Source: an uncultured Rhodospirillales bacterium (GTDB lineage: Bacteria; Pseudomonadota; Alphaproteobacteria; Acetobacterales; Acetobacteraceae). From it: a stretch of DNA of 64,000 nucleotides. The notes under the pieces were generated by a model. That model saw only the letters and a list, made by a program, of their open reading frames with translations, searched no databases and was not told the origin of the DNA. A program made the position numbers and the translations under genes. The DNA lies in assembly GCA_903924855.1 (NCBI GenBank), contig CAIYCW010000040.1, forward strand, positions 88,757 to 152,756, written 5' to 3'. Position 1 is the first letter of the stretch; each line of letters begins with the position of its first letter. This document shows, in pieces, positions 1 through 64,000 of this stretch.

Positions 1-1
1 A

Positions 2-820
2 TTGCGGGGCCTGGCGGCGTTGGGGTGGCTGTTGGCGGTGGCGGGGCCGGGCGCGGCGGTGGCACAGCGGATCGAGATGGCCTCGACCGCGATCGCCGAT
101 GCGCGGTTTGCCCGCCCGGCGCCGGAGCCGCTCACCGGCGTGCTGTCTCTGCCCGGCACCGCGGGGCCGTATCCGGTGATCATTCTGCTGCATGGCTGCA
201 ACGGGTTGGGCAACGGGTCGGCGATGAACCACTGGGTGGAGCGGGTGAAGGGCTGGGGCTATGGCGCCTTCGTGCTGGACAGTTTCACCCCGCGCCATGT
301 GCGCAACGTGTGCGCGCCGGCGGATCAGCCGAAGGTGACGGTGGTGGATCGCGCGGGGGATGTGGTGAACGCGGCCTGGGCGTTGTCGCAGACAGCGGGG
401 GTGGATGGGCGGCGGATCGGGGTGATCGGGTTTTCGCATGGCGGCGGCACGGCCGCGGTGGTGGCGCGGCGGCCCTTTGTGCAGGCGCATCCAGGCCTGG
501 TGCGGGCGGCGGTGGATTACTATGGCGGCTGCCGGGTGCCGGAACTGTATGGCGGGCTGCCGCTGCTGGCGTTGAACGGGACCAGCGATGACTGGGGCAA
601 TCCGGCCAGCACATGTGCGGCGTTCGCCTTGGCGGTGGCGGGACGTGGTGCCATAGAGAACCACAGCTATGACGGCGTGGTGCATGGGTTCGACAATCCC
701 GATCTGGTGCGGATGCGGGTGGCGTTCGGCCACCGCCTGCAGTTCGACGCTGTTGCGGCCGCTGACAGCTATGAGCGAACCCGGGCGTTTCTGGATCGGT
801 TTGTCCGGGATGCACGCTGA
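2..820 (+). CDS. dienelactone hydrolase family protein (secreted, alpha/beta hydrolase); start may lie upstream of the window
   Basis: Signal-peptide-like N-terminus, VIILLHG motif, GFSHG nucleophile elbow, C-terminal H in VVHGFDNP; paralog of the next gene. Confidence 0.8.
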   Translation: MRGLAALGWLLAVAGPGAAVAQRIEMASTAIADARFARPAPEPLTGVLSLPGTAGPYPVIILLHGCNGLGNGSAMNHWVERVKGWGYGAFVLDSFTPRHVRNVCAPADQPKVTVVDRAGDVVNAAWALSQTAGVDGRRIGVIGFSHGGGTAAVVARRPFVQAHPGLVRAAVDYYGGCRVPELYGGLPLLALNGTSDDWGNPASTCAAFALAVAGRGAIENHSYDGVVHGFDNPDLVRMRVAFGHRLQFDAVAAADSYERTRAFLDRFVRDAR

Positions 821-907
821 GGCGGCGTGGCTGAAATCTGTTGCAGGGCCTGAGGGCGCGGACGCATCGTTGGGTCATCGGTCCTGATTGATGGGGAGGA
901 CTACGGC

Positions 908-1738
908 ATGAAGCGGATCGTCACAGGCATTGCGGCGGGTCTTGGGATAGGTCTGCTGCTCGCCGGACCCTGCGCGTTTGCAGGCGAGACGGTGGAGATT
1001 GCCACGGTGCAGATCCCGGGTGCCACGGCGCGGCCGTCGCCACGGCCGATCAGCGGGAGGTTGACCCTGCCCTCCGGCGTGCGGCCGGCGCCGCTTGTGA
1101 TTTTGCTGCACACCTGTGGCGGGATCGATCGCAACGGGCATCTGGAGGGCTGGGCGGACCGGCTGGGCGAATGGGGCTATGCGGCGCTGGTGCTGGACAG
1201 TTTCACCGCGCGCGGCGTGGCCAATGCCTGTGCCGGCAACAAGAAGGATTTGGTGACACCGGGCGATCAGGCGGCCGATGCGATCAACGCGGCGCTGGTG
1301 TTGTCACGCAATCCGGCGATCGATGCGGGGCGGATCGGGGTGATCGGGTTTTCGTTTGGCGGGGCGGCCGCGGTGAATGTGACGCGCAAGGTGTTCCAGA
1401 AGGCGCAGCCCGGGCTGATCAAGGCGGCGGTGGCCTATTACGGGCGCTGCTATGAGGACACCGCCTATGGCGGCATGCCGCTGCTGATGCTGTATGGCGA
1501 CCGCGATGATTGGGGCGACCCGCCGGGCACCTGCCAGCGTTTCATCACGGCGCAGGGCGAGCCGCGCACGATCGAGCGCCATGTCTATCCTGGCGTGTAT
1601 CATGCGTTCGACCAGACATTCGCCAATCCCGGCAAGGTCCAGGAAGGGCATCGGATGCAATATGACTATGAGGCGGCCGAGGACAGTTTTCAGCGCACGC
1701 GGGTGTTTCTCGACCGCAATCTGAAGGGTGCCCGGTGA
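908..1738 (+). CDS. dienelactone hydrolase family protein (secreted)
   Basis: Signal peptide, VILLHTCGG, GVIGFSFGG, VYHAFD; strongly similar to the preceding ORF. Confidence 0.85.
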   Translation: MKRIVTGIAAGLGIGLLLAGPCAFAGETVEIATVQIPGATARPSPRPISGRLTLPSGVRPAPLVILLHTCGGIDRNGHLEGWADRLGEWGYAALVLDSFTARGVANACAGNKKDLVTPGDQAADAINAALVLSRNPAIDAGRIGVIGFSFGGAAAVNVTRKVFQKAQPGLIKAAVAYYGRCYEDTAYGGMPLLMLYGDRDDWGDPPGTCQRFITAQGEPRTIERHVYPGVYHAFDQTFANPGKVQEGHRMQYDYEAAEDSFQRTRVFLDRNLKGAR

Positions 1739-1817
1739 TCAGAGGGGTTGGCGGTGTTTTATTCTGGCGGGTGATAGGGCGGTGCGCCTTCTGACATAGA
1801 TTTTTACTGTCATTTCG

Positions 1818-1847
1818 ATGGATTGCTTCGCTTCGCTCGCAATGACG
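1818..1847 (-). repeat. half copy of the CGTCATTGCGAGC...GAAGCAATCCAT dispersed repeat
   Basis: atggattgcttcgcttcgctcgcaatgacg, same as the right arm of the 14580-14668 inverted repeat. Confidence 0.8.
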
Positions 1848-1903
1848 AAGTTTGGATTGTTTGCCGACAGGTGGTGATGGCGGGGCTGATCGGCCGGGTC
1901 TGG

Positions 1904-2449
1904 TCAGCCGGCCTTTGGCAGATGCTCCTGCAGGCGGGGCATCAGTTCGACGAGGTTGCAGGGGCGGTGGCGGTTGTCGAGCTGCCAGACCAGTATGTCG
2001 TCCCACGCGTCCTTCACCGCACCGGTGCTGCCGGGGAGGGCGAACATGTAGGTGCCGGCGGCGACGCCGCCGATGGCGCGGGACTGGATCGTGGAGGTGC
2101 CGATCTTCTGGTAGCTCAGCATGCGAAACAGCTCGCCAAAGCCCTCGATGGTCTTTTCCAGCACGCGGCCGAAGGCTTCCGGTGTGACATCCCGGCCGGT
2201 GATGCCGGTGCCGCCCGAGGTGATGATGACGTCGATCGCGGGATCGGCGATCCAGCCACGCAGCTTCGCTTCGATGAGGTCGGCGTCGTCGCGCACGATG
2301 TCGCGGGCCATCAGCCTGTGGCCGGCGGCGGTGATGCGTGCGGCCAGCGTGTCGCCCGAGGTGTCGTTGGTGGCGTTGCGCGTGTCCGACACGGTCAGCA
2401 CCGCGATGTGGCAGGCGATGAAGGGATGCGTCTCGTCGATACGTGACAT
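1904..2449 (-). CDS. moaB: molybdenum cofactor biosynthesis protein B
   Basis: AVLTVSDTRNATNDTSGDTLAARI, ITSGGTGITGRDVTPEA, FALPGSTGAVKDAWDDIL typical of MoaB/MogA. Confidence 0.9.
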   Translation of the reverse strand: MSRIDETHPFIACHIAVLTVSDTRNATNDTSGDTLAARITAAGHRLMARDIVRDDADLIEAKLRGWIADPAIDVIITSGGTGITGRDVTPEAFGRVLEKTIEGFGELFRMLSYQKIGTSTIQSRAIGGVAAGTYMFALPGSTGAVKDAWDDILVWQLDNRHRPCNLVELMPRLQEHLPKAG

Positions 2450-2501
2450 GGCGTGTCCTCGCCGGACCGTCTGGTTTCGCCGGCGCGACGGGCGGGGGCG
2501 G

Positions 2502-4364
2502 TCAGTTGCTGGCGGTCTGGGTTTCGAGCTTATGATAGCGCGGCCAATCGCCGGCTGCGAGTTCATCCAGGCTCGGTGTGGGCAGCTTCATCCTGGTTGC
2601 ATAGATCCAGGTGTAGGTGAGGGCGCGCGGGACGAAACCGCGGGTCTCATCGATGGGGATCGCCTCGATGAACAGCAGCGGGTCGCCCATGTCCCGCACG
2701 GATGGGCCCCATTTGGTGAAGTTGCCGGGGCCGCTGTTGTAGGAGGCGAGCAGCTTCAGCAGATCGCCGCCGACCGCTTCGTGCTGTGCGAGGTAGGCGA
2801 CGTAGCGCTGGCCGAGATCGAGGTTGACGCCCGGATCGCGCAGGCTGCCGCGCAGCGTGCCGTTGGGCTCGCGCCCGGTGAGGAAGCTTGCGGTGTCCGG
2901 CATGATCTGCATCAGCCCAGTGGCGCCAGCGCCGGAGATCAATGCTGTGTCGAAATTGGATTCGGTGCGGGCGATGCCGTAGACCATCGCGGGATCGACA
3001 TGAAAACCGCCATTGGGGGACAGGCGCGGCAGCGGGAAGCGAGTGGCGTCCCGCGGTTGGCTGTCGTTGGATTCGACGAGATCGGCGAGCTGGGCGGCGA
3101 GTGGCAGCAGCCCTGCCTGTTTCGCCACCAGCATGATGGCGCGGCCGAGATCGGGGCGGGAGGTGGCGGCGGGCCAGAGCTGGCGCAGCTCGGCCTCGGC
3201 GCGCTGGGTTTCGCCCACCTGCAGCAAAGCGAAGGCGCGCATGCCTTCGGGTGTGGCGGACACAGCGTCCAGATCGGCGATGGTCAGCACGTCCCGCGCA
3301 TCGCCGCCGCCGATGGCGAAACCGTAGCCCAGGCCCAGCACGCGGCGTGCGAGGAAGCCGTAGAAGGTGCGCGGTTCGGCGGCGGCGCGCTGCATGGCGC
3401 TGCGATAGGCGCCGGCGTGGCCGGTGCGCAGCTGGGCGCGGGCGGCCCAGAAGGCGGTGGCGCTGCGCAGGGCGGAGGTGGTGAGCTCGGCGCGGGAGGC
3501 GGCGTCGAACATGGCGCGGGCGAGTTCGATGCGGCCCATCCGCCAGGCGGCGAGACCGGCCATCTGGCCGGCGAGGGCGGAGGCCGGGCAGGACTCCGCG
3601 CGGCAGAGCGCCATGCCGGTGAAGCCGAGTTCGTAGGCCTCGGCATCGCGGTTGAGGGTGAAGAGGATCTGTGCGGCCTCCCCCCGCAGTTGGGAGGCGT
3701 AAGGCGGGGCGATGTTGGGCTGGCCGGCCAGCACCTTCTCGACGGCGGCCGGCCCGCCGCGGCGTGCGGCCTCGGCCACCGAACGGTCGAGTGCAGCGTT
3801 GCGGCTGAGGGTGAAGCTGGCGGGTTCCGATTCCTCGGGCACCGGGCCGAGCGGCGCGCCCTGGTCGAGCGGCAGGGCCAGCTGGGCTGGTGCCGGCGGC
3901 CGCGCGGCGTTGGCGGGCAGGCGGGTCAGCAGCAGGGTGTAGATGGCGCGGGCATCCGGCAGTTCGGCGTAGCTGGACAGCCAGGCGGACAGCTCGTCTG
4001 CCGGCGGCCTTGTGAAGCGCGACAGATAGCGCTGCGCCAGGACATGGCCGAGCATGGCGTGGGTGAGCGGTTGCGTGCTGTCCAGATTGCTGACCTCGCG
4101 CGCGGCGCGGTCCATCTCGCCTTGCGATTGCAGGGCGAAGATACGGCGCAGCCGTGCTGCCTCCGACGGGGGGAGCGGCTGTGGCAGGGTGATGCCGTCA
4201 GCACCGCGCGGGTCCAATCTGGGGACCGCGAACGCCGTGTCGTCATTCACCGATATGGTCTGTGCGTCCACCCTCGTGACCGAAGCGCCGGCCAGAATTG
4301 CCGCCCCTGCCAGGAAGGCACGGGTGACAGGAAGGCGGGAGAACGCGGATTCGAACCCTCGCAT
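2502..4364 (-). CDS. soluble lytic murein transglycosylase (SLT domain)
   Basis: C-terminal YGIARTESNFDTALISGAGATGLMQIMPDTA and YNSGPGN; superhelical repeat-like N-terminal region; ATG at 4364. Confidence 0.88.
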   Translation of the reverse strand: MRGFESAFSRLPVTRAFLAGAAILAGASVTRVDAQTISVNDDTAFAVPRLDPRGADGITLPQPLPPSEAARLRRIFALQSQGEMDRAAREVSNLDSTQPLTHAMLGHVLAQRYLSRFTRPPADELSAWLSSYAELPDARAIYTLLLTRLPANAARPPAPAQLALPLDQGAPLGPVPEESEPASFTLSRNAALDRSVAEAARRGGPAAVEKVLAGQPNIAPPYASQLRGEAAQILFTLNRDAEAYELGFTGMALCRAESCPASALAGQMAGLAAWRMGRIELARAMFDAASRAELTTSALRSATAFWAARAQLRTGHAGAYRSAMQRAAAEPRTFYGFLARRVLGLGYGFAIGGGDARDVLTIADLDAVSATPEGMRAFALLQVGETQRAEAELRQLWPAATSRPDLGRAIMLVAKQAGLLPLAAQLADLVESNDSQPRDATRFPLPRLSPNGGFHVDPAMVYGIARTESNFDTALISGAGATGLMQIMPDTASFLTGREPNGTLRGSLRDPGVNLDLGQRYVAYLAQHEAVGGDLLKLLASYNSGPGNFTKWGPSVRDMGDPLLFIEAIPIDETRGFVPRALTYTWIYATRMKLPTPSLDELAAGDWPRYHKLETQTASN

Positions 4365-4575
4365 GACATTTGTGCTACAGAGAGTTTTGGCCCGATGCAA
4401 CCCAAACTGACGAGACGCATCTCAGGATTGCGACATGTGCGGGAAATCTGGTTGCGTATCAAGGCGATAGGGTCGCATTAAAAAAATTTGAGCAGTCAGT
4501 TTAACGGCATAGTAACTTGTACTTATGCATCCGGATTTTGTTGGAAGAAGCGTTTTTATATCAACGCCCTGACCA

Positions 4576-5343
4576 TCATTGTTCCAGAGCCTGCCGCAAT
4601 GCGACAAGATCCTGCCACATTTCGCGTTTCGCCCCTGGATTGCGCAGCAGATAGGCCGGATGCAGCATCGCAAGGGCGGGGATCGGGGCGGCAAGACCGG
4701 GCACGTCCACCGTGGCCCAGCGGCCGCGCAGGCGGGTGATGCCGGATTTGGATCCGAGCAGGGATTGGGCCGCGATGCCGCCCAGCAGCACCAGGCGCTG
4801 CGGCCGGACGAGGGCGATATGGCGCATCAGGAAGGGCCGGCAGAGCAGGATTTCGCTGTCCGTCGGGTTGCGGTTGCCGGGTGGGCGCCAGGGCACGATG
4901 TTGGTGATCAGGAAGTTTGTGCGGTCGAGGCCGATGCTGGCCAGCATGCGGTCCAGGAACTGGCCGGAGGGGCCGACGAAGGGCTTGCCCATGCGGTCCT
5001 CCTCCGCCCCCGGCGCCTCACCGATCAGCATCAGGCCGGAGTCCGGGTTGCCGTCGGCGAATACCAGTTGGGTTGCGGTGGTGGAGAGGGCGCAGCCATC
5101 GAAGCTCTCCATCGCCTGGCGCAGCTCCTCCAGTGTGCGGGCCTGATCGGCCAGGGTCTGGGCGCGCAGCTGGGCCGGGATCTCGGGCGCGCGCGCGGCG
5201 GGGCGCGGTGCTGGCGTCTCCGGCAGGGAGGCGGATTGCTGCGGCCTTGGCGCGCGCAGCACCAGCCGGTCGATCGGCTGATCGTCCAGCGCCTCGTCCG
5301 CCCCGTAGGCAATCTGCAGCATCAAAGCGGAAAGATCGTCCAT
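4576..5343 (-). CDS. uracil-DNA glycosylase, family 4
   Basis: LMLIGEAPGAEEDRMGKPFVGPSGQFLD, NIVPWRPPGNRNP, MLHPAYLLRNP motifs. Confidence 0.88.
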   Translation of the reverse strand: MDDLSALMLQIAYGADEALDDQPIDRLVLRAPRPQQSASLPETPAPRPAARAPEIPAQLRAQTLADQARTLEELRQAMESFDGCALSTTATQLVFADGNPDSGLMLIGEAPGAEEDRMGKPFVGPSGQFLDRMLASIGLDRTNFLITNIVPWRPPGNRNPTDSEILLCRPFLMRHIALVRPQRLVLLGGIAAQSLLGSKSGITRLRGRWATVDVPGLAAPIPALAMLHPAYLLRNPGAKREMWQDLVALRQALEQ

Positions 5344-5441
5344 GCCCCATGGTTCCCGGTGGAAGGCTTTTGCGCAACCGCCAGTTTGTCCGTAATTTCG
5401 CCGCTCCCCGCCTGCAGACAAGACGGGGCGCGCTGTGGGGG

Positions 5442-7076
5442 ATGAGGATGCGTTCGGATCGCGAGCAGATGGCGTTTGATGTGGTGATCGTGGGGGCGGG
5501 CCCGTCCGGGCTTGCGGCCGCGATCCGCCTCAAACAGCTCAGCCCCGAGGCCACGATCTGCGTGGTGGAGAAAGGCGCTGAGGTGGGCGCGCATATCCTG
5601 TCGGGGGCGGTGATCGAGCCGCGCGCGCTGGATGAGCTGCTGCCGGGCTGGCGGCAGATGGACCCGCCCGAGTTCACCGCCCCCAGCGAGGACCGGTTTC
5701 TCTATCTCACGGCGCAGCGCGCCTATCGGCTGCCGACGCCGCCGCAGATGCACAACCATGGCAATCTGATCGGCTCGCTGGGCAATCTGTGCCGGTTTCT
5801 GGGCGCTCAGGCGGAGGCGCTGGGGGTTGAGATCTATCCGGGCTTTGCCGCGGCCGAGCTGCTGGTGGAGGCGGATCGGGTGGTCGGCATCGCCACCGGC
5901 GATATGGGGGTGTCGCGCGGCGGCGAACACTCCGCCCAGTTTCAGCCCGGCATGGAGCTGCGCGCGACCTACACGATCTTTGCCGAGGGTTGCCGTGGCA
6001 GCCTGACCAAGCAGCTCTTCGAGCGCTTCGCCCTGCGCGATGGCTGCGACGTGCAGACCTATGGGCTGGGCATCAAGGAGCTGTGGGAGATCCCGGCCGC
6101 CCAGCATCGTCCCGGTGCCATCACCCACACGATCGGCTGGCCGGTGGACGGCGCGACCTATGGCGGTTCGTGGCTGTATCACTGGGGGGACAACCTGGTC
6201 TCCTACGGCTATGTGGTGGGGCTGGATTACCGCAACCCGCATCTGTCCCCGTTCGAGGAGATGCAGCGGCTCAAGCTGCATCCGGCGATGAAGCCGCATT
6301 TCGAGGGTGGGCGGCGCATCGCCTATGGCGCGCGGGCGCTGTCTGAAGGCGGGCTGCAGTCGCTGCCGAAGCTCACCTTCCCGGGCGGGTGCCTGGTGGG
6401 GGACACGGCGGGGTTCCTCAACGTGCCGAAGATCAAGGGCACCCACACGGCGATGAAATCCGGCATGCTGGCGGCCGAGGCGGTGGCGCGGGGGCTGGCG
6501 GCGGACAGCCCGGCCGAGCCCGTCGCCTACACCGAGCTGTTCCGCGCCAGCTGGCTGGCGGACGAGCTGCACGCCGTGCGCAACATCCGCCCGGGCTTTG
6601 CCAGATTCGGCCTGTGGGGCGGGCTGCTGAACGCCGCACTCGACACCTATGCGTTTCGCGGCAAGGCGCCCTGGACGCTGCATCACCCGCATGCCGACCA
6701 TGAAGGTCTGCAGGAGGCGGAAACCGCCCCCGCCATCGCCTATCCGAAGCCGGATGGCGTGATCACCTTCGATCGGCTGTCCTCGGTGTTCATCAGCAAC
6801 ACCAACCATGCCGAGGATCAGCCGGTGCATCTGCGGCTGCGCGAGCCGGCGCGGGCGATTGCGGTGAACTGGGAGCGGTATCGGAGCCCCGAGACGCGTT
6901 ACTGTCCGGCCGGCGTGTATGAGATCGTCGGCGCCGACCAGGGCACCCCTGCCCTGCAGATCAACGCGCAGAACTGCGTGCACTGCAAAACCTGCGACAT
7001 CAAGGATCCCACCCAGAATATCGACTGGGTGACGCCGGAAGGTGGCGGCGGGCCGGTCTATCCGGGTGGAATGTAG
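5442..7076 (+). CDS. electron transfer flavoprotein-ubiquinone oxidoreductase
   Basis: N-terminal FAD motif DVVIVGAGPSGLAAAIRL; C-terminal CPAGVYEI and CVHCKTCDIKDPTQNIDWVTPEGGGGPVYPGGM; ATG at 5442. Confidence 0.93.
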   Translation: MRMRSDREQMAFDVVIVGAGPSGLAAAIRLKQLSPEATICVVEKGAEVGAHILSGAVIEPRALDELLPGWRQMDPPEFTAPSEDRFLYLTAQRAYRLPTPPQMHNHGNLIGSLGNLCRFLGAQAEALGVEIYPGFAAAELLVEADRVVGIATGDMGVSRGGEHSAQFQPGMELRATYTIFAEGCRGSLTKQLFERFALRDGCDVQTYGLGIKELWEIPAAQHRPGAITHTIGWPVDGATYGGSWLYHWGDNLVSYGYVVGLDYRNPHLSPFEEMQRLKLHPAMKPHFEGGRRIAYGARALSEGGLQSLPKLTFPGGCLVGDTAGFLNVPKIKGTHTAMKSGMLAAEAVARGLAADSPAEPVAYTELFRASWLADELHAVRNIRPGFARFGLWGGLLNAALDTYAFRGKAPWTLHHPHADHEGLQEAETAPAIAYPKPDGVITFDRLSSVFISNTNHAEDQPVHLRLREPARAIAVNWERYRSPETRYCPAGVYEIVGADQGTPALQINAQNCVHCKTCDIKDPTQNIDWVTPEGGGGPVYPGGM

Positions 7077-7155
7077 GTAACAACCATGCGCCTGGCTCTT
7101 TTTCCGCCCGGGTGCGACACCAAAGTAACGTGAGCCGCTTTTGTCAGGAACCTGC

Positions 7156-8862
7156 ATGTCCGTCCTTCCCCGCCTGCGTCGCGTCACCCTGCTCACCCTG
7201 ACGCTGCTGTCCTCCTGTGCGGCGACGCAGCCTGGCGGCGGTGACAGCGCCCATGCCGAGACCGCGCGGCTGGAGGTGAGCGGGGCGAGCGGGGCCTATC
7301 TGTCCGGCCGGACGGCCGAGGCGGAGGGTGAGCTGGGCCTGGCCGCCGATCTGTTCCTGGCCGGGCTGAAGATCGACCCGTCCAGCCCGGAATTGCTGCG
7401 CGAGGCGTTCATCACCAGCCTGCTGTCCGGCCGTGGCGAGGCGGTGACGCTTGCGCGGCGCATGCAGACCAATGTCGCGGCGCAGCTGCTGCTGGCCAAT
7501 GCGGATGCGAAGGATGGGCGCTGGTCCTCCGCCGAGAACCGGCTGTCCGCCATCGTGCGGCAGGGGCCGGTGCAGGTGCTGCAGCCGCTGCTGGTGGCCT
7601 GGGCGCAGTTCGGCGGCGGGCGCGTGGATGCGGCGCTGGCGACCCTGACCCCGCTGGCGGAGGGCCAGCGCTTCCGCGGCGCCTATGCGCTGCATGCGGC
7701 GCTGATTGCCGACCTTGCCGGGCGCAAGCCGGAGGCGGAGAGATTCTACCGCATCGCGCAGACCGACTCCGGCGGGGTGAACCTGCAGATGGCCCGCATG
7801 CTGGCCAGCTGGCAGGCGCGCAACGGCCACGTGGCGGAGGCGCAGCAGACGCTGAACACGCTGCAGGATCAGGCGCCGGATGTGGCGATCGCGGTGCCCG
7901 CGCTGTACAACGCCTCCAGCAAGCCAATGGTGCGCAACGCGCTCGATGGCATGGCGGAGGCCTATCTCGCCTTTGGCGCGGCGTTGCGCGGCCAGGAGGG
8001 TGGCGCCGATCAGGCCGTGTTGATGCTGCGCCTGGGGCTTGATCTGAGGCCGGATCTGACCATGGCGCGGCTGATCAGCAGCGACATCCTCGATGCCGCC
8101 CATCACGAGGCCGGCGCACTTGCCATGCTCAACCCGGTGGCGGAGGACGATCCGCTGATCGCCGTGGTGCGGCTGCGCCAGGCGGCTTTGTCCGCCCGGG
8201 TCGGCCAGGTGGATGCCGCTCTGTCACTGCTCGACAAGGTCTCCGCCGCCTATCCGACGCGGCCCGATCCGTGGTCGATGCGCGGCGATCTGCTGCGCGA
8301 CGGCAAGCGCTTCGCCGAGGCGGTGACCGCCTACAGCACCGCGATCCAGCTGCGCGGCAAGCCTGATCGCAGCGACTGGCCGCTCTATTACCAGCGCGGC
8401 ATCGCCTATGACCGCTCGGGCGACTGGCCGCATGCCGAGGCCGATCTGCAGCACGCGTTGCAGCTCTCCCCCGATGAGCCCTTCGTGCTGAACTATCTTG
8501 GCTATTCCTGGACCGAGCACGGCGAGAACCTGACCAAGGCGCGCCAGATGATCGAGCGCGCGGTGGCGCTGCGCCCGGATGACGGCGCCATCGTCGACAG
8601 CCTGGGCTGGGTGGCGCTGCGCCAGAACGACACCAAGGGCGCCGTGCGGCTGCTGCAGCGCGCCGTGGAGCTGGAATCGGGCGATTCGACGGTGAATATG
8701 CATCTGGGCGACGCCTATTGGGCGGTGGGCCGCAAGCTGGAGGCGCAGTTCCAATGGCGCCGCGCGCTCACGCTCAACCCCGAGCCGGAGGATCTGCCCA
8801 AGCTGCAGGCCAAGCTGCGCGAGAGCGAGGCCGCCCTGGGCAATCTGCCGGCCAAACCCTGA
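7156..8862 (+). CDS. tetratricopeptide repeat protein (probable lipoprotein/secreted)
   Basis: LLSSCA lipobox-like N-terminus; TPR-like repeats (YQRGIAYDRSGDWPHAEADLQHAL..., LGYSWTEHGENLTKAR). Confidence 0.85.
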   Translation: MSVLPRLRRVTLLTLTLLSSCAATQPGGGDSAHAETARLEVSGASGAYLSGRTAEAEGELGLAADLFLAGLKIDPSSPELLREAFITSLLSGRGEAVTLARRMQTNVAAQLLLANADAKDGRWSSAENRLSAIVRQGPVQVLQPLLVAWAQFGGGRVDAALATLTPLAEGQRFRGAYALHAALIADLAGRKPEAERFYRIAQTDSGGVNLQMARMLASWQARNGHVAEAQQTLNTLQDQAPDVAIAVPALYNASSKPMVRNALDGMAEAYLAFGAALRGQEGGADQAVLMLRLGLDLRPDLTMARLISSDILDAAHHEAGALAMLNPVAEDDPLIAVVRLRQAALSARVGQVDAALSLLDKVSAAYPTRPDPWSMRGDLLRDGKRFAEAVTAYSTAIQLRGKPDRSDWPLYYQRGIAYDRSGDWPHAEADLQHALQLSPDEPFVLNYLGYSWTEHGENLTKARQMIERAVALRPDDGAIVDSLGWVALRQNDTKGAVRLLQRAVELESGDSTVNMHLGDAYWAVGRKLEAQFQWRRALTLNPEPEDLPKLQAKLRESEAALGNLPAKP

Positions 8863-8864
8863 TC

Positions 8865-9743
8865 ATGCTGCACGAATTCGCCCGGGCGAAGGTCAACCTC
8901 TACCTCCATGTCACCGGACGCCGGGCGGATGGCTACCATCTGCTCGACAGCCTCGCCGTGTTCCCCGAGATCGGCGATCGGGTGACGGCGGAGCACGGCC
9001 CCGAGCTCACGCTGGAGCTGGACGGGCCGTTCGGCCGCACGCTGACCGCGGAGCCGGACAATCTGGTGCTGCGCGCGGCGCGTGGCCTGGCGGAGCTTGC
9101 CGGTGTGCCGGCCCGGGCGCATCTGACGCTTGCCAAGAACCTGCCGGTCTCCTCCGGGATCGGCGGCGGCTCGGCGGATGCGGCGGCGACGCTGCGCGTG
9201 CTGCAACTTCTGTGGAACGTGCAGGTGGAGCCGGACGCGCTGGTGGCACTGGCCACACGGCTTGGCGCCGATGTGCCGGTGTGCCTTGCGCAGCTGCCGG
9301 CCCGCATGCGCGGCATCGGCGAAATCCTGGCCCGCGCCCCCGCCATCCCGGCCTGCGGCATGGTGCTGGTCAACCCGCTGGTGGGGGTGGCCACACCCGC
9401 CGTGTTCAAGGCGCGCCAGGGCGGATTTTCGCCGGAGGCCAGGCTTGGCACCTATTGGGCGGATGCCGCGGCGATGGCGGATGATCTGGCCGAACTCTCC
9501 AATGATCTGCAGCCGCCCGCCATGGCGCTGTGCCCGGTGATCGAGGATGTGCTGCTCGCCATCGCGCGTCTGCCCGGCTGCCACCTGGCGCGGATGAGCG
9601 GCTCGGGCGCCACCTGCTTTGGGCTGTTCGACACCGCCGAAGAGGCCGCCCACGCGGCCACCGAGGTGAGCCGCGATGGCTGGTGGAGCTGGGGTGGCGC
9701 GCTTGCGGCAGAACGGGTTGCGGACAGCCCGGTCTTGTCATAA
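8865..9743 (+). CDS. ispE: 4-diphosphocytidyl-2-C-methyl-D-erythritol kinase
   Basis: ARAKVNLYLHVTGRRADGYH, LPVSSGIGGGSADAAATL, MSGSGATCFGLF GHMP kinase motifs. Confidence 0.92.
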   Translation: MLHEFARAKVNLYLHVTGRRADGYHLLDSLAVFPEIGDRVTAEHGPELTLELDGPFGRTLTAEPDNLVLRAARGLAELAGVPARAHLTLAKNLPVSSGIGGGSADAAATLRVLQLLWNVQVEPDALVALATRLGADVPVCLAQLPARMRGIGEILARAPAIPACGMVLVNPLVGVATPAVFKARQGGFSPEARLGTYWADAAAMADDLAELSNDLQPPAMALCPVIEDVLLAIARLPGCHLARMSGSGATCFGLFDTAEEAAHAATEVSRDGWWSWGGALAAERVADSPVLS

Positions 9744-9784
9744 GCAATCGGCCCGCCCCTGTCCGGGGCCGGCATGTGGCTTGA

Positions 9785-9859
9785 TGGGACGTCGCCAAGC
9801 GGTAAGGCAGCGGATTTTGATTCCGCCATTCGGAGGTTCGATCCCTCCCGTCCCAGCCA
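9785..9859 (+). tRNA. tRNA-Gln (anticodon TTG)
   Basis: TGGGACG/CGTCCCA acceptor stem, GCGGA-TTTTGAT-TCCGC anticodon arm, GGAGGTTCGATCCCTCC T arm, encoded CCA. Confidence 0.95.
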
Positions 9860-9868
9860 GCTCCTTCC

Positions 9869-9897
9869 CGTAGGGCGGAAGCCGCAGGCCTCCGCCA
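9869..9897 (+). repeat. half copy of the CGTAGGGCGGAAG...CCTCCGCC dispersed repeat
   Basis: cgtagggcggaagccgcaggcctccgcca; related to 57047-57133 and 59013-59041. Confidence 0.65.
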
Positions 9898-9922
9898 CGC
9901 ACGCATCCAAGAACGACAGCGC

Positions 9923-9972
9923 CTTCTTTTTGTGAACAAAAAGAAGCAAAAAAACTTTTTCCGTTTTTGGCC
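9923..9972 (+). repeat. A/T-rich palindromic dispersed element, copy 1
   Basis: cttctttttgtgaacaaaaagaag hairpin followed by conserved tail caaaaaaacttttt-ccgtttttgg. Confidence 0.8.
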
Positions 9973-10079
9973 CGTGCGGGTGGGGCGGGTTCGCCCATCC
10001 TCGGCGGGCTTCGAACCTGGCCTTGATGGTGGGCGCAATATGCTTGCAGTCAGCCAGGGGGCGTGGAAGACACTGGTGG

Positions 10080-10745
10080 ATGGAGCGCCTGTCCCCTTCA
10101 TCCGACACCTTCAGTCTGTCCTGCGTGATCAGCGCGCTGCGGGAGCGTGTTGGGGCGTGGGGTGCGCGGGGGGTTCTGGGGCGGGCGCTGATGTTTCTGC
10201 TGTATCGGCGGCTGGGGGAGATCGGCCAGCGGATCGAGCGGATGATGGCGCGGTTCCGGGCGGGACACCGGCTGGGACGAGCGCCGCGCGAAGCCGCCGC
10301 CAAGGCGGTATCGTGTGACGGGCCGGCGGTGACGCAGCCTGGTGCCGATGAGCTTTCGGGCGTGACAGGGATTTGCGGCACCGCCATGCGGCCTGGCCGG
10401 GTTGCGCGTGTGTGGCCGGGGCGGTTCGGCTGGCTGGTGTGGGCTGCCGGGTATGAGGCGGCGGGGCTGGGGTCGCAGTTGCGGGCTGTGCTGGGCACGC
10501 CTGACATGATCGCGCTGTTGCAGGCATCGCCACAGGCGGCACGGATCCTGCGGCCGCTGTGCCGGGCCTTGGCCATCGAGACCGACATGCTGCGGCCGGG
10601 CGCGGTGAAGGTGCCGCGCCCGCCAAAGCCGCCTCGGCCGGCGCGGGTGCGCAAGCCGCGCCCCAAGATTGATTTCGGCCGCATTCCATTGCCAAGGGGC
10701 ATGCTGTCCGCGGCGCGGCGGCAGGGGTTCGGCAAATTGCAGTGA
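10080..10745 (+). CDS. hypothetical protein
   Basis: Open frame with ATG at 10080 and basic, Pro-rich C-terminus; no family recognised. Confidence 0.55.
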   Translation: MERLSPSSDTFSLSCVISALRERVGAWGARGVLGRALMFLLYRRLGEIGQRIERMMARFRAGHRLGRAPREAAAKAVSCDGPAVTQPGADELSGVTGICGTAMRPGRVARVWPGRFGWLVWAAGYEAAGLGSQLRAVLGTPDMIALLQASPQAARILRPLCRALAIETDMLRPGAVKVPRPPKPPRPARVRKPRPKIDFGRIPLPRGMLSAARRQGFGKLQ

Positions 10746-10969
10746 GAGATGATGCGGCAGAGCCGCGCCGTATTTGTTCCGGTGTGTTTATTTTATCCGG
10801 TGGTCTGGGCGGGGTGAGGTTGGGGGCTGGACCAGGCGGGGCTGAGGGTCGGCGGAGGGCTTCGCTGCGCGCGCCATGACGGGGGCGATGGCGGCGTGCG
10901 CCTGGGCGCCGGGCGCTCCGGAACTCGCACGATGTTCCTCGGCACGATTTCGCTTGCATCCGACTGTGT

Positions 10970-11000
10970 TTCGATATATCTGTTTATTCGCTATATCGAA
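10970..11000. promoter_or_regulatory. putative operator upstream of the PadR-family gene
   Basis: Inverted repeat TTCGATATA-N13-TATATCGAA immediately upstream of the ATG at 11005. Confidence 0.55.
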
Positions 11001-11004
11001 GCTC

Positions 11005-11634
11005 ATGAAAGGACATGATATGCATCATCACACAAAACACACCCATCACGCCCGCCCGCACGCCGCCCATGGTCATGCGCGCCGCTTCGTGCGCGACGAG
11101 ATGGGGGAGGAACAGCCGCGCGGCCGCGGGCATCGCGGCCATGGTGGTCGCGGCGGTGGGCGCGGCGGGTTGGGCCGCTTCTTTGCCCATGGCGATTTGC
11201 GGCTCGTCATCCTCAACCTGATCGCCGAACGCCCGCGCCACGGCTATGAGCTGATCAAGGCGATCGAGGATCAGGCCGGCGGCGCCTACAGCCCAAGCCC
11301 GGGCGTGGTCTACCCCACCCTCACCCTGCTGGAAGAGCTGGGCTATATCGCGGTCGAGGCGACGGAGGGCGCGAAGAAGCTGCACCGCATCACCCCGCAG
11401 GGCGAATCCTTCCTGGACGCCAACCGCCCCACCCTCAGCGCCCTGCTGGCGCGGATGGCGGAGGCCAGCCGGGTGACCCGCAGCGGAGAGGCGCCGCAGC
11501 TGCAACGCGCCATGGAGAATCTGAAGCTCGCCCTGCGCCTGCGCCTGGCCGCGGGCCCACTCACCCAACCGCAGATCGATGCCATCGCGGCGGCCCTCGA
11601 CGCCGCCGCCGCCACCGTGGAGAAAGTGCAATGA
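11005..11634 (+). CDS. PadR family transcriptional regulator with His-rich N-terminus (YqjI-like)
   Basis: MKGHDMHHHTKHTHHARPHAAHGHA leader; PadR core LILNLIAERPRHGYELIKAIED...YSPSPGVVYPTLTLLEELGYI. Confidence 0.88.
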   Translation: MKGHDMHHHTKHTHHARPHAAHGHARRFVRDEMGEEQPRGRGHRGHGGRGGGRGGLGRFFAHGDLRLVILNLIAERPRHGYELIKAIEDQAGGAYSPSPGVVYPTLTLLEELGYIAVEATEGAKKLHRITPQGESFLDANRPTLSALLARMAEASRVTRSGEAPQLQRAMENLKLALRLRLAAGPLTQPQIDAIAAALDAAAATVEKVQ

Positions 11635-11939
11635 ACGACACCCCACAGACGCTTGTGGCCCAGGCCCTGGTCACCACCCCAGTGCCTGCCCGCTATCTCG
11701 GCCAGCTTTGCAAACATTTCCAGCATCGCCGCGAGGTGGTGTTGGAGGAAGGCCGCGGCAGCATCCGCTTTGACGCCGGGCTGTGCGAGCTGGATGTGCC
11801 GGACGAGACCACGCTGCGCATGAAGGTCACCGCCACCTCCGAGGACGGCCTGGCCACGCTCGAGGATGTCGTTGTCCGTCATCTGGTGCGCTTCGCGTTT
11901 CGTGAAACGCTGGACATAACGTGGCACCAGGCACGCTGA
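11631..11939 (+). CDS. DUF2218 domain-containing protein
   Basis: PARYLGQLCKHFQHR...GSIRFDAGLCELD pattern; ATGA overlap with the upstream padR-like gene. Confidence 0.8.
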   Translation: MNDTPQTLVAQALVTTPVPARYLGQLCKHFQHRREVVLEEGRGSIRFDAGLCELDVPDETTLRMKVTATSEDGLATLEDVVVRHLVRFAFRETLDITWHQAR

Positions 11940-11991
11940 TCGCACGGGCACGTGGGGTGGGTTCACACCCCGCCCATCGCCGCGAAGCCGA

Positions 11992-12183
11992 TCAACGCCC
12001 GCCTGTCAGACCCTTCAGCTTCTGGTCCGTGTTGTAGTTGGACAGCGCATAGACCGCCCAGATCGTGGCCGGGATCCAGCCGATCAGCGTCAGCTGCAGA
12101 ATGATGCAGGCAATGCCGGAGAATGGCCGGCCGATGGTGAAGAATGTCAGCCATGGCAGCAGGAAGGCAATGATCAGGCGCAT
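11992..12183 (-). CDS. YqaE/Pmp3 family small membrane protein
   Basis: MRLIIAFLLPWLTFFTIGRPFSGIACIILQLTLIGWIPATIWAVYAL: two hydrophobic helices with Pmp3/YqaE-like pattern. Confidence 0.75.
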   Translation of the reverse strand: MRLIIAFLLPWLTFFTIGRPFSGIACIILQLTLIGWIPATIWAVYALSNYNTDQKLKGLTGGR

Positions 12184-12240
12184 CGAATGATCCTTCGGAA
12201 AAACAACCCGTGCGCGGAATATCACGCCAAGCGCGGCCGG

Positions 12241-13959
12241 TCACCCGGGCTTGCGGCAGAACGCGAAGTCGCAGCCCTGGTCGGCCTGGGTCACCTGATC
12301 GAGGAAGAGCCGCAGATAGCCGCGCTCAGCCCCCGCGGGCTCGGGCGGCTTCACCCAGGCTGCCGCCCGCGCGGCAAGCTCCGCCTCCTCGACCAGGAGA
12401 TCGAGCCGGCGCGCCTGGGCATCGAGGCGGATGCGATCGCCGTTGCGCACCAGACCGAGCGGGCCGCCGATGGCGGCCTCCGGCGTTGCGTGCAGCACGA
12501 TGGTGCCAAAGGCGGTGCCGGACATGCGGGCATCGGAGATGCGCACCATGTCCTTCACACCCTGGCGCGCGAGCTTGCGCGGGATCGGGATATAGCCGGC
12601 CTCCGGCATGCCGGGCGCGCCTTTCGGCCCGGCGTTGCGCAGCACCAGAACATCGGAGGCCGCAACGTCCAGATCGTCGCTGTCGATCCGCGCGGCCATG
12701 TCCTCCAGCCCGTCGAACACCACCGCCCTGCCCTCATGCTGCATCAGCGCGGGTGTGGCGGCCGAGCGTTTCAGCAGCGCGCCGCCGGGCGCCAGATTGC
12801 CGCGCAGCACGGCAAGCCCACCGCCGGAATGGATCGGGTTGGCGCGCGGGCGGATCACATCCTGCCCGGGCACGATCTCGGCCTGGGCCGCGATATGGCC
12901 CAGCGTGTGGCCGGAGACCGAGAGCTGCGTGGTGTCGATCAGCTCGCCCAGCTCCCGCAGCAGCCGCGGCACGCCGCCGGCCCAGTGGAAATGCTCCATG
13001 TAATGCTGGCCGGAGGGTTTCAGATCGACCAGCACCGGCACGTCCAGCCCCATGCGGTCGAACGCCTCCAAGTCGAGATCGAAGCCGAGCCGCCCTGCGA
13101 TGGCGGCGAAATGGATGACGCCGTTGGTGGAGCCGCCGATCGCCTGCAGCACGGTGAGCGCGTTGCGGAAGGCTTCGCGTGTCATGATCCGATCCGGCGT
13201 CACATTGTCCTTCGCAAGACGGATGGCGGCGGCACCGGAGGCCTCGGCGATGCGGATGCGATCGGCGTGGGTTGCCGGGATCGAGGCGGCACCGGGCAGC
13301 GCCATGCCGAGCGCCTCGGTCATGCAGGCGATGGTGGATGCGGTGCCCATCACCATGCAGGTGCCTTTGGTGGGGGCGAGCCTGCCGCTGACCTCATCCA
13401 TCTCGGCCTCGGTGCGCTCTCCGGCGCGGAACTGGCCCCAGAGGCGGCGGCAATCGGTGCAGGCGCCCAGCACCTCGCCCTTGTAATGGCCGACCAGCAT
13501 CGGCCCGGTCGGCACCACGATGGCGGGGATGTTGGCCGAGGCAGCGCCCATCAGCTGGGCGGGGATGGTCTTGTCGCAGCCGCCGATCAACACCACGGCG
13601 TCCATCGGCTGGGCGCGGATCATCTCCTCGGTGTCCATCGCCATCAGGTTGCGCAGGAACATCGAGGTGGGGTGGGCGAAGCTTTCATGGATGGAGATTG
13701 TGGGGAACTCCATCGGCATGCCGCCATTGAGCATGATTCCGCGCTTCACCGCGGCGATCAGCTCCGGCACGTTGCCGTGGCAGGGGTTGAAGTCGGAATA
13801 GGTGTTGGTGATGCCGATGATCGGTCGGTCCAGCGCGTCATCCGAATAGCCCATCGCCTTGATGAAGGCGCGGCGCAGAAACAGGGAGAAGCCGGCATCG
13901 CCATAGGCGGTGAGCCCCTTGCGCAGGCCCTTGGGGCCGGGTGTGGCGTCGTTGGTCAT
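12241..13959 (-). CDS. IlvD/Edd family dehydratase (dihydroxy-acid or sugar-acid dehydratase)
   Basis: NTYSDFNPCHGN, LIGGCDKTIPAQLMGA, GTCMVMGTASTIACMTEALGMALPG, MPEAGYIPIP motifs. Confidence 0.88.
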   Translation of the reverse strand: MTNDATPGPKGLRKGLTAYGDAGFSLFLRRAFIKAMGYSDDALDRPIIGITNTYSDFNPCHGNVPELIAAVKRGIMLNGGMPMEFPTISIHESFAHPTSMFLRNLMAMDTEEMIRAQPMDAVVLIGGCDKTIPAQLMGAASANIPAIVVPTGPMLVGHYKGEVLGACTDCRRLWGQFRAGERTEAEMDEVSGRLAPTKGTCMVMGTASTIACMTEALGMALPGAASIPATHADRIRIAEASGAAAIRLAKDNVTPDRIMTREAFRNALTVLQAIGGSTNGVIHFAAIAGRLGFDLDLEAFDRMGLDVPVLVDLKPSGQHYMEHFHWAGGVPRLLRELGELIDTTQLSVSGHTLGHIAAQAEIVPGQDVIRPRANPIHSGGGLAVLRGNLAPGGALLKRSAATPALMQHEGRAVVFDGLEDMAARIDSDDLDVAASDVLVLRNAGPKGAPGMPEAGYIPIPRKLARQGVKDMVRISDARMSGTAFGTIVLHATPEAAIGGPLGLVRNGDRIRLDAQARRLDLLVEEAELAARAAAWVKPPEPAGAERGYLRLFLDQVTQADQGCDFAFCRKPG

Positions 13960-14062
13960 GGTCGTTCTCCCTTGCTGGCGCAGTGTAGAGCAGCGTTTCG
14001 TGTTACGACACCACCGCATCCGGGGAACAGCCCCGGGCGATGCGGCAGGGGGGATGTTGGGC

Positions 14063-14542
14063 ATGTTCAAAGCCGGACAGAAGGTGTGGCATCGCAACGG
14101 CCAGTACAGCGGCAGTGTGATCGAGTGCGATGGCGATCAGGTCTATATTCTGCAGGACAACGGCGTGGAGGCGGAGTTTCCAGCCCGCGACCTGACCACG
14201 ACGCCAGCAGCGGCTGCCGCAGCCGCGCCCACGGCGCGCGGCCAGGCGCCCGCGCAATCCGCCAAGCCGCTGCCCAACCGCCGCATCGTGCCGGCCGATA
14301 TCACGCCCGAGCATCAACGGGTGCTGGACATGATCCCGGTGCGCACCCGCCAGACGGTGGCGATGCTGTTCGATGCGAACGCCAAAGGCCGCAAGTTCAG
14401 CGCGCTGGACACGGCGGAGAAACTCAATGTCATCACCGACATCACAGACGTGCCCTATCGTGTGATGCGCGAATATCTGGGCCGCCCGGGCGAGTTGGGC
14501 CTGTTGATGGGCAAGGGGATCGCGGATCACCGCAAGGGGTGA
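14063..14542 (+). CDS. hypothetical protein (SH3/Tudor-like N-terminus, Ala-rich linker, C-terminal helical domain)
   Basis: MFKAGQKVWHRNGQYSGSVIECDGDQVYILQDNGVEAEFPARDL; intact ORF between annotated genes. Confidence 0.65.
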   Translation: MFKAGQKVWHRNGQYSGSVIECDGDQVYILQDNGVEAEFPARDLTTTPAAAAAAAPTARGQAPAQSAKPLPNRRIVPADITPEHQRVLDMIPVRTRQTVAMLFDANAKGRKFSALDTAEKLNVITDITDVPYRVMREYLGRPGELGLLMGKGIADHRKG

Positions 14543-14579
14543 ACACAGCGCCCAATTGGCGCAGGGTCACCCAAGAATT

Positions 14580-14668
14580 CGTCATTGCGAGCGGAGCGAA
14601 GCAATCCATTGCACCTTATGTGCGTGTTTGCGGGTTCAATGGATTGCTTCGCTGCGCTCGCAATGACG
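14580..14668. repeat. full-length inverted repeat element, CGTCATTGCGAGC family
   Basis: Arms 14580-14611 and 14637-14668, 31/32 complementary, 25-nt centre. Confidence 0.92.
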
Positions 14669-14709
14669 CCCAAGCATGCGATCCGCTGATGGTGCCGAGA
14701 TCAGCCGCC

Positions 14710-16509
14710 CTACGCCCCGATCTCCTCGCGCAGCATCTCAAGCTCCAGCCAGCGCTCCTCGGCGGCCGCAAGCGCCGTCTCCGCCGCCGTCAGTGCCGCG
14801 GTTGCGGCGTCGAACGCAGCACGGTTCTTCTTGTAGAGATTGGGATCATCGAGCAGCCGGCGCTGCTTGGCGATCTCGGAGCTCAGCTTCTCCATCTCGC
14901 GCGGCAAGGTTTCCAGCGCGTGCTTGTCCTTGAAGCTCATCTTCCTGGCCTGCTGGCTGCGCGCCGCCGCAGGGGCCGGGGCTGCCTTCGCGCGTTCGGC
15001 CTCCACCGCCTTGGCCGCCCCGCCGCGCTGGTTGAGCATGTCCGAATAGCCGCCGGCATACTCGGTCCAGACCCCATCGCCCTCGGAATGGATCACGCTG
15101 GTGCAGACACGATCGAGAAAATCGCGGTCATGGCTGACCAGGATCACCGTGCCCGGATACTCCGCCAGCAGCTCCTGCAGCAGCTCCAGCGTCTCCAGAT
15201 CGAGATCGTTGGTCGGCTCATCGAGGATCAGCAGGTTGGACGGCTTGGCCAACGCCACCGCAAGCGTCACCCGCCCGCGCTCCCCACCGGACAGCACGCC
15301 CACCGGGGTGCGCGCCTGCTCGGGGGCGAACAGGAAGTCCTTCATATAGCCGATCACGTGGCGCTTCTGCCCGCCCACCTCGACATGGCTGCCGGTGCCA
15401 CCGGTCAGCGTGTCGGCCAGCGGCACGTCCGGATCGAGGCTGGAGCGGCTCTGGTCGAGGATGACGGTCTGCAGCGAGGCGCCGAGGCGGATCTCGCCGG
15501 AATCGGGCGCGATCTCGCCCATCAACAGCTTCAGCAGCGTCGATTTGCCGGCCCCGTTGGGCCCGATGATGCCCACCCGGTCGCCGCGCAGAATGCGGGT
15601 GGTCAGGTTCTTCACAATCGGCCGCCCATCGAAGGACAGGCTCACATTCTCCGCCACCGCCACCAGCTTGCCGGAGATCTCACCCTCCTGCGAGACCAGC
15701 CGCACCCCGCCGGCAGGTCCCCGCGCCTGGCGGGTCTTCTCGCGCAGATCGTGCAGACCGGCCAGACGCTTGACGTTGCGCTTGCGCCGCGCGGTGACAC
15801 CGTAGCGCAGCCAATCCTCCTCCATCACCAGCTTGCGGTCGAGCTTGTGGCGATCGCGCTCCTCCTGCTCCAGCACCTCGTCGCGCCAGGCCTCGAAATG
15901 CGCAAAGCCACGCTCGATGCGCCGCGCGATGCCGCGATCGAGCCACACGATCGCCCGCGACAGGCTTTCCAGCAGGCGCCGGTCATGGCTGATCAGCACC
16001 AAAGCGGAGCGCATGCTGGACAGCTCCGCCTCCAGCCAGGCGATCGCCGGCAGATCCAGATGGTTGGTCGGCTCATCGAGCAGCAGAATATCCGGGTTCG
16101 GCGCCAGCACCCGTGCCAGCGCGGCGCGGCGCGCCTCACCGCCGGAGAGGTTGGCCGGCAGCTCCGTGCCATCCAGCCCCAGCTGTTCCAGCAGATAGCG
16201 CGCGCGGTATTCGTCATCGCCCGGCCCGAGACCGGATTCCACATAGGCCAGGGTGTTGGCGTAGGCGGAGAGATCGGGCTCCTGCGGCAGATAGCGCACC
16301 GTGGCGCCGGGCTGGATGAACACGCTGCCCTTGTCCGCCGGGATGAGGCCGGCCGCGATCTTCAACAGGGTCGACTTGCCCGAGCCGTTGCGCCCCACCA
16401 GGCACAACCGCTCCCCAGGGCTCACCGAGATTTCGGCCCCTGTCAGCAGCGGTGCGCTGCCAAGTGCCACATGAATGTCCTGAAGAGCCAAAAGCGGAGG
16501 AGCTGCCAT
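14710..16509 (-). CDS. ABC-F family ATP-binding cassette protein (Uup-like)
   Basis: Two NBDs: [12 protein letters not shown] / [15 protein letters not shown] and [14 protein letters not shown] / [15 protein letters not shown]; coiled-coil C-terminus. Confidence 0.92.
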
Positions 16510-16624
16510 GGCGCCTGAGTGCGGTGCAGCACGGCCCAAGTCAAGGGAGCTGCGTGTTGCGACTGGACGATGTCCCGCCAGATCGCCAATCTCCGCAGGA
16601 TCGCCCAGGGGAGTCGCCACACAA

Positions 16625-18292
16625 ATGAACCCAGATCTCGCCATTGCCCGCAGCGTCACCCTGCGCCCGATCACCGAAATCGCCCAGAAGGCCGGCATCC
16701 CCGACGACGCGCTCGAACCCTACGGTCGCACCAAGGCCAAGATCGGCTTCCCCTTCATCCGCTCCCTCGACACGAAACCGGACGGCGCCCTGGTGCTGGT
16801 CAGCGGCATCAGCCCAACACCCGCCGGCGAAGGCAAAACCACCACCACGATCGGCCTCGCGGATGCGCTGACCGCCGCCGGCAAACGCACCATGATCTGC
16901 CTGCGCGAGCCCAGCCTCGGCCCCTGCTTCGGCGTCAAGGGCGGGGCGGCCGGCGGCGGCTGGGCGCAGGTGGGGCCGATGGAAGACATCAACCTGCACT
17001 TCACCGGCGACTTCCACGCCATCACCACCGCCCACAACCTGCTCTCAGCCCTGATCGACAACCACATCCATCACGGAAACAGCCTCGGCATCGACACGCG
17101 CCGCATCACCTGGCGCCGCGTGATGGACATGAACGACCGCGCCCTGCGCTCCATCATCACCGGCCTCGGCAGCACCAACGGCCCCACCCGGGAGGACGGG
17201 TTCGACATCACCGTGGCCTCCGAAGTGATGGCGGTGTTCTGCCTCGCCCGCGACCTCGCCGACCTGCAGGCCAGGCTCGGACGCATCGTCGTAGCCTCGC
17301 GCAAGGATGGCAGCCTGATCACCGCAGCCGACCTCAAGGCAGACGGCGCCATGGCCGCCCTGCTGAAGACCGCCCTGCAGCCCAATTTGGTGCAAAGCCT
17401 GGAAGGCACCCCCGCCCTCGTGCATGGCGGGCCCTTCGCCAATATCGCCCATGGCTGCAACTCGCTGATCGCAACCCGGCTCGGCCTGAAACTCGCCGAT
17501 ATCGTGGTCACCGAGGCGGGCTTCGGCGCCGATCTGGGCGGTGAGAAATTCCTCGATATCAAAAGCCGGATGGGCCACCTCAAACCCGCCTGCGCCGTGG
17601 TCGTCGCAACCGTCCGCGCACTGAAAATGCACGGCGGCGTCGCCAAATCCGAGCTCGGAACGGAAAACGTCGCAGCCGTCACCGAAGGCAGCGTCAACCT
17701 GCTGCGCCACGTGCGCAACATGCGCCAGTTCGGCCTGCCGGTGGTGGTGGCACTCAACCGCTTCACCTCAGACACCAACGCCGAAATCGACGCTGTGGCG
17801 GCCGCACTCGAAACCATCAACACCACCATGGCGCTCTGCACCCATTGGGCCGACGGCGCCAAAGGCACCGCCACCCTGGCCCAGCTGGTCATCGACATGA
17901 TCCAAAACCACACCGCGGATTTCGCGCCCATCTACCCGGACGACATGAAACTCACGGATAAGATCCGCACCATCGCGCAACGCATCTACGGCGCCGCCGA
18001 TATCAGCCTCTCCGCCACCGCCAGCCGCAAACTGAAAAGCTACGAACAACAAGGCTTCGGCCATATGCCAATCTGCATGGCCAAAACCCAGTCCAGCTTC
18101 AGCGCCGACCCAACCCTGCTCGGCGCCCCCACCGGACACATCATCCCCATCCGAGACACAAGACTCTCCGCCGGCGCCGGCTTCGTCGTCGCCATCTGCG
18201 GCGACATCATGACCATGCCAGGCCTCCCCCGAGACCCCGCCGCCCACCATATCGGCGTCGATCCCACCGGCGAGATCACGGGATTGTTCTGA
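16625..18292 (+). CDS. fhs: formate--tetrahydrofolate ligase
   Basis: [71 protein letters not shown]. Confidence 0.95.
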
Positions 18293-18312
18293 CCGGGCGC
18301 GAGTGTCGGGTA

Positions 18313-18559
18313 AGGCTTCGGTTTGCGGGACGTTGGCCTTCGGCCCGACCAGGGCGCCGCCCTGGACCCGCAAGGGGCAGTGGCCCCTTGACCCATTATA
18401 TGATCCCTGACGTCTGAGGGGGTTATGACCGGCGTTTGCCGGTCACAACCCCCTCAGACGTCAGGGATAAACTCATGCAGGTCCAGGACCGCCGGTCCTG
18501 GTAGGTCCAGGGCAAAGCCCTGGTCCGGCCGAAGGCCCTGCTCCCACAAACCGAAGCCT
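18313..18559. repeat. nested intergenic palindrome between fhs and the phosphodiesterase gene
   Basis: Outer arms 18313-18368 and 18504-18559 (about 56 nt, imperfect); core hairpin 18403-18468 with 31-bp stem, one mismatch, GTTT loop. Confidence 0.9.
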
Positions 18560-18569
18560 CACCCAGCCA

Positions 18570-19394
18570 TCACGGCCGGCCGGGATAATCCGGATCGGGC
18601 AGGAACGGGAACGGGCCTGGGTAGTCTTCCACGTAGACGGTATGGGTGATCAGCCCGTCATCGGGCATGTCGGTGATGACGTGGAAGGCAGCGGGTTCGA
18701 GGTTCCAGAAGCCTGGGTCATCGCCGAGGGTGAACTCCACCTGATGGGCGACGGAGGGGCCGATCGAGGCGATGGCATGCGCCACCTGAGCGGTGATCGG
18801 GCGATGGTGATGGCCGCAGAGGATGCGTTTCACCTGGGGGTGTTTGGCGATGATGGCGGTGAAGCCCTGCGGGTTCTGCAGGTTGATCTTGTCCATATGC
18901 CGGATGCCGCAGGCGAAGGACGGGTGGTGCATGGCGACGATGGTGGGGGTGGAAGTGTCCGCGGCCAGCGTGGCATCGAGCCAGGCGAGGCGTTCGGCGC
19001 AGAGTGTGCCGGCTCCGCTGCCGGGGATGACGGTGTCGAGCATCACCAGGCGGTGGCCGGCCACCATGGCGGTGTATTGCACGAAATCCGGATGATCATT
19101 CACGCCGGGCAGATGTTTGAGCTGGGCTTTCAGCGCCTCACGCCGGTCATGATTGCCGGGGATGACATAGACCGGCACCTTGATCAGCCGGCCCAGCATA
19201 TCGGCCAGCATGGCGTATTCGGAATCAAGCCCGTTGTCGGTGAGATCGCCGGTGATGACCACCGCATCCGGCGTCTGCCTCAGCCGCGCCACCGCGCGCA
19301 GCGCGCGTTCGGTGAGCATGTTGGTCTCGGCGGTGCGATAGGCTGCAAGCCCCAGCGGGCGGATGTGCAGATCGGTGAGATGGACAAGGATCAT
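18570..19394 (-). CDS. metallophosphoesterase, GpdQ/CpdA-like phosphodiesterase
   Basis: HLTDLH, GDLTDNG, PGNHDRR, HHPSF, CGHHHRPI metallophosphoesterase motifs. Confidence 0.88.
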   Translation of the reverse strand: MILVHLTDLHIRPLGLAAYRTAETNMLTERALRAVARLRQTPDAVVITGDLTDNGLDSEYAMLADMLGRLIKVPVYVIPGNHDRREALKAQLKHLPGVNDHPDFVQYTAMVAGHRLVMLDTVIPGSGAGTLCAERLAWLDATLAADTSTPTIVAMHHPSFACGIRHMDKINLQNPQGFTAIIAKHPQVKRILCGHHHRPITAQVAHAIASIGPSVAHQVEFTLGDDPGFWNLEPAAFHVITDMPDDGLITHTVYVEDYPGPFPFLPDPDYPGRP

Positions 19395-19451
19395 CGTGTG
19401 CTCTCAGGGTTCAACGAAAATTCAGCCATTGGCGAAAAGAGAAAGCAAGAC

Positions 19452-19564
19452 GGTTCTTTTTTGAAAAAAAGAACCAAAAAACTTCTGTCAGCCTGGTGCC
19501 GCGCCGAGGGTGGGCGCGGCACCAAATGATGAAAGTCTTTTGCTTCTTTTCTTCAGAAAAGAAG
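19452..19564. repeat. pair of A/T-rich palindromic elements in inverted orientation around a GC-rich hairpin (copies 2 and 3)
   Basis: ggttcttttttgaaaaaaagaacc (19452-19475) and cttcttttcttcagaaaagaag (19543-19564) flanking ggtgccgcg...cgcggcacc. Confidence 0.8.
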
Positions 19565-19580
19565 TTCTTGCCTTCACCTC

Positions 19581-20900
19581 TTACTGCGGCAGCTTCAGAG
19601 CCGTCTGTTCCACATACGGGCGCAGCAGCTCGTTGGCGGCCTTCTGGGCTGCTTCCATCGCTTCCGGCACCTTCGCCTTGCCTGACAGCACGGCCTGGAT
19701 CTGGTCTTCGATCGCCTTGCGCACGCCCACCGTGTTGAAGGTGGCGAACCACGGCGTGGCGTAGGCGAGCTGATCAACGGCCACCTTCGCATCCGGGTTC
19801 TTCGCAAGGTACTCCTTCATCTCCGGCAGGTCATAGGCGGCCATGCGCGGGGCGAAATAGCCGGTGAAGCGGCTCCAGCCACCATCGACCTCGGGGCTGG
19901 TCAGGTAGGAGATCAGCTTCCACGCGGCGGCCTGGCGCTCCGGCGTGTTGCCGGTCGGGATCAGCAGCGAGGCGCCGCCGATCGGCGCCGCGTTGCGGAT
20001 GGCGCGCGGGATGAAGGCCACCTTGAACGGCAGCTTCATGTTGTCGCGCACGAAGCCCAGCACCCCGGTGGAGTTCACGATCATCGCGGCCCGGCCCGAG
20101 AAGAACGCGTTGGCCACCGCATTGGCGTCGTTCACGCCTTCCGGCATCACGTGATGCTTGTGCACCAGATCGTCCATGAACTGCACGGCGCCGATCGTGC
20201 TGGGCGTGTTGTAATACACCTCACCGCCCCAGCCGCGATTGTAGTAATCGCCGCCGTTGGACATGGCGAGGCCCGACGTCACCCAGCCCAGCGTGTCGTA
20301 GCTGGAGATCAGTTCGAGGCCCGCGCGGGTGATGGTGGTGCCATCGCGCTTGGTCAGTTTCTTCGCGGCATCCACCCATTCCTGCCAGGTCACCGGCGGC
20401 TTCTCGGGGTCGAGGCCTACTTCTTTGAAGGCATCCGTGTTGTAATACAGGATCGGCGTCGAGTTCTGGAACGGCACGCCATAGACATGGCCGTTCTCCA
20501 TCGCGTTCTGCCGCACCGCGGGGAAGAAGCGCTCGATGAAGGCCTGATCGGTCAGCCCGTCCTTGGCGATCAGCGCGCTGAGGTCGGTCGCCGCATTGGT
20601 GATCACGTATTCACGGATGAAGTTGGCGCTCATCAGCACCACCGCCGGCGGCTTGCCGGCCTGGATGGCGGCGCGGGTCTTGAGGTTGGTGTCGTCATAG
20701 GCGCCGGTGTAGACGGCGGTCGCGTGCACGTCGGACTGCGAGGCGTTGAACGCATCGACCAGGCGGGTCATCTCGACGGCGAGCTTGCCCTGCACGGGCA
20801 CCGGGAAGAAGAAATCGATCTCGGTGGCGGCCTGGGCCACCCCCGACATCAGGCTGGTGGCGATCCCCAGGGCGAGGGCCGCGCGGGTGAGCATGCGCAT
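19581..20900 (-). CDS. extracellular substrate-binding protein, glycerol-3-phosphate (UgpB-like) family
   Basis: ATEIDFFFPVPVQGKLAVEMTRLVDAFN..., family-1 binding-protein architecture, signal peptide; next to two sugar-type permeases. Confidence 0.85.
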   Translation of the reverse strand: MRMLTRAALALGIATSLMSGVAQAATEIDFFFPVPVQGKLAVEMTRLVDAFNASQSDVHATAVYTGAYDDTNLKTRAAIQAGKPPAVVLMSANFIREYVITNAATDLSALIAKDGLTDQAFIERFFPAVRQNAMENGHVYGVPFQNSTPILYYNTDAFKEVGLDPEKPPVTWQEWVDAAKKLTKRDGTTITRAGLELISSYDTLGWVTSGLAMSNGGDYYNRGWGGEVYYNTPSTIGAVQFMDDLVHKHHVMPEGVNDANAVANAFFSGRAAMIVNSTGVLGFVRDNMKLPFKVAFIPRAIRNAAPIGGASLLIPTGNTPERQAAAWKLISYLTSPEVDGGWSRFTGYFAPRMAAYDLPEMKEYLAKNPDAKVAVDQLAYATPWFATFNTVGVRKAIEDQIQAVLSGKAKVPEAMEAAQKAANELLRPYVEQTALKLPQ

Positions 20901-20913
20901 GTGTTTCTCCTGT

Positions 20914-21732
20914 TTATTTCAGACCTGTTGAGACAAGGCTCGCCGTGAAGCGGCGCTGGAAGATCACGAACACCACCAGCAGGGGGGCGGCCACCAGCGC
21001 GGTGCCGGCTGCGATCACCCCCCAATCGCCACCGCTTTCGGAACTCAGCGTGAAGCTCGCCAGACCCACCGTCAGCACCTGGTGGGCGGGCGAGGACACC
21101 GCCATCAGCGGCCAGAGGAACTCGTTCCAATGGCTGGTGACGGAGACCACGGCGAAGGCGGCCAGACCCGGCCGCGCGAGGGGGATCAGCAAATGGCGGA
21201 TCACCTGCAGGCGGGACGCGCCATCGATGCGCGCCGCCTCCTCGAAATCGCGCGGGATGGAGCGGAAGGTCTGGCGCATCAGAAACACCCCGAAGGCGGA
21301 GGCGCAGTACGGGGCCGCGATGCCGGGCAGCGTGTCGAACAGGCCAAGCTGGGTGATCATCAGAAGGTTCGGCACCACCAGCACCGCCGGCGGCAGCAGC
21401 AGTTGCAGCAGGAACAGCACGAAGAGCGTGCCGCGGCCGCGGAAGTTCAGCCGCGCGAAGGCGTAGCCGGCCAGGCTCACGGTGATGGTCTGCACCGCCA
21501 GAATGCCGGCGCAGAGCAGCGCCGTGTTGAGATACCACAGCGGAAAATGCCCGCTCTGCCAGGCCTCGATGTAGTTGGCCACGTTGTACGGCCCATCCGG
21601 CCACAGCGAGGCCAGATCCAGCTGGCCGGACACGCTGCCCCGCAGGGCCGCCACCAGCATCCAGACAAACGGGATGATCCACAGCACGGCCGCAAGCACC
21701 GCCAGAGCGAGGCCCACGCGCTCAGCTTTCAT
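20914..21732 (-). CDS. carbohydrate ABC transporter permease (UgpE-like)
   Basis: Six-TM permease with EAARIDGASRLQVIRHLLIPLARPGLAA EAA loop. Confidence 0.88.
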   Translation of the reverse strand: MKAERVGLALAVLAAVLWIIPFVWMLVAALRGSVSGQLDLASLWPDGPYNVANYIEAWQSGHFPLWYLNTALLCAGILAVQTITVSLAGYAFARLNFRGRGTLFVLFLLQLLLPPAVLVVPNLLMITQLGLFDTLPGIAAPYCASAFGVFLMRQTFRSIPRDFEEAARIDGASRLQVIRHLLIPLARPGLAAFAVVSVTSHWNEFLWPLMAVSSPAHQVLTVGLASFTLSSESGGDWGVIAAGTALVAAPLLVVFVIFQRRFTASLVSTGLK

Positions 21733-22624
21733 AATGAATGCCCCGCTCGAGGCTGCGCAGCGCCAGCACCGAGATCGCCAGCAGCCCGCCCACGCAGACC
21801 ACGGTCGCGGCCGAGGCGAGGCCCGCATCGAGGTTCTGCTCGGCCTGCTGATAGATGTAGTAGAGGATCATGTTGGTGCTGTCGGACGGGCCACCGCCGG
21901 TCATCACGATCACATGGTCGATCTGCACCAGCGTGTTCACCAGGGCGATCACAGTCACAAAGCCGAAGGTGGGGCCCAGCAGCGGGATGGTGATGCGCCG
22001 CAGCCTTGTGAACAGACCCGCGCCATCGATCAGCGCGGCTTCGGTGTAATCGGCGGGAATACCGGCGAGCCCCGCCAGGAAGAACAGCATGTAATAGCCG
22101 GTGTTCTTCCAGATGGTGATGGCGATGATCGCACCCAGCGCCAGATCGGGGCTGCCCAGCCAGTTGGTGGCAGGCCTGCCGAGCTTGGCCAGGTAATAAT
22201 CCAGCAGCCCGCCGCCGGGCAGAAAGATGAACACGAACAACGCAGCCGCCGCCACCAGCGGGATCAGCTGCGGCATCAGCAGAATGGTGCGCAGCACGGC
22301 CACGAGGCGGGTCTGCGTGCGCAACGCCAGCGCAAACCCCAAGGCCAGCGCGATGCTGGGTAAGATCGTGCCCAGCGCATACAGCACTGTGTTGCCCACC
22401 GCCTTGGAGAAATGCGGATCGGCTTCCAGGCGCGCAAAATTGCCGAAGCCCCAGCTCGGCTCCTGGCCGAAGCGCTGCTCGACCAGGCTGCGCAACGTCA
22501 CCCCGATCACCGGCCAATAGGTGAACATCGACAGCAGCACGAGCGACGGCGCCAGCAGCGCCAGGGCCAGCACGCCGGTTCGCAGCCCAGGGGAAGGACG
22601 CAAGGACAGGGTCACACACAACAT
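21722..22624 (-). CDS. sugar ABC transporter permease (UgpA-like)
   Basis: TEAALIDGAGLFTRLRRITIPLLGPT EAA loop; overlaps downstream permease. Confidence 0.88.
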   Translation of the reverse strand: MLCVTLSLRPSPGLRTGVLALALLAPSLVLLSMFTYWPVIGVTLRSLVEQRFGQEPSWGFGNFARLEADPHFSKAVGNTVLYALGTILPSIALALGFALALRTQTRLVAVLRTILLMPQLIPLVAAAALFVFIFLPGGGLLDYYLAKLGRPATNWLGSPDLALGAIIAITIWKNTGYYMLFFLAGLAGIPADYTEAALIDGAGLFTRLRRITIPLLGPTFGFVTVIALVNTLVQIDHVIVMTGGGPSDSTNMILYYIYQQAEQNLDAGLASAATVVCVGGLLAISVLALRSLERGIHYES

Positions 22625-22744
22625 CCGTTCACTGAGCGCGCACGCTACCCAAGCACCGAGATGCCCGCGTGACGCTCCGGCGACGCTTCAATGACATCGT
22701 CGCGCATCTGGCCTCGAAGCGGCGCGCTGCTGTATCACCCTGGC

Positions 22745-23398
22745 ATGCGGTTTTCCCCCGATGACCCGTCCACACGGCGCGAGAGCTATCATCACGGCAA
22801 TCTGCGTGAGGCGTTGATCGAATGGGCCCTGCGGTTGATCGCAGAACAAGGCCCAACCGGCTTCACCTTCGCCGAGGTGGCGCGCGCGGCCGGCGTCAGC
22901 CCCGCCGCCCCCTACCGCCATTTCCGCGACCGCAACGCGCTGGTTGCGGAGATCGCGAAACGCGGCTTTGACCGCTTCACATTGCAGCTGGAAGCAGCCT
23001 GGGCGGAGGGACGGCCGGACCCGGTCACCGCGATCGAGAATGTGGGCCGCGCCTATCTCGCCTTCGCCCGCAGGGAACCCGCCGCCTACGCCGCCATGTT
23101 CGAGCCAGGCTTTCCCTTCGACCAGGACCCGGATCTGGTCCGCGCGTCAGAGCGCGCCTTCGGCGTGCTGCGCAAGGCGGCCGAGCATGCCTGCGCCAGC
23201 CCCGCCACCGCCCCCTTGGGCATGCGCCCGCCGGCTTTGATGGTGGCGCTGCATATCTGGTCGCAGGCGCATGGCACCGCCGCCCTGTTCATCGGCCGCA
23301 GCGAGGCGATGCGCCGCAAACTGCCGATGACACCGGAGGACCTGCTGGAATCGCATCTGCTGATCTATCTGCAATCCCTCGGCCTGTCGGCGCGATGA
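22745..23398 (+). CDS. TetR/AcrR family transcriptional regulator
   Basis: YHHGNLREALIEWALRLIAEQGPTGFTFAEVARAAGVSPAAPYRHFRDRNALVAEIA HTH. Confidence 0.9.
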   Translation: MRFSPDDPSTRRESYHHGNLREALIEWALRLIAEQGPTGFTFAEVARAAGVSPAAPYRHFRDRNALVAEIAKRGFDRFTLQLEAAWAEGRPDPVTAIENVGRAYLAFARREPAAYAAMFEPGFPFDQDPDLVRASERAFGVLRKAAEHACASPATAPLGMRPPALMVALHIWSQAHGTAALFIGRSEAMRRKLPMTPEDLLESHLLIYLQSLGLSAR

Positions 23399-23473
23399 GA
23401 CCGAATTCATTTGACGCGCCGACCATCAGAGGCGCACGAATGTAAATGTGATAAACATTCACATGAGGGCGCC

Positions 23474-23905
23474 ATGGCGTTGATGAACGTGCTGCACGAG
23501 ATTCCGCCCCCGTTCTGGGTGGCGGCTATGGTGTTCGGCTTTGTCTGGCACTGGCCTATTGGCCTGATCGTGCTGGCCTGGCTGGTGGCCACCGGCCGCA
23601 TCGGCGGTCGGCGCTATATGATGCAGGCGGCGGATGGCTCTGCGTCACAACCCTGGCAGGGCATGGGCTGGGGCCCAGTGCAGGGCTTCCGCGGCTGGAA
23701 ATGGGGCGGCAATGGCAGTGTCGGCCCGTCCGGGTCCACCCCCAACTCGGCCTTTGACGAATACCGCGCCGAGACGCTGCGGCGCCTGGAGGAGGAGCAC
23801 AAGGAGTTCCTGGAATACCTCGAACGCCTGCGCAAGGCGCGCGACAAGGCCGAGTTCGACGCCTTCATGGCCGCCCGCCGCCAACCGCCGATGACCCAAC
23901 CATAA
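23474..23905 (+). CDS. DUF2852 domain-containing protein
   Basis: PPFWVAAMVFGFVWHWPIGLIVLAWL ... FDEYRAETLRRLEEEHKEFLEYLERLRKARDKAEFDAFMAAR. Confidence 0.75.
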   Translation: MALMNVLHEIPPPFWVAAMVFGFVWHWPIGLIVLAWLVATGRIGGRRYMMQAADGSASQPWQGMGWGPVQGFRGWKWGGNGSVGPSGSTPNSAFDEYRAETLRRLEEEHKEFLEYLERLRKARDKAEFDAFMAARRQPPMTQP

Positions 23906-23995
23906 CGTAGGGCGGGTCCACGACCCGCCTTGAAGGGTCCACGACCCGCATTCCACACGGCGTGACAAGGGGGCGGGTCGTGGACCCGCCCTACG
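23906..23995. repeat. 90-bp palindromic element filling the gap between two convergent genes
   Basis: cgtagggcgggtccacgacccgcc (23906-23929) perfectly complementary to ggcgggtcgtggacccgccctacg (23972-23995). Confidence 0.92.
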
Positions 23996-25319
23996 CGCGT
24001 GCCGCCGCCCCGCGATGCCCCTCCGGCAACCGCGCATGGCCAAACAGCTTCTGCCGCAGCGGCCCCTGCCGATACGCCGTCTTGTAGACGCCGCGCTCCT
24101 GCAGCACCGGCACCACCAGATCCACGAAATCCGCCACACTCTCCGGCATCACCGTGCGCGACAGGTTGAACCCGTCCACATCCGCCTCCGCCACCCAGGC
24201 CTGCAGCGCATCCGCCACCGTCTCGGGCCCGCCCACGATCGGCCGCTGCCGGCTGCCCAACACAAAACTGTCGATCAGCCTCCGCTTGGTCCAGACCTGC
24301 GCCGCCCGCGTCGTCACCGACTCCACGTTGGACTGGTTGGCCTGCCCAGGCGCTGACGGGATCGGATCATCCAGATCGAGCTTGTCGAAATCGATCCCGA
24401 TCGAGGCGGAGAAATGCGCGAGCGCCCCCTCCACGCTGGCATGGGCGCGATACTCCGCAAGCTTCTCCTCAGCCTCGGCATCGGTGCGGCCCACCACCAC
24501 CGTGGCGCCCACGAACACCTTCAGCGGATGGCGTGCCCGCGCCCGCAGATCCGCCACCAGCTCCGCCACCTGGGGCTTGGCGGTGCCGTTGAGGAACACG
24601 CATTCGGCATGGGTTGCGGCGAACTGCCGACCGCGGGTGGAGGCACCGGCCTGATACAGCAGCGGCGTGCGCTGCGGCGTCGGCGCACACAGATGCATCG
24701 CATCCATCGCGTAACGGCCGACCCCTTTCACCCGGCGGATCTTGGCGGGATCGGCGAACTGTGCAGGGCCGCCGCTCAGCGCATCCTCATCCCAGCTGCC
24801 TTCCCACAGCCGATACACCGTATCCAGATAATCATCCGCCCAGTCATAGCGCTCGTCATGCGGCACCTGCAGCACGAAGCCCATGGCACGCGCCGCACTG
24901 TCCAGATAGCCGGTGACGATGTTCCACCCGATCCGCCCATTGGTCAGCGCATCCAGCGTGGACATCCGCCGCGCGAAGATGAAGGGCGGCTCATAGGTGG
25001 TGGTGCAGGTCACCCCAAAGCCCAGATGCGTGGTCGCCGCCGCCATCGCCGGCACCAGCATCAGCGGGTCGATCAGCGGCACCTGCACAGCATTGCGGAT
25101 CGCAGCCTGCGGTCCGCCCCCCAGCACGTCATACACGCCCAGCACATCGGCCAGGAACAGCCCGTCAAACAGGCCGCGCTCCAGCGTTCGGGCCAGGTCG
25201 ATCCAGTAGGACAGTTCGGCATAGCGATGCGACTGGTCGCGCGGGTGCCGCCACAACCCCTGCTGGATATGCCCCACCGTTGCCATGTCGAAGGCGTTGA
25301 GCAGGATTTCACGCGCCAT
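23991..25319 (-). CDS. LLM class flavin-dependent monooxygenase (NtaA/SnaA/DszA family)
   Basis: LYWIDLARTLERGLFDGLFLADVLG-type N-terminus, GRIGWNIVTGYLDSAARAMG, YQAGASTRGRQFAATHAECVF. Confidence 0.88.
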   Translation of the reverse strand: MAREILLNAFDMATVGHIQQGLWRHPRDQSHRYAELSYWIDLARTLERGLFDGLFLADVLGVYDVLGGGPQAAIRNAVQVPLIDPLMLVPAMAAATTHLGFGVTCTTTYEPPFIFARRMSTLDALTNGRIGWNIVTGYLDSAARAMGFVLQVPHDERYDWADDYLDTVYRLWEGSWDEDALSGGPAQFADPAKIRRVKGVGRYAMDAMHLCAPTPQRTPLLYQAGASTRGRQFAATHAECVFLNGTAKPQVAELVADLRARARHPLKVFVGATVVVGRTDAEAEEKLAEYRAHASVEGALAHFSASIGIDFDKLDLDDPIPSAPGQANQSNVESVTTRAAQVWTKRRLIDSFVLGSRQRPIVGGPETVADALQAWVAEADVDGFNLSRTVMPESVADFVDLVVPVLQERGVYKTAYRQGPLRQKLFGHARLPEGHRGAAARA

Positions 25320-25323
25320 CTGG

Positions 25324-26247
25324 TCAGTCCTTGCGATCGGATCTTGGGTCAAACGCGTGCTGCAGCCCATCGCCCAGGAAATTCACCGCAATCACGGTGA
25401 TGAAGATCAGCAGCCCGGGATAGACCGCAAGGGCCGGCGCCGTCGTCACCAGCTCCTGCGCGTTGTTGAGCATGTTGCCCCAGGAGGGCGTGGGCGGCAC
25501 CACGCCGAAGCCCAGAAAGCTCAGCACCGATTCCGCCAGGATCACCCGCCCCACCGTCAGCGTGAAGGAGACGATGATCGGCGTTGCGATGTTGGGCAGG
25601 ATATGGGTGCGCATCATGTAAAACGCCGAGGCCCCCGCCGCCCGCGCCGCGCGCACATAGTCGCGCTCGCGGATCTGCAGCGTGGCCGCGCGCACCAGCC
25701 GGGCGATGCTGGTCCAGTCAACGAGAGAGATGATCACCACGATGCGCCAGAACCCGGCCGCCCCGGAATGCGCGAATTCGCTGGAAAACCCGAGCTTGGT
25801 CAGATCCACCGCCCCCAGCACGATCAGCAGCGGCAGCAGCGGCAGCGCGATCATCCCATCGGTGAACCGCATCAGCGCCCCGTCCAGCCGCCCGCCGAAA
25901 TAGCCGGCGATCACGCCCACAGTCACGCCGATCACCCCGCCCAGCAGCGTTGCCAGCAGCCCCACCAGCAGCGAGATCTGCCCGCCGATCATCAGCCGCA
26001 GCAGCACATCGCGCCCCGCCTCATCCATGCCGAGCAGATGGGTGGCACTCGGCGGGTCGAAGCGCGCGAACAGATCCGTGGCATCCGGATCGATGCCGGT
26101 GATCGCCTGCAGCGGAAACGCCGCCAGCACGAACAGCACCAGCAGCCCCAGCACCAACAGGCTGACCATCCCGCCGCGATGCCCGCGCAACCGCCGCCAG
26201 CGCAGGCGCCACACGCCGATCGCCTGATCCTGCATCACCTCGCTCAC
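25324..26247 (-). CDS. peptide/nickel-type ABC transporter permease (DppC-like)
   Basis: HLLGMDEAGRDVLLRLMIGGQISL and AARAAGASAFYMMRTHILPNIATPII; GTG start. Confidence 0.9.
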   Translation of the reverse strand: MSEVMQDQAIGVWRLRWRRLRGHRGGMVSLLVLGLLVLFVLAAFPLQAITGIDPDATDLFARFDPPSATHLLGMDEAGRDVLLRLMIGGQISLLVGLLATLLGGVIGVTVGVIAGYFGGRLDGALMRFTDGMIALPLLPLLIVLGAVDLTKLGFSSEFAHSGAAGFWRIVVIISLVDWTSIARLVRAATLQIRERDYVRAARAAGASAFYMMRTHILPNIATPIIVSFTLTVGRVILAESVLSFLGFGVVPPTPSWGNMLNNAQELVTTAPALAVYPGLLIFITVIAVNFLGDGLQHAFDPRSDRKD

Positions 26248-27194
26248 AGCTTGATCCTCGGATCGAGCCAGGCATAGGCCAGATCCGCCGCCAGGTTGGA
26301 CAGCAGCGTGATCAACGTCGCGAACAGCAACCCCACCAGCGCCAGGTTGAAATCGTTGGACAAGATGGCGTCATAGATCATCTTGCCCATGCCGGGCTGG
26401 GCAAACATCGTCTCGGTCAGCAACGCCCCGCTGAACAGCGTGCCGAAGCTCAGCGCCATCACCGTCAGCACCGGGATCATCGCGTTGCGCAGCGCATGGA
26501 TCAGCACCACGCGCCCCTCGCCATTGCCCTTGGCGCGCGCGGTGCGGATGTGATCCATCCGCAACGTCTCGATCATGCTGGCGCGCACGAAGCGGGTGAA
26601 GCCGCCGGTGTTGGCCAAGGCCAGTGTCGCCACCGGCATGATCAGATGCCGCACCACATCCAGCAGGGACCCATCGCCCACCGTCTCCCGCCCGCTCGCC
26701 GGCAGCCAGTGCAGTTCCACGGCGAACACCAGGATCATCATCAAGGCCAGCCAGAACACCGGCACCGAAATGCCGGCAAAGGCTGCGAGGCTGATCAGGC
26801 TGTCCAGCCAGCCGCCCGGCCTGAGCGCCGAGACGATGCCAAGCCCCAGCGCCAGGATCACCGAGACCACAAAGCTGATCAGCATCAGCTTGCAGGTGGT
26901 CCAGAGTGCCGGCGCCAGCACCACCAGCACCGGCTGCGAATGGGTGCGCGAGAACCCCAGATCGCCCTGCAACGCCGCCAGCAGCCAATGCGCGTAGCGC
27001 AGCATCAGCGGCTGATCGAGCCCGTAGATCACCCGCAGCCGCGCCACCACTTCGGGCGAGGCACCGGGGTTGGAGGCGATCATCACATCCAGCGGATCGC
27101 CCGGCATCAGCCCGATCAGCCCGTAGATGACAAAGCTCATCACCAGCAGCACCAGCAGCGTCTGTCCCAGCCTGCGCAGGATGAAGCGTCGCAT
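26244..27194 (-). CDS. peptide/nickel-type ABC transporter permease (DppB-like)
   Basis: MRRFILRRLGQTLLVLLVMSFVIYGLIGLMPGDPLD and TARAKGNGEGRVVLIHALRNAMIPVLT. Confidence 0.9.
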   Translation of the reverse strand: MRRFILRRLGQTLLVLLVMSFVIYGLIGLMPGDPLDVMIASNPGASPEVVARLRVIYGLDQPLMLRYAHWLLAALQGDLGFSRTHSQPVLVVLAPALWTTCKLMLISFVVSVILALGLGIVSALRPGGWLDSLISLAAFAGISVPVFWLALMMILVFAVELHWLPASGRETVGDGSLLDVVRHLIMPVATLALANTGGFTRFVRASMIETLRMDHIRTARAKGNGEGRVVLIHALRNAMIPVLTVMALSFGTLFSGALLTETMFAQPGMGKMIYDAILSNDFNLALVGLLFATLITLLSNLAADLAYAWLDPRIKL

Positions 27195-27195
27195 G

Positions 27196-28161
27196 TCAGG
27201 CCTCCCCCCCGGTCAGTGGAAAATGGCAGGCGGCCAGATGCCCCTCCCCCACCGCGGCCAAAGCCGGCACCTCCGTCCTGCAGCGCGCCTCCGCCCGCGG
27301 ACAGCGCGTGTGGAACACGCAGCCCGGCGGCGGGTGCAGCGGGCTTGGCATCTCCCCGCTGATCGCCTGCGCCGGTAGCGCCCGGCTGCGGCCGATGCGC
27401 GGCACGGCGGCCAGCAGGGCGGCCGTGTAGGGATGCGCCGGCCCTGCAAACAGGTCGGCACGCGGTGCCACCTCCACCAGCCGGCCGAGATAGAGCACCG
27501 CAACCCGGCTCGCCAGATGGTTCACCACCGCCAGATCATGGCTGATGAACAGATAGGCCAGGCTCTCCCCGCGCGCAGCCGCCGCCTCCTGCAGATCCTG
27601 CATCAGGTTCAGCACCTGGGACTGGATCGACACATCCAGCGCGGACAGCGGCTCATCGGCCACGATCAGCCGCGGGCTTGGCGCCAAGGCGCGGGCGATG
27701 GCGATGCGCTGGCGTTGGCCGCCGGAGAATTCATGCGGATAGCGGTTCAGCGCATCGCGCGGCAGCCCGACCTGCGCCACCAGCTCCGCCGCCCGCGCCC
27801 GGCGCTGCGCCGCATCGCCGATGCGCTGGATCAGCAGCGGCTCCGCCACGATGTCAGACACCGGCATGCGCGGATCAAGCGCGCCGAACGGGTCCTGAAA
27901 CACGATCTGGATCTGCCGCCGCGCCGCCTTCCACCCCGCCTCATCCAGCGCCCTGCCATCAAACGCCAGCTGGCCGGAGCTGGGCTTCTGCAACCCCGCC
28001 ATGGTGAAGCCCAGCGTGGACTTGCCGCTGCCGCTTTCGCCCACCAGCGCCAGCGTCTCCCCCTCGGCGATCTCCAGCGAGACATGCTGCACCGCGCGCA
28101 CCACCCCGCTTTGGGTCGGGAAATGCACGCTCACATCCTGCAATTCGACCAACGCGCTCAT
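27196..28161 (-). CDS. peptide ABC transporter ATP-binding protein (DppF-like)
   Basis: GESGSGKSTLGFTMAGL, FSGGQRQRIAIARALA, C-terminal GCVFHTRCPRAEARC. Confidence 0.9.
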   Translation of the reverse strand: MSALVELQDVSVHFPTQSGVVRAVQHVSLEIAEGETLALVGESGSGKSTLGFTMAGLQKPSSGQLAFDGRALDEAGWKAARRQIQIVFQDPFGALDPRMPVSDIVAEPLLIQRIGDAAQRRARAAELVAQVGLPRDALNRYPHEFSGGQRQRIAIARALAPSPRLIVADEPLSALDVSIQSQVLNLMQDLQEAAAARGESLAYLFISHDLAVVNHLASRVAVLYLGRLVEVAPRADLFAGPAHPYTAALLAAVPRIGRSRALPAQAISGEMPSPLHPPPGCVFHTRCPRAEARCRTEVPALAAVGEGHLAACHFPLTGGEA

Positions 28162-29114
28162 GACTTGAAACACGCCACGTCATGCCCCTCCGCCGCCACG
28201 TGCAGCTCCGGCTCAGCGCTGCGGCAGGACGGCTCGGCGATCGGGCAGCGATCGGCAAACCGGCAGCCGGTGACGTGATCCAGATTGGGCACGCCGCCCC
28301 TGATCACCGGCAGCCGCGCCACCCGCCGCTCCGGGTCCGGCAATGTGGCGATAAGCCCCTGCGTGTAGGGATGGCGCGGATGGGCGAACAGGGTCGCGGC
28401 CGGCGCGCGCTCCACCACCCGGCCCGCATACATCACCACAATGTCGTGCGCGAGCTCGCTCACCACTGCGAGGTTGTGGCTGATGAACTGGATCGCCATG
28501 CCGGTGCGCGCCTGCAGCTCGCGCATCAGATCCAGGATCTGCGCCTGGATCGTCACATCCAGCGCCGTCGTCGGCTCATCGGCCACCAGCAGCCCCGGCT
28601 CACCCGCCAGCGCCATGGCGATCATCGCGCGCTGGCGCATGCCGCCGGACATCTGATGCGGATAGTTGCGCGCCCGATCGCGCGGGCTTGCAATCCCCAC
28701 CGCCTCCAGCAGCCTCACCGCCTCCGCCTCCGCCGCCTCCCAGGAGGCGCCCTTGTGCAGCACCATGATCTCGGCGATCTGCGTGCCCACCCGCATCACC
28801 GGGTTCAGCGCCGTCATCGGCTCCTGAAAGATCATCGCCACCCTGCGCCCGCGCATCCCGCGCCACGCAGCGCGGGACTGGCCGATCAGCTCCTCGCCCC
28901 CCAGGCGGATGCTGCCTGCAACCTCTCCCGGCGCCGGCACCAGCCCCAGCAGCGACAAGGCCGTCATCGACTTGCCGCAGCCCGACTCCCCCACAACACC
29001 CAGGGTGCGGCCAGGTTCGATCCGATACGCCACCCTGTCCACCACGGCACGCTGGCCGAAGCGCACCACCAGATCGGACACCTCCAGAGAGGGCGCGCTC
29101 ACTCGCCCCGCCAT
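28158..29114 (-). CDS. peptide ABC transporter ATP-binding protein (DppD-like)
   Basis: [50 protein letters not shown]. Confidence 0.9.
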
Positions 29115-30784
29115 TGCTCGCTCCACAGCACCGCGTAGTCATTGTGCCCGGTCGGCACCAGGCCGTGCAGCCATTTCGGGATGGCATGCACCTCGACGCG
29201 GAAGAACAGCGGCAGCGCCGGCAGTTCCTCGGCGTAGATATGCTGCATCTCATCCCAGGCGGTCTGCCGCAGCTGCGCATCCAGCTCGGTCTCCACCACC
29301 TTGATGTCCTGATCGATCGTGTCGTTGCGCCACCCCGCATAGTTGGTACCGGAGTAGTTGTTCTCCTCGGAGGGGATCTGGTCGCTGCCCATAATCTGGC
29401 GCGGGCTGCCGGTCACGTTGAACAGCCAGGAATACAGCACCGCCCCCTGAAAGCTGCGCTGCTTCAACGTCTCGCCGAACAAGGCCCGCGGCAGCTCGTT
29501 GTGGATCACCGACTCGACACAGACCTGCTTCCACTCGCTCTGGATCACCTGCTGCAGCAATTCGCGCATCTTGTTGCCGGCCGTCACCGCAAACGGGATC
29601 GACAGGCGCTGCCCCTCCTCGTTCACACAGATCCCATCCGACCCCGGCTTCCAGCCCATCTCCGCCAGCAGCGCGCGGCTCGCCTGCGGGTCGAACGCGT
29701 AATGCGCCACCTGGTCGCTGTGCTCCGGCTTCAGCGGGCTCACCCAGCTATCGGCGATGACAAACTTGCCGTCGAACATCCGGTCCACCATCGCCTTGCG
29801 GTCAATGGCCAGCAGCAGCGCGCGGCGCATCCGCACGTCACTCAGGATCGGATTGTCGAGCTGCAGATCAATATGGTCATAGGTCAGCGCCGGCTTGAAC
29901 ACATAGTCGAACCGGTTGGGCTGGGTGCGCGCCAGTGTCAGCGCCTGATCGACCGACAGCCCCATCCCCTCCCCCGGCGTCATGTCGACATCGCCGGCTT
30001 GCAGCGTGGCCAGCAGGGCGGCCGTGTTCTCCACCGCGCGCAGCACGATGCGCTTCAGATGCGGCGGCTCACCCGCCCAGTACGGGTTGGGCTCCAGCAC
30101 CACCGTGTTGCCATCGCGGATCTGGATCGGCAGGTATGGCCCGTTCCACAGCCCGGGCGTGGTGGGGGCGGTGTTGTAGAGGCTCTGGCGCAGATATTCA
30201 CCAGGTCCCCCCGCCTTGGCATAGATCTGCCCCTCCAGATGCTCCGGCAGCAGCGTGTCCAGCTGGTCATAGGTGCTGCTCACCTCGTCCAGATGCAGAA
30301 CCGCGGTCTGATCGTCGATCACCTCGACAGATTCGACCTTCCCCCAGCTGCGGGTGTTGGCGAAGCCGGATTTCGGATCGCGCCCCACCATGGCGGTGAA
30401 CGCGATGTCGCGCGCGGTCACCGGCGCGCCGTCACCCCATTTCAGATCGGGGCGCAGATGCCAGGTGATCGCCATGCCCGGCAGCCCCGGCGGGCGCTCC
30501 TCGATGCGCACGTCATCGGTGTCCAGCACCGGAAGCGTGGTGCACATCAGGCAGGTGTTGTGCCAGCCGACATCGAACGCCGTGACCGGGCGCAGCGCGA
30601 ACCCCTCGAGATAGGACTTCACCGCCTCCGGATCGGAGTCCGGATGAAATTGCGACGGGAACGACGACAGGCCGATGGTGAGCTGATCATGCGGGCCTGA
30701 GGGCGGCCCGGCATGGCTCGGCCCCGACCACAGGCAAAGCGCCATGATCGGGGCCGCCAGCCTCACCGCGAAGGGAGGCCTCAT
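29099..30784 (-). CDS. peptide-type ABC transporter substrate-binding protein
   Basis: SBP family 5 features (WHLRPDLKWGDGAPVTARDIAFT, VRMRRALLLAIDRKAMVD); paralog of next gene. Confidence 0.88.
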   Translation of the reverse strand: MRPPFAVRLAAPIMALCLWSGPSHAGPPSGPHDQLTIGLSSFPSQFHPDSDPEAVKSYLEGFALRPVTAFDVGWHNTCLMCTTLPVLDTDDVRIEERPPGLPGMAITWHLRPDLKWGDGAPVTARDIAFTAMVGRDPKSGFANTRSWGKVESVEVIDDQTAVLHLDEVSSTYDQLDTLLPEHLEGQIYAKAGGPGEYLRQSLYNTAPTTPGLWNGPYLPIQIRDGNTVVLEPNPYWAGEPPHLKRIVLRAVENTAALLATLQAGDVDMTPGEGMGLSVDQALTLARTQPNRFDYVFKPALTYDHIDLQLDNPILSDVRMRRALLLAIDRKAMVDRMFDGKFVIADSWVSPLKPEHSDQVAHYAFDPQASRALLAEMGWKPGSDGICVNEEGQRLSIPFAVTAGNKMRELLQQVIQSEWKQVCVESVIHNELPRALFGETLKQRSFQGAVLYSWLFNVTGSPRQIMGSDQIPSEENNYSGTNYAGWRNDTIDQDIKVVETELDAQLRQTAWDEMQHIYAEELPALPLFFRVEVHAIPKWLHGLVPTGHNDYAVLWSEQWRGE

Positions 30785-32436
30785 TCGGCGCGCCAGTTCT
30801 CCGCCCAGAGCGGGCTGTAATCGCCATGGCCGGTGGGGGTGAAACCCTTCAGCCATTTCGGCACCACATAGGGTTCGGCGCGGAAGAACAGCGGCAGCAC
30901 GCGCACCTGCTCGGCGTAGATCCCCTGCATCTCGGCCCAGATCGCCTTCTGCTTCGCCGGGTCAAGCTCCTGTTCCGCCTGGATGATCAGTCCATCCATC
31001 TTCGGATCGTTGAGGCCGATATAGTTGGCGCCACCATAGTTGTTGGCGGCCGTTGGGATCTGATCGCTGAACTGCGTCTTGCGCGGGCTTTCCCCCACAG
31101 CGCTCGACCAGCCATACATCACCATGCCGGTGAAGGTCCGCTTCTTGGTGGTCTCGCCGAACAGCGTGCGGGCCGGCTCGTTCTTGATGGCGATGTCGAC
31201 GCAGGATGCCTTCCACTGGCTCTGCAGCACCGCCTCCACCAGTTCGCGCAGCTTGTTGCCGGCGGTGGTGGCGATCTCGAAGGCCAGCCTGTCGCCCTTG
31301 TCGTTGCGGCAGATGCCATCAGCCCCCGGCTTCCAGCCCGCCTCGGCCAGCAGCTTCTTCGCACCGGCCGGATCATATTTCACCGCGGGCACCCCGGCTG
31401 CGAAATTCGCATCCAGCGGGTTCACCCAGGTCGCCGCCACCGGCTGCTTGCCGGCGAACAGCTTGGAGACCAGCGTGTCGCGATCGATCGCCATCAGCAG
31501 CGCCCGGCGCACCCGCACATCCTGCAGAAACGGGTTCTCGATCTTGAGGTCGATATGCTCGTAGGTCAGGCTCGGCTTGTAGATATAGGCGAACTTGTCC
31601 GGCGCCTTCTGCTGCAGGGCGATCACCTGATCGATGGTCAGCGCCGGCGCATCGCCGGGGGCCAGGTCGATATCGCCCGATTCCAGATTGGCCTGCAAAG
31701 CCGCGGTGTTCTCGATGGTCTTGATCACCACGCGCTTGAAAGAGGGCTTCGTGCCGGACCAGTACGGGTTGGGCTCCAGCACAATCTGGGCGCCCGAATC
31801 ATAGCCGGTCACCATATAGGGGCCGTTATACAGCCCCGCCGTGGCAGGCGCGCGGTTGTAAAGGGTGGCCTTCAGGTAATCGCCCGCCTCCTTGCCTTCC
31901 GCCGCCTTCGCCTCCAGGTGCTCCGGCAGCAGCTGATCCCACTGGTTGTAGGCCACGATCACCCGATCCAGATGCAGCACGGCGGTGTGCTCATCGATCA
32001 CATCGATGCTTTTCGCGCGATCCCAGGGATTGTTGTTGCTGAAGCCGGATTTCGGATCGGAGCCCAGCTTCCAGGTGAACAGCAGGTCCTTGGTCGTCAC
32101 CGGCACACCGTCCGACCATTTCAGGTCGGGCTTGAGCGTGAACGTCACCGCAAGGCCCTGCTTGCCGTCCTTGGTGGTCTCGAACTTGGCGCCGCCGTTT
32201 TCAATCGTCGGCAGCGTGGTGCAGAGCAGGCAGGAGAGTTTCCAATCCTTGTCGAACGCCGTCATCGGCCGGATTGCGAAATCGAGCACATAGCTCTTGA
32301 TCACCGTCGGATCGATGTTGGGGTTCAGGCTGGGGGCGAACTGGGACACGCCGATCACCAGATCGTCCTTGGCGAGGGCCGGGCTTGCCAGCCCCATCAG
32401 CAGGCTCAGCCCCATGATCGTTGCACGAACTGACAT
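30781..32436 (-). CDS. peptide-type ABC transporter substrate-binding protein
   Basis: Signal peptide; FTLKPDLKWSDGVPVTTKDLLFT, VRVRRALLMAIDRDTLVS. Confidence 0.88.
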   Translation of the reverse strand: MSVRATIMGLSLLMGLASPALAKDDLVIGVSQFAPSLNPNIDPTVIKSYVLDFAIRPMTAFDKDWKLSCLLCTTLPTIENGGAKFETTKDGKQGLAVTFTLKPDLKWSDGVPVTTKDLLFTWKLGSDPKSGFSNNNPWDRAKSIDVIDEHTAVLHLDRVIVAYNQWDQLLPEHLEAKAAEGKEAGDYLKATLYNRAPATAGLYNGPYMVTGYDSGAQIVLEPNPYWSGTKPSFKRVVIKTIENTAALQANLESGDIDLAPGDAPALTIDQVIALQQKAPDKFAYIYKPSLTYEHIDLKIENPFLQDVRVRRALLMAIDRDTLVSKLFAGKQPVAATWVNPLDANFAAGVPAVKYDPAGAKKLLAEAGWKPGADGICRNDKGDRLAFEIATTAGNKLRELVEAVLQSQWKASCVDIAIKNEPARTLFGETTKKRTFTGMVMYGWSSAVGESPRKTQFSDQIPTAANNYGGANYIGLNDPKMDGLIIQAEQELDPAKQKAIWAEMQGIYAEQVRVLPLFFRAEPYVVPKWLKGFTPTGHGDYSPLWAENWRAE

Positions 32437-32510
32437 CGTTACGTCCCCTGCTGACTTGCGCCTGCATGAAAACGTGTGTTTCACCCGGGTGTCAACGAGG
32501 GGACCAACCG

Positions 32511-33335
32511 ATGTTCACCGCTTCGCGTACCGCCTTGCGCCAGCTGCTGGCAGGTGATGGCTGCATCGCCCCCGCCTCGGTGTTCGACCCGATCTCGGCG
32601 CGCATCGCGGAGCAGCTGGGCTATCCCTGCCTGATGCTGGCCGGCTCCACCGCCTCGCTCGCCATCCTTGGCGCACCGGACATCGTGGCGATCACCCTCA
32701 CCGAATTCGCCGATCTCGCCACCCGCATCACCAGGGCGAGCCGCGTGCCGCTGCTGGTCGATGCCGATGCCGGCTACGGCAACGCCGCCAATGCAATGCG
32801 CACCGCCATCGAGCTGTGCCGCGCCGGTGTCTCGGGCATGACGCTGGAGGACACCGACCTGCCCAACCCTCACGGCGCCACCGCGCCGCGCCTGATCAGC
32901 CGCGCCGAGGGGGAGGCCAAGCTGCGTGCGGCACTCCACGCGAGGCCCGACCCCGACATGGTCATCGTCGGCCGCACCTCGGCCGTCTCGATCGACGGGC
33001 TGGACGAGGCGATCGCCCGTGTTGCGCTGTATGACGCGGCCGGCGTCGATGCGTTGTTCTTCAACGGGGTGGACACGGTCGAGCAGCTGCAGGCGTTGCG
33101 CGCGGCCACCAGGCTTCCCTTCATCCTGGGCGGCACCAAGCTCACAGACCGGTCCGTGCTGGCCGCGCACGGCGTGCGCATCGCGCTGCGCGGGCATCAG
33201 CCGATCATGGCCGCCATTGCGGCCGTCGAGGCCACGATGCTCGCCCTGCGCGACGGCACCCCCCTGCCCCCGCTCGCCAGCGCCGCCCTGCTCCAGCGCA
33301 CAACGTCCGGCTTCGAACCACCCCAAAACGGATGA
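32511..33335 (+). CDS. isocitrate lyase/PEP mutase family protein (oxaloacetate decarboxylase-like)
   Basis: RQLLAGDGCIAPASVFDPISARIAEQLGYPCLMLAGS, PLLVDADAGYGNA, GVSGMTLEDTDLP. Confidence 0.85.
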   Translation: MFTASRTALRQLLAGDGCIAPASVFDPISARIAEQLGYPCLMLAGSTASLAILGAPDIVAITLTEFADLATRITRASRVPLLVDADAGYGNAANAMRTAIELCRAGVSGMTLEDTDLPNPHGATAPRLISRAEGEAKLRAALHARPDPDMVIVGRTSAVSIDGLDEAIARVALYDAAGVDALFFNGVDTVEQLQALRAATRLPFILGGTKLTDRSVLAAHGVRIALRGHQPIMAAIAAVEATMLALRDGTPLPPLASAALLQRTTSGFEPPQNG

Positions 33336-33370
33336 AAGTTTTTTTGCTTCTTTTTTTCAAAAAAAGAAGC
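33322..33370 (-). repeat. A/T-rich palindromic dispersed element, copy 4
   Basis: minus strand: gcttctttttttgaaaaaaagaagcaaaaaaactttcatccgttttgggg. Confidence 0.85.
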
Positions 33371-33374
33371 CTTT

Positions 33375-34127
33375 TCAATGCCAGGCCAGCGCCACGCCCA
33401 AGCCGACCAGCCCCACAAAAAAGATCCGCCGAAACAGCAAAGCCGAGATCCGCCGGCGCGCATAGCTGCCGATCTGCATGCCGATCAAAGCCGGGATCAC
33501 CGCGGCGGCGGAGGCGATCAGCAGTGCTCGGTCATATTGCCCGCTGCCCAGCAGATCGACGCCAAGGCTGAGGGAGGAGACGGTGAAGGACAGCCCCATC
33601 GCCTGCACCATGTCGTCCCGGTCCAGCCCGTCCAACCCGGCCACGTAGGGCACCACCGGCATCATCGAAAGCCCGGTCGCGGTGGTGACGATCCCGGTGG
33701 CCACCCCCGCCAACGGCCCGAGCCACATCTCCCAGCCCGGCGGCACGCGCAGCCTGCGCGCCACCAGGCCGAACAGCCCGTAGCCGGCCAGCACCAGGCC
33801 CAGCCACAGCCGGATCTGCCCCACATTGCCACCGCCGAGCGCGCCCGAGCCCAGATAGCTGCCCGCCACAATGCCGATCAGCATCGGCCACAGCCGCAGC
33901 AATATGCGCCGCAGCCCGCCGCCATCGGACAACTGCCACAGATTTGTCACGCTCGACGGCACCACCAGAATGGCCGCGGCCCGCACCGGCGCCATCATCA
34001 GCCCCAGCAATCCCACGCCCACGGCCGGCAAACCAAGCCCCAGCATGCCCTTGATAAAGCCCGCCACCAGCAAAACCAGAACCGGGATCAGCAAATCAAA
34101 CGGCCGGGCCGCGACAACACTTAACAC
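33375..34127 (-). CDS. sulfite exporter TauE/SafE family protein
   Basis: Multiple TM helices, VLLVAGFIKGMLGLGLPAVGVGLLGLMMAP; start uncertain (ORF extends to 34199). Confidence 0.82.
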   Translation of the reverse strand: MLSVVAARPFDLLIPVLVLLVAGFIKGMLGLGLPAVGVGLLGLMMAPVRAAAILVVPSSVTNLWQLSDGGGLRRILLRLWPMLIGIVAGSYLGSGALGGGNVGQIRLWLGLVLAGYGLFGLVARRLRVPPGWEMWLGPLAGVATGIVTTATGLSMMPVVPYVAGLDGLDRDDMVQAMGLSFTVSSLSLGVDLLGSGQYDRALLIASAAAVIPALIGMQIGSYARRRISALLFRRIFFVGLVGLGVALAWH

Positions 34128-34379
34128 GCGGCGACTCCGTCGGTGATCTGCATTTCTGCCGCCAGAATTAAACAGTTTTTCACGGCTGCCATCAAACAAT
34201 GGCCGAACTGCGACGCCACCATGCCATGCTAGATACGAATATCGGAGGATTGTTGCACCTGGCAGCCAGGCCCAGCCTTGCTCTTGGCGCAGTCTTGTGG
34301 ATCATGGCGACGCAACCCAGATTGACGTTCCATTGGATTGACATCTGGATGCCAGCCCGAACCGAAAGCGAAGCCGTCC

Positions 34380-35600
34380 ATGCTCTATGCGCTTTATGAG
34401 ATGCAGCGTGCCAGCCTGGCGCCCATGCGGATGTTCGCCAATTCGGCGCTGACCGTGCTCGACCGGCCGACCAACCCCTGGCGCCCCACGGCGCTGAGCC
34501 GTGTGGCCGTCGCAGCCCTGGACAGCTTCGAACACACCACGCGCAGCTTCGGCAAACCCGAATTCGGCCTCGACCACACAATCATCGATGGCGCACCAGT
34601 CGCCGTCACCGAAGAGATCATCGTCGAGCGAACCTGGGGCAATCTCCTGCACTTCAAGCGTGAGACGGACCGGCCGAACGACCCCAAGCTGCTGCTGGTC
34701 GCGCCGATGTCCGGTCATTACGCCACGCTGCTGCGCGGCACCGTGCAGGCCTTCCTGCCGGATCACGACGTCTACATCACAGACTGGCATGATGCGCGGG
34801 ACATTCCGATCATGGCGCCCGGCTTCGATCTGGACGATTATATCGACTACATCATGGATTTCGTCCGCGTGCTCGGCCCCTCCTGCCATCTGGTGGCGGT
34901 GTGCCAGCCGGCCGTGCCTGTCTTCGCCGCCGTGGCGCTGATGAACGCGCGCGAGCCGGAGGCAGCACCCCGTGGCATGACGCTGATCGGCGGGCCGATC
35001 GACACGCGCGAGGGCATGACGGCGGTCAACACCTTCGCCGAGAAACACGACCTTGCCTGGTTCGAACGCTCGGTCATCCACCGCGTCCCCTTCGGCCACA
35101 AGGGCTTCATGCGCCGCGTCTATCCCGGCTTCCTGCAGCTGGCCGGCTTCATGGCGATGAACATGGAGCGTCACATGGACGCGCATTGGAAGATGTTCAT
35201 GCATCTGGTGGAGGGGGACGGCGAGTCGCTGGACAGCAAGCGCGCCTTCTACACCGAATACCGCTCGGTGATGGACCTCTCGGCCGAGTTCTACCTGCAG
35301 ACCATCCAGAAGGTGTTTCTCGAACACAGCCTGCCGCGCGGCGTGTTCGAACACCGCGGCGAAATCGTCGATGCCGGCGCCATCCGCGTCACCGCGTTGC
35401 AGACCATCGAGGGCGAGCGGGACGATATCTCCGGCATCGGCCAGACCCGCGCCGCCCACGCGATTGCCACAAATCTGCCAGACAGCATGCGTGAGCATTA
35501 CGAGCAGCCAGGCGTCGGCCATTACGGCCTGTTCAACGGCCGCCGCTTCAACAGCGACATCGCGCCGAAGATCAAGGCCTTCATCGCGGCGCATCGCTGA
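34380..35600 (+). CDS. intracellular polyhydroxyalkanoate depolymerase
   Basis: MLYALYEMQRASLAPMRMFAN..., LLVAPMSGHYATLLRGTVQAFLPDHDVYITDWHDARDIP, CQPAVPVFAAVAL, HYGLFNGRRF. Confidence 0.9.
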   Translation: MLYALYEMQRASLAPMRMFANSALTVLDRPTNPWRPTALSRVAVAALDSFEHTTRSFGKPEFGLDHTIIDGAPVAVTEEIIVERTWGNLLHFKRETDRPNDPKLLLVAPMSGHYATLLRGTVQAFLPDHDVYITDWHDARDIPIMAPGFDLDDYIDYIMDFVRVLGPSCHLVAVCQPAVPVFAAVALMNAREPEAAPRGMTLIGGPIDTREGMTAVNTFAEKHDLAWFERSVIHRVPFGHKGFMRRVYPGFLQLAGFMAMNMERHMDAHWKMFMHLVEGDGESLDSKRAFYTEYRSVMDLSAEFYLQTIQKVFLEHSLPRGVFEHRGEIVDAGAIRVTALQTIEGERDDISGIGQTRAAHAIATNLPDSMREHYEQPGVGHYGLFNGRRFNSDIAPKIKAFIAAHR

Positions 35601-35756
35601 TCCACCGTCAGGAGGAGGCGGGCGGGCAAACCCCGCCGCCCCAACCGCCTGTCATCGGTCGCAACACGCCCCGGGGCATAGCGCCTCAGCCGCCGCAATC
35701 CGCCTGGACGCAAACAACCGATCGAGCGGGATCGCTCAACCCTCATGCTCAAACAC

Positions 35757-35787
35757 AAGGGCGGAGATGCCGCGCATCCCCGCCCTT
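35757..35787. terminator. putative terminator hairpin between convergent genes
   Basis: aagggcggagatg-ccgcg-catccccgccctt, 13-bp stem with one mismatch; minus strand continues into ccttgtgttt. Confidence 0.4.
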
Positions 35788-35837
35788 CTTGCGTCACTGC
35801 GGCGATACAAAGAAATCCGCCCCCTTCAACCAAAATG

Positions 35838-36332
35838 TCACTGACAGGCGACGGGTGCCCCTGCAGCAGCCTGGATAGACACTGCAGTGTATGTAATTGT
35901 TGTCGTATCACAGAAATACACCACCGCAGGTGCCGTGGGCGTGGCTGTCGCGCCATACACCTCGTAGGTGAAGTCTCCACCAGCATTATAATGATAGGAC
36001 ACCACGTCAGGAGTACCAGTGTTTTTGGTCAGCGTGTAAGTTCCAATCACTGCAGTGGGCTGAATGCCCGATGCGCCGCTGCCATATTCCGAAATGTTCG
36101 CAGTGGTCGTCGTGCTACCCTTCGATGTGCTGGCATGGTATTCTTGGTTCGTGAAATTCGGGCTCGTACCCACGCACGCCATTTTCCCGTTCAGCAAGGT
36201 GTAAAGGTTATTGTAGGTCACACGCGCAGTGGTTCCGCCCGTACCAACAGCGCATGCTGCCATCGCGGCGTTGCTCGACAATGTCGCGGCCGAAATCAAA
36301 CCAACAAACACGGTTTTGGCGAAAATATTCAT
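35838..36332 (-). CDS. hypothetical secreted small protein (four-Cys, SPNFxNQEYH motif)
   Basis: Signal peptide ending SNAAMA; CVGTSPNFTNQEYH, VVYFC, terminal Cys; paralog at 36525-36992. Confidence 0.7.
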   Translation of the reverse strand: MNIFAKTVFVGLISAATLSSNAAMAACAVGTGGTTARVTYNNLYTLLNGKMACVGTSPNFTNQEYHASTSKGSTTTTANISEYGSGASGIQPTAVIGTYTLTKNTGTPDVVSYHYNAGGDFTYEVYGATATPTAPAVVYFCDTTTITYTAVSIQAAAGAPVACQ

Positions 36333-36524
36333 GGGAGCACACTCCATTCACGCAAGCGCTGACGGACGCCGTTGCGCTGTCATAGCCCACGTGAGCCGTG
36401 ACGGTCAACGAAACGCGAGATCCGGCCATGCGCTGGCCGCATCATCCGTTATCCCCGAAACCCCATCGGTCACCGCATCGTGGCCCAGCCTCCTGGCCTC
36501 ATGCAGCATTATACCGCCTGATGC

Positions 36525-36992
36525 TCAGCAGGCCGCGCTCCCCGACTTCACCTGAATGGTGATCGCGGGAGCACCGGTCACCGCACCGCCTTGAACGTCC
36601 ATGGCACAGAAGTAAAAAACACCCGGAACCGTCGTGCTGCTGCCCAAAATAGCCCAGTGATACATCGCAGACCCACCAGTATACATATCACGGATATGGG
36701 CAGGATCGCCGCCGGTGGCACCGATGCTATCCCAACTCCCAATCACCCCGGTGTTGCCGCCCAATTCGTTGATGGCACCGGCAGCCGTGTGATATTCCTG
36801 ATTCTGGAAATTCGGGCTGCTACCGTAACACAACGTATTGCCTGAAACCACCGTCACCACATCGGCCTTGACCAGATAGCCGGATGTCGTGCCCATCGGG
36901 CACGTAACGGATGCTGCCCACACCGGCGCAGCCTGCAGCCCAACCAGAACCAAGGCGACCAGACCACGCAGCGCCGGAATTCTCGATGTCAT
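36525..36992 (-). CDS. hypothetical secreted small protein (four-Cys, SPNFxNQEYH motif)
   Basis: Signal peptide ending APVWA; CYGSSPNFQNQEYH, VFYFC, terminal Cys. Confidence 0.7.
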   Translation of the reverse strand: MTSRIPALRGLVALVLVGLQAAPVWAASVTCPMGTTSGYLVKADVVTVVSGNTLCYGSSPNFQNQEYHTAAGAINELGGNTGVIGSWDSIGATGGDPAHIRDMYTGGSAMYHWAILGSSTTVPGVFYFCAMDVQGGAVTGAPAITIQVKSGSAAC

Positions 36993-37221
36993 TTCAATCT
37001 CCAGCCTGCCGAGCATTTTTTCAAAAATACCAGAGAAGATTAATTTGAATATCAACACAATGATACGTCTATTTTCAGAAATATTGCAGTGCATTTGAAC
37101 AAACGTTGCGGCGACGGCAATCACCCCAGGCCCGACACATCGCAGCCGATCCGCGTCAGCACCCCACACCTGCACCACTCAACCATCCCCAACACACACT
37201 TGCATCCACCCCGACCGCCTC

Positions 37222-37251
37222 GTATGACGATCGCACAAGATCGTATGATAC
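37222..37251. promoter_or_regulatory. possible metal-responsive operator (NikR-box-like) upstream of the nickel/cobalt transporter
   Basis: GTATGACGATCGCACAAGATCGTATGATAC, 15 nt before ATG 37266. Confidence 0.35.
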
Positions 37252-37265
37252 CGCCGGGAGCCCGC

Positions 37266-38318
37266 ATGCCAACCTTGATCAGCCGCCTGTTCGATGGCCA
37301 GACCATTGCCACACGCGCGCGCATCAAGCGCACCTACGCCATGCTGATCGCAGCCAATATCGGCGCCTGGGCCTGGGCCCTGCTGATCTTCCAGGACCGG
37401 CCGGTGATGCTCGGCACCGCCCTCCTCGCCTACGGCTTCGGCCTGCGCCACGCCGTCGATGCCGACCATATCGCCGCCATCGACAACGTCACCCGCAAAC
37501 TCATGCAGGACGGCAAACGCCCGGTGCGCATCGGCCTGTTCTTCTCCATGGGCCATTCGCTCGTGGTGGTGCTGGCCAGTGCGGCCATCGCGCTCACCAC
37601 CACCGCCCTGCAGGACCGGTTCGAAGGGTTCAAGGAGTTGGGCGGAATCATCGGCACCATCGTCTCGGCTGGCTTCCTCTTCCTCATCGCCGCCATGAAC
37701 ATGATCATCCTGGCGGGCCTGTGGCGCAGTTGGAAAACATTGCGCGCCGGCGGCAGCATAGCACCGGATGATGTGGACATGCTGCTCAACCAGCGCGGCC
37801 TGCTCGCCCGCCTGTTCCGCCCGGTGTTCAAGCTGATCACCGAGGATTGGCACATGCTGCCGCTCGGTTTCCTGTTCGGCCTCGGCTTTGACACCGCAAC
37901 CGAAATCGCCGTCCTCGGCATCTCCGCCACCGAAGCCTCGCACGGCGTGTCGGTGTGGTCGATCATGGTCTTCCCCGCCCTGTTCGCCGCCGGCATGACC
38001 CTGATCGACACCACAGACGGGCTGCTGATGATCGGCGCCTATGACTGGGCCTTCGTCAACCCGGTGCGCAAACTCTTCTACAATATCAGCATCACCGCGG
38101 TGTCGGTGTTTGTCGCCGTCGTCATCGGCGGCATCGAGGCCCTCGGCCTGATCGCCGACCAGCTGCAACTGGAAGGCGGATTCTGGGATGCCATCGGCAC
38201 GCTGAACGACCAGTTCGGCCTGCTCGGCGCCGCCGTCATCGCCATCTTCATCGCGGCCTGGATCATCTCGGTGCTGATCTGGCGCTACCGCGGGCTTGAG
38301 GCTGAGCAGAACGTCTGA
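37266..38318 (+). CDS. HoxN/HupN/NixA (NiCoT) family nickel/cobalt transporter
   Basis: GFGLRHAVDADHIAAIDNVTRKLMQ, FSMGHSLVV, LGFDTATEIA signature motifs. Confidence 0.92.
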   Translation: MPTLISRLFDGQTIATRARIKRTYAMLIAANIGAWAWALLIFQDRPVMLGTALLAYGFGLRHAVDADHIAAIDNVTRKLMQDGKRPVRIGLFFSMGHSLVVVLASAAIALTTTALQDRFEGFKELGGIIGTIVSAGFLFLIAAMNMIILAGLWRSWKTLRAGGSIAPDDVDMLLNQRGLLARLFRPVFKLITEDWHMLPLGFLFGLGFDTATEIAVLGISATEASHGVSVWSIMVFPALFAAGMTLIDTTDGLLMIGAYDWAFVNPVRKLFYNISITAVSVFVAVVIGGIEALGLIADQLQLEGGFWDAIGTLNDQFGLLGAAVIAIFIAAWIISVLIWRYRGLEAEQNV

Positions 38319-38332
38319 GACCGATCCAGTTT

Positions 38333-38382
38333 CTTCTTTCTTTGAAAAGAAAGAAGCAAAGAAACTTTTATCACCTTTTACA
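38333..38382 (+). repeat. A/T-rich palindromic dispersed element, copy 5
   Basis: cttctttctttgaaaagaaagaagcaaagaaacttttatcaccttttac. Confidence 0.75.
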
Positions 38383-38459
38383 CGTCACTATCCCGGCACG
38401 CGACGTATTGCCACTGGCCCGCTGCGGCGCTTACGCTTTGGGCAAGAGCCGGGGGGCCC

Positions 38460-39032
38460 ATGAAGAACATCTGGTTTGTCGTGAGCGTGCTGCTGACCGC
38501 CCTGCAGCCACACGCCATCCGCGCGCAGGATGCCTCGCTTGACACGTGCTGGTCGTGCCATGGCCAACAGGGCCTGCCAACCGATGCCACCATCCCCATC
38601 ATCCGCGGCCAACGCGCCGACTATATCGAGGCGCAGCTGCGCGCCTATCGCTCCGGCGATCGGGAAAACCAGATCATGAACTCGATGGCCGAATCCCTGA
38701 CCCGGGAGGACATCCCACGCCAGGCGGCCCTCATCGCAAGCCTGGGCTGGCCGCACACCACGGCCCCCCAGGCGAGTGCCGGCGCTGATCTCGTGGCCGG
38801 CTGCAAGGGCTGCCACGGGGCCGATCTGATGGGAGGCCCAAGTCCGGTGGGCCCTGCCCCGCGCCTGGCCGGGCAAAATGCCGCCTATCTGAAAAGCCAG
38901 ATGGTCGCCTTCGCCGAAGGCCAACGCTCCAACCAGGAGGTCATGCAGGCGCTGATGAAGACGATCGATGCTGACAGCAAAACCGCCATCGCCGCCTATC
39001 TGGCGGGCCTCGCCACCACGCCCACCCCATAA
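38460..39032 (+). CDS. di-heme cytochrome c (c4-like)
   Basis: Signal peptide; two heme motifs CWSCH and CKGCH. Confidence 0.88.
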   Translation: MKNIWFVVSVLLTALQPHAIRAQDASLDTCWSCHGQQGLPTDATIPIIRGQRADYIEAQLRAYRSGDRENQIMNSMAESLTREDIPRQAALIASLGWPHTTAPQASAGADLVAGCKGCHGADLMGGPSPVGPAPRLAGQNAAYLKSQMVAFAEGQRSNQEVMQALMKTIDADSKTAIAAYLAGLATTPTP

Positions 39033-39088
39033 CGGCCCACACGCCGCCATCAGACCGGAACAATCCGGCAGCTTCAAAGGGACATGCC

Positions 39089-40435
39089 ATGAAAGACTGG
39101 ATCAAACAGACCAGCCTCGCCCTCGCCCTCGGCGCGGCCTGCCTCGCCACCGCCCAGGCCGCCGATGATGTGCGCACCGGCCAGGCCGCCTATGGTGACT
39201 GGCATGCCGACGCCCCCGGCGTCATGCGCCGCATCACGCCGGCCGATGTGGTGGCGCCGCTGGCAAGCCCCTCTGCCGCCAACCGCTCCCGCGTGGTGCC
39301 GCAGCCGGCCGGCGCGCAACTGGCCACCATGCCGGGCTTCACCGTCAAGCCCTTCGCAACCGGGCGCGACGGCGCCCGCGTCGTGCGCATCGCCCCCAAT
39401 GGCGACATCTTCCTCTCGCAAAGCCGGCCAGAGGGGAAAATCACCGTCTTCCGCCCCTCCGCCACCGGCGATGCGCCGGAGAAGACCGAGATCTTCGCGG
39501 CCAATCTGAAGGACCCCTACGGCATCGCCTTCTACCCGCCAGGACCAGACCCGAAATTCGTCTATGTCGGCATCGAGGGCGGGGTGGTGCGCTTTCCCTA
39601 CCATGTGGGAGACATGATGGCCGCGGGCCCTGCCGAAACCATCGTCTCCGGCATCCCCAAAGGCGTGCATTGGACGCGCGATGTGGCCTTCTCGCCGGAT
39701 GGCGCCACAATGTATCTGGCGGTGGGCTCCGGCAGCAACGTCGCCAACGAGATGGAAGGCAGGCCTGCCGATCTGGCCGCCTTCGAAAAGTCGCACGCGC
39801 TGGGCGCCGCCTGGGGACGGGAGGAATACCGCGCCGACGTGCTGCGCTACACGCCGGAGGGCAAGGAGCGCGGCGTCTACGCCGCCGGCATTCGCAACTG
39901 CTCAGGCCTGGCCATCCAGCCCGGCACCGCTTCCGTCTGGTGCGCCACCAACGAACGCGATCTGCTGGGCGACAACACGCCGCCCGACTACGTCACCAGC
40001 GTCAAGCCCGGTGCGTTCTACGGCTGGCCCTGGTACTATATCGGCGATCACGAGGACACCCGCCCCGGCGACGGCCCGCGCCCCGATCTCAAGGGCCATG
40101 TCACCGTGCCGGACGTGCTGCTGCAGCCGCACTCCGCCCCGCTCGGCATGGCGTTCAACCCGGGCGGCATGTTCCCGGCGGACTGGACCGGCGATGCCTT
40201 CGTCGCCCTGCACGGCTCCTGGAACCGCGCCAACCACACCGGCTACAAGATTGTCCGCCTGCCGTTCAAAGGGGCCCAGCCCACCGGAGACTACCAGGAT
40301 TTCGTGGTGGGCTTCGCAGCCGGTGAGGCGGATGTCTGGGGCAGGCCGGTGGATGTGGTGTTCGCCAAGGATGGCTCCCTGCTGTTCACCGATGACGGCA
40401 ACGGCGTGGTCTATCGCGTGACCTACGCCAAATAG
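39089..40435 (+). CDS. sorbosone/glucose dehydrogenase family (PQQ-type beta-propeller) protein
   Basis: Signal peptide; MPGFTVKPFATGRDGARVVRIAPNGDIFLSQS, GIRNCSGLAIQP, GSWNRANHTGYKIVRLPF. Confidence 0.82.
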   Translation: MKDWIKQTSLALALGAACLATAQAADDVRTGQAAYGDWHADAPGVMRRITPADVVAPLASPSAANRSRVVPQPAGAQLATMPGFTVKPFATGRDGARVVRIAPNGDIFLSQSRPEGKITVFRPSATGDAPEKTEIFAANLKDPYGIAFYPPGPDPKFVYVGIEGGVVRFPYHVGDMMAAGPAETIVSGIPKGVHWTRDVAFSPDGATMYLAVGSGSNVANEMEGRPADLAAFEKSHALGAAWGREEYRADVLRYTPEGKERGVYAAGIRNCSGLAIQPGTASVWCATNERDLLGDNTPPDYVTSVKPGAFYGWPWYYIGDHEDTRPGDGPRPDLKGHVTVPDVLLQPHSAPLGMAFNPGGMFPADWTGDAFVALHGSWNRANHTGYKIVRLPFKGAQPTGDYQDFVVGFAAGEADVWGRPVDVVFAKDGSLLFTDDGNGVVYRVTYAK

Positions 40436-40467
40436 ACCGCCTCATCCCATATCGTTATCGCGCGCCC

Positions 40468-41160
40468 TTACCAGCTCTCGATCAACCCGCGCGTCTCGCT
40501 CACCGCCACCTGCCAGATCGCCAGCATCTCGGCATCCGGGCGCTGCGATCGGCCGCCATAGGAGCCATCCTCCAGCAGCTGGCGCACCTCAAACGGCGGC
40601 ATGGTGCGCAGCAGGGCTGGGTCCACCATCGGCTTTTCCTGATCGGCCGGCGTGCCGGCAAGCCTGGTCCAGGGGAAGTTCTCCATCCAGTTGGCATGCG
40701 TCGCGTTGGCATCGGTTGCCACAACCGCCTCCCAGGTGCGGGCGGCACGCCACCAGTCATGAAACCGCACCCGGCAATCCGAGTTGTCCATCATCCATTC
40801 CTGCGCGAGCGAGCCGGCCGGAAGGTTGCCGCCATGGCCGTTGACCAGCAGGATGCGCCGAAATCCGGAGCGTTTCAGACTGTCCAGAATATCGGTGATC
40901 AGCGCCGTGTAGGTCGCAACCCTTACCGTGATGCTGCCCGGAAACCCCTGAAACGCCGGTGCGATGCCAAACGGCACGCAGGGATAGACCGGAACCCCCA
41001 GCGGCTCGGCCGCCTCCACCGCCACGCGCTCGGCCAGGATCGCGTCGGTGGCCAGCGACAGGCCGGCATGCTGCTCGGTGCTGCCCAACGGCACCACCAC
41101 ACGGTCATCCGCGCGGGTGAAATCCTCAACCTGGCGCCAGGTCATCTCGGCAATGCGCAT
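40468..41160 (-). CDS. creatininase family protein
   Basis: VPLGSTEQHAGLSLATD and LLVNGHGGNLPAGS motifs. Confidence 0.88.
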   Translation of the reverse strand: MRIAEMTWRQVEDFTRADDRVVVPLGSTEQHAGLSLATDAILAERVAVEAAEPLGVPVYPCVPFGIAPAFQGFPGSITVRVATYTALITDILDSLKRSGFRRILLVNGHGGNLPAGSLAQEWMMDNSDCRVRFHDWWRAARTWEAVVATDANATHANWMENFPWTRLAGTPADQEKPMVDPALLRTMPPFEVRQLLEDGSYGGRSQRPDAEMLAIWQVAVSETRGLIESW

Positions 41161-41235
41161 GAGGCGACGTTCCTCGTTGGTGTTCTGTGGTTTGACCCAA
41201 CATGAACCGGGCGAGGAGAAGCTGCAATCGGCGGC

Positions 41236-41463
41236 TCAGCGCCGCGGGATCACCAATAGGTCGCAGTTGACCCGGCCGGCCAGCAGACAATCCTCAACAT
41301 GGGAAATGTCGTGCAGCCGCTTCACCAGGAACAGGCTGATCACCAGCACCGCAAGCACCACGGCAAAACCTGCGAGCGCATTGGTGCGCACATTGGCTTC
41401 CCGTGCTTCTTCCAGAAGCTCAGCATCGGTGCGGTGAGAGTGGAGGCGGAACATCCGGGCCAT
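41236..41463 (-). CDS. small hypothetical single-pass membrane protein
   Basis: 75-aa ORF with one TM segment (ALAGFAVVLAVLVISLFLV). Confidence 0.45.
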   Translation of the reverse strand: MARMFRLHSHRTDAELLEEAREANVRTNALAGFAVVLAVLVISLFLVKRLHDISHVEDCLLAGRVNCDLLVIPRR

Positions 41464-41621
41464 TTTGGAGCGCCTTCTTCTGCGCAGCCATTACAATACT
41501 GAACAGAGCTGGGTTGCAAGCAGCGTTTGATCGGCACGCCTGTCATGCCGATCACTTTTCGGTTCCATCCCACGTGACACAACACAGCGCATCGCCGATC
41601 ATCCGCCCCAACCCGGACATG

Positions 41622-42290
41622 ATGACCCCGCGCATGCACACAGAAGCCGAAACCCATCTGAGCGTCGTCTGCCCCAGATTCGAGGCCTTGATCGCGCGCA
41701 TCGGCCCCCGCGTTGAAAAGCCGGATGACGGGCGCAGCCCCTATGCCAGGCTGGTGCGGGCGATCGCGCATCAGCAGCTGAATGGGCGCGCGGCGGAGAC
41801 CATCTTCGGCCGCTTCCTCGCCCTGTTCCCCGGCCATGATTTCCCGCCGCCCGAGTTGATCCTGGCCCAGCCGGACGAAGCCCTGCGCGCCACCGGCTTC
41901 AGCTTCAGCAAGATCGCAGCCATCCGCGACATCGCGCAGAAACGCATCGACGGCGTGGTGCCAAACAACGCCGAACTGGCCGAGCTGTCAGACGAGGCCG
42001 CCATCACCCGCCTGGTCACCATCCGCGGCGTCGGCCGCTGGACGGTGGAGATGCTGCTGATGGATATCGGCCGGCCGGACATCCTGCCCGTCGATGATTT
42101 CGGCGTGCGGGAAGGCTACCGCCTGCTGCACGGGCTGGAGGCGCAACCGAAACCCAAGCTTCTGGCGGAGCTCGGCCTGCCCTGGGCGCCCTATCGCAGC
42201 ACCGCCGCCTGGTATCTGTGGCGGGCGGCGGATGAGGCGAAGCGGATCAAGCCAGCAATGGCGGCAGAATCTCCCCAAGGCGCTGCTTGA
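41622..42290 (+). CDS. DNA-3-methyladenine glycosylase II (AlkA-like HhH-GPD)
   Basis: RAIAHQQLNGRAAETIFGRF, ELAELSDEAAITRLVTIRGVGRWTVEMLLMDIGRPDILPVDDFGVREGY. Confidence 0.9.
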   Translation: MTPRMHTEAETHLSVVCPRFEALIARIGPRVEKPDDGRSPYARLVRAIAHQQLNGRAAETIFGRFLALFPGHDFPPPELILAQPDEALRATGFSFSKIAAIRDIAQKRIDGVVPNNAELAELSDEAAITRLVTIRGVGRWTVEMLLMDIGRPDILPVDDFGVREGYRLLHGLEAQPKPKLLAELGLPWAPYRSTAAWYLWRAADEAKRIKPAMAAESPQGAA

Positions 42291-43386
42291 GCGGAAAAAA
42301 CCCGCGCGTGCAGTGCGGCCAGATCGCACGGTCCCAGTCGCGTTGCAGCCGCACCACGCCCAGGCCCCGCAACAGATCGGCGTTGCGCCCGACCGGGGCA
42401 AAGGGTGTCACAACCGGATGCGGCTGCCCCCGCACCCAATCCACGAGCTCTGCCTCTGACACGCGCCGCACCTCCAATCCCAGCCGCGCCGCGGCGTCAT
42501 CCAATGCCGCCGTCGCGAACCGGCCGATCCCGGTCGTCTGATCCGCAGGCTCCAGCAGCGCCACCGCGTGCAGCTGGGCGGGGCTCAGCGCCATCCAGTC
42601 CCAGCCCAGATCATCGTCATGCAGCAACAGGCTGCAGGGGCCAGGCGGCGCCGCCACCGGTGCGGGCAGCGCCACCGTTTTGTGCTCCACCGCCTCGCTC
42701 AGCGGCTCGGGCTCTTCGTCCAGCTGGCCGCGCGGGTCGAACCTGCCATCGGTGAAGCGCGCGATGTTCTCCGCCCGCGCCACGTAATGCTTGCCCTTGG
42801 TGTGCAGCCCCGCCACCCAGCGCCAGGACAGCGTGTTGGACGCCACATCCGCATCCAGCAGATGGCGCAGAAAGAACGCCGCCCCCAGCTCCCAGGGCAG
42901 GCGCAGCGTGAAGATCCAGATGCTGGCAAACCACATGCGCGCGTGGTTGTGCAGCCAGCCCGTCGCCGCCAGCTCCTGCGCCCAGGCATCGAACCCATCA
43001 ATCCCGGTCTGGCCCAGGCAGGCATCGTGATGCACGCGCCGCAGCCCGCCCTCGGTGGCCAGGCGGTTCTCGGCATGGCGCAGCCCGTCCTGAAACGCGG
43101 TCCAGATGCCGGGACGCTGCTGCAGATAGCCCTTGAAATAGCTGCGCCAGACAATCTCCTGGATGAACGGCATCGCCAGTTCACCATGATTGTCCCAGGC
43201 GGCGCGCGCCACCTCCTGCTCAGAGATCAGCCGCAGCCGCAGCCACGGCGACAACATGGACACCGCCTGCGGCCGATCCGGCCCATGATCGGTGTTGCGG
43301 CCCTGCGCATAGGCGCGGCCCATCAGCGGGGTGAAATCAGCCAGCCGGGACAGCCCGGCCGCGCGTGTGGGGATGAAACTGCTCAT
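42247..43386 (-). CDS. photolyase/cryptochrome-like FAD-binding domain protein with the FAD domain at the N-terminus
   Basis: PTRAAGLSRLADFTPLMGRAYAQGRNTDHGP, SMLSPWLRLRLISEQEV, HNHARMWFASIWIFTLRLPWELGAAFFLRHLLDADVASNTLSWRWVAG. Confidence 0.82.
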   Translation of the reverse strand: MSSFIPTRAAGLSRLADFTPLMGRAYAQGRNTDHGPDRPQAVSMLSPWLRLRLISEQEVARAAWDNHGELAMPFIQEIVWRSYFKGYLQQRPGIWTAFQDGLRHAENRLATEGGLRRVHHDACLGQTGIDGFDAWAQELAATGWLHNHARMWFASIWIFTLRLPWELGAAFFLRHLLDADVASNTLSWRWVAGLHTKGKHYVARAENIARFTDGRFDPRGQLDEEPEPLSEAVEHKTVALPAPVAAPPGPCSLLLHDDDLGWDWMALSPAQLHAVALLEPADQTTGIGRFATAALDDAAARLGLEVRRVSEAELVDWVRGQPHPVVTPFAPVGRNADLLRGLGVVRLQRDWDRAIWPHCTRGFFPLKQRLGEILPPLLA

Positions 43387-43400
43387 GACCCCGATATGGG

Positions 43401-44159
43401 TCACGCCATGAAAGCGTCCACCAGCGAGCAGAACCCTTCCGGATTGTCGGCATGCACCCAGTGCCCGGCATTCTTCAGCATGGCAAAACGCGCCGTCGGA
43501 AACAGCTCGCGGATCAGCGGGCGATGCTCCGGGCGGATATAGTCGGACCGGGCGCCTGCCACGAACAGCGTGGGGCCGAGATAGGCCTGCTCCTCCAGCT
43601 GCGGCCAGCCTTCGATCAACGGCAGGGCGGCCGCGATCGCATCCAGCCCGATGCGCCAGCCCGGATTGGCACCGAAGCGCAGATTCTGCAGCAGAAAGGC
43701 GCGCACCGCCGGGCTGTCCACCGCTTCGACCAAGGCGCGGTCGGCCGCGATCCGGGTCAGATCGCCGGACAACTTCACGGCCTGCATCGCCGCCGCATAG
43801 GGGCGGAAGGTGGGCGCATAGGCGGCCGGTGCGATATCCGCCACCAGCAGCCGCGCCACCGCCCCCGGCGCCTCCAACGCCGCCGCCATTGCAACCTTGC
43901 CCCCCATCGAATGGCCGGCCAGCGTGCAGGGCAGCGCGCCGCGCGCGCGCAGCGTCTCCAGCACATCCTCCGCCATCGCCGGATAGGACATGAACGGCGC
44001 GTGCGGGCTGCCGCCATGGTTGCGCAGATCGAGCGAGATCACCCGAAACCGCTCCGCCAGGCGCTTCTGCACCGAGCCGAAATTGGCCGCCGAGCCAAAC
44101 AGCCCGTGCAACAGCGCGATCGGCTGGCCCGAGCCGAGTTCGGTGCCGTTGAGGATCAC
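43401..44159 (-). CDS. alpha/beta fold hydrolase (YbfF-like esterase)
   Basis: PIALLHGLFGSAANFG, LAGHSMGGKVAM, NAGHWVHADNPEGF. Confidence 0.88.
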   Translation of the reverse strand: MILNGTELGSGQPIALLHGLFGSAANFGSVQKRLAERFRVISLDLRNHGGSPHAPFMSYPAMAEDVLETLRARGALPCTLAGHSMGGKVAMAAALEAPGAVARLLVADIAPAAYAPTFRPYAAAMQAVKLSGDLTRIAADRALVEAVDSPAVRAFLLQNLRFGANPGWRIGLDAIAAALPLIEGWPQLEEQAYLGPTLFVAGARSDYIRPEHRPLIRELFPTARFAMLKNAGHWVHADNPEGFCSLVDAFMA

Positions 44160-44187
44160 GAAGGCAGCCGAACGTGGGAGGCGGCCG

Positions 44188-45186
44188 TCATGCCGGCTGC
44201 TCCACGTTGAGAATGATCTTGCCGATATGCTGGCTGGTCTCCATCAGCCGGTGCGCCTCCGCCACCTGCTCGAACCCGAACACAGCATGGATCGGCGGCC
44301 GGCAGCGCCCGGCATCCAGCACCGGCCAGACATTGGCGCGCAGCCCGGCGGCGATGCGCCCCTTCTGCACGGTGCTGCGCGCGCGCATGGTGGAGCCGGT
44401 CACCGTCAGCCGGCGCAGCATGATCGGCATCAGATCCAGCGCCTCCAGCTTGGAGCCCTCCAGGAAGGCGATCTGCACCAGCCGCCCCTCCAGCGCCAGG
44501 CTGCGCAGATTGCGCAGGAAATACGGCGCCCCCACCATGTCCAGAATCACATCCACGCCGCGCTTGTTGGTGATCTCGCGCAGCTCCTCGGCGAAATCAT
44601 GGGTGCGGTAGTTGATCGCCGCCGCCGCCCCCAGATCCAGGCACGCCTTCACCTTGGAAGCCGAGCCCGCCGTGGCATAGACCGTGGCGCCAAACTCATG
44701 CGCCAGCAGAATCGCCGTCACCCCGATGCCGGAGGTGCCGCCATGCACCAGCAGGCTCTCCCCCGCCGCCAGCCGTCCCATCATGAAAACATTGGCCCAG
44801 ACGGTGAAAAACGTCTCCGGCAGGGAGGCTGCGGTGATCGCGTCACACCCGGCAGGCCAGGGCAGGCATTGCACCGCGGGCGCCACGCAATATTCAGCGT
44901 AGCCGCCGCCATTGGTCAGCGCGCAGACCTTGTCGCCCACGGCAAAGCCCGACGCCTCGGCGCCCACCGCCACCACCTCTCCCGCGCATTCCAGCCCCAG
45001 CACCGGGTTGGCGCCGGGCGGTGCCGGGTAAAGCCCGCTGCGCTGCAACACATCCGGCCGGTTCACGCCGGCCGCCATCACCCGGATCAGCACCTCATCC
45101 GGCGCTGGTACCGGGATCGGCATGGTGGCGACGCGAAGCCCCTCCGGCCCGCCATCCTGGTGGGCGATGTAGCGCATGGTGGTCAT
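44188..45186 (-). CDS. NAD(P)H quinone oxidoreductase (PIG3-type MDR)
   Basis: AAGVNRPDVLQRSGLYPAPPGANPVLGLECAGEVVAVG, LVHGGTSGIGVTAI. Confidence 0.9.
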   Translation of the reverse strand: MTTMRYIAHQDGGPEGLRVATMPIPVPAPDEVLIRVMAAGVNRPDVLQRSGLYPAPPGANPVLGLECAGEVVAVGAEASGFAVGDKVCALTNGGGYAEYCVAPAVQCLPWPAGCDAITAASLPETFFTVWANVFMMGRLAAGESLLVHGGTSGIGVTAILLAHEFGATVYATAGSASKVKACLDLGAAAAINYRTHDFAEELREITNKRGVDVILDMVGAPYFLRNLRSLALEGRLVQIAFLEGSKLEALDLMPIMLRRLTVTGSTMRARSTVQKGRIAAGLRANVWPVLDAGRCRPPIHAVFGFEQVAEAHRLMETSQHIGKIILNVEQPA

Positions 45187-45250
45187 CGGCAAGGATCCCG
45201 GGGCGTGAGGCAGACTGGTCTGTGATCAATCCGTCGCACGGCTCAGCGCG

Positions 45251-45868
45251 TCAAGCGGCAGAGATCGGTTTGGGCAGGGGAACAATGCCCGGAAGGGCCG
45301 CCACCCGCGCCACCCAGGCGGCAACCCCCGGATAGGCGGCCAGCTCAAACTCCCCCTCATCGGCCACATGCGTGTAGGCGAACAGCGCCAGATCGGCCAC
45401 GCTGGGCCCCGCATCGGTGAGGAAATCATGCCCCGCCAGGCGCTGCTCCATCACGCCCAGCGCCTTCGCGCCGCGCTCGGCACACAGCGCCAGACGCTCC
45501 GCCTGGGCCTGCTTCTGCCCGCGATAGGTGATCAGGTTGCGCGCCACGGCAATATACGGCTCGTGGCTGTACTGCTCCCAGAACAGCCATTGCAGCACCC
45601 GCGTGCGCGCCAGCCCCGGAGCCGGCATCCAGGCCGTGCCTTCCGCGAAATGCGCCAGGATCGCGTTGGACTGCGTCAGCACCGTGCCATCATCCAGCAC
45701 CACCACCGGCACCTCGCCTTGCGGGTTCAGCGCGCGGAACGCTTGTGTCGCGGTGTCGCCATTCTGGGTGTCGGTCTCCACCCAGTGGAATTCATGCCCG
45801 GTCAGCCGCAGGATCTGTGACGCCTTCCAGCAATTGCCCGAAACCCGCATGCCATAGACCGTGATCAT
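45251..45868 (-). CDS. glutathione S-transferase family protein
   Basis: MRVSGNCWKASQILRLTG, NPQGEVPVVVLDDGTVLTQSNAILAHFA, FLTDAGPSVADLALFAY. Confidence 0.9.
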   Translation of the reverse strand: MITVYGMRVSGNCWKASQILRLTGHEFHWVETDTQNGDTATQAFRALNPQGEVPVVVLDDGTVLTQSNAILAHFAEGTAWMPAPGLARTRVLQWLFWEQYSHEPYIAVARNLITYRGQKQAQAERLALCAERGAKALGVMEQRLAGHDFLTDAGPSVADLALFAYTHVADEGEFELAAYPGVAAWVARVAALPGIVPLPKPISAA

Positions 45869-45946
45869 CGCGTCAGCTCCATTGCCATATCGCCGATCGT
45901 GGACAACGATCGCATCTCGTTGCAGATCAGATCACGCGGGGCTCGC

Positions 45947-47707
45947 ATGCAGGACGGCCGCATCACCAACGGACCAGGCGAGATCGGTCCCATCGAACAG
46001 GCGCTGTTTCGCAACGCCATCGTGGCCCTGGCCGATGAGATGGCGCTGACCATCTACCGCACCGCCTATTCCGGCGTGCTGAAGAACATCATGGATTACA
46101 GCACCGCGATCTGCGACGGCACAGGGCGGCTGGTGGCGCAGGGCCTGTCCCTGCCCGGCCATCTTGCCTCCATCCCGGTGGCCCTGCAGGCCTGCCTGCG
46201 CCATTTCGGCGACGACATCGCCGAGGGCGACATACTGACGATGAACGACCCCTATGACGGCGGCATGCATCTGCCGGACATCTTCGTCTTCCGTCCCTAT
46301 TTCGCCGAGGGCCGCATCCTCGCCTGGGCCAGCACGGTCTGCCACCACACCGATGTGGGCGGGCGCGTGCCAGGCTCCAACGCGTCCGACAGCACCGAGA
46401 TCTTCGCCGAGGGCCTTCGCCTGCCGCCGCTCAAGCTGCACGAGCGCGGCGTGCCCAACGCAACGCTCCTGCGCATCATCGATCGCAATGTCCGCCTGCC
46501 CGGCCGCGTGATGGGCGATCTGCGCTCCCAACTCGCCGCCTGCGAGATCGCCCATCGGGGCATCGCCGAACTGGAACGCCGCCACGGCGCGCAAGGCCTC
46601 AAGGCGCTGCTCGACCACACGATGGACCATTCCGAGCGCCTCACCCGCCACGCCCTGCTGGAATTGCCGGATGGCGAGGCCAGCTTCACTGACTGGATCG
46701 ATGACGACCAGATCGACGCGGGCGTACCCATCCGCCTGCACTGCACCGTGCGCAAGACCGGCGACCGGATGGTGTTCGACTGGACCGGCTCGAACCCGCA
46801 GGTGAAGGGGGCGATCAACAACACCTGGAGCTACACCGCAGGCGCCAGCTACTGCGCCGCCAAATGCGTGCTGTCCGGCAATGCCGCCAACAATGACGGC
46901 GTGTTCCGCGCCATCGAGGTGATCGCCCCGGCCGGCACCATCATGAACGCGCTGCCGCCCGCCGCCTGCGCGGCGCGCGGCCTCACCGGCTTCCGGGCGG
47001 CGGACTGTGCGTTCGGCGCCCTTGCCCAGCTCTACCCGGACCGGGTCTTCGCAGGCTCGGATGGCGGCAACACGGGTGTCACCATCGGCGGGCAGGACAG
47101 CGCGCGCAGGCCGTTCATCTATGTCGATTTCCTCTCCGGCGCGTGGGGCGGCCGCCCCACGCGGGACGGGCTGGACGGCAACACCAACATGTTCGCCAAC
47201 ATGGCCAGCTTCTCCATCGAGGCGATCGAGACCGACAACCCGCTGGAGGTGCTGGATTACGAGATGGTGCCGGACACTGGAGGGGCGGGCCGGTTTCGCG
47301 GCGGCCTGTCGCTGCGCCGCACCTGGCGGCTGCTGGCGGAGGAGGCTGTGCTGCAGGTGCGCGCCGATCGCGCGACCCACCGCCCCTACGGGCTGCAAGG
47401 CGGCGGCGAGGGTGCTCCCAGCCGCAACATCCTCAACCCGGGCACATCACAGGAGCAGGCGCTGCCCGCCAAGCTCACCATGACGATGCGCCGCGGCGAC
47501 GTCTTTCGCCACGAGCTGCCAGGCGCCGGCGGTTGGGGCGATCCGCTCGCGCGTGATCTTGATGCGATCGCGCAGGATCTGCGCCTGGGCAAGATCAGCC
47601 CGGATGCCGCCCTGCGCGACCATGGCGTGGTGCTGCGCCAGGACAGTCTCGAAATCGACCCCGCCGCCACCGAAGCCACCCGCCACGCACGACGGAGCCG
47701 CCCATGA
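45947..47707 (+). CDS. hydantoinase B/oxoprolinase family protein
   Basis: MNDPYDGGMHLPDIFVFRPYF, FDWTGSNPQVKGAINN, GGAGRFRGGLSL. Confidence 0.92.
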   Translation: MQDGRITNGPGEIGPIEQALFRNAIVALADEMALTIYRTAYSGVLKNIMDYSTAICDGTGRLVAQGLSLPGHLASIPVALQACLRHFGDDIAEGDILTMNDPYDGGMHLPDIFVFRPYFAEGRILAWASTVCHHTDVGGRVPGSNASDSTEIFAEGLRLPPLKLHERGVPNATLLRIIDRNVRLPGRVMGDLRSQLAACEIAHRGIAELERRHGAQGLKALLDHTMDHSERLTRHALLELPDGEASFTDWIDDDQIDAGVPIRLHCTVRKTGDRMVFDWTGSNPQVKGAINNTWSYTAGASYCAAKCVLSGNAANNDGVFRAIEVIAPAGTIMNALPPAACAARGLTGFRAADCAFGALAQLYPDRVFAGSDGGNTGVTIGGQDSARRPFIYVDFLSGAWGGRPTRDGLDGNTNMFANMASFSIEAIETDNPLEVLDYEMVPDTGGAGRFRGGLSLRRTWRLLAEEAVLQVRADRATHRPYGLQGGGEGAPSRNILNPGTSQEQALPAKLTMTMRRGDVFRHELPGAGGWGDPLARDLDAIAQDLRLGKISPDAALRDHGVVLRQDSLEIDPAATEATRHARRSRP

Positions 47708-49776
47708 CCGCCTTGCGCATCGGCATCGACATTGGCGGCACCTTCACCGATCTGGTGGCGATCTCCGCCTCCGATGCCATCCACCGGCTGAAACTGCCCT
47801 CCACCCCGCATGACTATGCCGAGGGCGTGGTGCGGGGCGTGGGTCAGTTGCTCGCAAGCCTCGGCGGCGCCCAGGTGGACGAGTTGCTGCACGCCACCAC
47901 CATAGGCTCCAACGCCATATTGGAGCGCAAGACCGCCCGCACGGCGCTGATCACCACCAAGGGTTTCCGCGACGTGCTGGAAATCCGCGATCTGCGCATG
48001 CCACGGCTTTACGACATCAACTGGACCAAGCCCGAGCCGCTGGTGGCGCGCGACCTGCGGCTGGAGGTGGTGGAGAAGATGCGCCCCGATGGCAGCGTTG
48101 CCGTGGCGCTGGAGGCAGGCTCCGTCCAGGCGGCCATCGACGCTGTCCGCCACTCGGGGGTGGAAAGCCTCGCCATCTGCCTGCTGCACAGCTACGCCAA
48201 TCCCGCTCATGAACAGGCGCTGGTGGCGGCCTTGCGAGACGCGCTGCCCGATCTTCCGATCAGCGTCAGCCACGAGATCCTGCCCGAGACGGGCGAGTAT
48301 CCGCGCACCAGCACCACCGTGGTCAACGCCGCCATCCAGCCGGTGGTGCGCGCCTATCTCGGGCGGCTGCAACAGGGGCTGAGCGATCTGGGGCTGCAGG
48401 CGCCGCTGCGGCTGATGCAATCCAATGGCGGCCTCACCGCGGCAGGCCTCGCGGCACGGTTCCCGGCCCGCATCGTCGAATCAGGCCCCGCCGCCGGCGT
48501 GGTCGGTGCAGCGCGGCTGGCCGAGGCGCTTGGCGAGACCCAGCTCGTCACCTTCGACATGGGCGGCACCACCGCCAAGGCCGGCCTGGTCGAGAATGGC
48601 CGCGTCTCGCGCGCCGAGCAGATGGAGGTGGGCGGCGGCGTCATCGCGGGCGCCAGGCTGCTGGTGGGCGGCGGCACGCTGCTCAAACTGCCCACCATCG
48701 ATCTGGCCGAGATCGGCGCGGGCGGTGGCTCGATCTGCAGGCTCGATGCGGCGGGCGCCCCGGTTGTGGGCCCCGAATCGGCCGGCGCCGATCCCGGCCC
48801 GGTGTGTTACGGCCGCGGCGGGCGCCATCCCACCATCACCGACTGCAATCTGGTGCTCGGCTATCTCGACCCGCAAGGTCTCGCCGGCGGCACCATGAAG
48901 CTCGATTTCGACGCCGCGTTCGCAGCGATCGAGCGCGATCTGGCCAGGCCTTTGGGCCTGTCCGTGCCGGAAGCCGCCATGGGCATGCGCCGTATCGCGG
49001 CCTCCACCATGATGCGCGCCATCAGGGCCGTGAGCGTGGAGCGCGGTCGCGATGTGCGCGATGGCAGCCTGATGGCCTTCGGCGGCAACGGCCCGCTGTT
49101 TGCCACCGCCATGGCGGAGGATCTCGGCATCACCCGCGTGCTGATCCCGCCAATGCCCGGCCTGTTCAGCGCCTTCGGCCTGTTGCTGGCCCAGACCGAG
49201 CATCACCTCACCCGCAGCTGGCGCAGAACCGTCACCGCGGATCTGGCCCCTGCCCTGCAGGCCGAGATCGACCTGCTCTGCCCCTATGTCGCCTCGCATC
49301 TGGCCGAGGACGGCTTTCCGCCGGAACGCCGCCAGATCCGGCTGCAGGCGATGATGCGCTATCTCGGCCAGTCCAGCGAGATCGCGGTCGAACTGCCGGA
49401 GGAGATCACCCCAAAGGTGATCGCGGACCTGCCCGCCGCCTTTGCCGCCGAACACCGTCGCATCTTCGGCTTTGCCGCCCCGCTCAGCGAGGCGATCGAG
49501 ATCGTAAGCCTGGGCCTGGTCGCCATCGGCCGGCCGGAACAGGACGGCCTGCCCAATCTGGCACCCCCGCAGGGCGGCACCCCACCTGCCTCACGCAGCG
49601 CCTGGTTCGCAGGACTGGGCTTCACGGACACCAAGGTGGTGGCGCGCAACGCCCTGCTGGGCACACCAGCACCCGGGCCGCTAATCGTGCAGGAATATGA
49701 TGCCACCTGCCTGGTGCCGCCCGGCTGGCAGGCCGTGTGTGATGATTTCGGCAATATTGTCATCACTCACGCGTGA
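47704..49776 (+). CDS. hydantoinase A/oxoprolinase family protein
   Basis: RIGIDIGGTFTDLVAI, ATTIGSNAILERKTARTALITTKGFRDVLEI, TFDMGGTTAKAGL, ESAGADPGPVCYGRGG. Confidence 0.93.
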   Translation: MTALRIGIDIGGTFTDLVAISASDAIHRLKLPSTPHDYAEGVVRGVGQLLASLGGAQVDELLHATTIGSNAILERKTARTALITTKGFRDVLEIRDLRMPRLYDINWTKPEPLVARDLRLEVVEKMRPDGSVAVALEAGSVQAAIDAVRHSGVESLAICLLHSYANPAHEQALVAALRDALPDLPISVSHEILPETGEYPRTSTTVVNAAIQPVVRAYLGRLQQGLSDLGLQAPLRLMQSNGGLTAAGLAARFPARIVESGPAAGVVGAARLAEALGETQLVTFDMGGTTAKAGLVENGRVSRAEQMEVGGGVIAGARLLVGGGTLLKLPTIDLAEIGAGGGSICRLDAAGAPVVGPESAGADPGPVCYGRGGRHPTITDCNLVLGYLDPQGLAGGTMKLDFDAAFAAIERDLARPLGLSVPEAAMGMRRIAASTMMRAIRAVSVERGRDVRDGSLMAFGGNGPLFATAMAEDLGITRVLIPPMPGLFSAFGLLLAQTEHHLTRSWRRTVTADLAPALQAEIDLLCPYVASHLAEDGFPPERRQIRLQAMMRYLGQSSEIAVELPEEITPKVIADLPAAFAAEHRRIFGFAAPLSEAIEIVSLGLVAIGRPEQDGLPNLAPPQGGTPPASRSAWFAGLGFTDTKVVARNALLGTPAPGPLIVQEYDATCLVPPGWQAVCDDFGNIVITHA

Positions 49777-49946
49777 AGTGTTCAGCCGTTTCGACAGATG
49801 CCACACGCTTGCCATGGATTGCGCCCAGCGGATCGGTTAACAAGACAATAAGAAAGCCGGTTGCGCGGGCCAACCGCGACACGCGCGGTCCGATCCGGAA
49901 CCAATCCTTGCGCCAAAGACGCATGGCGCAACTGTGGAGAAGCGGT

Positions 49947-50510
49947 ATGTTCAGCCTGGTGTTCACCCGGCGCTACTCGATGGCCCATCGCCTGATTGCA
50001 GGTTGCTCGGTGAAATGCGCAACACCGCATGGCCACAACGAGTTCGTCACCGTGCGCATCGAGGCGGTGCGCCCGACGCGGCTGGATGGGCGCGAGAACA
50101 TGGTCGAGACCTTCGAGCGCGCCAAATCAACCTGGCATCGCTGGATCGACAATCATGTCGATCACTGCCTGCAACTCTCCGACGCCGATCCGCTGCTCGA
50201 CTGGTTTCGCGCCCATGAGCCGGACAAGCTGGATCGTATCCTGATCACCCCGGGCGATCCCACCACGGAAATGCTGGCCGCGTGTTTCATGTCCAAGCTG
50301 AACGCGCTGCTGCTGGAGGATGGCGGCAAGCTGCGCTGCCGGCACATCTCCATCGAGGAGACACCGACCAACACGGTGAGCCTCGATGGCGATCCGGCCG
50401 ATGTGCTGCCGCCCGCCCCGCAGGACAGCGCCTGGTGGCTGCGGCCGGACATGTCGATCAACGATCTCAGCACCCCGGCACGGCTGCGCGAGAAGCTGGC
50501 CGGTCCGTAG
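49947..50510 (+). CDS. 6-pyruvoyl-tetrahydropterin synthase/QueD family protein
   Basis: RRYSMAHRL...CATPHGHNEFVTVRIE (CxxxHGH), EETPTNTV. Confidence 0.82.
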   Translation: MFSLVFTRRYSMAHRLIAGCSVKCATPHGHNEFVTVRIEAVRPTRLDGRENMVETFERAKSTWHRWIDNHVDHCLQLSDADPLLDWFRAHEPDKLDRILITPGDPTTEMLAACFMSKLNALLLEDGGKLRCRHISIEETPTNTVSLDGDPADVLPPAPQDSAWWLRPDMSINDLSTPARLREKLAGP

Positions 50511-50704
50511 CTCTCTCGCCTGCGCGATATTCGGCGACAAATCAGGCCAAACCGCCATCACGTCCGACGTAACCGGTCAAATCCGGACCCTGCCCGGCTG
50601 CAGTCTCGGCTATTCAACAGGTAAGCCTGGACATGGATCCTCCCCCAGGCCCGGCTTGGACAATCAGGCCGTCAGACCGACATCCGGCCAAAGGAAAGCG
50701 ACCG

Positions 50705-50905
50705 ATGCACATCCTCCAACATGCCGCAGGGCATTTTTTCCATCATGCCAGCCAGCTGTGGACCGACCGCAAAGGCGTGACCGCGGTGGAATACGGGCTG
50801 ATCGCCGCCATGATAGCCGCTGGTCTGGTGACGGGTGTCGGCAAGCTGACCACCGGGCTGCATGCGGCGTTCACCACGATCCAGAACGCCCTGGCCACCG
50901 CCTGA
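50705..50905 (+). CDS. Flp family type IVb pilin
   Basis: DRKGVTAVEYGLIAAMIAAGLV prepilin motif. Confidence 0.9.
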   Translation: MHILQHAAGHFFHHASQLWTDRKGVTAVEYGLIAAMIAAGLVTGVGKLTTGLHAAFTTIQNALATA

Positions 50906-50936
50906 TCTGCAAGGTGCAGCTCGACACGGATGGTCC

Positions 50937-51956
50937 TCAGCCGATCCGCCGTGTCGAGCCGCGCACCACCAGGCTCGGTGTGGTGACATGCAACATCGCA
51001 GGCGGTGCTGACCCATCCTCCAGCCAGGCCACCATCAGCCCTGCCGCCCGTCCGCCCAGGCCGAGCGGATCGATGCGCACCGTGGTCAGCGGCGGCGCCA
51101 CCTGATCGACCAGCGGCATGTCGTTGTGCCCGACCACCGAGAGATCATCGGGACAGCGCAGCCCCAGCGCCGCAATCGCGCGATAGGCTCCCAGCGCCAG
51201 CATGTCGTTCGCGGCCACGATCGCGGTGACATCGAATTTCCGCAGCAATTCGACCGTGGCGAGCGAGCCGGCACTGCGGCGATAGGCCTGCGCCTGCACC
51301 ACGGCACAGCCATCCAGCCCCGCTTCCCGCATGGCCGCGCAAAACCCCGCCAGACGCTGCGCCCCGGTGGACAGATGCGCAGGTCCCGCCAGATGGCCGA
51401 TCCGGCGATGTCCCTCCGCCACCAGATGCTCAACCGCAAGCCGCATCCCGGCGCCGTCATCTGATACAACCGATGGCACACGGCAGATCCGTTCGGCGCG
51501 GTTGACCAGCACGATCGGGATCGGCACCTCCAGTGCCAGGCTCACCGTGCTGTCCTCCTCGGCGGCGGTCGCCAGGATCAGACCATCCACCCGATGGCCG
51601 ATCAACTGCCCCGCCACCACGCGCTGGCGCTGGGCGTCGTTGCCGGCATTGGCCACCAGCGCGCTGTAGCCGCACCGCGCCAGCGCTGTCTCGATGCCCT
51701 GCAGAATGGGGGCAAACACCGGGTTGACGATGTCCGGCACCATCACCCCCACCAGCATGCTGCGCCCGGTGCGCAGCGAGGCGGCAAGCGCATCGCGCCG
51801 GTAGCCCAGAACATGCGCCGCCTCCTGAACCCGCAGGATAGCGGCAGCCCCCACCAGATGCCGCGTGGCCGGGTTGAGCGCGCGTGAGGCGGTCGAGCGA
51901 TGCACCTGCGCCGCATCCGCCACCGCCTGCAGATCGACCTTTGACCGCAGGCGCAC
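50937..51956 (-). CDS. LacI family transcriptional regulator
   Basis: KVDLQAVADAAQVHRSTASRALNP HTH and periplasmic-binding-like domain; GTG start preceded by a G-rich SD proposed (ORF extends to 52082). Confidence 0.88.
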   Translation of the reverse strand: MRLRSKVDLQAVADAAQVHRSTASRALNPATRHLVGAAAILRVQEAAHVLGYRRDALAASLRTGRSMLVGVMVPDIVNPVFAPILQGIETALARCGYSALVANAGNDAQRQRVVAGQLIGHRVDGLILATAAEEDSTVSLALEVPIPIVLVNRAERICRVPSVVSDDGAGMRLAVEHLVAEGHRRIGHLAGPAHLSTGAQRLAGFCAAMREAGLDGCAVVQAQAYRRSAGSLATVELLRKFDVTAIVAANDMLALGAYRAIAALGLRCPDDLSVVGHNDMPLVDQVAPPLTTVRIDPLGLGGRAAGLMVAWLEDGSAPPAMLHVTTPSLVVRGSTRRIG

Positions 51957-51980
51957 GCCAGCCCCCCCGAATTGACCTTG

Positions 51981-52017
51981 ATTGCGCTTATCGGATACGA
52001 TTTCCGCAATCGATTGC
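51981..52017. promoter_or_regulatory. putative LacI-family operators in the divergent promoter
   Basis: Perfect palindrome GCAATCGATTGC (52006-52017); ATTGCG (51981) / CGCAAT (52005) dyad. Confidence 0.5.
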
Positions 52018-52080
52018 AACAGCTGATTGCACCGGATCTGCCGGGGCCAAACCAGCGGGCGGAACAAACGGGCGGAAACC

Positions 52081-53001
52081 ATGGACCAGCAGAGTTTCGC
52101 CGGTGATTACGGCATCATCGACACGCTTGACTCCGTCACCAAAGCAACGCTTGCCGCCATGTCCGAAACGCCGGACGCAAGGCTGCGTGAGGTGATGGAC
52201 TCGCTGGTGCGCCATCTCCACGCCTTTGTGATGGAGGTGCGCCCCACCGAACAGGAATTTGAGCAGGGGCTCGGCTTCCTCAATGCCATCGGCCAGGCCA
52301 CCCATGCCAAACACAACGAGGCGGTGCTGTTCTCCGACGTCATGGGCGTGTCCACCCTGGTCACCATGATCAACAACGGCGAGGGCGGCCCGCTGGAGCC
52401 GGCCTCCGCCCTGCTCGGGCCGTTCTGGCGCCTCAACCACCCGATCACCGAACACGGCGCCTCCATCGTGCGCTGCGACACGCCAGGCCCGGCCCTGTTC
52501 GCCCGGGTGCGCGTGGTGGACACCAGCGGTGCGCCGGTGGCCGGTGCCGAGGTCGATGTCTGGCACGCCTCCAGCGTTGGCATGTACGACGTGCAGGACG
52601 AGAACCAGGTGGAGTGGAATCTGCGCGGCAAGTTCATCACCGATGCAGATGGGCGCTTTCATTTCCGCTCGATCAAACCGATCGGCTACCCGATCCCCTG
52701 CCACGGCCCGGCCGGCGCCCTGGTCAACGCGCAGCGCCGCAAGCCGCAGCGCCCGGCGCATATCCATTTCCTGGCCCACAAGCCCGGCTTCAAGACCCTG
52801 ATCTCGCAGGTCTTCGTGGCCGATGATGAGGACATCAACCGAGACGTCACCTTCGGCGTCACCCGTCATCTGATCGGCGATTACCGCGCCGAGACCGGCC
52901 CAGCACCGGATGCGGATGTGACGGGCACCTGGTTCAGCCTCGACCATGTGCTGGTGCTGGCACCGGGCGAGTCGGTGCTGCCCAAGCCGCCGATCGATTG
53001 A
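52081..53001 (+). CDS. intradiol ring-cleavage dioxygenase, hydroxyquinol 1,2-dioxygenase-like
   Basis: LLGPFWR, VVDTSGAPVAGAEVDVWHASSVGMYDVQ, LRGKFITDADGRFHFRSIKPIGYPIPCHGPAG, RPAHIHFLAHKPGFKTLISQVF. Confidence 0.88.
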   Translation: MDQQSFAGDYGIIDTLDSVTKATLAAMSETPDARLREVMDSLVRHLHAFVMEVRPTEQEFEQGLGFLNAIGQATHAKHNEAVLFSDVMGVSTLVTMINNGEGGPLEPASALLGPFWRLNHPITEHGASIVRCDTPGPALFARVRVVDTSGAPVAGAEVDVWHASSVGMYDVQDENQVEWNLRGKFITDADGRFHFRSIKPIGYPIPCHGPAGALVNAQRRKPQRPAHIHFLAHKPGFKTLISQVFVADDEDINRDVTFGVTRHLIGDYRAETGPAPDADVTGTWFSLDHVLVLAPGESVLPKPPID

Positions 53002-53045
53002 TCCCAGCCCTTCAAACCCCTCCCTCGAAGCAAAGCCCCCCGCAG

Positions 53046-53819
53046 ATGACCTTTCCCGCCTCGCTCACCGGCAAAGTTGCCGTCATCGTCGGAGGTGCCG
53101 GTGGCATCGGCGCCGCCACCGCCCGCCTGATGGCCGAGTCCGGGGCCCGCGTGGTGATCACCCACCGGCCGGATGCACCAGGCGCCAGCGTCAAGGCCGA
53201 TGAGGCAGCAGGGGTGCTTGCCGGCCTCGCAGGCCAGGGCCACCTGGCGCTGCCCGCCGATGTCGCCAGCACGCCGACGCTGGAGGCGCTGCGCGATGCG
53301 GTTCAGGCGCAATGCGGCCGCTGCGACATCCTGGTGAATTCCGCGGGCTTCACCAAGCCGATCGCGCACGGCAATCTCGACGCGCTGACCGATGAGCTGA
53401 TCGATGAGATGTTCATCGTCAACTGGCGCGGCCAGTTCGCCACCATCCGCGCCTTCGCGCCGATGCTGAAGGCGACCGGCGCTGGGCTCATCGTCTCGGT
53501 CTCCTCCATCGCCGGCATGAACGGAGCTGGCTCCTCGATCGTGTATGGCGCCACCAAGGCCGGCATCGATGTGATGACCAAATCCCTCGGCCGGGCACTG
53601 GCCCCCGAGATCCGCGTGCTCGGCGTCTCGCCCGGCGTGGTGGCAACCGATTTCGTCCCCGGCCGCGGCGAGGAGTTCAACGCCAAGACTGCCGCCACCA
53701 CGCCGCTGAAACGCGTGGCCCAGGCCAACGACGTGGCCGCCGCCATCCTGGCCTGCGCCACCCATCTCACCTATTCCACCGGCACCACCCTTGTGGTGGA
53801 TGGCGGCAGGTCTCTCTGA
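53046..53819 (+). CDS. SDR family oxidoreductase
   Basis: VAVIVGGAGGIGAATA, LVNSAG, YGATKAGIDVMTKSL. Confidence 0.9.
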   Translation: MTFPASLTGKVAVIVGGAGGIGAATARLMAESGARVVITHRPDAPGASVKADEAAGVLAGLAGQGHLALPADVASTPTLEALRDAVQAQCGRCDILVNSAGFTKPIAHGNLDALTDELIDEMFIVNWRGQFATIRAFAPMLKATGAGLIVSVSSIAGMNGAGSSIVYGATKAGIDVMTKSLGRALAPEIRVLGVSPGVVATDFVPGRGEEFNAKTAATTPLKRVAQANDVAAAILACATHLTYSTGTTLVVDGGRSL

Positions 53820-53842
53820 GCTTTCGTCCAAGGATAAAAATC

Positions 53843-54742
53843 ATGCGTGCACCGCTTTCCAAGGTCTTCATCACCTGCGCCGTCACCGGCAACCTGACCC
53901 TGCCGGAGCAGACCCCGCATCTGCCGATCACGCCGGAGCAGATCGCCGATGCCTGCCTGGGCGCCGCCGAGGCCGGTGCCGCCGTGGCGCATATCCATGT
54001 GCGCGACCCGGCCACCGGCAAGCCGTCCATGGAGATCGGCTATTACCAGGACGTGGTGGCCCGCATCCGCGCCAAGAACACCCAGCTCATCATCAACATC
54101 ACCACCGGCCCCGGCGGCCGCTTCGTGCCGGACAAGGACGAGCCGAAGCTGTTCGCCCCCGGCACCACGCTGATGAACCCGGAAAAGCGCGTCGAGCACA
54201 TCACCATCCTCAAGCCGGACATCGCAACGCTCGACCTCAACACGATGAACTCGGGCGGCCAGGTGGTGATCAACACGCCGGGCAACGCACGCCGCATGGC
54301 CAAGATCATCTACGAGGCGGGTGCCAAGCCCGAGATCGAGCTGTTCGACAGCGGCGACATCGCGATGATGCAGGACATGGTGAAGGACGGCTCGCTGAAG
54401 GGCCCGCTGCTCACCAGCTTCGTCATGGGCGTCTCCTACGGCTTCCAGCCCAGCCCGGAGACGGTGATCTACGCCCGCAACCTGCTGCCGCATGACGCGC
54501 AGTTCACCGCCATCGGCATCGGCCGCACCGTCTTCACCATGGCGGCGCAATCCTACCTCGCCGGCGGCCATCTGCGCGTGGGCCTGGAGGACGGCGTCTA
54601 TCTCGCCCGCGGCGTGCTGGCCGAGAGCAACGCGCTGATGGTGGAAAAGGCCCGCCGCATGGCCGAGGACATGGGCGCGCAGATCGCAACCCCGCGTGAG
54701 GCTCGCGAGATCATCGGCCTGCCCACCCGGCTTGCGGACTGA
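53843..54742 (+). CDS. 3-keto-5-aminohexanoate cleavage protein (BKACE family)
   Basis: VFITCAVTGNLTLPEQTPHLPITPEQIADACLGAAEAGAAVAHIHVRDPATGKPSM, NITTGPGG, GGHLRVGLEDGVYLARG. Confidence 0.92.
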   Translation: MRAPLSKVFITCAVTGNLTLPEQTPHLPITPEQIADACLGAAEAGAAVAHIHVRDPATGKPSMEIGYYQDVVARIRAKNTQLIINITTGPGGRFVPDKDEPKLFAPGTTLMNPEKRVEHITILKPDIATLDLNTMNSGGQVVINTPGNARRMAKIIYEAGAKPEIELFDSGDIAMMQDMVKDGSLKGPLLTSFVMGVSYGFQPSPETVIYARNLLPHDAQFTAIGIGRTVFTMAAQSYLAGGHLRVGLEDGVYLARGVLAESNALMVEKARRMAEDMGAQIATPREAREIIGLPTRLAD

Positions 54743-54746
54743 GCCC

Positions 54747-55742
54747 ATGGCCGATGTGATGGCGCGCAGCCTGCGGCTGCACGAGAAGGCGGCCAACGTC
54801 GATCTCGTGCGGCCCCAGATCGAATCCCTGGCGCTGCGGCCCGGCCCGGGAGAGCTACTGCTCGAAATCCGGGCCGCGGCCGTCAACCCGTCGGACGTGA
54901 AGGCGGCCATCGGCATGATGCCCTATGCCGTCTTCCCGCGCACGCCGGGGCGTGACTATGCCGGCGTGGTGATCGACGGGCCGGGCACGCTGCTGGGGGC
55001 CGAGGTGTTCGGCTCCTCCGGCGATCTCGGCATAAGGCGCGACGGCACCCATGCCTCGCATCTGGTGGTCTCGGCCGAGGCGGTGGTGCGCAAGCCGGAC
55101 ACCATCACCCTGGCGGAGGCAGCCGGCATTGGCGTGCCCTTCGTCACCGCCATCGAAGGCTTCCACCGCGCGGGCCTGCCCAAGCCGGGGGACGTGGTGC
55201 TGATCATGGGTCTGAATGGCAAGGTCGGCCAGGCCGCTGCCCAGATCGCCACCTGGAAAGGTGCGCGCGTGATCGGCGTGGTGCGCAAGAACGAGCCCTA
55301 TGTCGGCCACGCCTCCGCACCCATCGATGTCATCGTCTCAAGCCAGAGCAAGGTGTCGGATGCGGTGCGCGACCTCACCGGCGGGCGCGGTGCTGATATC
55401 GTGTTCAACACGGTGGGTGATCCGTACTATCAGGATGCGCATGAATCCACGGCCAAGCTCGGCCGGCAGATTTTGATCTCGGCGGTCAACAAGATCGTCC
55501 AGTTCAACATCTTCGAGTTCTATCGCGGCCGGCACACCTATGTCGGCATCGACACGCTGGCCCTGTCCTGTGTGGAGACCGGTGCGGTGCTGCGCAGCCT
55601 GCAGCCGGGCTTTGCCACCGGTCACCTGCGGCCGTTTCCCATTGTGGAGACGGCGATCTATCCGCTCAGCCGGGCGGCCGAGGCCTATGCGATGGTGCTG
55701 GGCTCCTCGCGCGACAGGGTGATTTTCGATCCGACTGTGTAA
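54747..55742 (+). CDS. MDR family quinone oxidoreductase / zinc-type alcohol dehydrogenase-like protein
   Basis: RAAAVNPSDVKAAIGMMPYAVFPRTPGRDYAGVV, IMGLNGKVGQAAAQIA, GRGADIVFNTVGDPY. Confidence 0.85.
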   Translation: MADVMARSLRLHEKAANVDLVRPQIESLALRPGPGELLLEIRAAAVNPSDVKAAIGMMPYAVFPRTPGRDYAGVVIDGPGTLLGAEVFGSSGDLGIRRDGTHASHLVVSAEAVVRKPDTITLAEAAGIGVPFVTAIEGFHRAGLPKPGDVVLIMGLNGKVGQAAAQIATWKGARVIGVVRKNEPYVGHASAPIDVIVSSQSKVSDAVRDLTGGRGADIVFNTVGDPYYQDAHESTAKLGRQILISAVNKIVQFNIFEFYRGRHTYVGIDTLALSCVETGAVLRSLQPGFATGHLRPFPIVETAIYPLSRAAEAYAMVLGSSRDRVIFDPTV

Positions 55743-55769
55743 AACAGCAAAAACCCGGGGGGGTTCACA

Positions 55770-56759
55770 ATGAAGACTATCCTCAAGGCCTGCGTGGCCA
55801 TGCTGGCCTTCAGCAGCGCCGCCATGGCGCAGACGCCGGTGAAGATCGGCATCGGCTTCGGCACCGGCTTCCTGCCGCTGTTCATCATGCAGGAGGAACA
55901 TCTGCTGGAGAAGGCCGGCAAGGCGCAGGGGCTTGATCTGGCGGCCTCCTATGTCCGCTTCTCCGGCTCGTCGGCAATGCAGGATGCGGTGCTGTCCGGG
56001 GCGGTCGATATGGGCGTGTATGGCGTCGGCGCCATGCTGATCGCCTGGGACAAGGCGCATGGCACCGCCAACCAGCTGGTGGGGATCGCGGGCGTCAACT
56101 CCACGCCTTTGGTGCTGGTGACCAACAAATCCGGCGCCAAGGATATCGGCGATCTGGCGCCGGATGAGAAGATCTCGATGCCGGCGCTGATCAGCCCGCA
56201 GATGTATGCGCTGCAGCTGATCGCCGAGAAGCGCTTCGGGCCGGGCCAGCAGGACAAGTATCGCACCCAGGTCGTGGCCCTGCCGCACCCGGAATCGGTG
56301 AACGCGCTGATGAGCGGGATCACCGAGGTGCGCGCCTATTTCTCCACCCAGCCGTTTACCAAGATCGCGCTCGACAGCGGCAAGACGCATGTGATCGGCA
56401 CCTCGGAGGATGCATTCGGCGGCCGCTCCACCTTCCTCGCCGCCGGCGCCACCACGCGCTATCTGGACGCCAACCCGAAAATGGCGGCCGTGATGGCGGC
56501 AGCGCTGACCGAGGCGGGCGACATGATCCGCAACGAACCGGAGAAGGCAGCCGCCATCTATCTGAAGACCGAGCCTTCCAAGGTGCTCGATCAGGCCGGT
56601 GTGACGGCGATGCTGAAGGAGGAGAAGGGTGATTTCGGCACCGAGGTCACCGGCGTCAAGACACTCGCCGATTTCATGAACCGCCTCGGCCAGCTCAAGC
56701 GCGTGCCGGCCAGCTATGCCGACGTGTTCGGCCCATCGGTCGGCGCTGGCAGCAACTGA
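55770..56759 (+). CDS. ABC transporter substrate-binding protein (NitT/TauT type)
   Basis: Signal peptide; VKIGIGFGTGFLPLFIMQEEHLLEKAGK...SGSSAMQDAVLSGAVDMGVYG. Confidence 0.85.
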   Translation: MKTILKACVAMLAFSSAAMAQTPVKIGIGFGTGFLPLFIMQEEHLLEKAGKAQGLDLAASYVRFSGSSAMQDAVLSGAVDMGVYGVGAMLIAWDKAHGTANQLVGIAGVNSTPLVLVTNKSGAKDIGDLAPDEKISMPALISPQMYALQLIAEKRFGPGQQDKYRTQVVALPHPESVNALMSGITEVRAYFSTQPFTKIALDSGKTHVIGTSEDAFGGRSTFLAAGATTRYLDANPKMAAVMAAALTEAGDMIRNEPEKAAAIYLKTEPSKVLDQAGVTAMLKEEKGDFGTEVTGVKTLADFMNRLGQLKRVPASYADVFGPSVGAGSN

Positions 56760-57730
56760 GCAAAACTGGCGGCAAGGCCGCGCTCGCTGAGGGCGCGGCC
56801 GATCACCACCAGAAAACTGCCCTCAGCCACGCTCTCCCACGCCGCCTCCGGCAACTTCATCAGCGGGCTCACCACGTGATGCACCGCCTGCAGCACCATC
56901 GGCGGGGTGTGGCCGCGCAGGCGCAGCACGCCCTTGATGCGCAGAATATCGGCGCCGCGCAGGGACAATATCGAGTCAAGCCAGGCCCGCACGCCGTCCC
57001 AATCCACCTCACCAGCACGCAGTATCACCGACGAGATATCCCCAAACGTAGGGCGGAAGAGCGAAGCGGCATCCGCCATGGGCTGCTCCGTTGAGCCCGA
57101 ATGGCGGATGACGCTGCGCTCTTCCGCCCTACGAATGTCCAGCCCCAGCCCAAACACGTCATCCGGGGCGGCCTGCGTCACGATATCGGCGCGCGGGTTC
57201 AACTGCCGGATCACCCCCTCCGCCGCCACACGCTGCGCTGGCGTCGCAAGGTCGGTCTTGGTCAGCACGATCCGATCGGCAAAGGCGATCTGCAGCCTGG
57301 CCGTGTCATGCTCCGCCAGCTGGGCAGGCAGATGCAACGCATCCGCCGTGGTGACAACGCCGTCCAGCCGGCACGCCGCCCCCAGCGCGTGCGCCACCGG
57401 CGCCGGGTTGGCGAGGCCGGTGGTCTCGATCGCGATGCGGGAGAACCAGGGCAGCTCCCCTGCCTCGCGCTTGCGGAACAGCTCGCCCAGCGTGTCCGCG
57501 ATGTCACCGCGCACGGTGCAGCAGATGCAGCCATTCTTCAGCAGCACCGCATCCTCGATCGCCTGCTCGATCAGCAGGTGATCCAGCCCGATCTCGCCGA
57601 ATTCGTTGATGATCACCGCGGTGTCGGCAAGCTGTGGCGCGCACAGCAAGGCGTTGAGCAGCGTGGTCTTTCCGCTGCCCAGAAACCCGGTGAGGATGGT
57701 GACCGGAACCGGATCGTTTTGTGCGTCCAT
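56714..57730 (-). CDS. CobW/COG0523 family GTP-binding metallochaperone-like protein carrying an in-frame palindromic insert
   Basis: VTILTGFLGSGKTTLLNALL, INEFGEIGLDHLLI, LKNGCICCTVRGD, ETTGLANP; insert RRAEERSVIRHSGSTEQPMADAASLFRPT encoded by 57047-57133. Confidence 0.9.
   Translation of the reverse strand: MDAQNDPVPVTILTGFLGSGKTTLLNALLCAPQLADTAVIINEFGEIGLDHLLIEQAIEDAVLLKNGCICCTVRGDIADTLGELFRKREAGELPWFSRIAIETTGLANPAPVAHALGAACRLDGVVTTADALHLPAQLAEHDTARLQIAFADRIVLTKTDLATPAQRVAAEGVIRQLNPRADIVTQAAPDDVFGLGLDIRRAEERSVIRHSGSTEQPMADAASLFRPTFGDISSVILRAGEVDWDGVRAWLDSILSLRGADILRIKGVLRLRGHTPPMVLQAVHHVVSPLMKLPEAAWESVAEGSFLVVIGRALSERGLAASFAQLLPAPTDGPNTSA
57047..57133. repeat. 87-bp palindromic dispersed repeat (CGTAGGGCGGAAG family) inside the CobW-family CDS
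   Basis: Arms 57047-57082 and 57098-57133, about 36 nt each, imperfectly complementary. Confidence 0.9.
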
Positions 57731-57793
57731 GCCTTGACTCCCAACGCCCAGCACGGCGTGATCAATGTATAAATAAAGCGGGGAGCAACATCC

Positions 57794-58999
57794 ATGAGCC
57801 ATGATTCGCGCAACATGCGCCTGATCTTACATGACCTTCTGCAAGGCTTCGGTGGCATCGGGGAGGGCATGAGCCTGCAGGTCACCAGCACCGGGCGCCG
57901 CATCATGTGGCTTGCGCATGAGTCAGCGCCGAAGAACTTCACCGGCGTGGATGTGACCGACCCGAAACATCCGCGCGTGATCTGCCAGACCGATCTGCCG
58001 CATCGCAACGTGCGCTCCAACTCGCTGGAGGTCTGCGGCGATCTGATGGCGGTGGCCTATCAGACCAGCACGCACGGCCTGCAGCCGGCAGGCGTTGAGA
58101 TGTTCGACATCTCCAACCCGGAAGCCCCCCGCGCGATCGGCTTCTTCGACTGTTCCGGCCCCTGCTCGCGCGGTGTGCACCAGGTCTGGTTCATCGACAG
58201 CAAGACGGTGTTCTTCGCAGGCGGTGCGCCGGATTTCACGCCGCGCAACCTGCTCGACGACCAGCCCTTCCGCGCCATCGATGTGTCGGACCCGACCCGG
58301 CCGCGCGAGATCAGCCGCTGGTGGTTCCCCGGCACCGCCCAGGGCGATGACGCGCCGCCGCCGCCGCGGCATCCGAAATTCGATTCCGGCTGGCGCTGCC
58401 ACAACACCAATGTCTATCCGGATCATCCAAGCCGCGCCTATCTCGGCTATCTCGATGGCGGCGCCATCATCCTCGACATCGAGGATCTGTCGAACCCCAA
58501 AATGCTGGCGCATTGGAACCCGCACCCGCCCTTCCCCGGCTTCACCCACACCGCCATGCCGCTGTTCGACCGCAACCTGCTCGTCGTGTCCGACGAATGC
58601 GTGCGCGACGACGGGGAGGACTGGCCGAAGCTGGTCTGGCTGCTGGACATGCGGATGGAGACCAATCTGGTGCCGATCTCCACCCTGCCGCTGCCGGCGG
58701 TGGAGGAGCACATGTATCGCGGCGGGCGCTACGGCGCACACAATCTGCACGAAAACCGGCCCGGCCCGTCCTTCAACTCGGACACTCTGCTCTTCGGCAC
58801 CTATTTCAACGGCGGTGTGCGGGTGCACGACACCAGCAACCCGTTCCAGCCGCAGGAGATTGCGCATTTCGTGCCGGAAGCGCCGGGCAACGGGCAGAAG
58901 GCCATTCAGATCAACGATGTGTATGTGGATGAGAACCGGCTGATCTATGCGGCGGACCGCTTCAATGGCGGGCTGTATGTGATGGAGATGACGGTCTGA
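57794..58999 (+). CDS. LVIVD repeat-containing beta-propeller-like protein
   Basis: Repeated GVDVTDPKHPRVI / VEMFDISNPEAPRAIGFFD / IDVSDPTRPREISR / ILDIEDLSNPKMLA / VHDTSNPFQPQEIAHF. Confidence 0.85.
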   Translation: MSHDSRNMRLILHDLLQGFGGIGEGMSLQVTSTGRRIMWLAHESAPKNFTGVDVTDPKHPRVICQTDLPHRNVRSNSLEVCGDLMAVAYQTSTHGLQPAGVEMFDISNPEAPRAIGFFDCSGPCSRGVHQVWFIDSKTVFFAGGAPDFTPRNLLDDQPFRAIDVSDPTRPREISRWWFPGTAQGDDAPPPPRHPKFDSGWRCHNTNVYPDHPSRAYLGYLDGGAIILDIEDLSNPKMLAHWNPHPPFPGFTHTAMPLFDRNLLVVSDECVRDDGEDWPKLVWLLDMRMETNLVPISTLPLPAVEEHMYRGGRYGAHNLHENRPGPSFNSDTLLFGTYFNGGVRVHDTSNPFQPQEIAHFVPEAPGNGQKAIQINDVYVDENRLIYAADRFNGGLYVMEMTV

Positions 59000-59010
59000 G
59001 GGACGTTGGT

Positions 59011-59043
59011 CCGGCGGAGGCGCTGCGCGCTTCCGCCCTACAG
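59011..59043. repeat. half copy of the CGTAGGGCGGAAG family
   Basis: ccggcggaggcgctgcgcgcttccgccctacag; provides the stop codon of the minus-strand ORF. Confidence 0.65.
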
Positions 59044-59580
59044 CGGCAGCCGGAACGGGCTCATCGGCAGCCCGTTGGCTTGCCAGAACCGGCCCGCGAA
59101 CGGCGCAACCACGCCCCAGGCATCCCCGTCCACAGCGCGCGGCAGCACGGCGTGCATGTGCCGCCCATCCCAGAACGCCAGATCGGCGCGCTGCCATTGG
59201 CCGCCCTGCCGCCACCAGGCCCGCGGCAGCGGGCGCAAGGCGGACCACAGCAGATCCTCCGGCCGATACAGACCGTCAAACCGCGCCAGATCGGCCGCGA
59301 TCTCGGCGCGATGCAGGTCGATCTGCGCCGCGTAGGCGTCCAGCACACGCGCAACCGCGCGTCTGAGCCCCGCATTGTAATCCCCGCATTGCGCCTGCAG
59401 CCAGGCGGTGGTGGCCGCCACCTTGCCCTGATGGCTCGCCACATCAGCCCCCCAGGCGGCTTGCGGCAGCGGCAGGCTGTTCAGCCGCAGCGGTGTTTGG
59501 GCGAGTTCGACAGACGGCAGGCGCGGATCGTCTTCCGCCATCGAGGCCGGCACACGCTCCAGACCGAACAGCAGCCTCAT
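59038..59580 (-). CDS. hypothetical protein, translationally coupled to ABC permease
   Basis: ATG at 59580 overlaps the permease stop; LLWSALRPLPRAWWRQGGQWQRADLAFWDGRHMHAVLPRAVDGDAWGVVAPF. Confidence 0.7.
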   Translation of the reverse strand: MRLLFGLERVPASMAEDDPRLPSVELAQTPLRLNSLPLPQAAWGADVASHQGKVAATTAWLQAQCGDYNAGLRRAVARVLDAYAAQIDLHRAEIAADLARFDGLYRPEDLLWSALRPLPRAWWRQGGQWQRADLAFWDGRHMHAVLPRAVDGDAWGVVAPFAGRFWQANGLPMSPFRLPL

Positions 59581-60335
59581 CTTGGGTTGAATTCGGGATG
59601 CCAGCGCAACAGCCGCCGGCGCAGCGCCGTCATGCCGGCGACCGCCACCAGCCCCACCACCGAGGTCTGCACGATGCCGGAGAACACGCCCGGGCTGTCC
59701 GCGTAATTGCCCGCCGCCAGCATGGCACCCCCAAGCCCCGCACCGCCCATCAGCATCTCGGCCGCCACCGCCGTGATCAGCGACACCGGAAGGGCGATCT
59801 GCATGCCGGTGAGGAATTGCGGCATCGCGGCCGGCAGGATCACCTCGCGGAACAGCTGATACCGCCCCGCCCCCATGGCACGTGCCGACCACAGCATGAA
59901 CTTGTCCACACCCCGCGTGCCGGCCTCCGCCGCCGCCACCACGGCGAACACCGCGGCAAAACACACCATGACGATCTTCGAGACGTCATAGACCCCGAAC
60001 CACAGCATGAACACCGGCAGAAACGCGATCTTCGGCATCGGAAAGCCTACCGACACCAAAGGCTCGGCAAACCAGCGCACGAAGCGGTCCGAGGCGATCA
60101 GAATGCCCGCCGGCACCCCGATCAGGCAGGCCATCGCAAAGCCGATCAGCGCGCGATAGAGCGTGAGTGCCGCATTCATCTCGAACTGGCCGGAGATCAC
60201 ATCCTTCCAGATCCGCCCCGCCACCACATGCGGCGCCGGCAGCAGGAAGGGCTTCACCAGATGCAGCAGCGCCGCCCCTTCCCACACCGCGAGCAGCACG
60301 ACGATCGGCGACAGCCGCGCCAGAAGCCGCATCAT
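59577..60335 (-). CDS. ABC transporter permease (SsuC/TauC type)
   Basis: Six-TM permease; MGAGRYQLFREVILPAAMPQFLTGMQIALPVSLITAVAAEM. Confidence 0.9.
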   Translation of the reverse strand: MMRLLARLSPIVVLLAVWEGAALLHLVKPFLLPAPHVVAGRIWKDVISGQFEMNAALTLYRALIGFAMACLIGVPAGILIASDRFVRWFAEPLVSVGFPMPKIAFLPVFMLWFGVYDVSKIVMVCFAAVFAVVAAAEAGTRGVDKFMLWSARAMGAGRYQLFREVILPAAMPQFLTGMQIALPVSLITAVAAEMLMGGAGLGGAMLAAGNYADSPGVFSGIVQTSVVGLVAVAGMTALRRRLLRWHPEFNPR

Positions 60336-61072
60336 GGCCGCCACCGCAGCAGATGCCCGCTCCAGGCCAGAAACGCCCGGTCGGCGGCAAAGCCCAGGCC
60401 CGTCACCACCAGAATGGTGGCAAACATCTCGCGGTAGCTGCCCTGGTCGCCGAAACTGCCGATCAGATAGCCAAGCCCGTTGGTGGCGATCACCAGCTCG
60501 GAGCTGACCATCAGCAGGAACATGAAGGCGAGTGCGGTGCGCAGACCCGTCATCAGCTGCGGCAGTGCGGCCGGGAACAGCACCTCGCGCACCACCTCCA
60601 GCCGCGAGGCACCCAGGCTGCGCGCGGACCAGCCCAGAATCGTATCCACCCCGCGCAACCCGTTGAACGTGGCCAGGATCATCGGCTGCAGACAGCCGAG
60701 AAACACCAGAAACATCTTGGATTTGTCGCCCAGCCCGAACCAGACCAGCACCAGCGGGATGAGGGCGGATTTCGGCAGCGGGTAGAAGATCTGCACGATC
60801 GGGTCGATGCCGCGATAGACGAACGGGATCAGCGCCATCGCAGCCCCAAGGGCGCCGCCCAGCACCACTGCGAGGCCAAAGCCCAGCAGCGCGCGGCCCA
60901 GCGACGCCACGGCGTTGCTCAGCAGATCACCGCTTTGGGCAAGCTCCACCAGCGTGCGTAGCACATCGGAAAACGCCGGCAGCATCTGCTGCGAGACCAG
61001 GCCCGAGCGTGAGATCAGCTCCCACAGCAGGGCCACGATCAGCAGCGGGGTATAGCGCAGCAGCGTCGCCAT
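60332..61072 (-). CDS. ABC transporter permease (SsuC/TauC type)
   Basis: LGASRLEVVREVLFPAALPQLMTGLRTALAFMFLLMVSSEL. Confidence 0.9.
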   Translation of the reverse strand: MATLLRYTPLLIVALLWELISRSGLVSQQMLPAFSDVLRTLVELAQSGDLLSNAVASLGRALLGFGLAVVLGGALGAAMALIPFVYRGIDPIVQIFYPLPKSALIPLVLVWFGLGDKSKMFLVFLGCLQPMILATFNGLRGVDTILGWSARSLGASRLEVVREVLFPAALPQLMTGLRTALAFMFLLMVSSELVIATNGLGYLIGSFGDQGSYREMFATILVVTGLGFAADRAFLAWSGHLLRWRP

Positions 61073-61870
61073 TCAGTGCCCCTGCATCCGTGCCTGGTCC
61101 ACCTCGTCGCGGACCATGTCCCACACCTGCTCCACCATATCGGCAAAGGCCGGGCTTTTGTGGATATGCGGGTCATCGCTGCGGTTGAACTCCGCCTGCA
61201 CCAGCCGCTTGATCCGGCCCGGCCGGGCCGACATCACCGAGATCGTGTCCGCCAGAAAAACCGCCTCCGCCACGTCATGCGTGACGAACACCACCGTCTT
61301 GCTGGTGCGCCGCCAGATCGCCAGCAGCTCCTCCTGCATGATGCGCCTGGTCTGTGCGTCCAGCGCGCCGAACGGCTCGTCCATCAGCAGAATGTCCGGG
61401 TCGATCGCAAGCGTGCGCGCAATCGCAGCACGCTGCTGCATGCCGCCGGAGAGCTGCGCCGGATAGGAGCGCTCAAACCCGGTCAGATGCACCAGGTCGA
61501 TGTAATGCTTGGCGCGCGCCTCCGCCTCGGAGCCCTTCAGCCCCTTCTTCTCCAGCCCGTAGCGCACATTCTCGATCACCGTCTTCCAGGGAAACAGCGC
61601 GAAGTTCTGGAACACGATGCCGCGGTCCGGCCCCGGTGCCGTGACATCCCCGCGCGCGGTGCGGATGCGGCCCTGCTGGATCTTCTGAAACCCGCCGATC
61701 AGGAACAGCAACGTGCTCTTGCCGCAGCCGGACGGACCCAGCAGCGCGTGGAACTCGTTGGGGCGGATGCTGAGCGAGATATTGTCCAACGCCACGGTCG
61801 GTTTGCCCGAGCGTGGCGTGTAGCCGTGGGTGACGCCCTCGATCTCGATGCCGATCGACGAGCCCGTCAT
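61073..61870 (-). CDS. ABC transporter ATP-binding protein (SsuB/TauB type)
   Basis: [49 protein letters not shown]. Confidence 0.93.
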
Positions 61871-62868
61871 GGATTGGCCGCGATGCGTTTTTCCGCCTCA
61901 TCGATCATCGACAGATCGGCGTATTTGGCGACATCGATGGTACCCGGCAGAATGCCCGCCTTCTGCGCGATGTTGATCGTGTCCTGGATCGATCCCAGAT
62001 TGGGGCGTTCGAACGGATCGCGGAAGTAATCCTGCTTGGTGAACAGGTGCTCCAGCTCCGCGGGTGGCACCTTCATGAAGTCCCCGATGATCTTCAGCCC
62101 GGCCTCGCGGTTGGCAGGGGCGGAGAACCAACGCATGGCGCGGATGTAATCCTCGATGAAATCCTGCACCGCGGCGCGGTTCTTGGTGAGATAGCCCTGC
62201 ACGCCGAGCAGGAACACCAGGTCTGACGCCCCTTGCGCGTCCTTCGCCTCGAACAGCGGCTTGTATTTCGGATCCTTCAACGCGCCGACCAGCTGCGGCA
62301 TCAGGATGGGGGCGGCGTCGACCTTCTTTTCATCCAGCAGCGCCAGCATCGAGGGAAACGCCGCCTGGATCGACACGTAATCCCTGCGGTCCTGCAGGCC
62401 GTATTTCAGCATCATGCCACGCATCGCGGTGTCGGACGCGGAGCCGATCGCGTTGGTGGCGATGCGCTTGCCCTTCAGATCCTCGGGCTTGTTGATGCCG
62501 CTGTCGGCACGCACCAGCCAGGTCTCGGAATGCCAGCCGGGCACGCCGTCCTGGATGATGTCGGCCACCACCCGCACATCGAGATCGGCGTTCAGCACGG
62601 CCAGCGCCATGGTGGCAGGCGAGGAGGCGATGAGGTCGATCTCGCCGGCCGCCAGCGCCGTCAGCTGCGGCGCCGAGCCGCGGAACAGCACCGGCTCCAC
62701 CGTGTAGCTCTGGCCGTAATGCTTGAGGATCTTGGGGTTGAGGAACAGCACCGGGATCATGTGCCCGGGCATCGTGCTCCACCCCACCTTGATGTTGAGC
62801 GGGTCGGCCTGGGCGGTGCCCAGGGTCAGAAGGAGGGCGGCAAGCCATCCCAGCATGGTCCGTTTCAT
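61867..62868 (-). CDS. ABC transporter substrate-binding protein (NitT/TauT type)
   Basis: Signal peptide; [65 protein letters not shown]. Confidence 0.88.
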
Positions 62869-62972
62869 CGAGACTCTCCCGTCGCGGCGGCGTTATTTAT
62901 CGCCTGCTTACATACGGAGGAGACACCATAACCGGGCCGTGGAGCAAGCCCTGCGATCGGGGACGCACAGAA

Positions 62973-63021
62973 CTTCTTTTTTGAAAAAAAGAGGCAAAAA
63001 ACTTTCTCCCGTTTTGGGGCG
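62973..63021 (+). repeat. A/T-rich palindromic dispersed element, copy 6
   Basis: cttcttttttgaaaaaaagaggcaaaaaactttctcccgttttgggg. Confidence 0.85.
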
Positions 63022-63076
63022 TCTTGCGGGACCGCCGGGACCGTTCAACACTGACGGCCCAGCTGGGAGACAGAGC

Positions 63077-63949
63077 ATGCAACCACGTGAACGCGCGGCG
63101 TTTTTGGCCATCGTCGATCGCCCGCCCCTGAAACTGCCGGGCCATGCGCGGCTGGTGGTGTGGTCCATCGTCAATCTGGAGGTGTGGGACATCGGCAAGC
63201 CGATGCCGCGCCAGATCCTGTCCCCGCCGATGGGCGTGTCGCAGATGCCGGACGTGCCGAACTGGGCCTGGCATGAATACGGCATGCGGGTGGGCGTGTG
63301 GCGCTTCTTCGACCTGTTCGCCAAACACAACATCCGCCCCACGCTGTCGATCAACGCGCGCGTCTGCCTGGATTATCCGCGCGTGGCCGAACAGGCGCGC
63401 GATGCCGGCTGGGAGTTCATGGGCCATATGTGGGAACAGGGCCCGATCCACAGCATTGCCGACCAGCGCGACACCATCTTCCGCACCCAGGATCTGCTGG
63501 AAAAATTCGCGGGCAAGCGCCCGGTCGGCTGGCTTGGCCCGGGCCTGACCGAAACTCTGGAAACCCCGGAATATCTGGTGGAAGCCGGCGTGAAATATAT
63601 CGGTGACTGGATCTGGGACGATGAGCCGGCTGAGATCCACACCGAAAAGGGCCCGCTCGTCACCCTGCCCTACACGGCGGAGCTGAACGACATTCCCACC
63701 ATGCTGATCCAGCACCACGAAAGCCCATACTGGAAAACCCGCTGCATCGACGCCTTCGACCGGCTCTACATGGAGGGCGCCGAGCGCGCCAAGATCATGG
63801 CGATCGCCATCCACCCCTATATCTCAGGGGTCCCGCACCGGATCAAATATCTGGAGCAGGTCTACGACTACGCCAAGAGCCACGAAGGCGTGCTGTTCTG
63901 GAACGGCGAAGAATTGCTGGAATGGTGGCAGATGGCACGGCCGCGTTGA
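63077..63949 (+). CDS. polysaccharide deacetylase family protein (PuuE/allantoinase-like)
   Basis: VNLEVWDIGKP..., WAWHEYGMRVGVWRFFDLFAKHNIRPTLSINARVC, WEFMGHMWEQGPIHSI, HPYISGVPHRIKYLEQV. Confidence 0.85.
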   Translation: MQPRERAAFLAIVDRPPLKLPGHARLVVWSIVNLEVWDIGKPMPRQILSPPMGVSQMPDVPNWAWHEYGMRVGVWRFFDLFAKHNIRPTLSINARVCLDYPRVAEQARDAGWEFMGHMWEQGPIHSIADQRDTIFRTQDLLEKFAGKRPVGWLGPGLTETLETPEYLVEAGVKYIGDWIWDDEPAEIHTEKGPLVTLPYTAELNDIPTMLIQHHESPYWKTRCIDAFDRLYMEGAERAKIMAIAIHPYISGVPHRIKYLEQVYDYAKSHEGVLFWNGEELLEWWQMARPR

Positions 63950-63985
63950 TTTTCACCGTCACGGCAAACCGGGACTGATTTAATT

Positions 63986-64000
63986 CGTCATTGCGAGCGA
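63986..64000 (+). repeat. start of another CGTCATTGCGAGC element, truncated by the window edge
   Basis: cgtcattgcgagcga identical to the outer arm at 14580. Confidence 0.7.

Follow-up and report, generated by a model that had tools for sequence, protein, structure and literature searches.

The locus studied here raises the question of how an 87-bp imperfect palindrome came to lie in frame within a protein-coding gene, and whether such an event happened once or several times among related bacteria. The palindrome lies in the window, the 64,000-nucleotide stretch of DNA that we analyzed, which derives from a MAG (G000) that we judged to belong to the Acetobacteraceae from the gene's named relatives, which are MAGs of that group. 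REPINs are short mobile bacterial hairpins of a common kind whose usual location is between genes. The palindrome (57047-57133, no strand assigned) is a REPIN, a pair of inverted GTAG-tagged REP sequences joined as a head-to-head dimer. Its arms (57047-57079 and 57101-57133) are 33 nucleotides each, 94% complementary and separated by 21 nucleotides. Both units have a GTAG foot and a short stem-loop, with the stem GGCGGA/TCCGCC around the loop. The first unit, GTAGGGCGGAAGAGCGAAGCGGCATCCGCC (57048-57077, plus strand), has one change compared to the family form GTAGGGCGGAAGAGCGAAGCGTCATCCGCC, while the second, inverted unit, GTAGGGCGGAAGAGCGCAGCGTCATCCGCC (57103-57132, minus strand), is exactly the common family form; an unstranded spacer (57078-57102) separates them. 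The two inverted units fold into one hairpin: folded as single-stranded DNA, the element reaches -47.9 kcal/mol, compared to a mean of -17.4 for shuffled sequences (z = -12.2; 0 of 200 shuffles).

The host gene, which occupies 56714-57730 on the minus strand, encodes 338 amino acids from a probable start at 57730, and the insert forms residues 200-228. The ORF is open to 57802, and the ATG at 57730 is probably the true start, because the nearest relatives show stop codons in the upstream extension. When we searched Pfam with the 362-aa ORF, cobW (PF02492) matched residues 33-208 and CobW_C (PF07683) residues 257-350. Together with the P-loop and CxCC-type motif in the G domain, these matches identify a COG0523/CobW GTPase; the nearest solved structure is YjiA (1nij, E = 1.8e-39). 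The insert, at residues 224-252 of this longer ORF, falls exactly between the two domains, as the original prediction had proposed in placing it in a variable loop there. The further proposal that the palindrome lies wholly within the coding sequence and keeps the frame also held: its length is 29 x 3, and the minus-strand ORF stays open across it, encoding RRAEERSVIRHSGSTEQPMADAASLFRPT, a 29-residue insert that contains the stretch SVIRHSGSTEQPMADAASLFR. Translation of the insert is predicted solely from this open reading frame. In an AlphaFold2 model built on a shallow alignment of 13 sequences, the insert had pLDDT values of 35-45 and the domains before and after it were mostly >70, which is consistent with the peptide being a disordered passenger.

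A divergent gene at 57794-58999 (plus strand) encodes a 401-aa protein that is 86-88% identical across the genus. It adjoins cobW in every close relative checked, suggesting that the two may form a conserved functional pair. We expected an SBP56-type protein, but Pfam returned just a weak LVIVD repeat.

We next considered where the palindrome came from. The original prediction described a dispersed, amplified repeat of mobile type that had turned protein-coding, and such a repeat is abundant elsewhere in this genome: the REP half matched 77 places at ≤3 mismatches, compared to 3 for a reversed control pattern. BLAST listed at least 100 matches, and dozens of copies of the REP family are present in this Acetobacteraceae genome. 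They are dispersed and mainly extragenic; almost every other copy that we examined is intergenic. At the 53 loci that we read, the family form recurs as single units, head-to-head dimers, and tandem arrays. Arrays with a 60-67 bp period occur on contigs C59, C61, C98, and C121, and several of them reach contig ends. Within the window, two half copies that had been predicted in non-coding positions both exist outside the cobW gene and are apparently non-coding, with coordinates one or two bases away from those first given (9869 and 59011): a single REP-like unit, GTAGGGCGGAAGCCGCAGGCCTCCGCC, at 9870-9896 (plus strand) and a single REP of the same family, GTAGGGCGGAAGCGCGCAGCGCCTCCGCC, at 59013-59041 (minus strand). 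The TAG of the latter forms the stop codon of a minus-strand ORF at 59038-59964.

The same genome carries a cognate REP-associated tyrosine transposase (RAYT) flanked by the REP family of the cobW REPIN. This RAYT (C59:333-731) is intact, with an uninterrupted 167-codon ORF, an HMH motif, and a YVHFNP tyrosine region, and it scores 170 bits against NCBIfam NF047646 (cut-off 80). Five REPs of the cobW-REPIN family lie upstream and a REPIN of that family directly downstream; the stop codon of the RAYT gene is the TAG from the GTAG of this REPIN. A search with the Pfam Y1_Tnp profile (PF01797) detected no RAYT for want of sensitivity, the score of 20.3 bits falling short of the cut-off (23). Since the C59 RAYT is intact and flanked by exactly this REP family, it is the likely mover of the family. 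A sister genome also has a RAYT (G004:C517), with another REP variant, GTAGGATGGGTGAGCGCAGCGCTACCCATC, on its flanks, so the genus harbors at least two REP-RAYT lineages. As members of the HUH class of enzymes, RAYTs bind single-stranded REPs through the GTAG and cleave at the adjoining CT, and their cleavage and strand transfer have been carried out in vitro for other species (PMC8266576).

To what extent do other copies lie within genes? Using a codon-usage filter, with Pfam searches of the best candidates, we found no other convincing intragenic copy among the 53 loci, and across the G000 and G004 copies that we surveyed, cobW was the only convincing intragenic location. The survey took in only copies similar to the REP family of 57047-57133. 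The codon scoring, which we retrained after training on the longest ORFs of the window proved unreliable, serves only as a rough filter; the G004 cobW gene itself scored just 0.08. Large ORFs spanning single REPs were rejected as coding inserts: their codon scores were poor and, of those tested, only an SDR matched Pfam. This candidate was also rejected, as its REP sits in a 5′ extension before the domain. At least two of the six frames were open in every REPIN that we examined, and REPINs are thus by nature easily translated. A length divisible by three was found in 2 of 20 intergenic head-to-head dimers in the genus versus all three of the cobW inserts described below (87, 84, and 51 bp). 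Divisibility by three is a requirement of an intact gene, and at cobW it shows that these genes were kept open.

We examined the same linker in sister species. All data are MAG sequences; G000 is 84.5% complete, G006 is 74% complete, and the cobW gene of G004 is split over two contigs. In G004, an 84-bp REPIN of the same family occupies the same linker in the same frame and encodes the peptide RRAEERSVNRQAVGAGKAADDAALFRPT. In G006, a 51-bp GTAG palindrome, again in the same linker and frame, encodes a 17-aa peptide, CRAGASRRPVAGYARPT. The REP family of its units is matched at 19 places in G006 (control, 0) and at no more than 5 in any of the sister genomes. The cobW linker of G001 contains no palindrome or insert. 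Among approximately 55 family homologues with readable linkers, GTAG...CTAC palindromes were present in only G000, G004, and G006; G001 and approximately 50 others have no REPIN, and most of those approximately 50 carry a His-rich stretch there. Homologues without the palindrome also lack the peptide, which disposes of the reading of this segment as a protein feature conserved independently of the repeat. As for a relative lacking exactly this segment, G001 is unoccupied, but its linker has diverged and does not provide a base-for-base empty site. We searched the three cobW sites for target-site duplications and a shared flanking motif and found none that was clear or consistent; missing target duplications are as expected for RAYT chemistry.

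The cobW orthologues of G000, G001, G004, and G006 have all lost the His-rich interdomain loop typical of most family homologues. This loss may reflect a changed metal specificity.

We consider it very probable that the palindrome is a RAYT-moved REPIN that landed in frame in a permissive cobW linker, and that at least two sister species carry different REPINs in this linker. According to this explanation, loss of the His-rich loop by the COG0523 protein in this Acetobacteraceae lineage would have left a permissive, disordered linker. Inverted GTAG REPs, folded as a single-stranded hairpin, would be moved in trans by the cell's RAYT, and a REPIN with a length divisible by three would have landed in the linker in a frame in which the TAG of its own GTAG is not read as a stop codon. 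The cobW gene would thereby have stayed open and gained a 29-residue linker peptide, probably disordered and functionally neutral. The same linker in at least two sister species would have received other REPINs, or had its REPIN replaced. The RAYT-driven step, the neutrality of the peptide, and the independence of the insertions are predictions of this model.

Did the linker receive REPINs repeatedly? The arms of the cobW REPINs are recent. In G000 and G004, 16 of 17 shared residues in the arms are specified by identical codons, compared to 53 of 107 in the flanking coding sequence (Fisher p = 4e-4), while the loops of the two REPINs, including the center of the G000 spacer, do not align (p = 0.75); both p-values are post hoc. 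An old inherited insert is disfavored because its arms would show the same synonymous divergence as the flanks. These data favor separate insertions, or repeated replacement or conversion; we lean toward separate insertions, or an insertion that was later replaced, in a linker released from constraint. The COG0523 linker may be a coding hotspot at which unrelated REPINs have repeatedly landed in frame in sister species, a proposal that we put forward tentatively and to which we give a little less than an even chance. If true, a protein linker evolves through replacement of mobile hairpins that are repeatedly inserted or swapped. Independent hits at one linker in three species would be improbable unless REPINs prefer this target or a REPIN was already present there.

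A pre-existing REPIN is the core of the strongest alternative. A single REPIN may have entered the cobW linker before the genus diversified, been inherited by G000, G004, and G006 and lost in G001, and had its arms renewed from each genome's dispersed family, through gene conversion or REP-into-REP replacement. The linker and reading frame are common to the three species and the right-hand junction is nearly so, and with cobW as the sole convincing intragenic site in the G000 and G004 copies surveyed, repeated independent hits would need a special reason. In addition, REPs occupy at least one intergenic locus in G000 and G004 alike, the two genomes differing in REP subtype, revealing that shared positions and sequence turnover also occur outside genes. 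Against a single ancestral insertion, G001, which has no insert, groups with G004 in trees of the divergent neighbor and of both proteins together (support 90-93; G006 branches next and G000 falls outside), although a tree of cobW alone does not resolve this grouping (support 35). Moreover, the G000 and G004 loops are unalignable, the left junctions lie several codons apart, and the REP family of the G006 element is abundant only in G006. On balance, we regard a single ancestral insertion as possible but rather doubtful.

The landing of a RAYT-moved REPIN in a permissive linker also has to be weighed against selection for the insert itself. The peptide or the mRNA hairpin could have been recruited for GTPase function, for example as a substitute for the His-rich metal loop or as a brake on translation between the domains. 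In-frame REPINs in three species where relatives carry a His-rich loop would fit such a role, as would the very stable fold. However, the 17-aa peptide of G006 resembles the others at its ends only and G001 has none, the G000 peptide contains a single His, the loop sequences are unrelated, and the AlphaFold2 model has no confident structure for the insert, all of which make recruitment unlikely. It is very improbable that the locus is an assembly chimera in which two different sequences were joined through the repeat. Contig ends in this assembly do often carry REP copies, and such repeats break short-read assemblies. However, the sequences on either side of the insert are the N- and C-terminal portions of a single orthologue, whose neighbors to the left and right are conserved in G006 and G007. 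Typical reads are longer than the insert, which lies in the interior of a 152-kb contig, and the assembly of G004 independently yielded an equivalent insert.

The insertion of a REPIN into the cobW linker thus has to be set beside known cases. GTAG REPs inside ORFs have already been described, mostly as dimers or groups that add 20-30 residues, and different REPs occur at about the same recB site in two Xanthomonas species (PMC3733652). The cobW element shares with these dimers the GTAG terminus, the stem-loop unit, the head-to-head arrangement, the location within a coding sequence, and the addition of 20-30 amino acids. It differs from them in lineage and gene (COG0523, Acetobacteraceae), in that the cognate RAYT is located, and in that three sister species carry REPINs in one linker, one of them from another REP family. 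As in Pseudomonas fluorescens SBW25, two inverted REPs form one hairpin that is the dispersed unit and a RAYT is present in the genome (PMC3116915); in contrast to SBW25, where nearly all REPs lie outside genes (overlap with genes is limited to 14 16-mers; PMC3116915), the cobW copy is fully coding. The enterobacterial RU-1, RU-2, and RU-3 repeats that are fused into ORFs are likewise small, non-autonomous mobile repeats with ORFs in annotated genes, but they are longer and MITE-like (103-168 bp) and are not GTAG-REP dimers (PMC2759123).

The original prediction compared the palindrome to Rickettsia palindromic elements. The comparison was right in concept, as both are in-frame palindromic repeats in genes, tolerated as extra peptide, but it named the wrong family, since the cobW element is a GTAG-tagged REPIN with a cognate RAYT. 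Intragenic R. conorii REPs, which have been equated with RPE-4 and RPE-6, are of the CGTC class and hit many genes (PMC3733652). A Rickettsia-type element would be defined by its consensus and its in-frame presence in many unrelated genes of one genome; here the class is GTAG and one gene per genome was found, cobW. Class and gene count thus set the two apart.

Because intragenic GTAG REPs are already described (PMC3733652), the cobW REPIN is a fresh case of a known phenomenon and no new kind of system. Its contribution is to bring together a donor family, the cognate transposase, a relative whose linker is unoccupied, and two sister species whose linkers contain other REPINs, making a well-bounded natural example of a bacterial mobile hairpin becoming protein sequence. 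The three-species comparison allows one to ask whether genic REPINs are inherited passengers, or are repeatedly inserted or replaced at permissive linkers.
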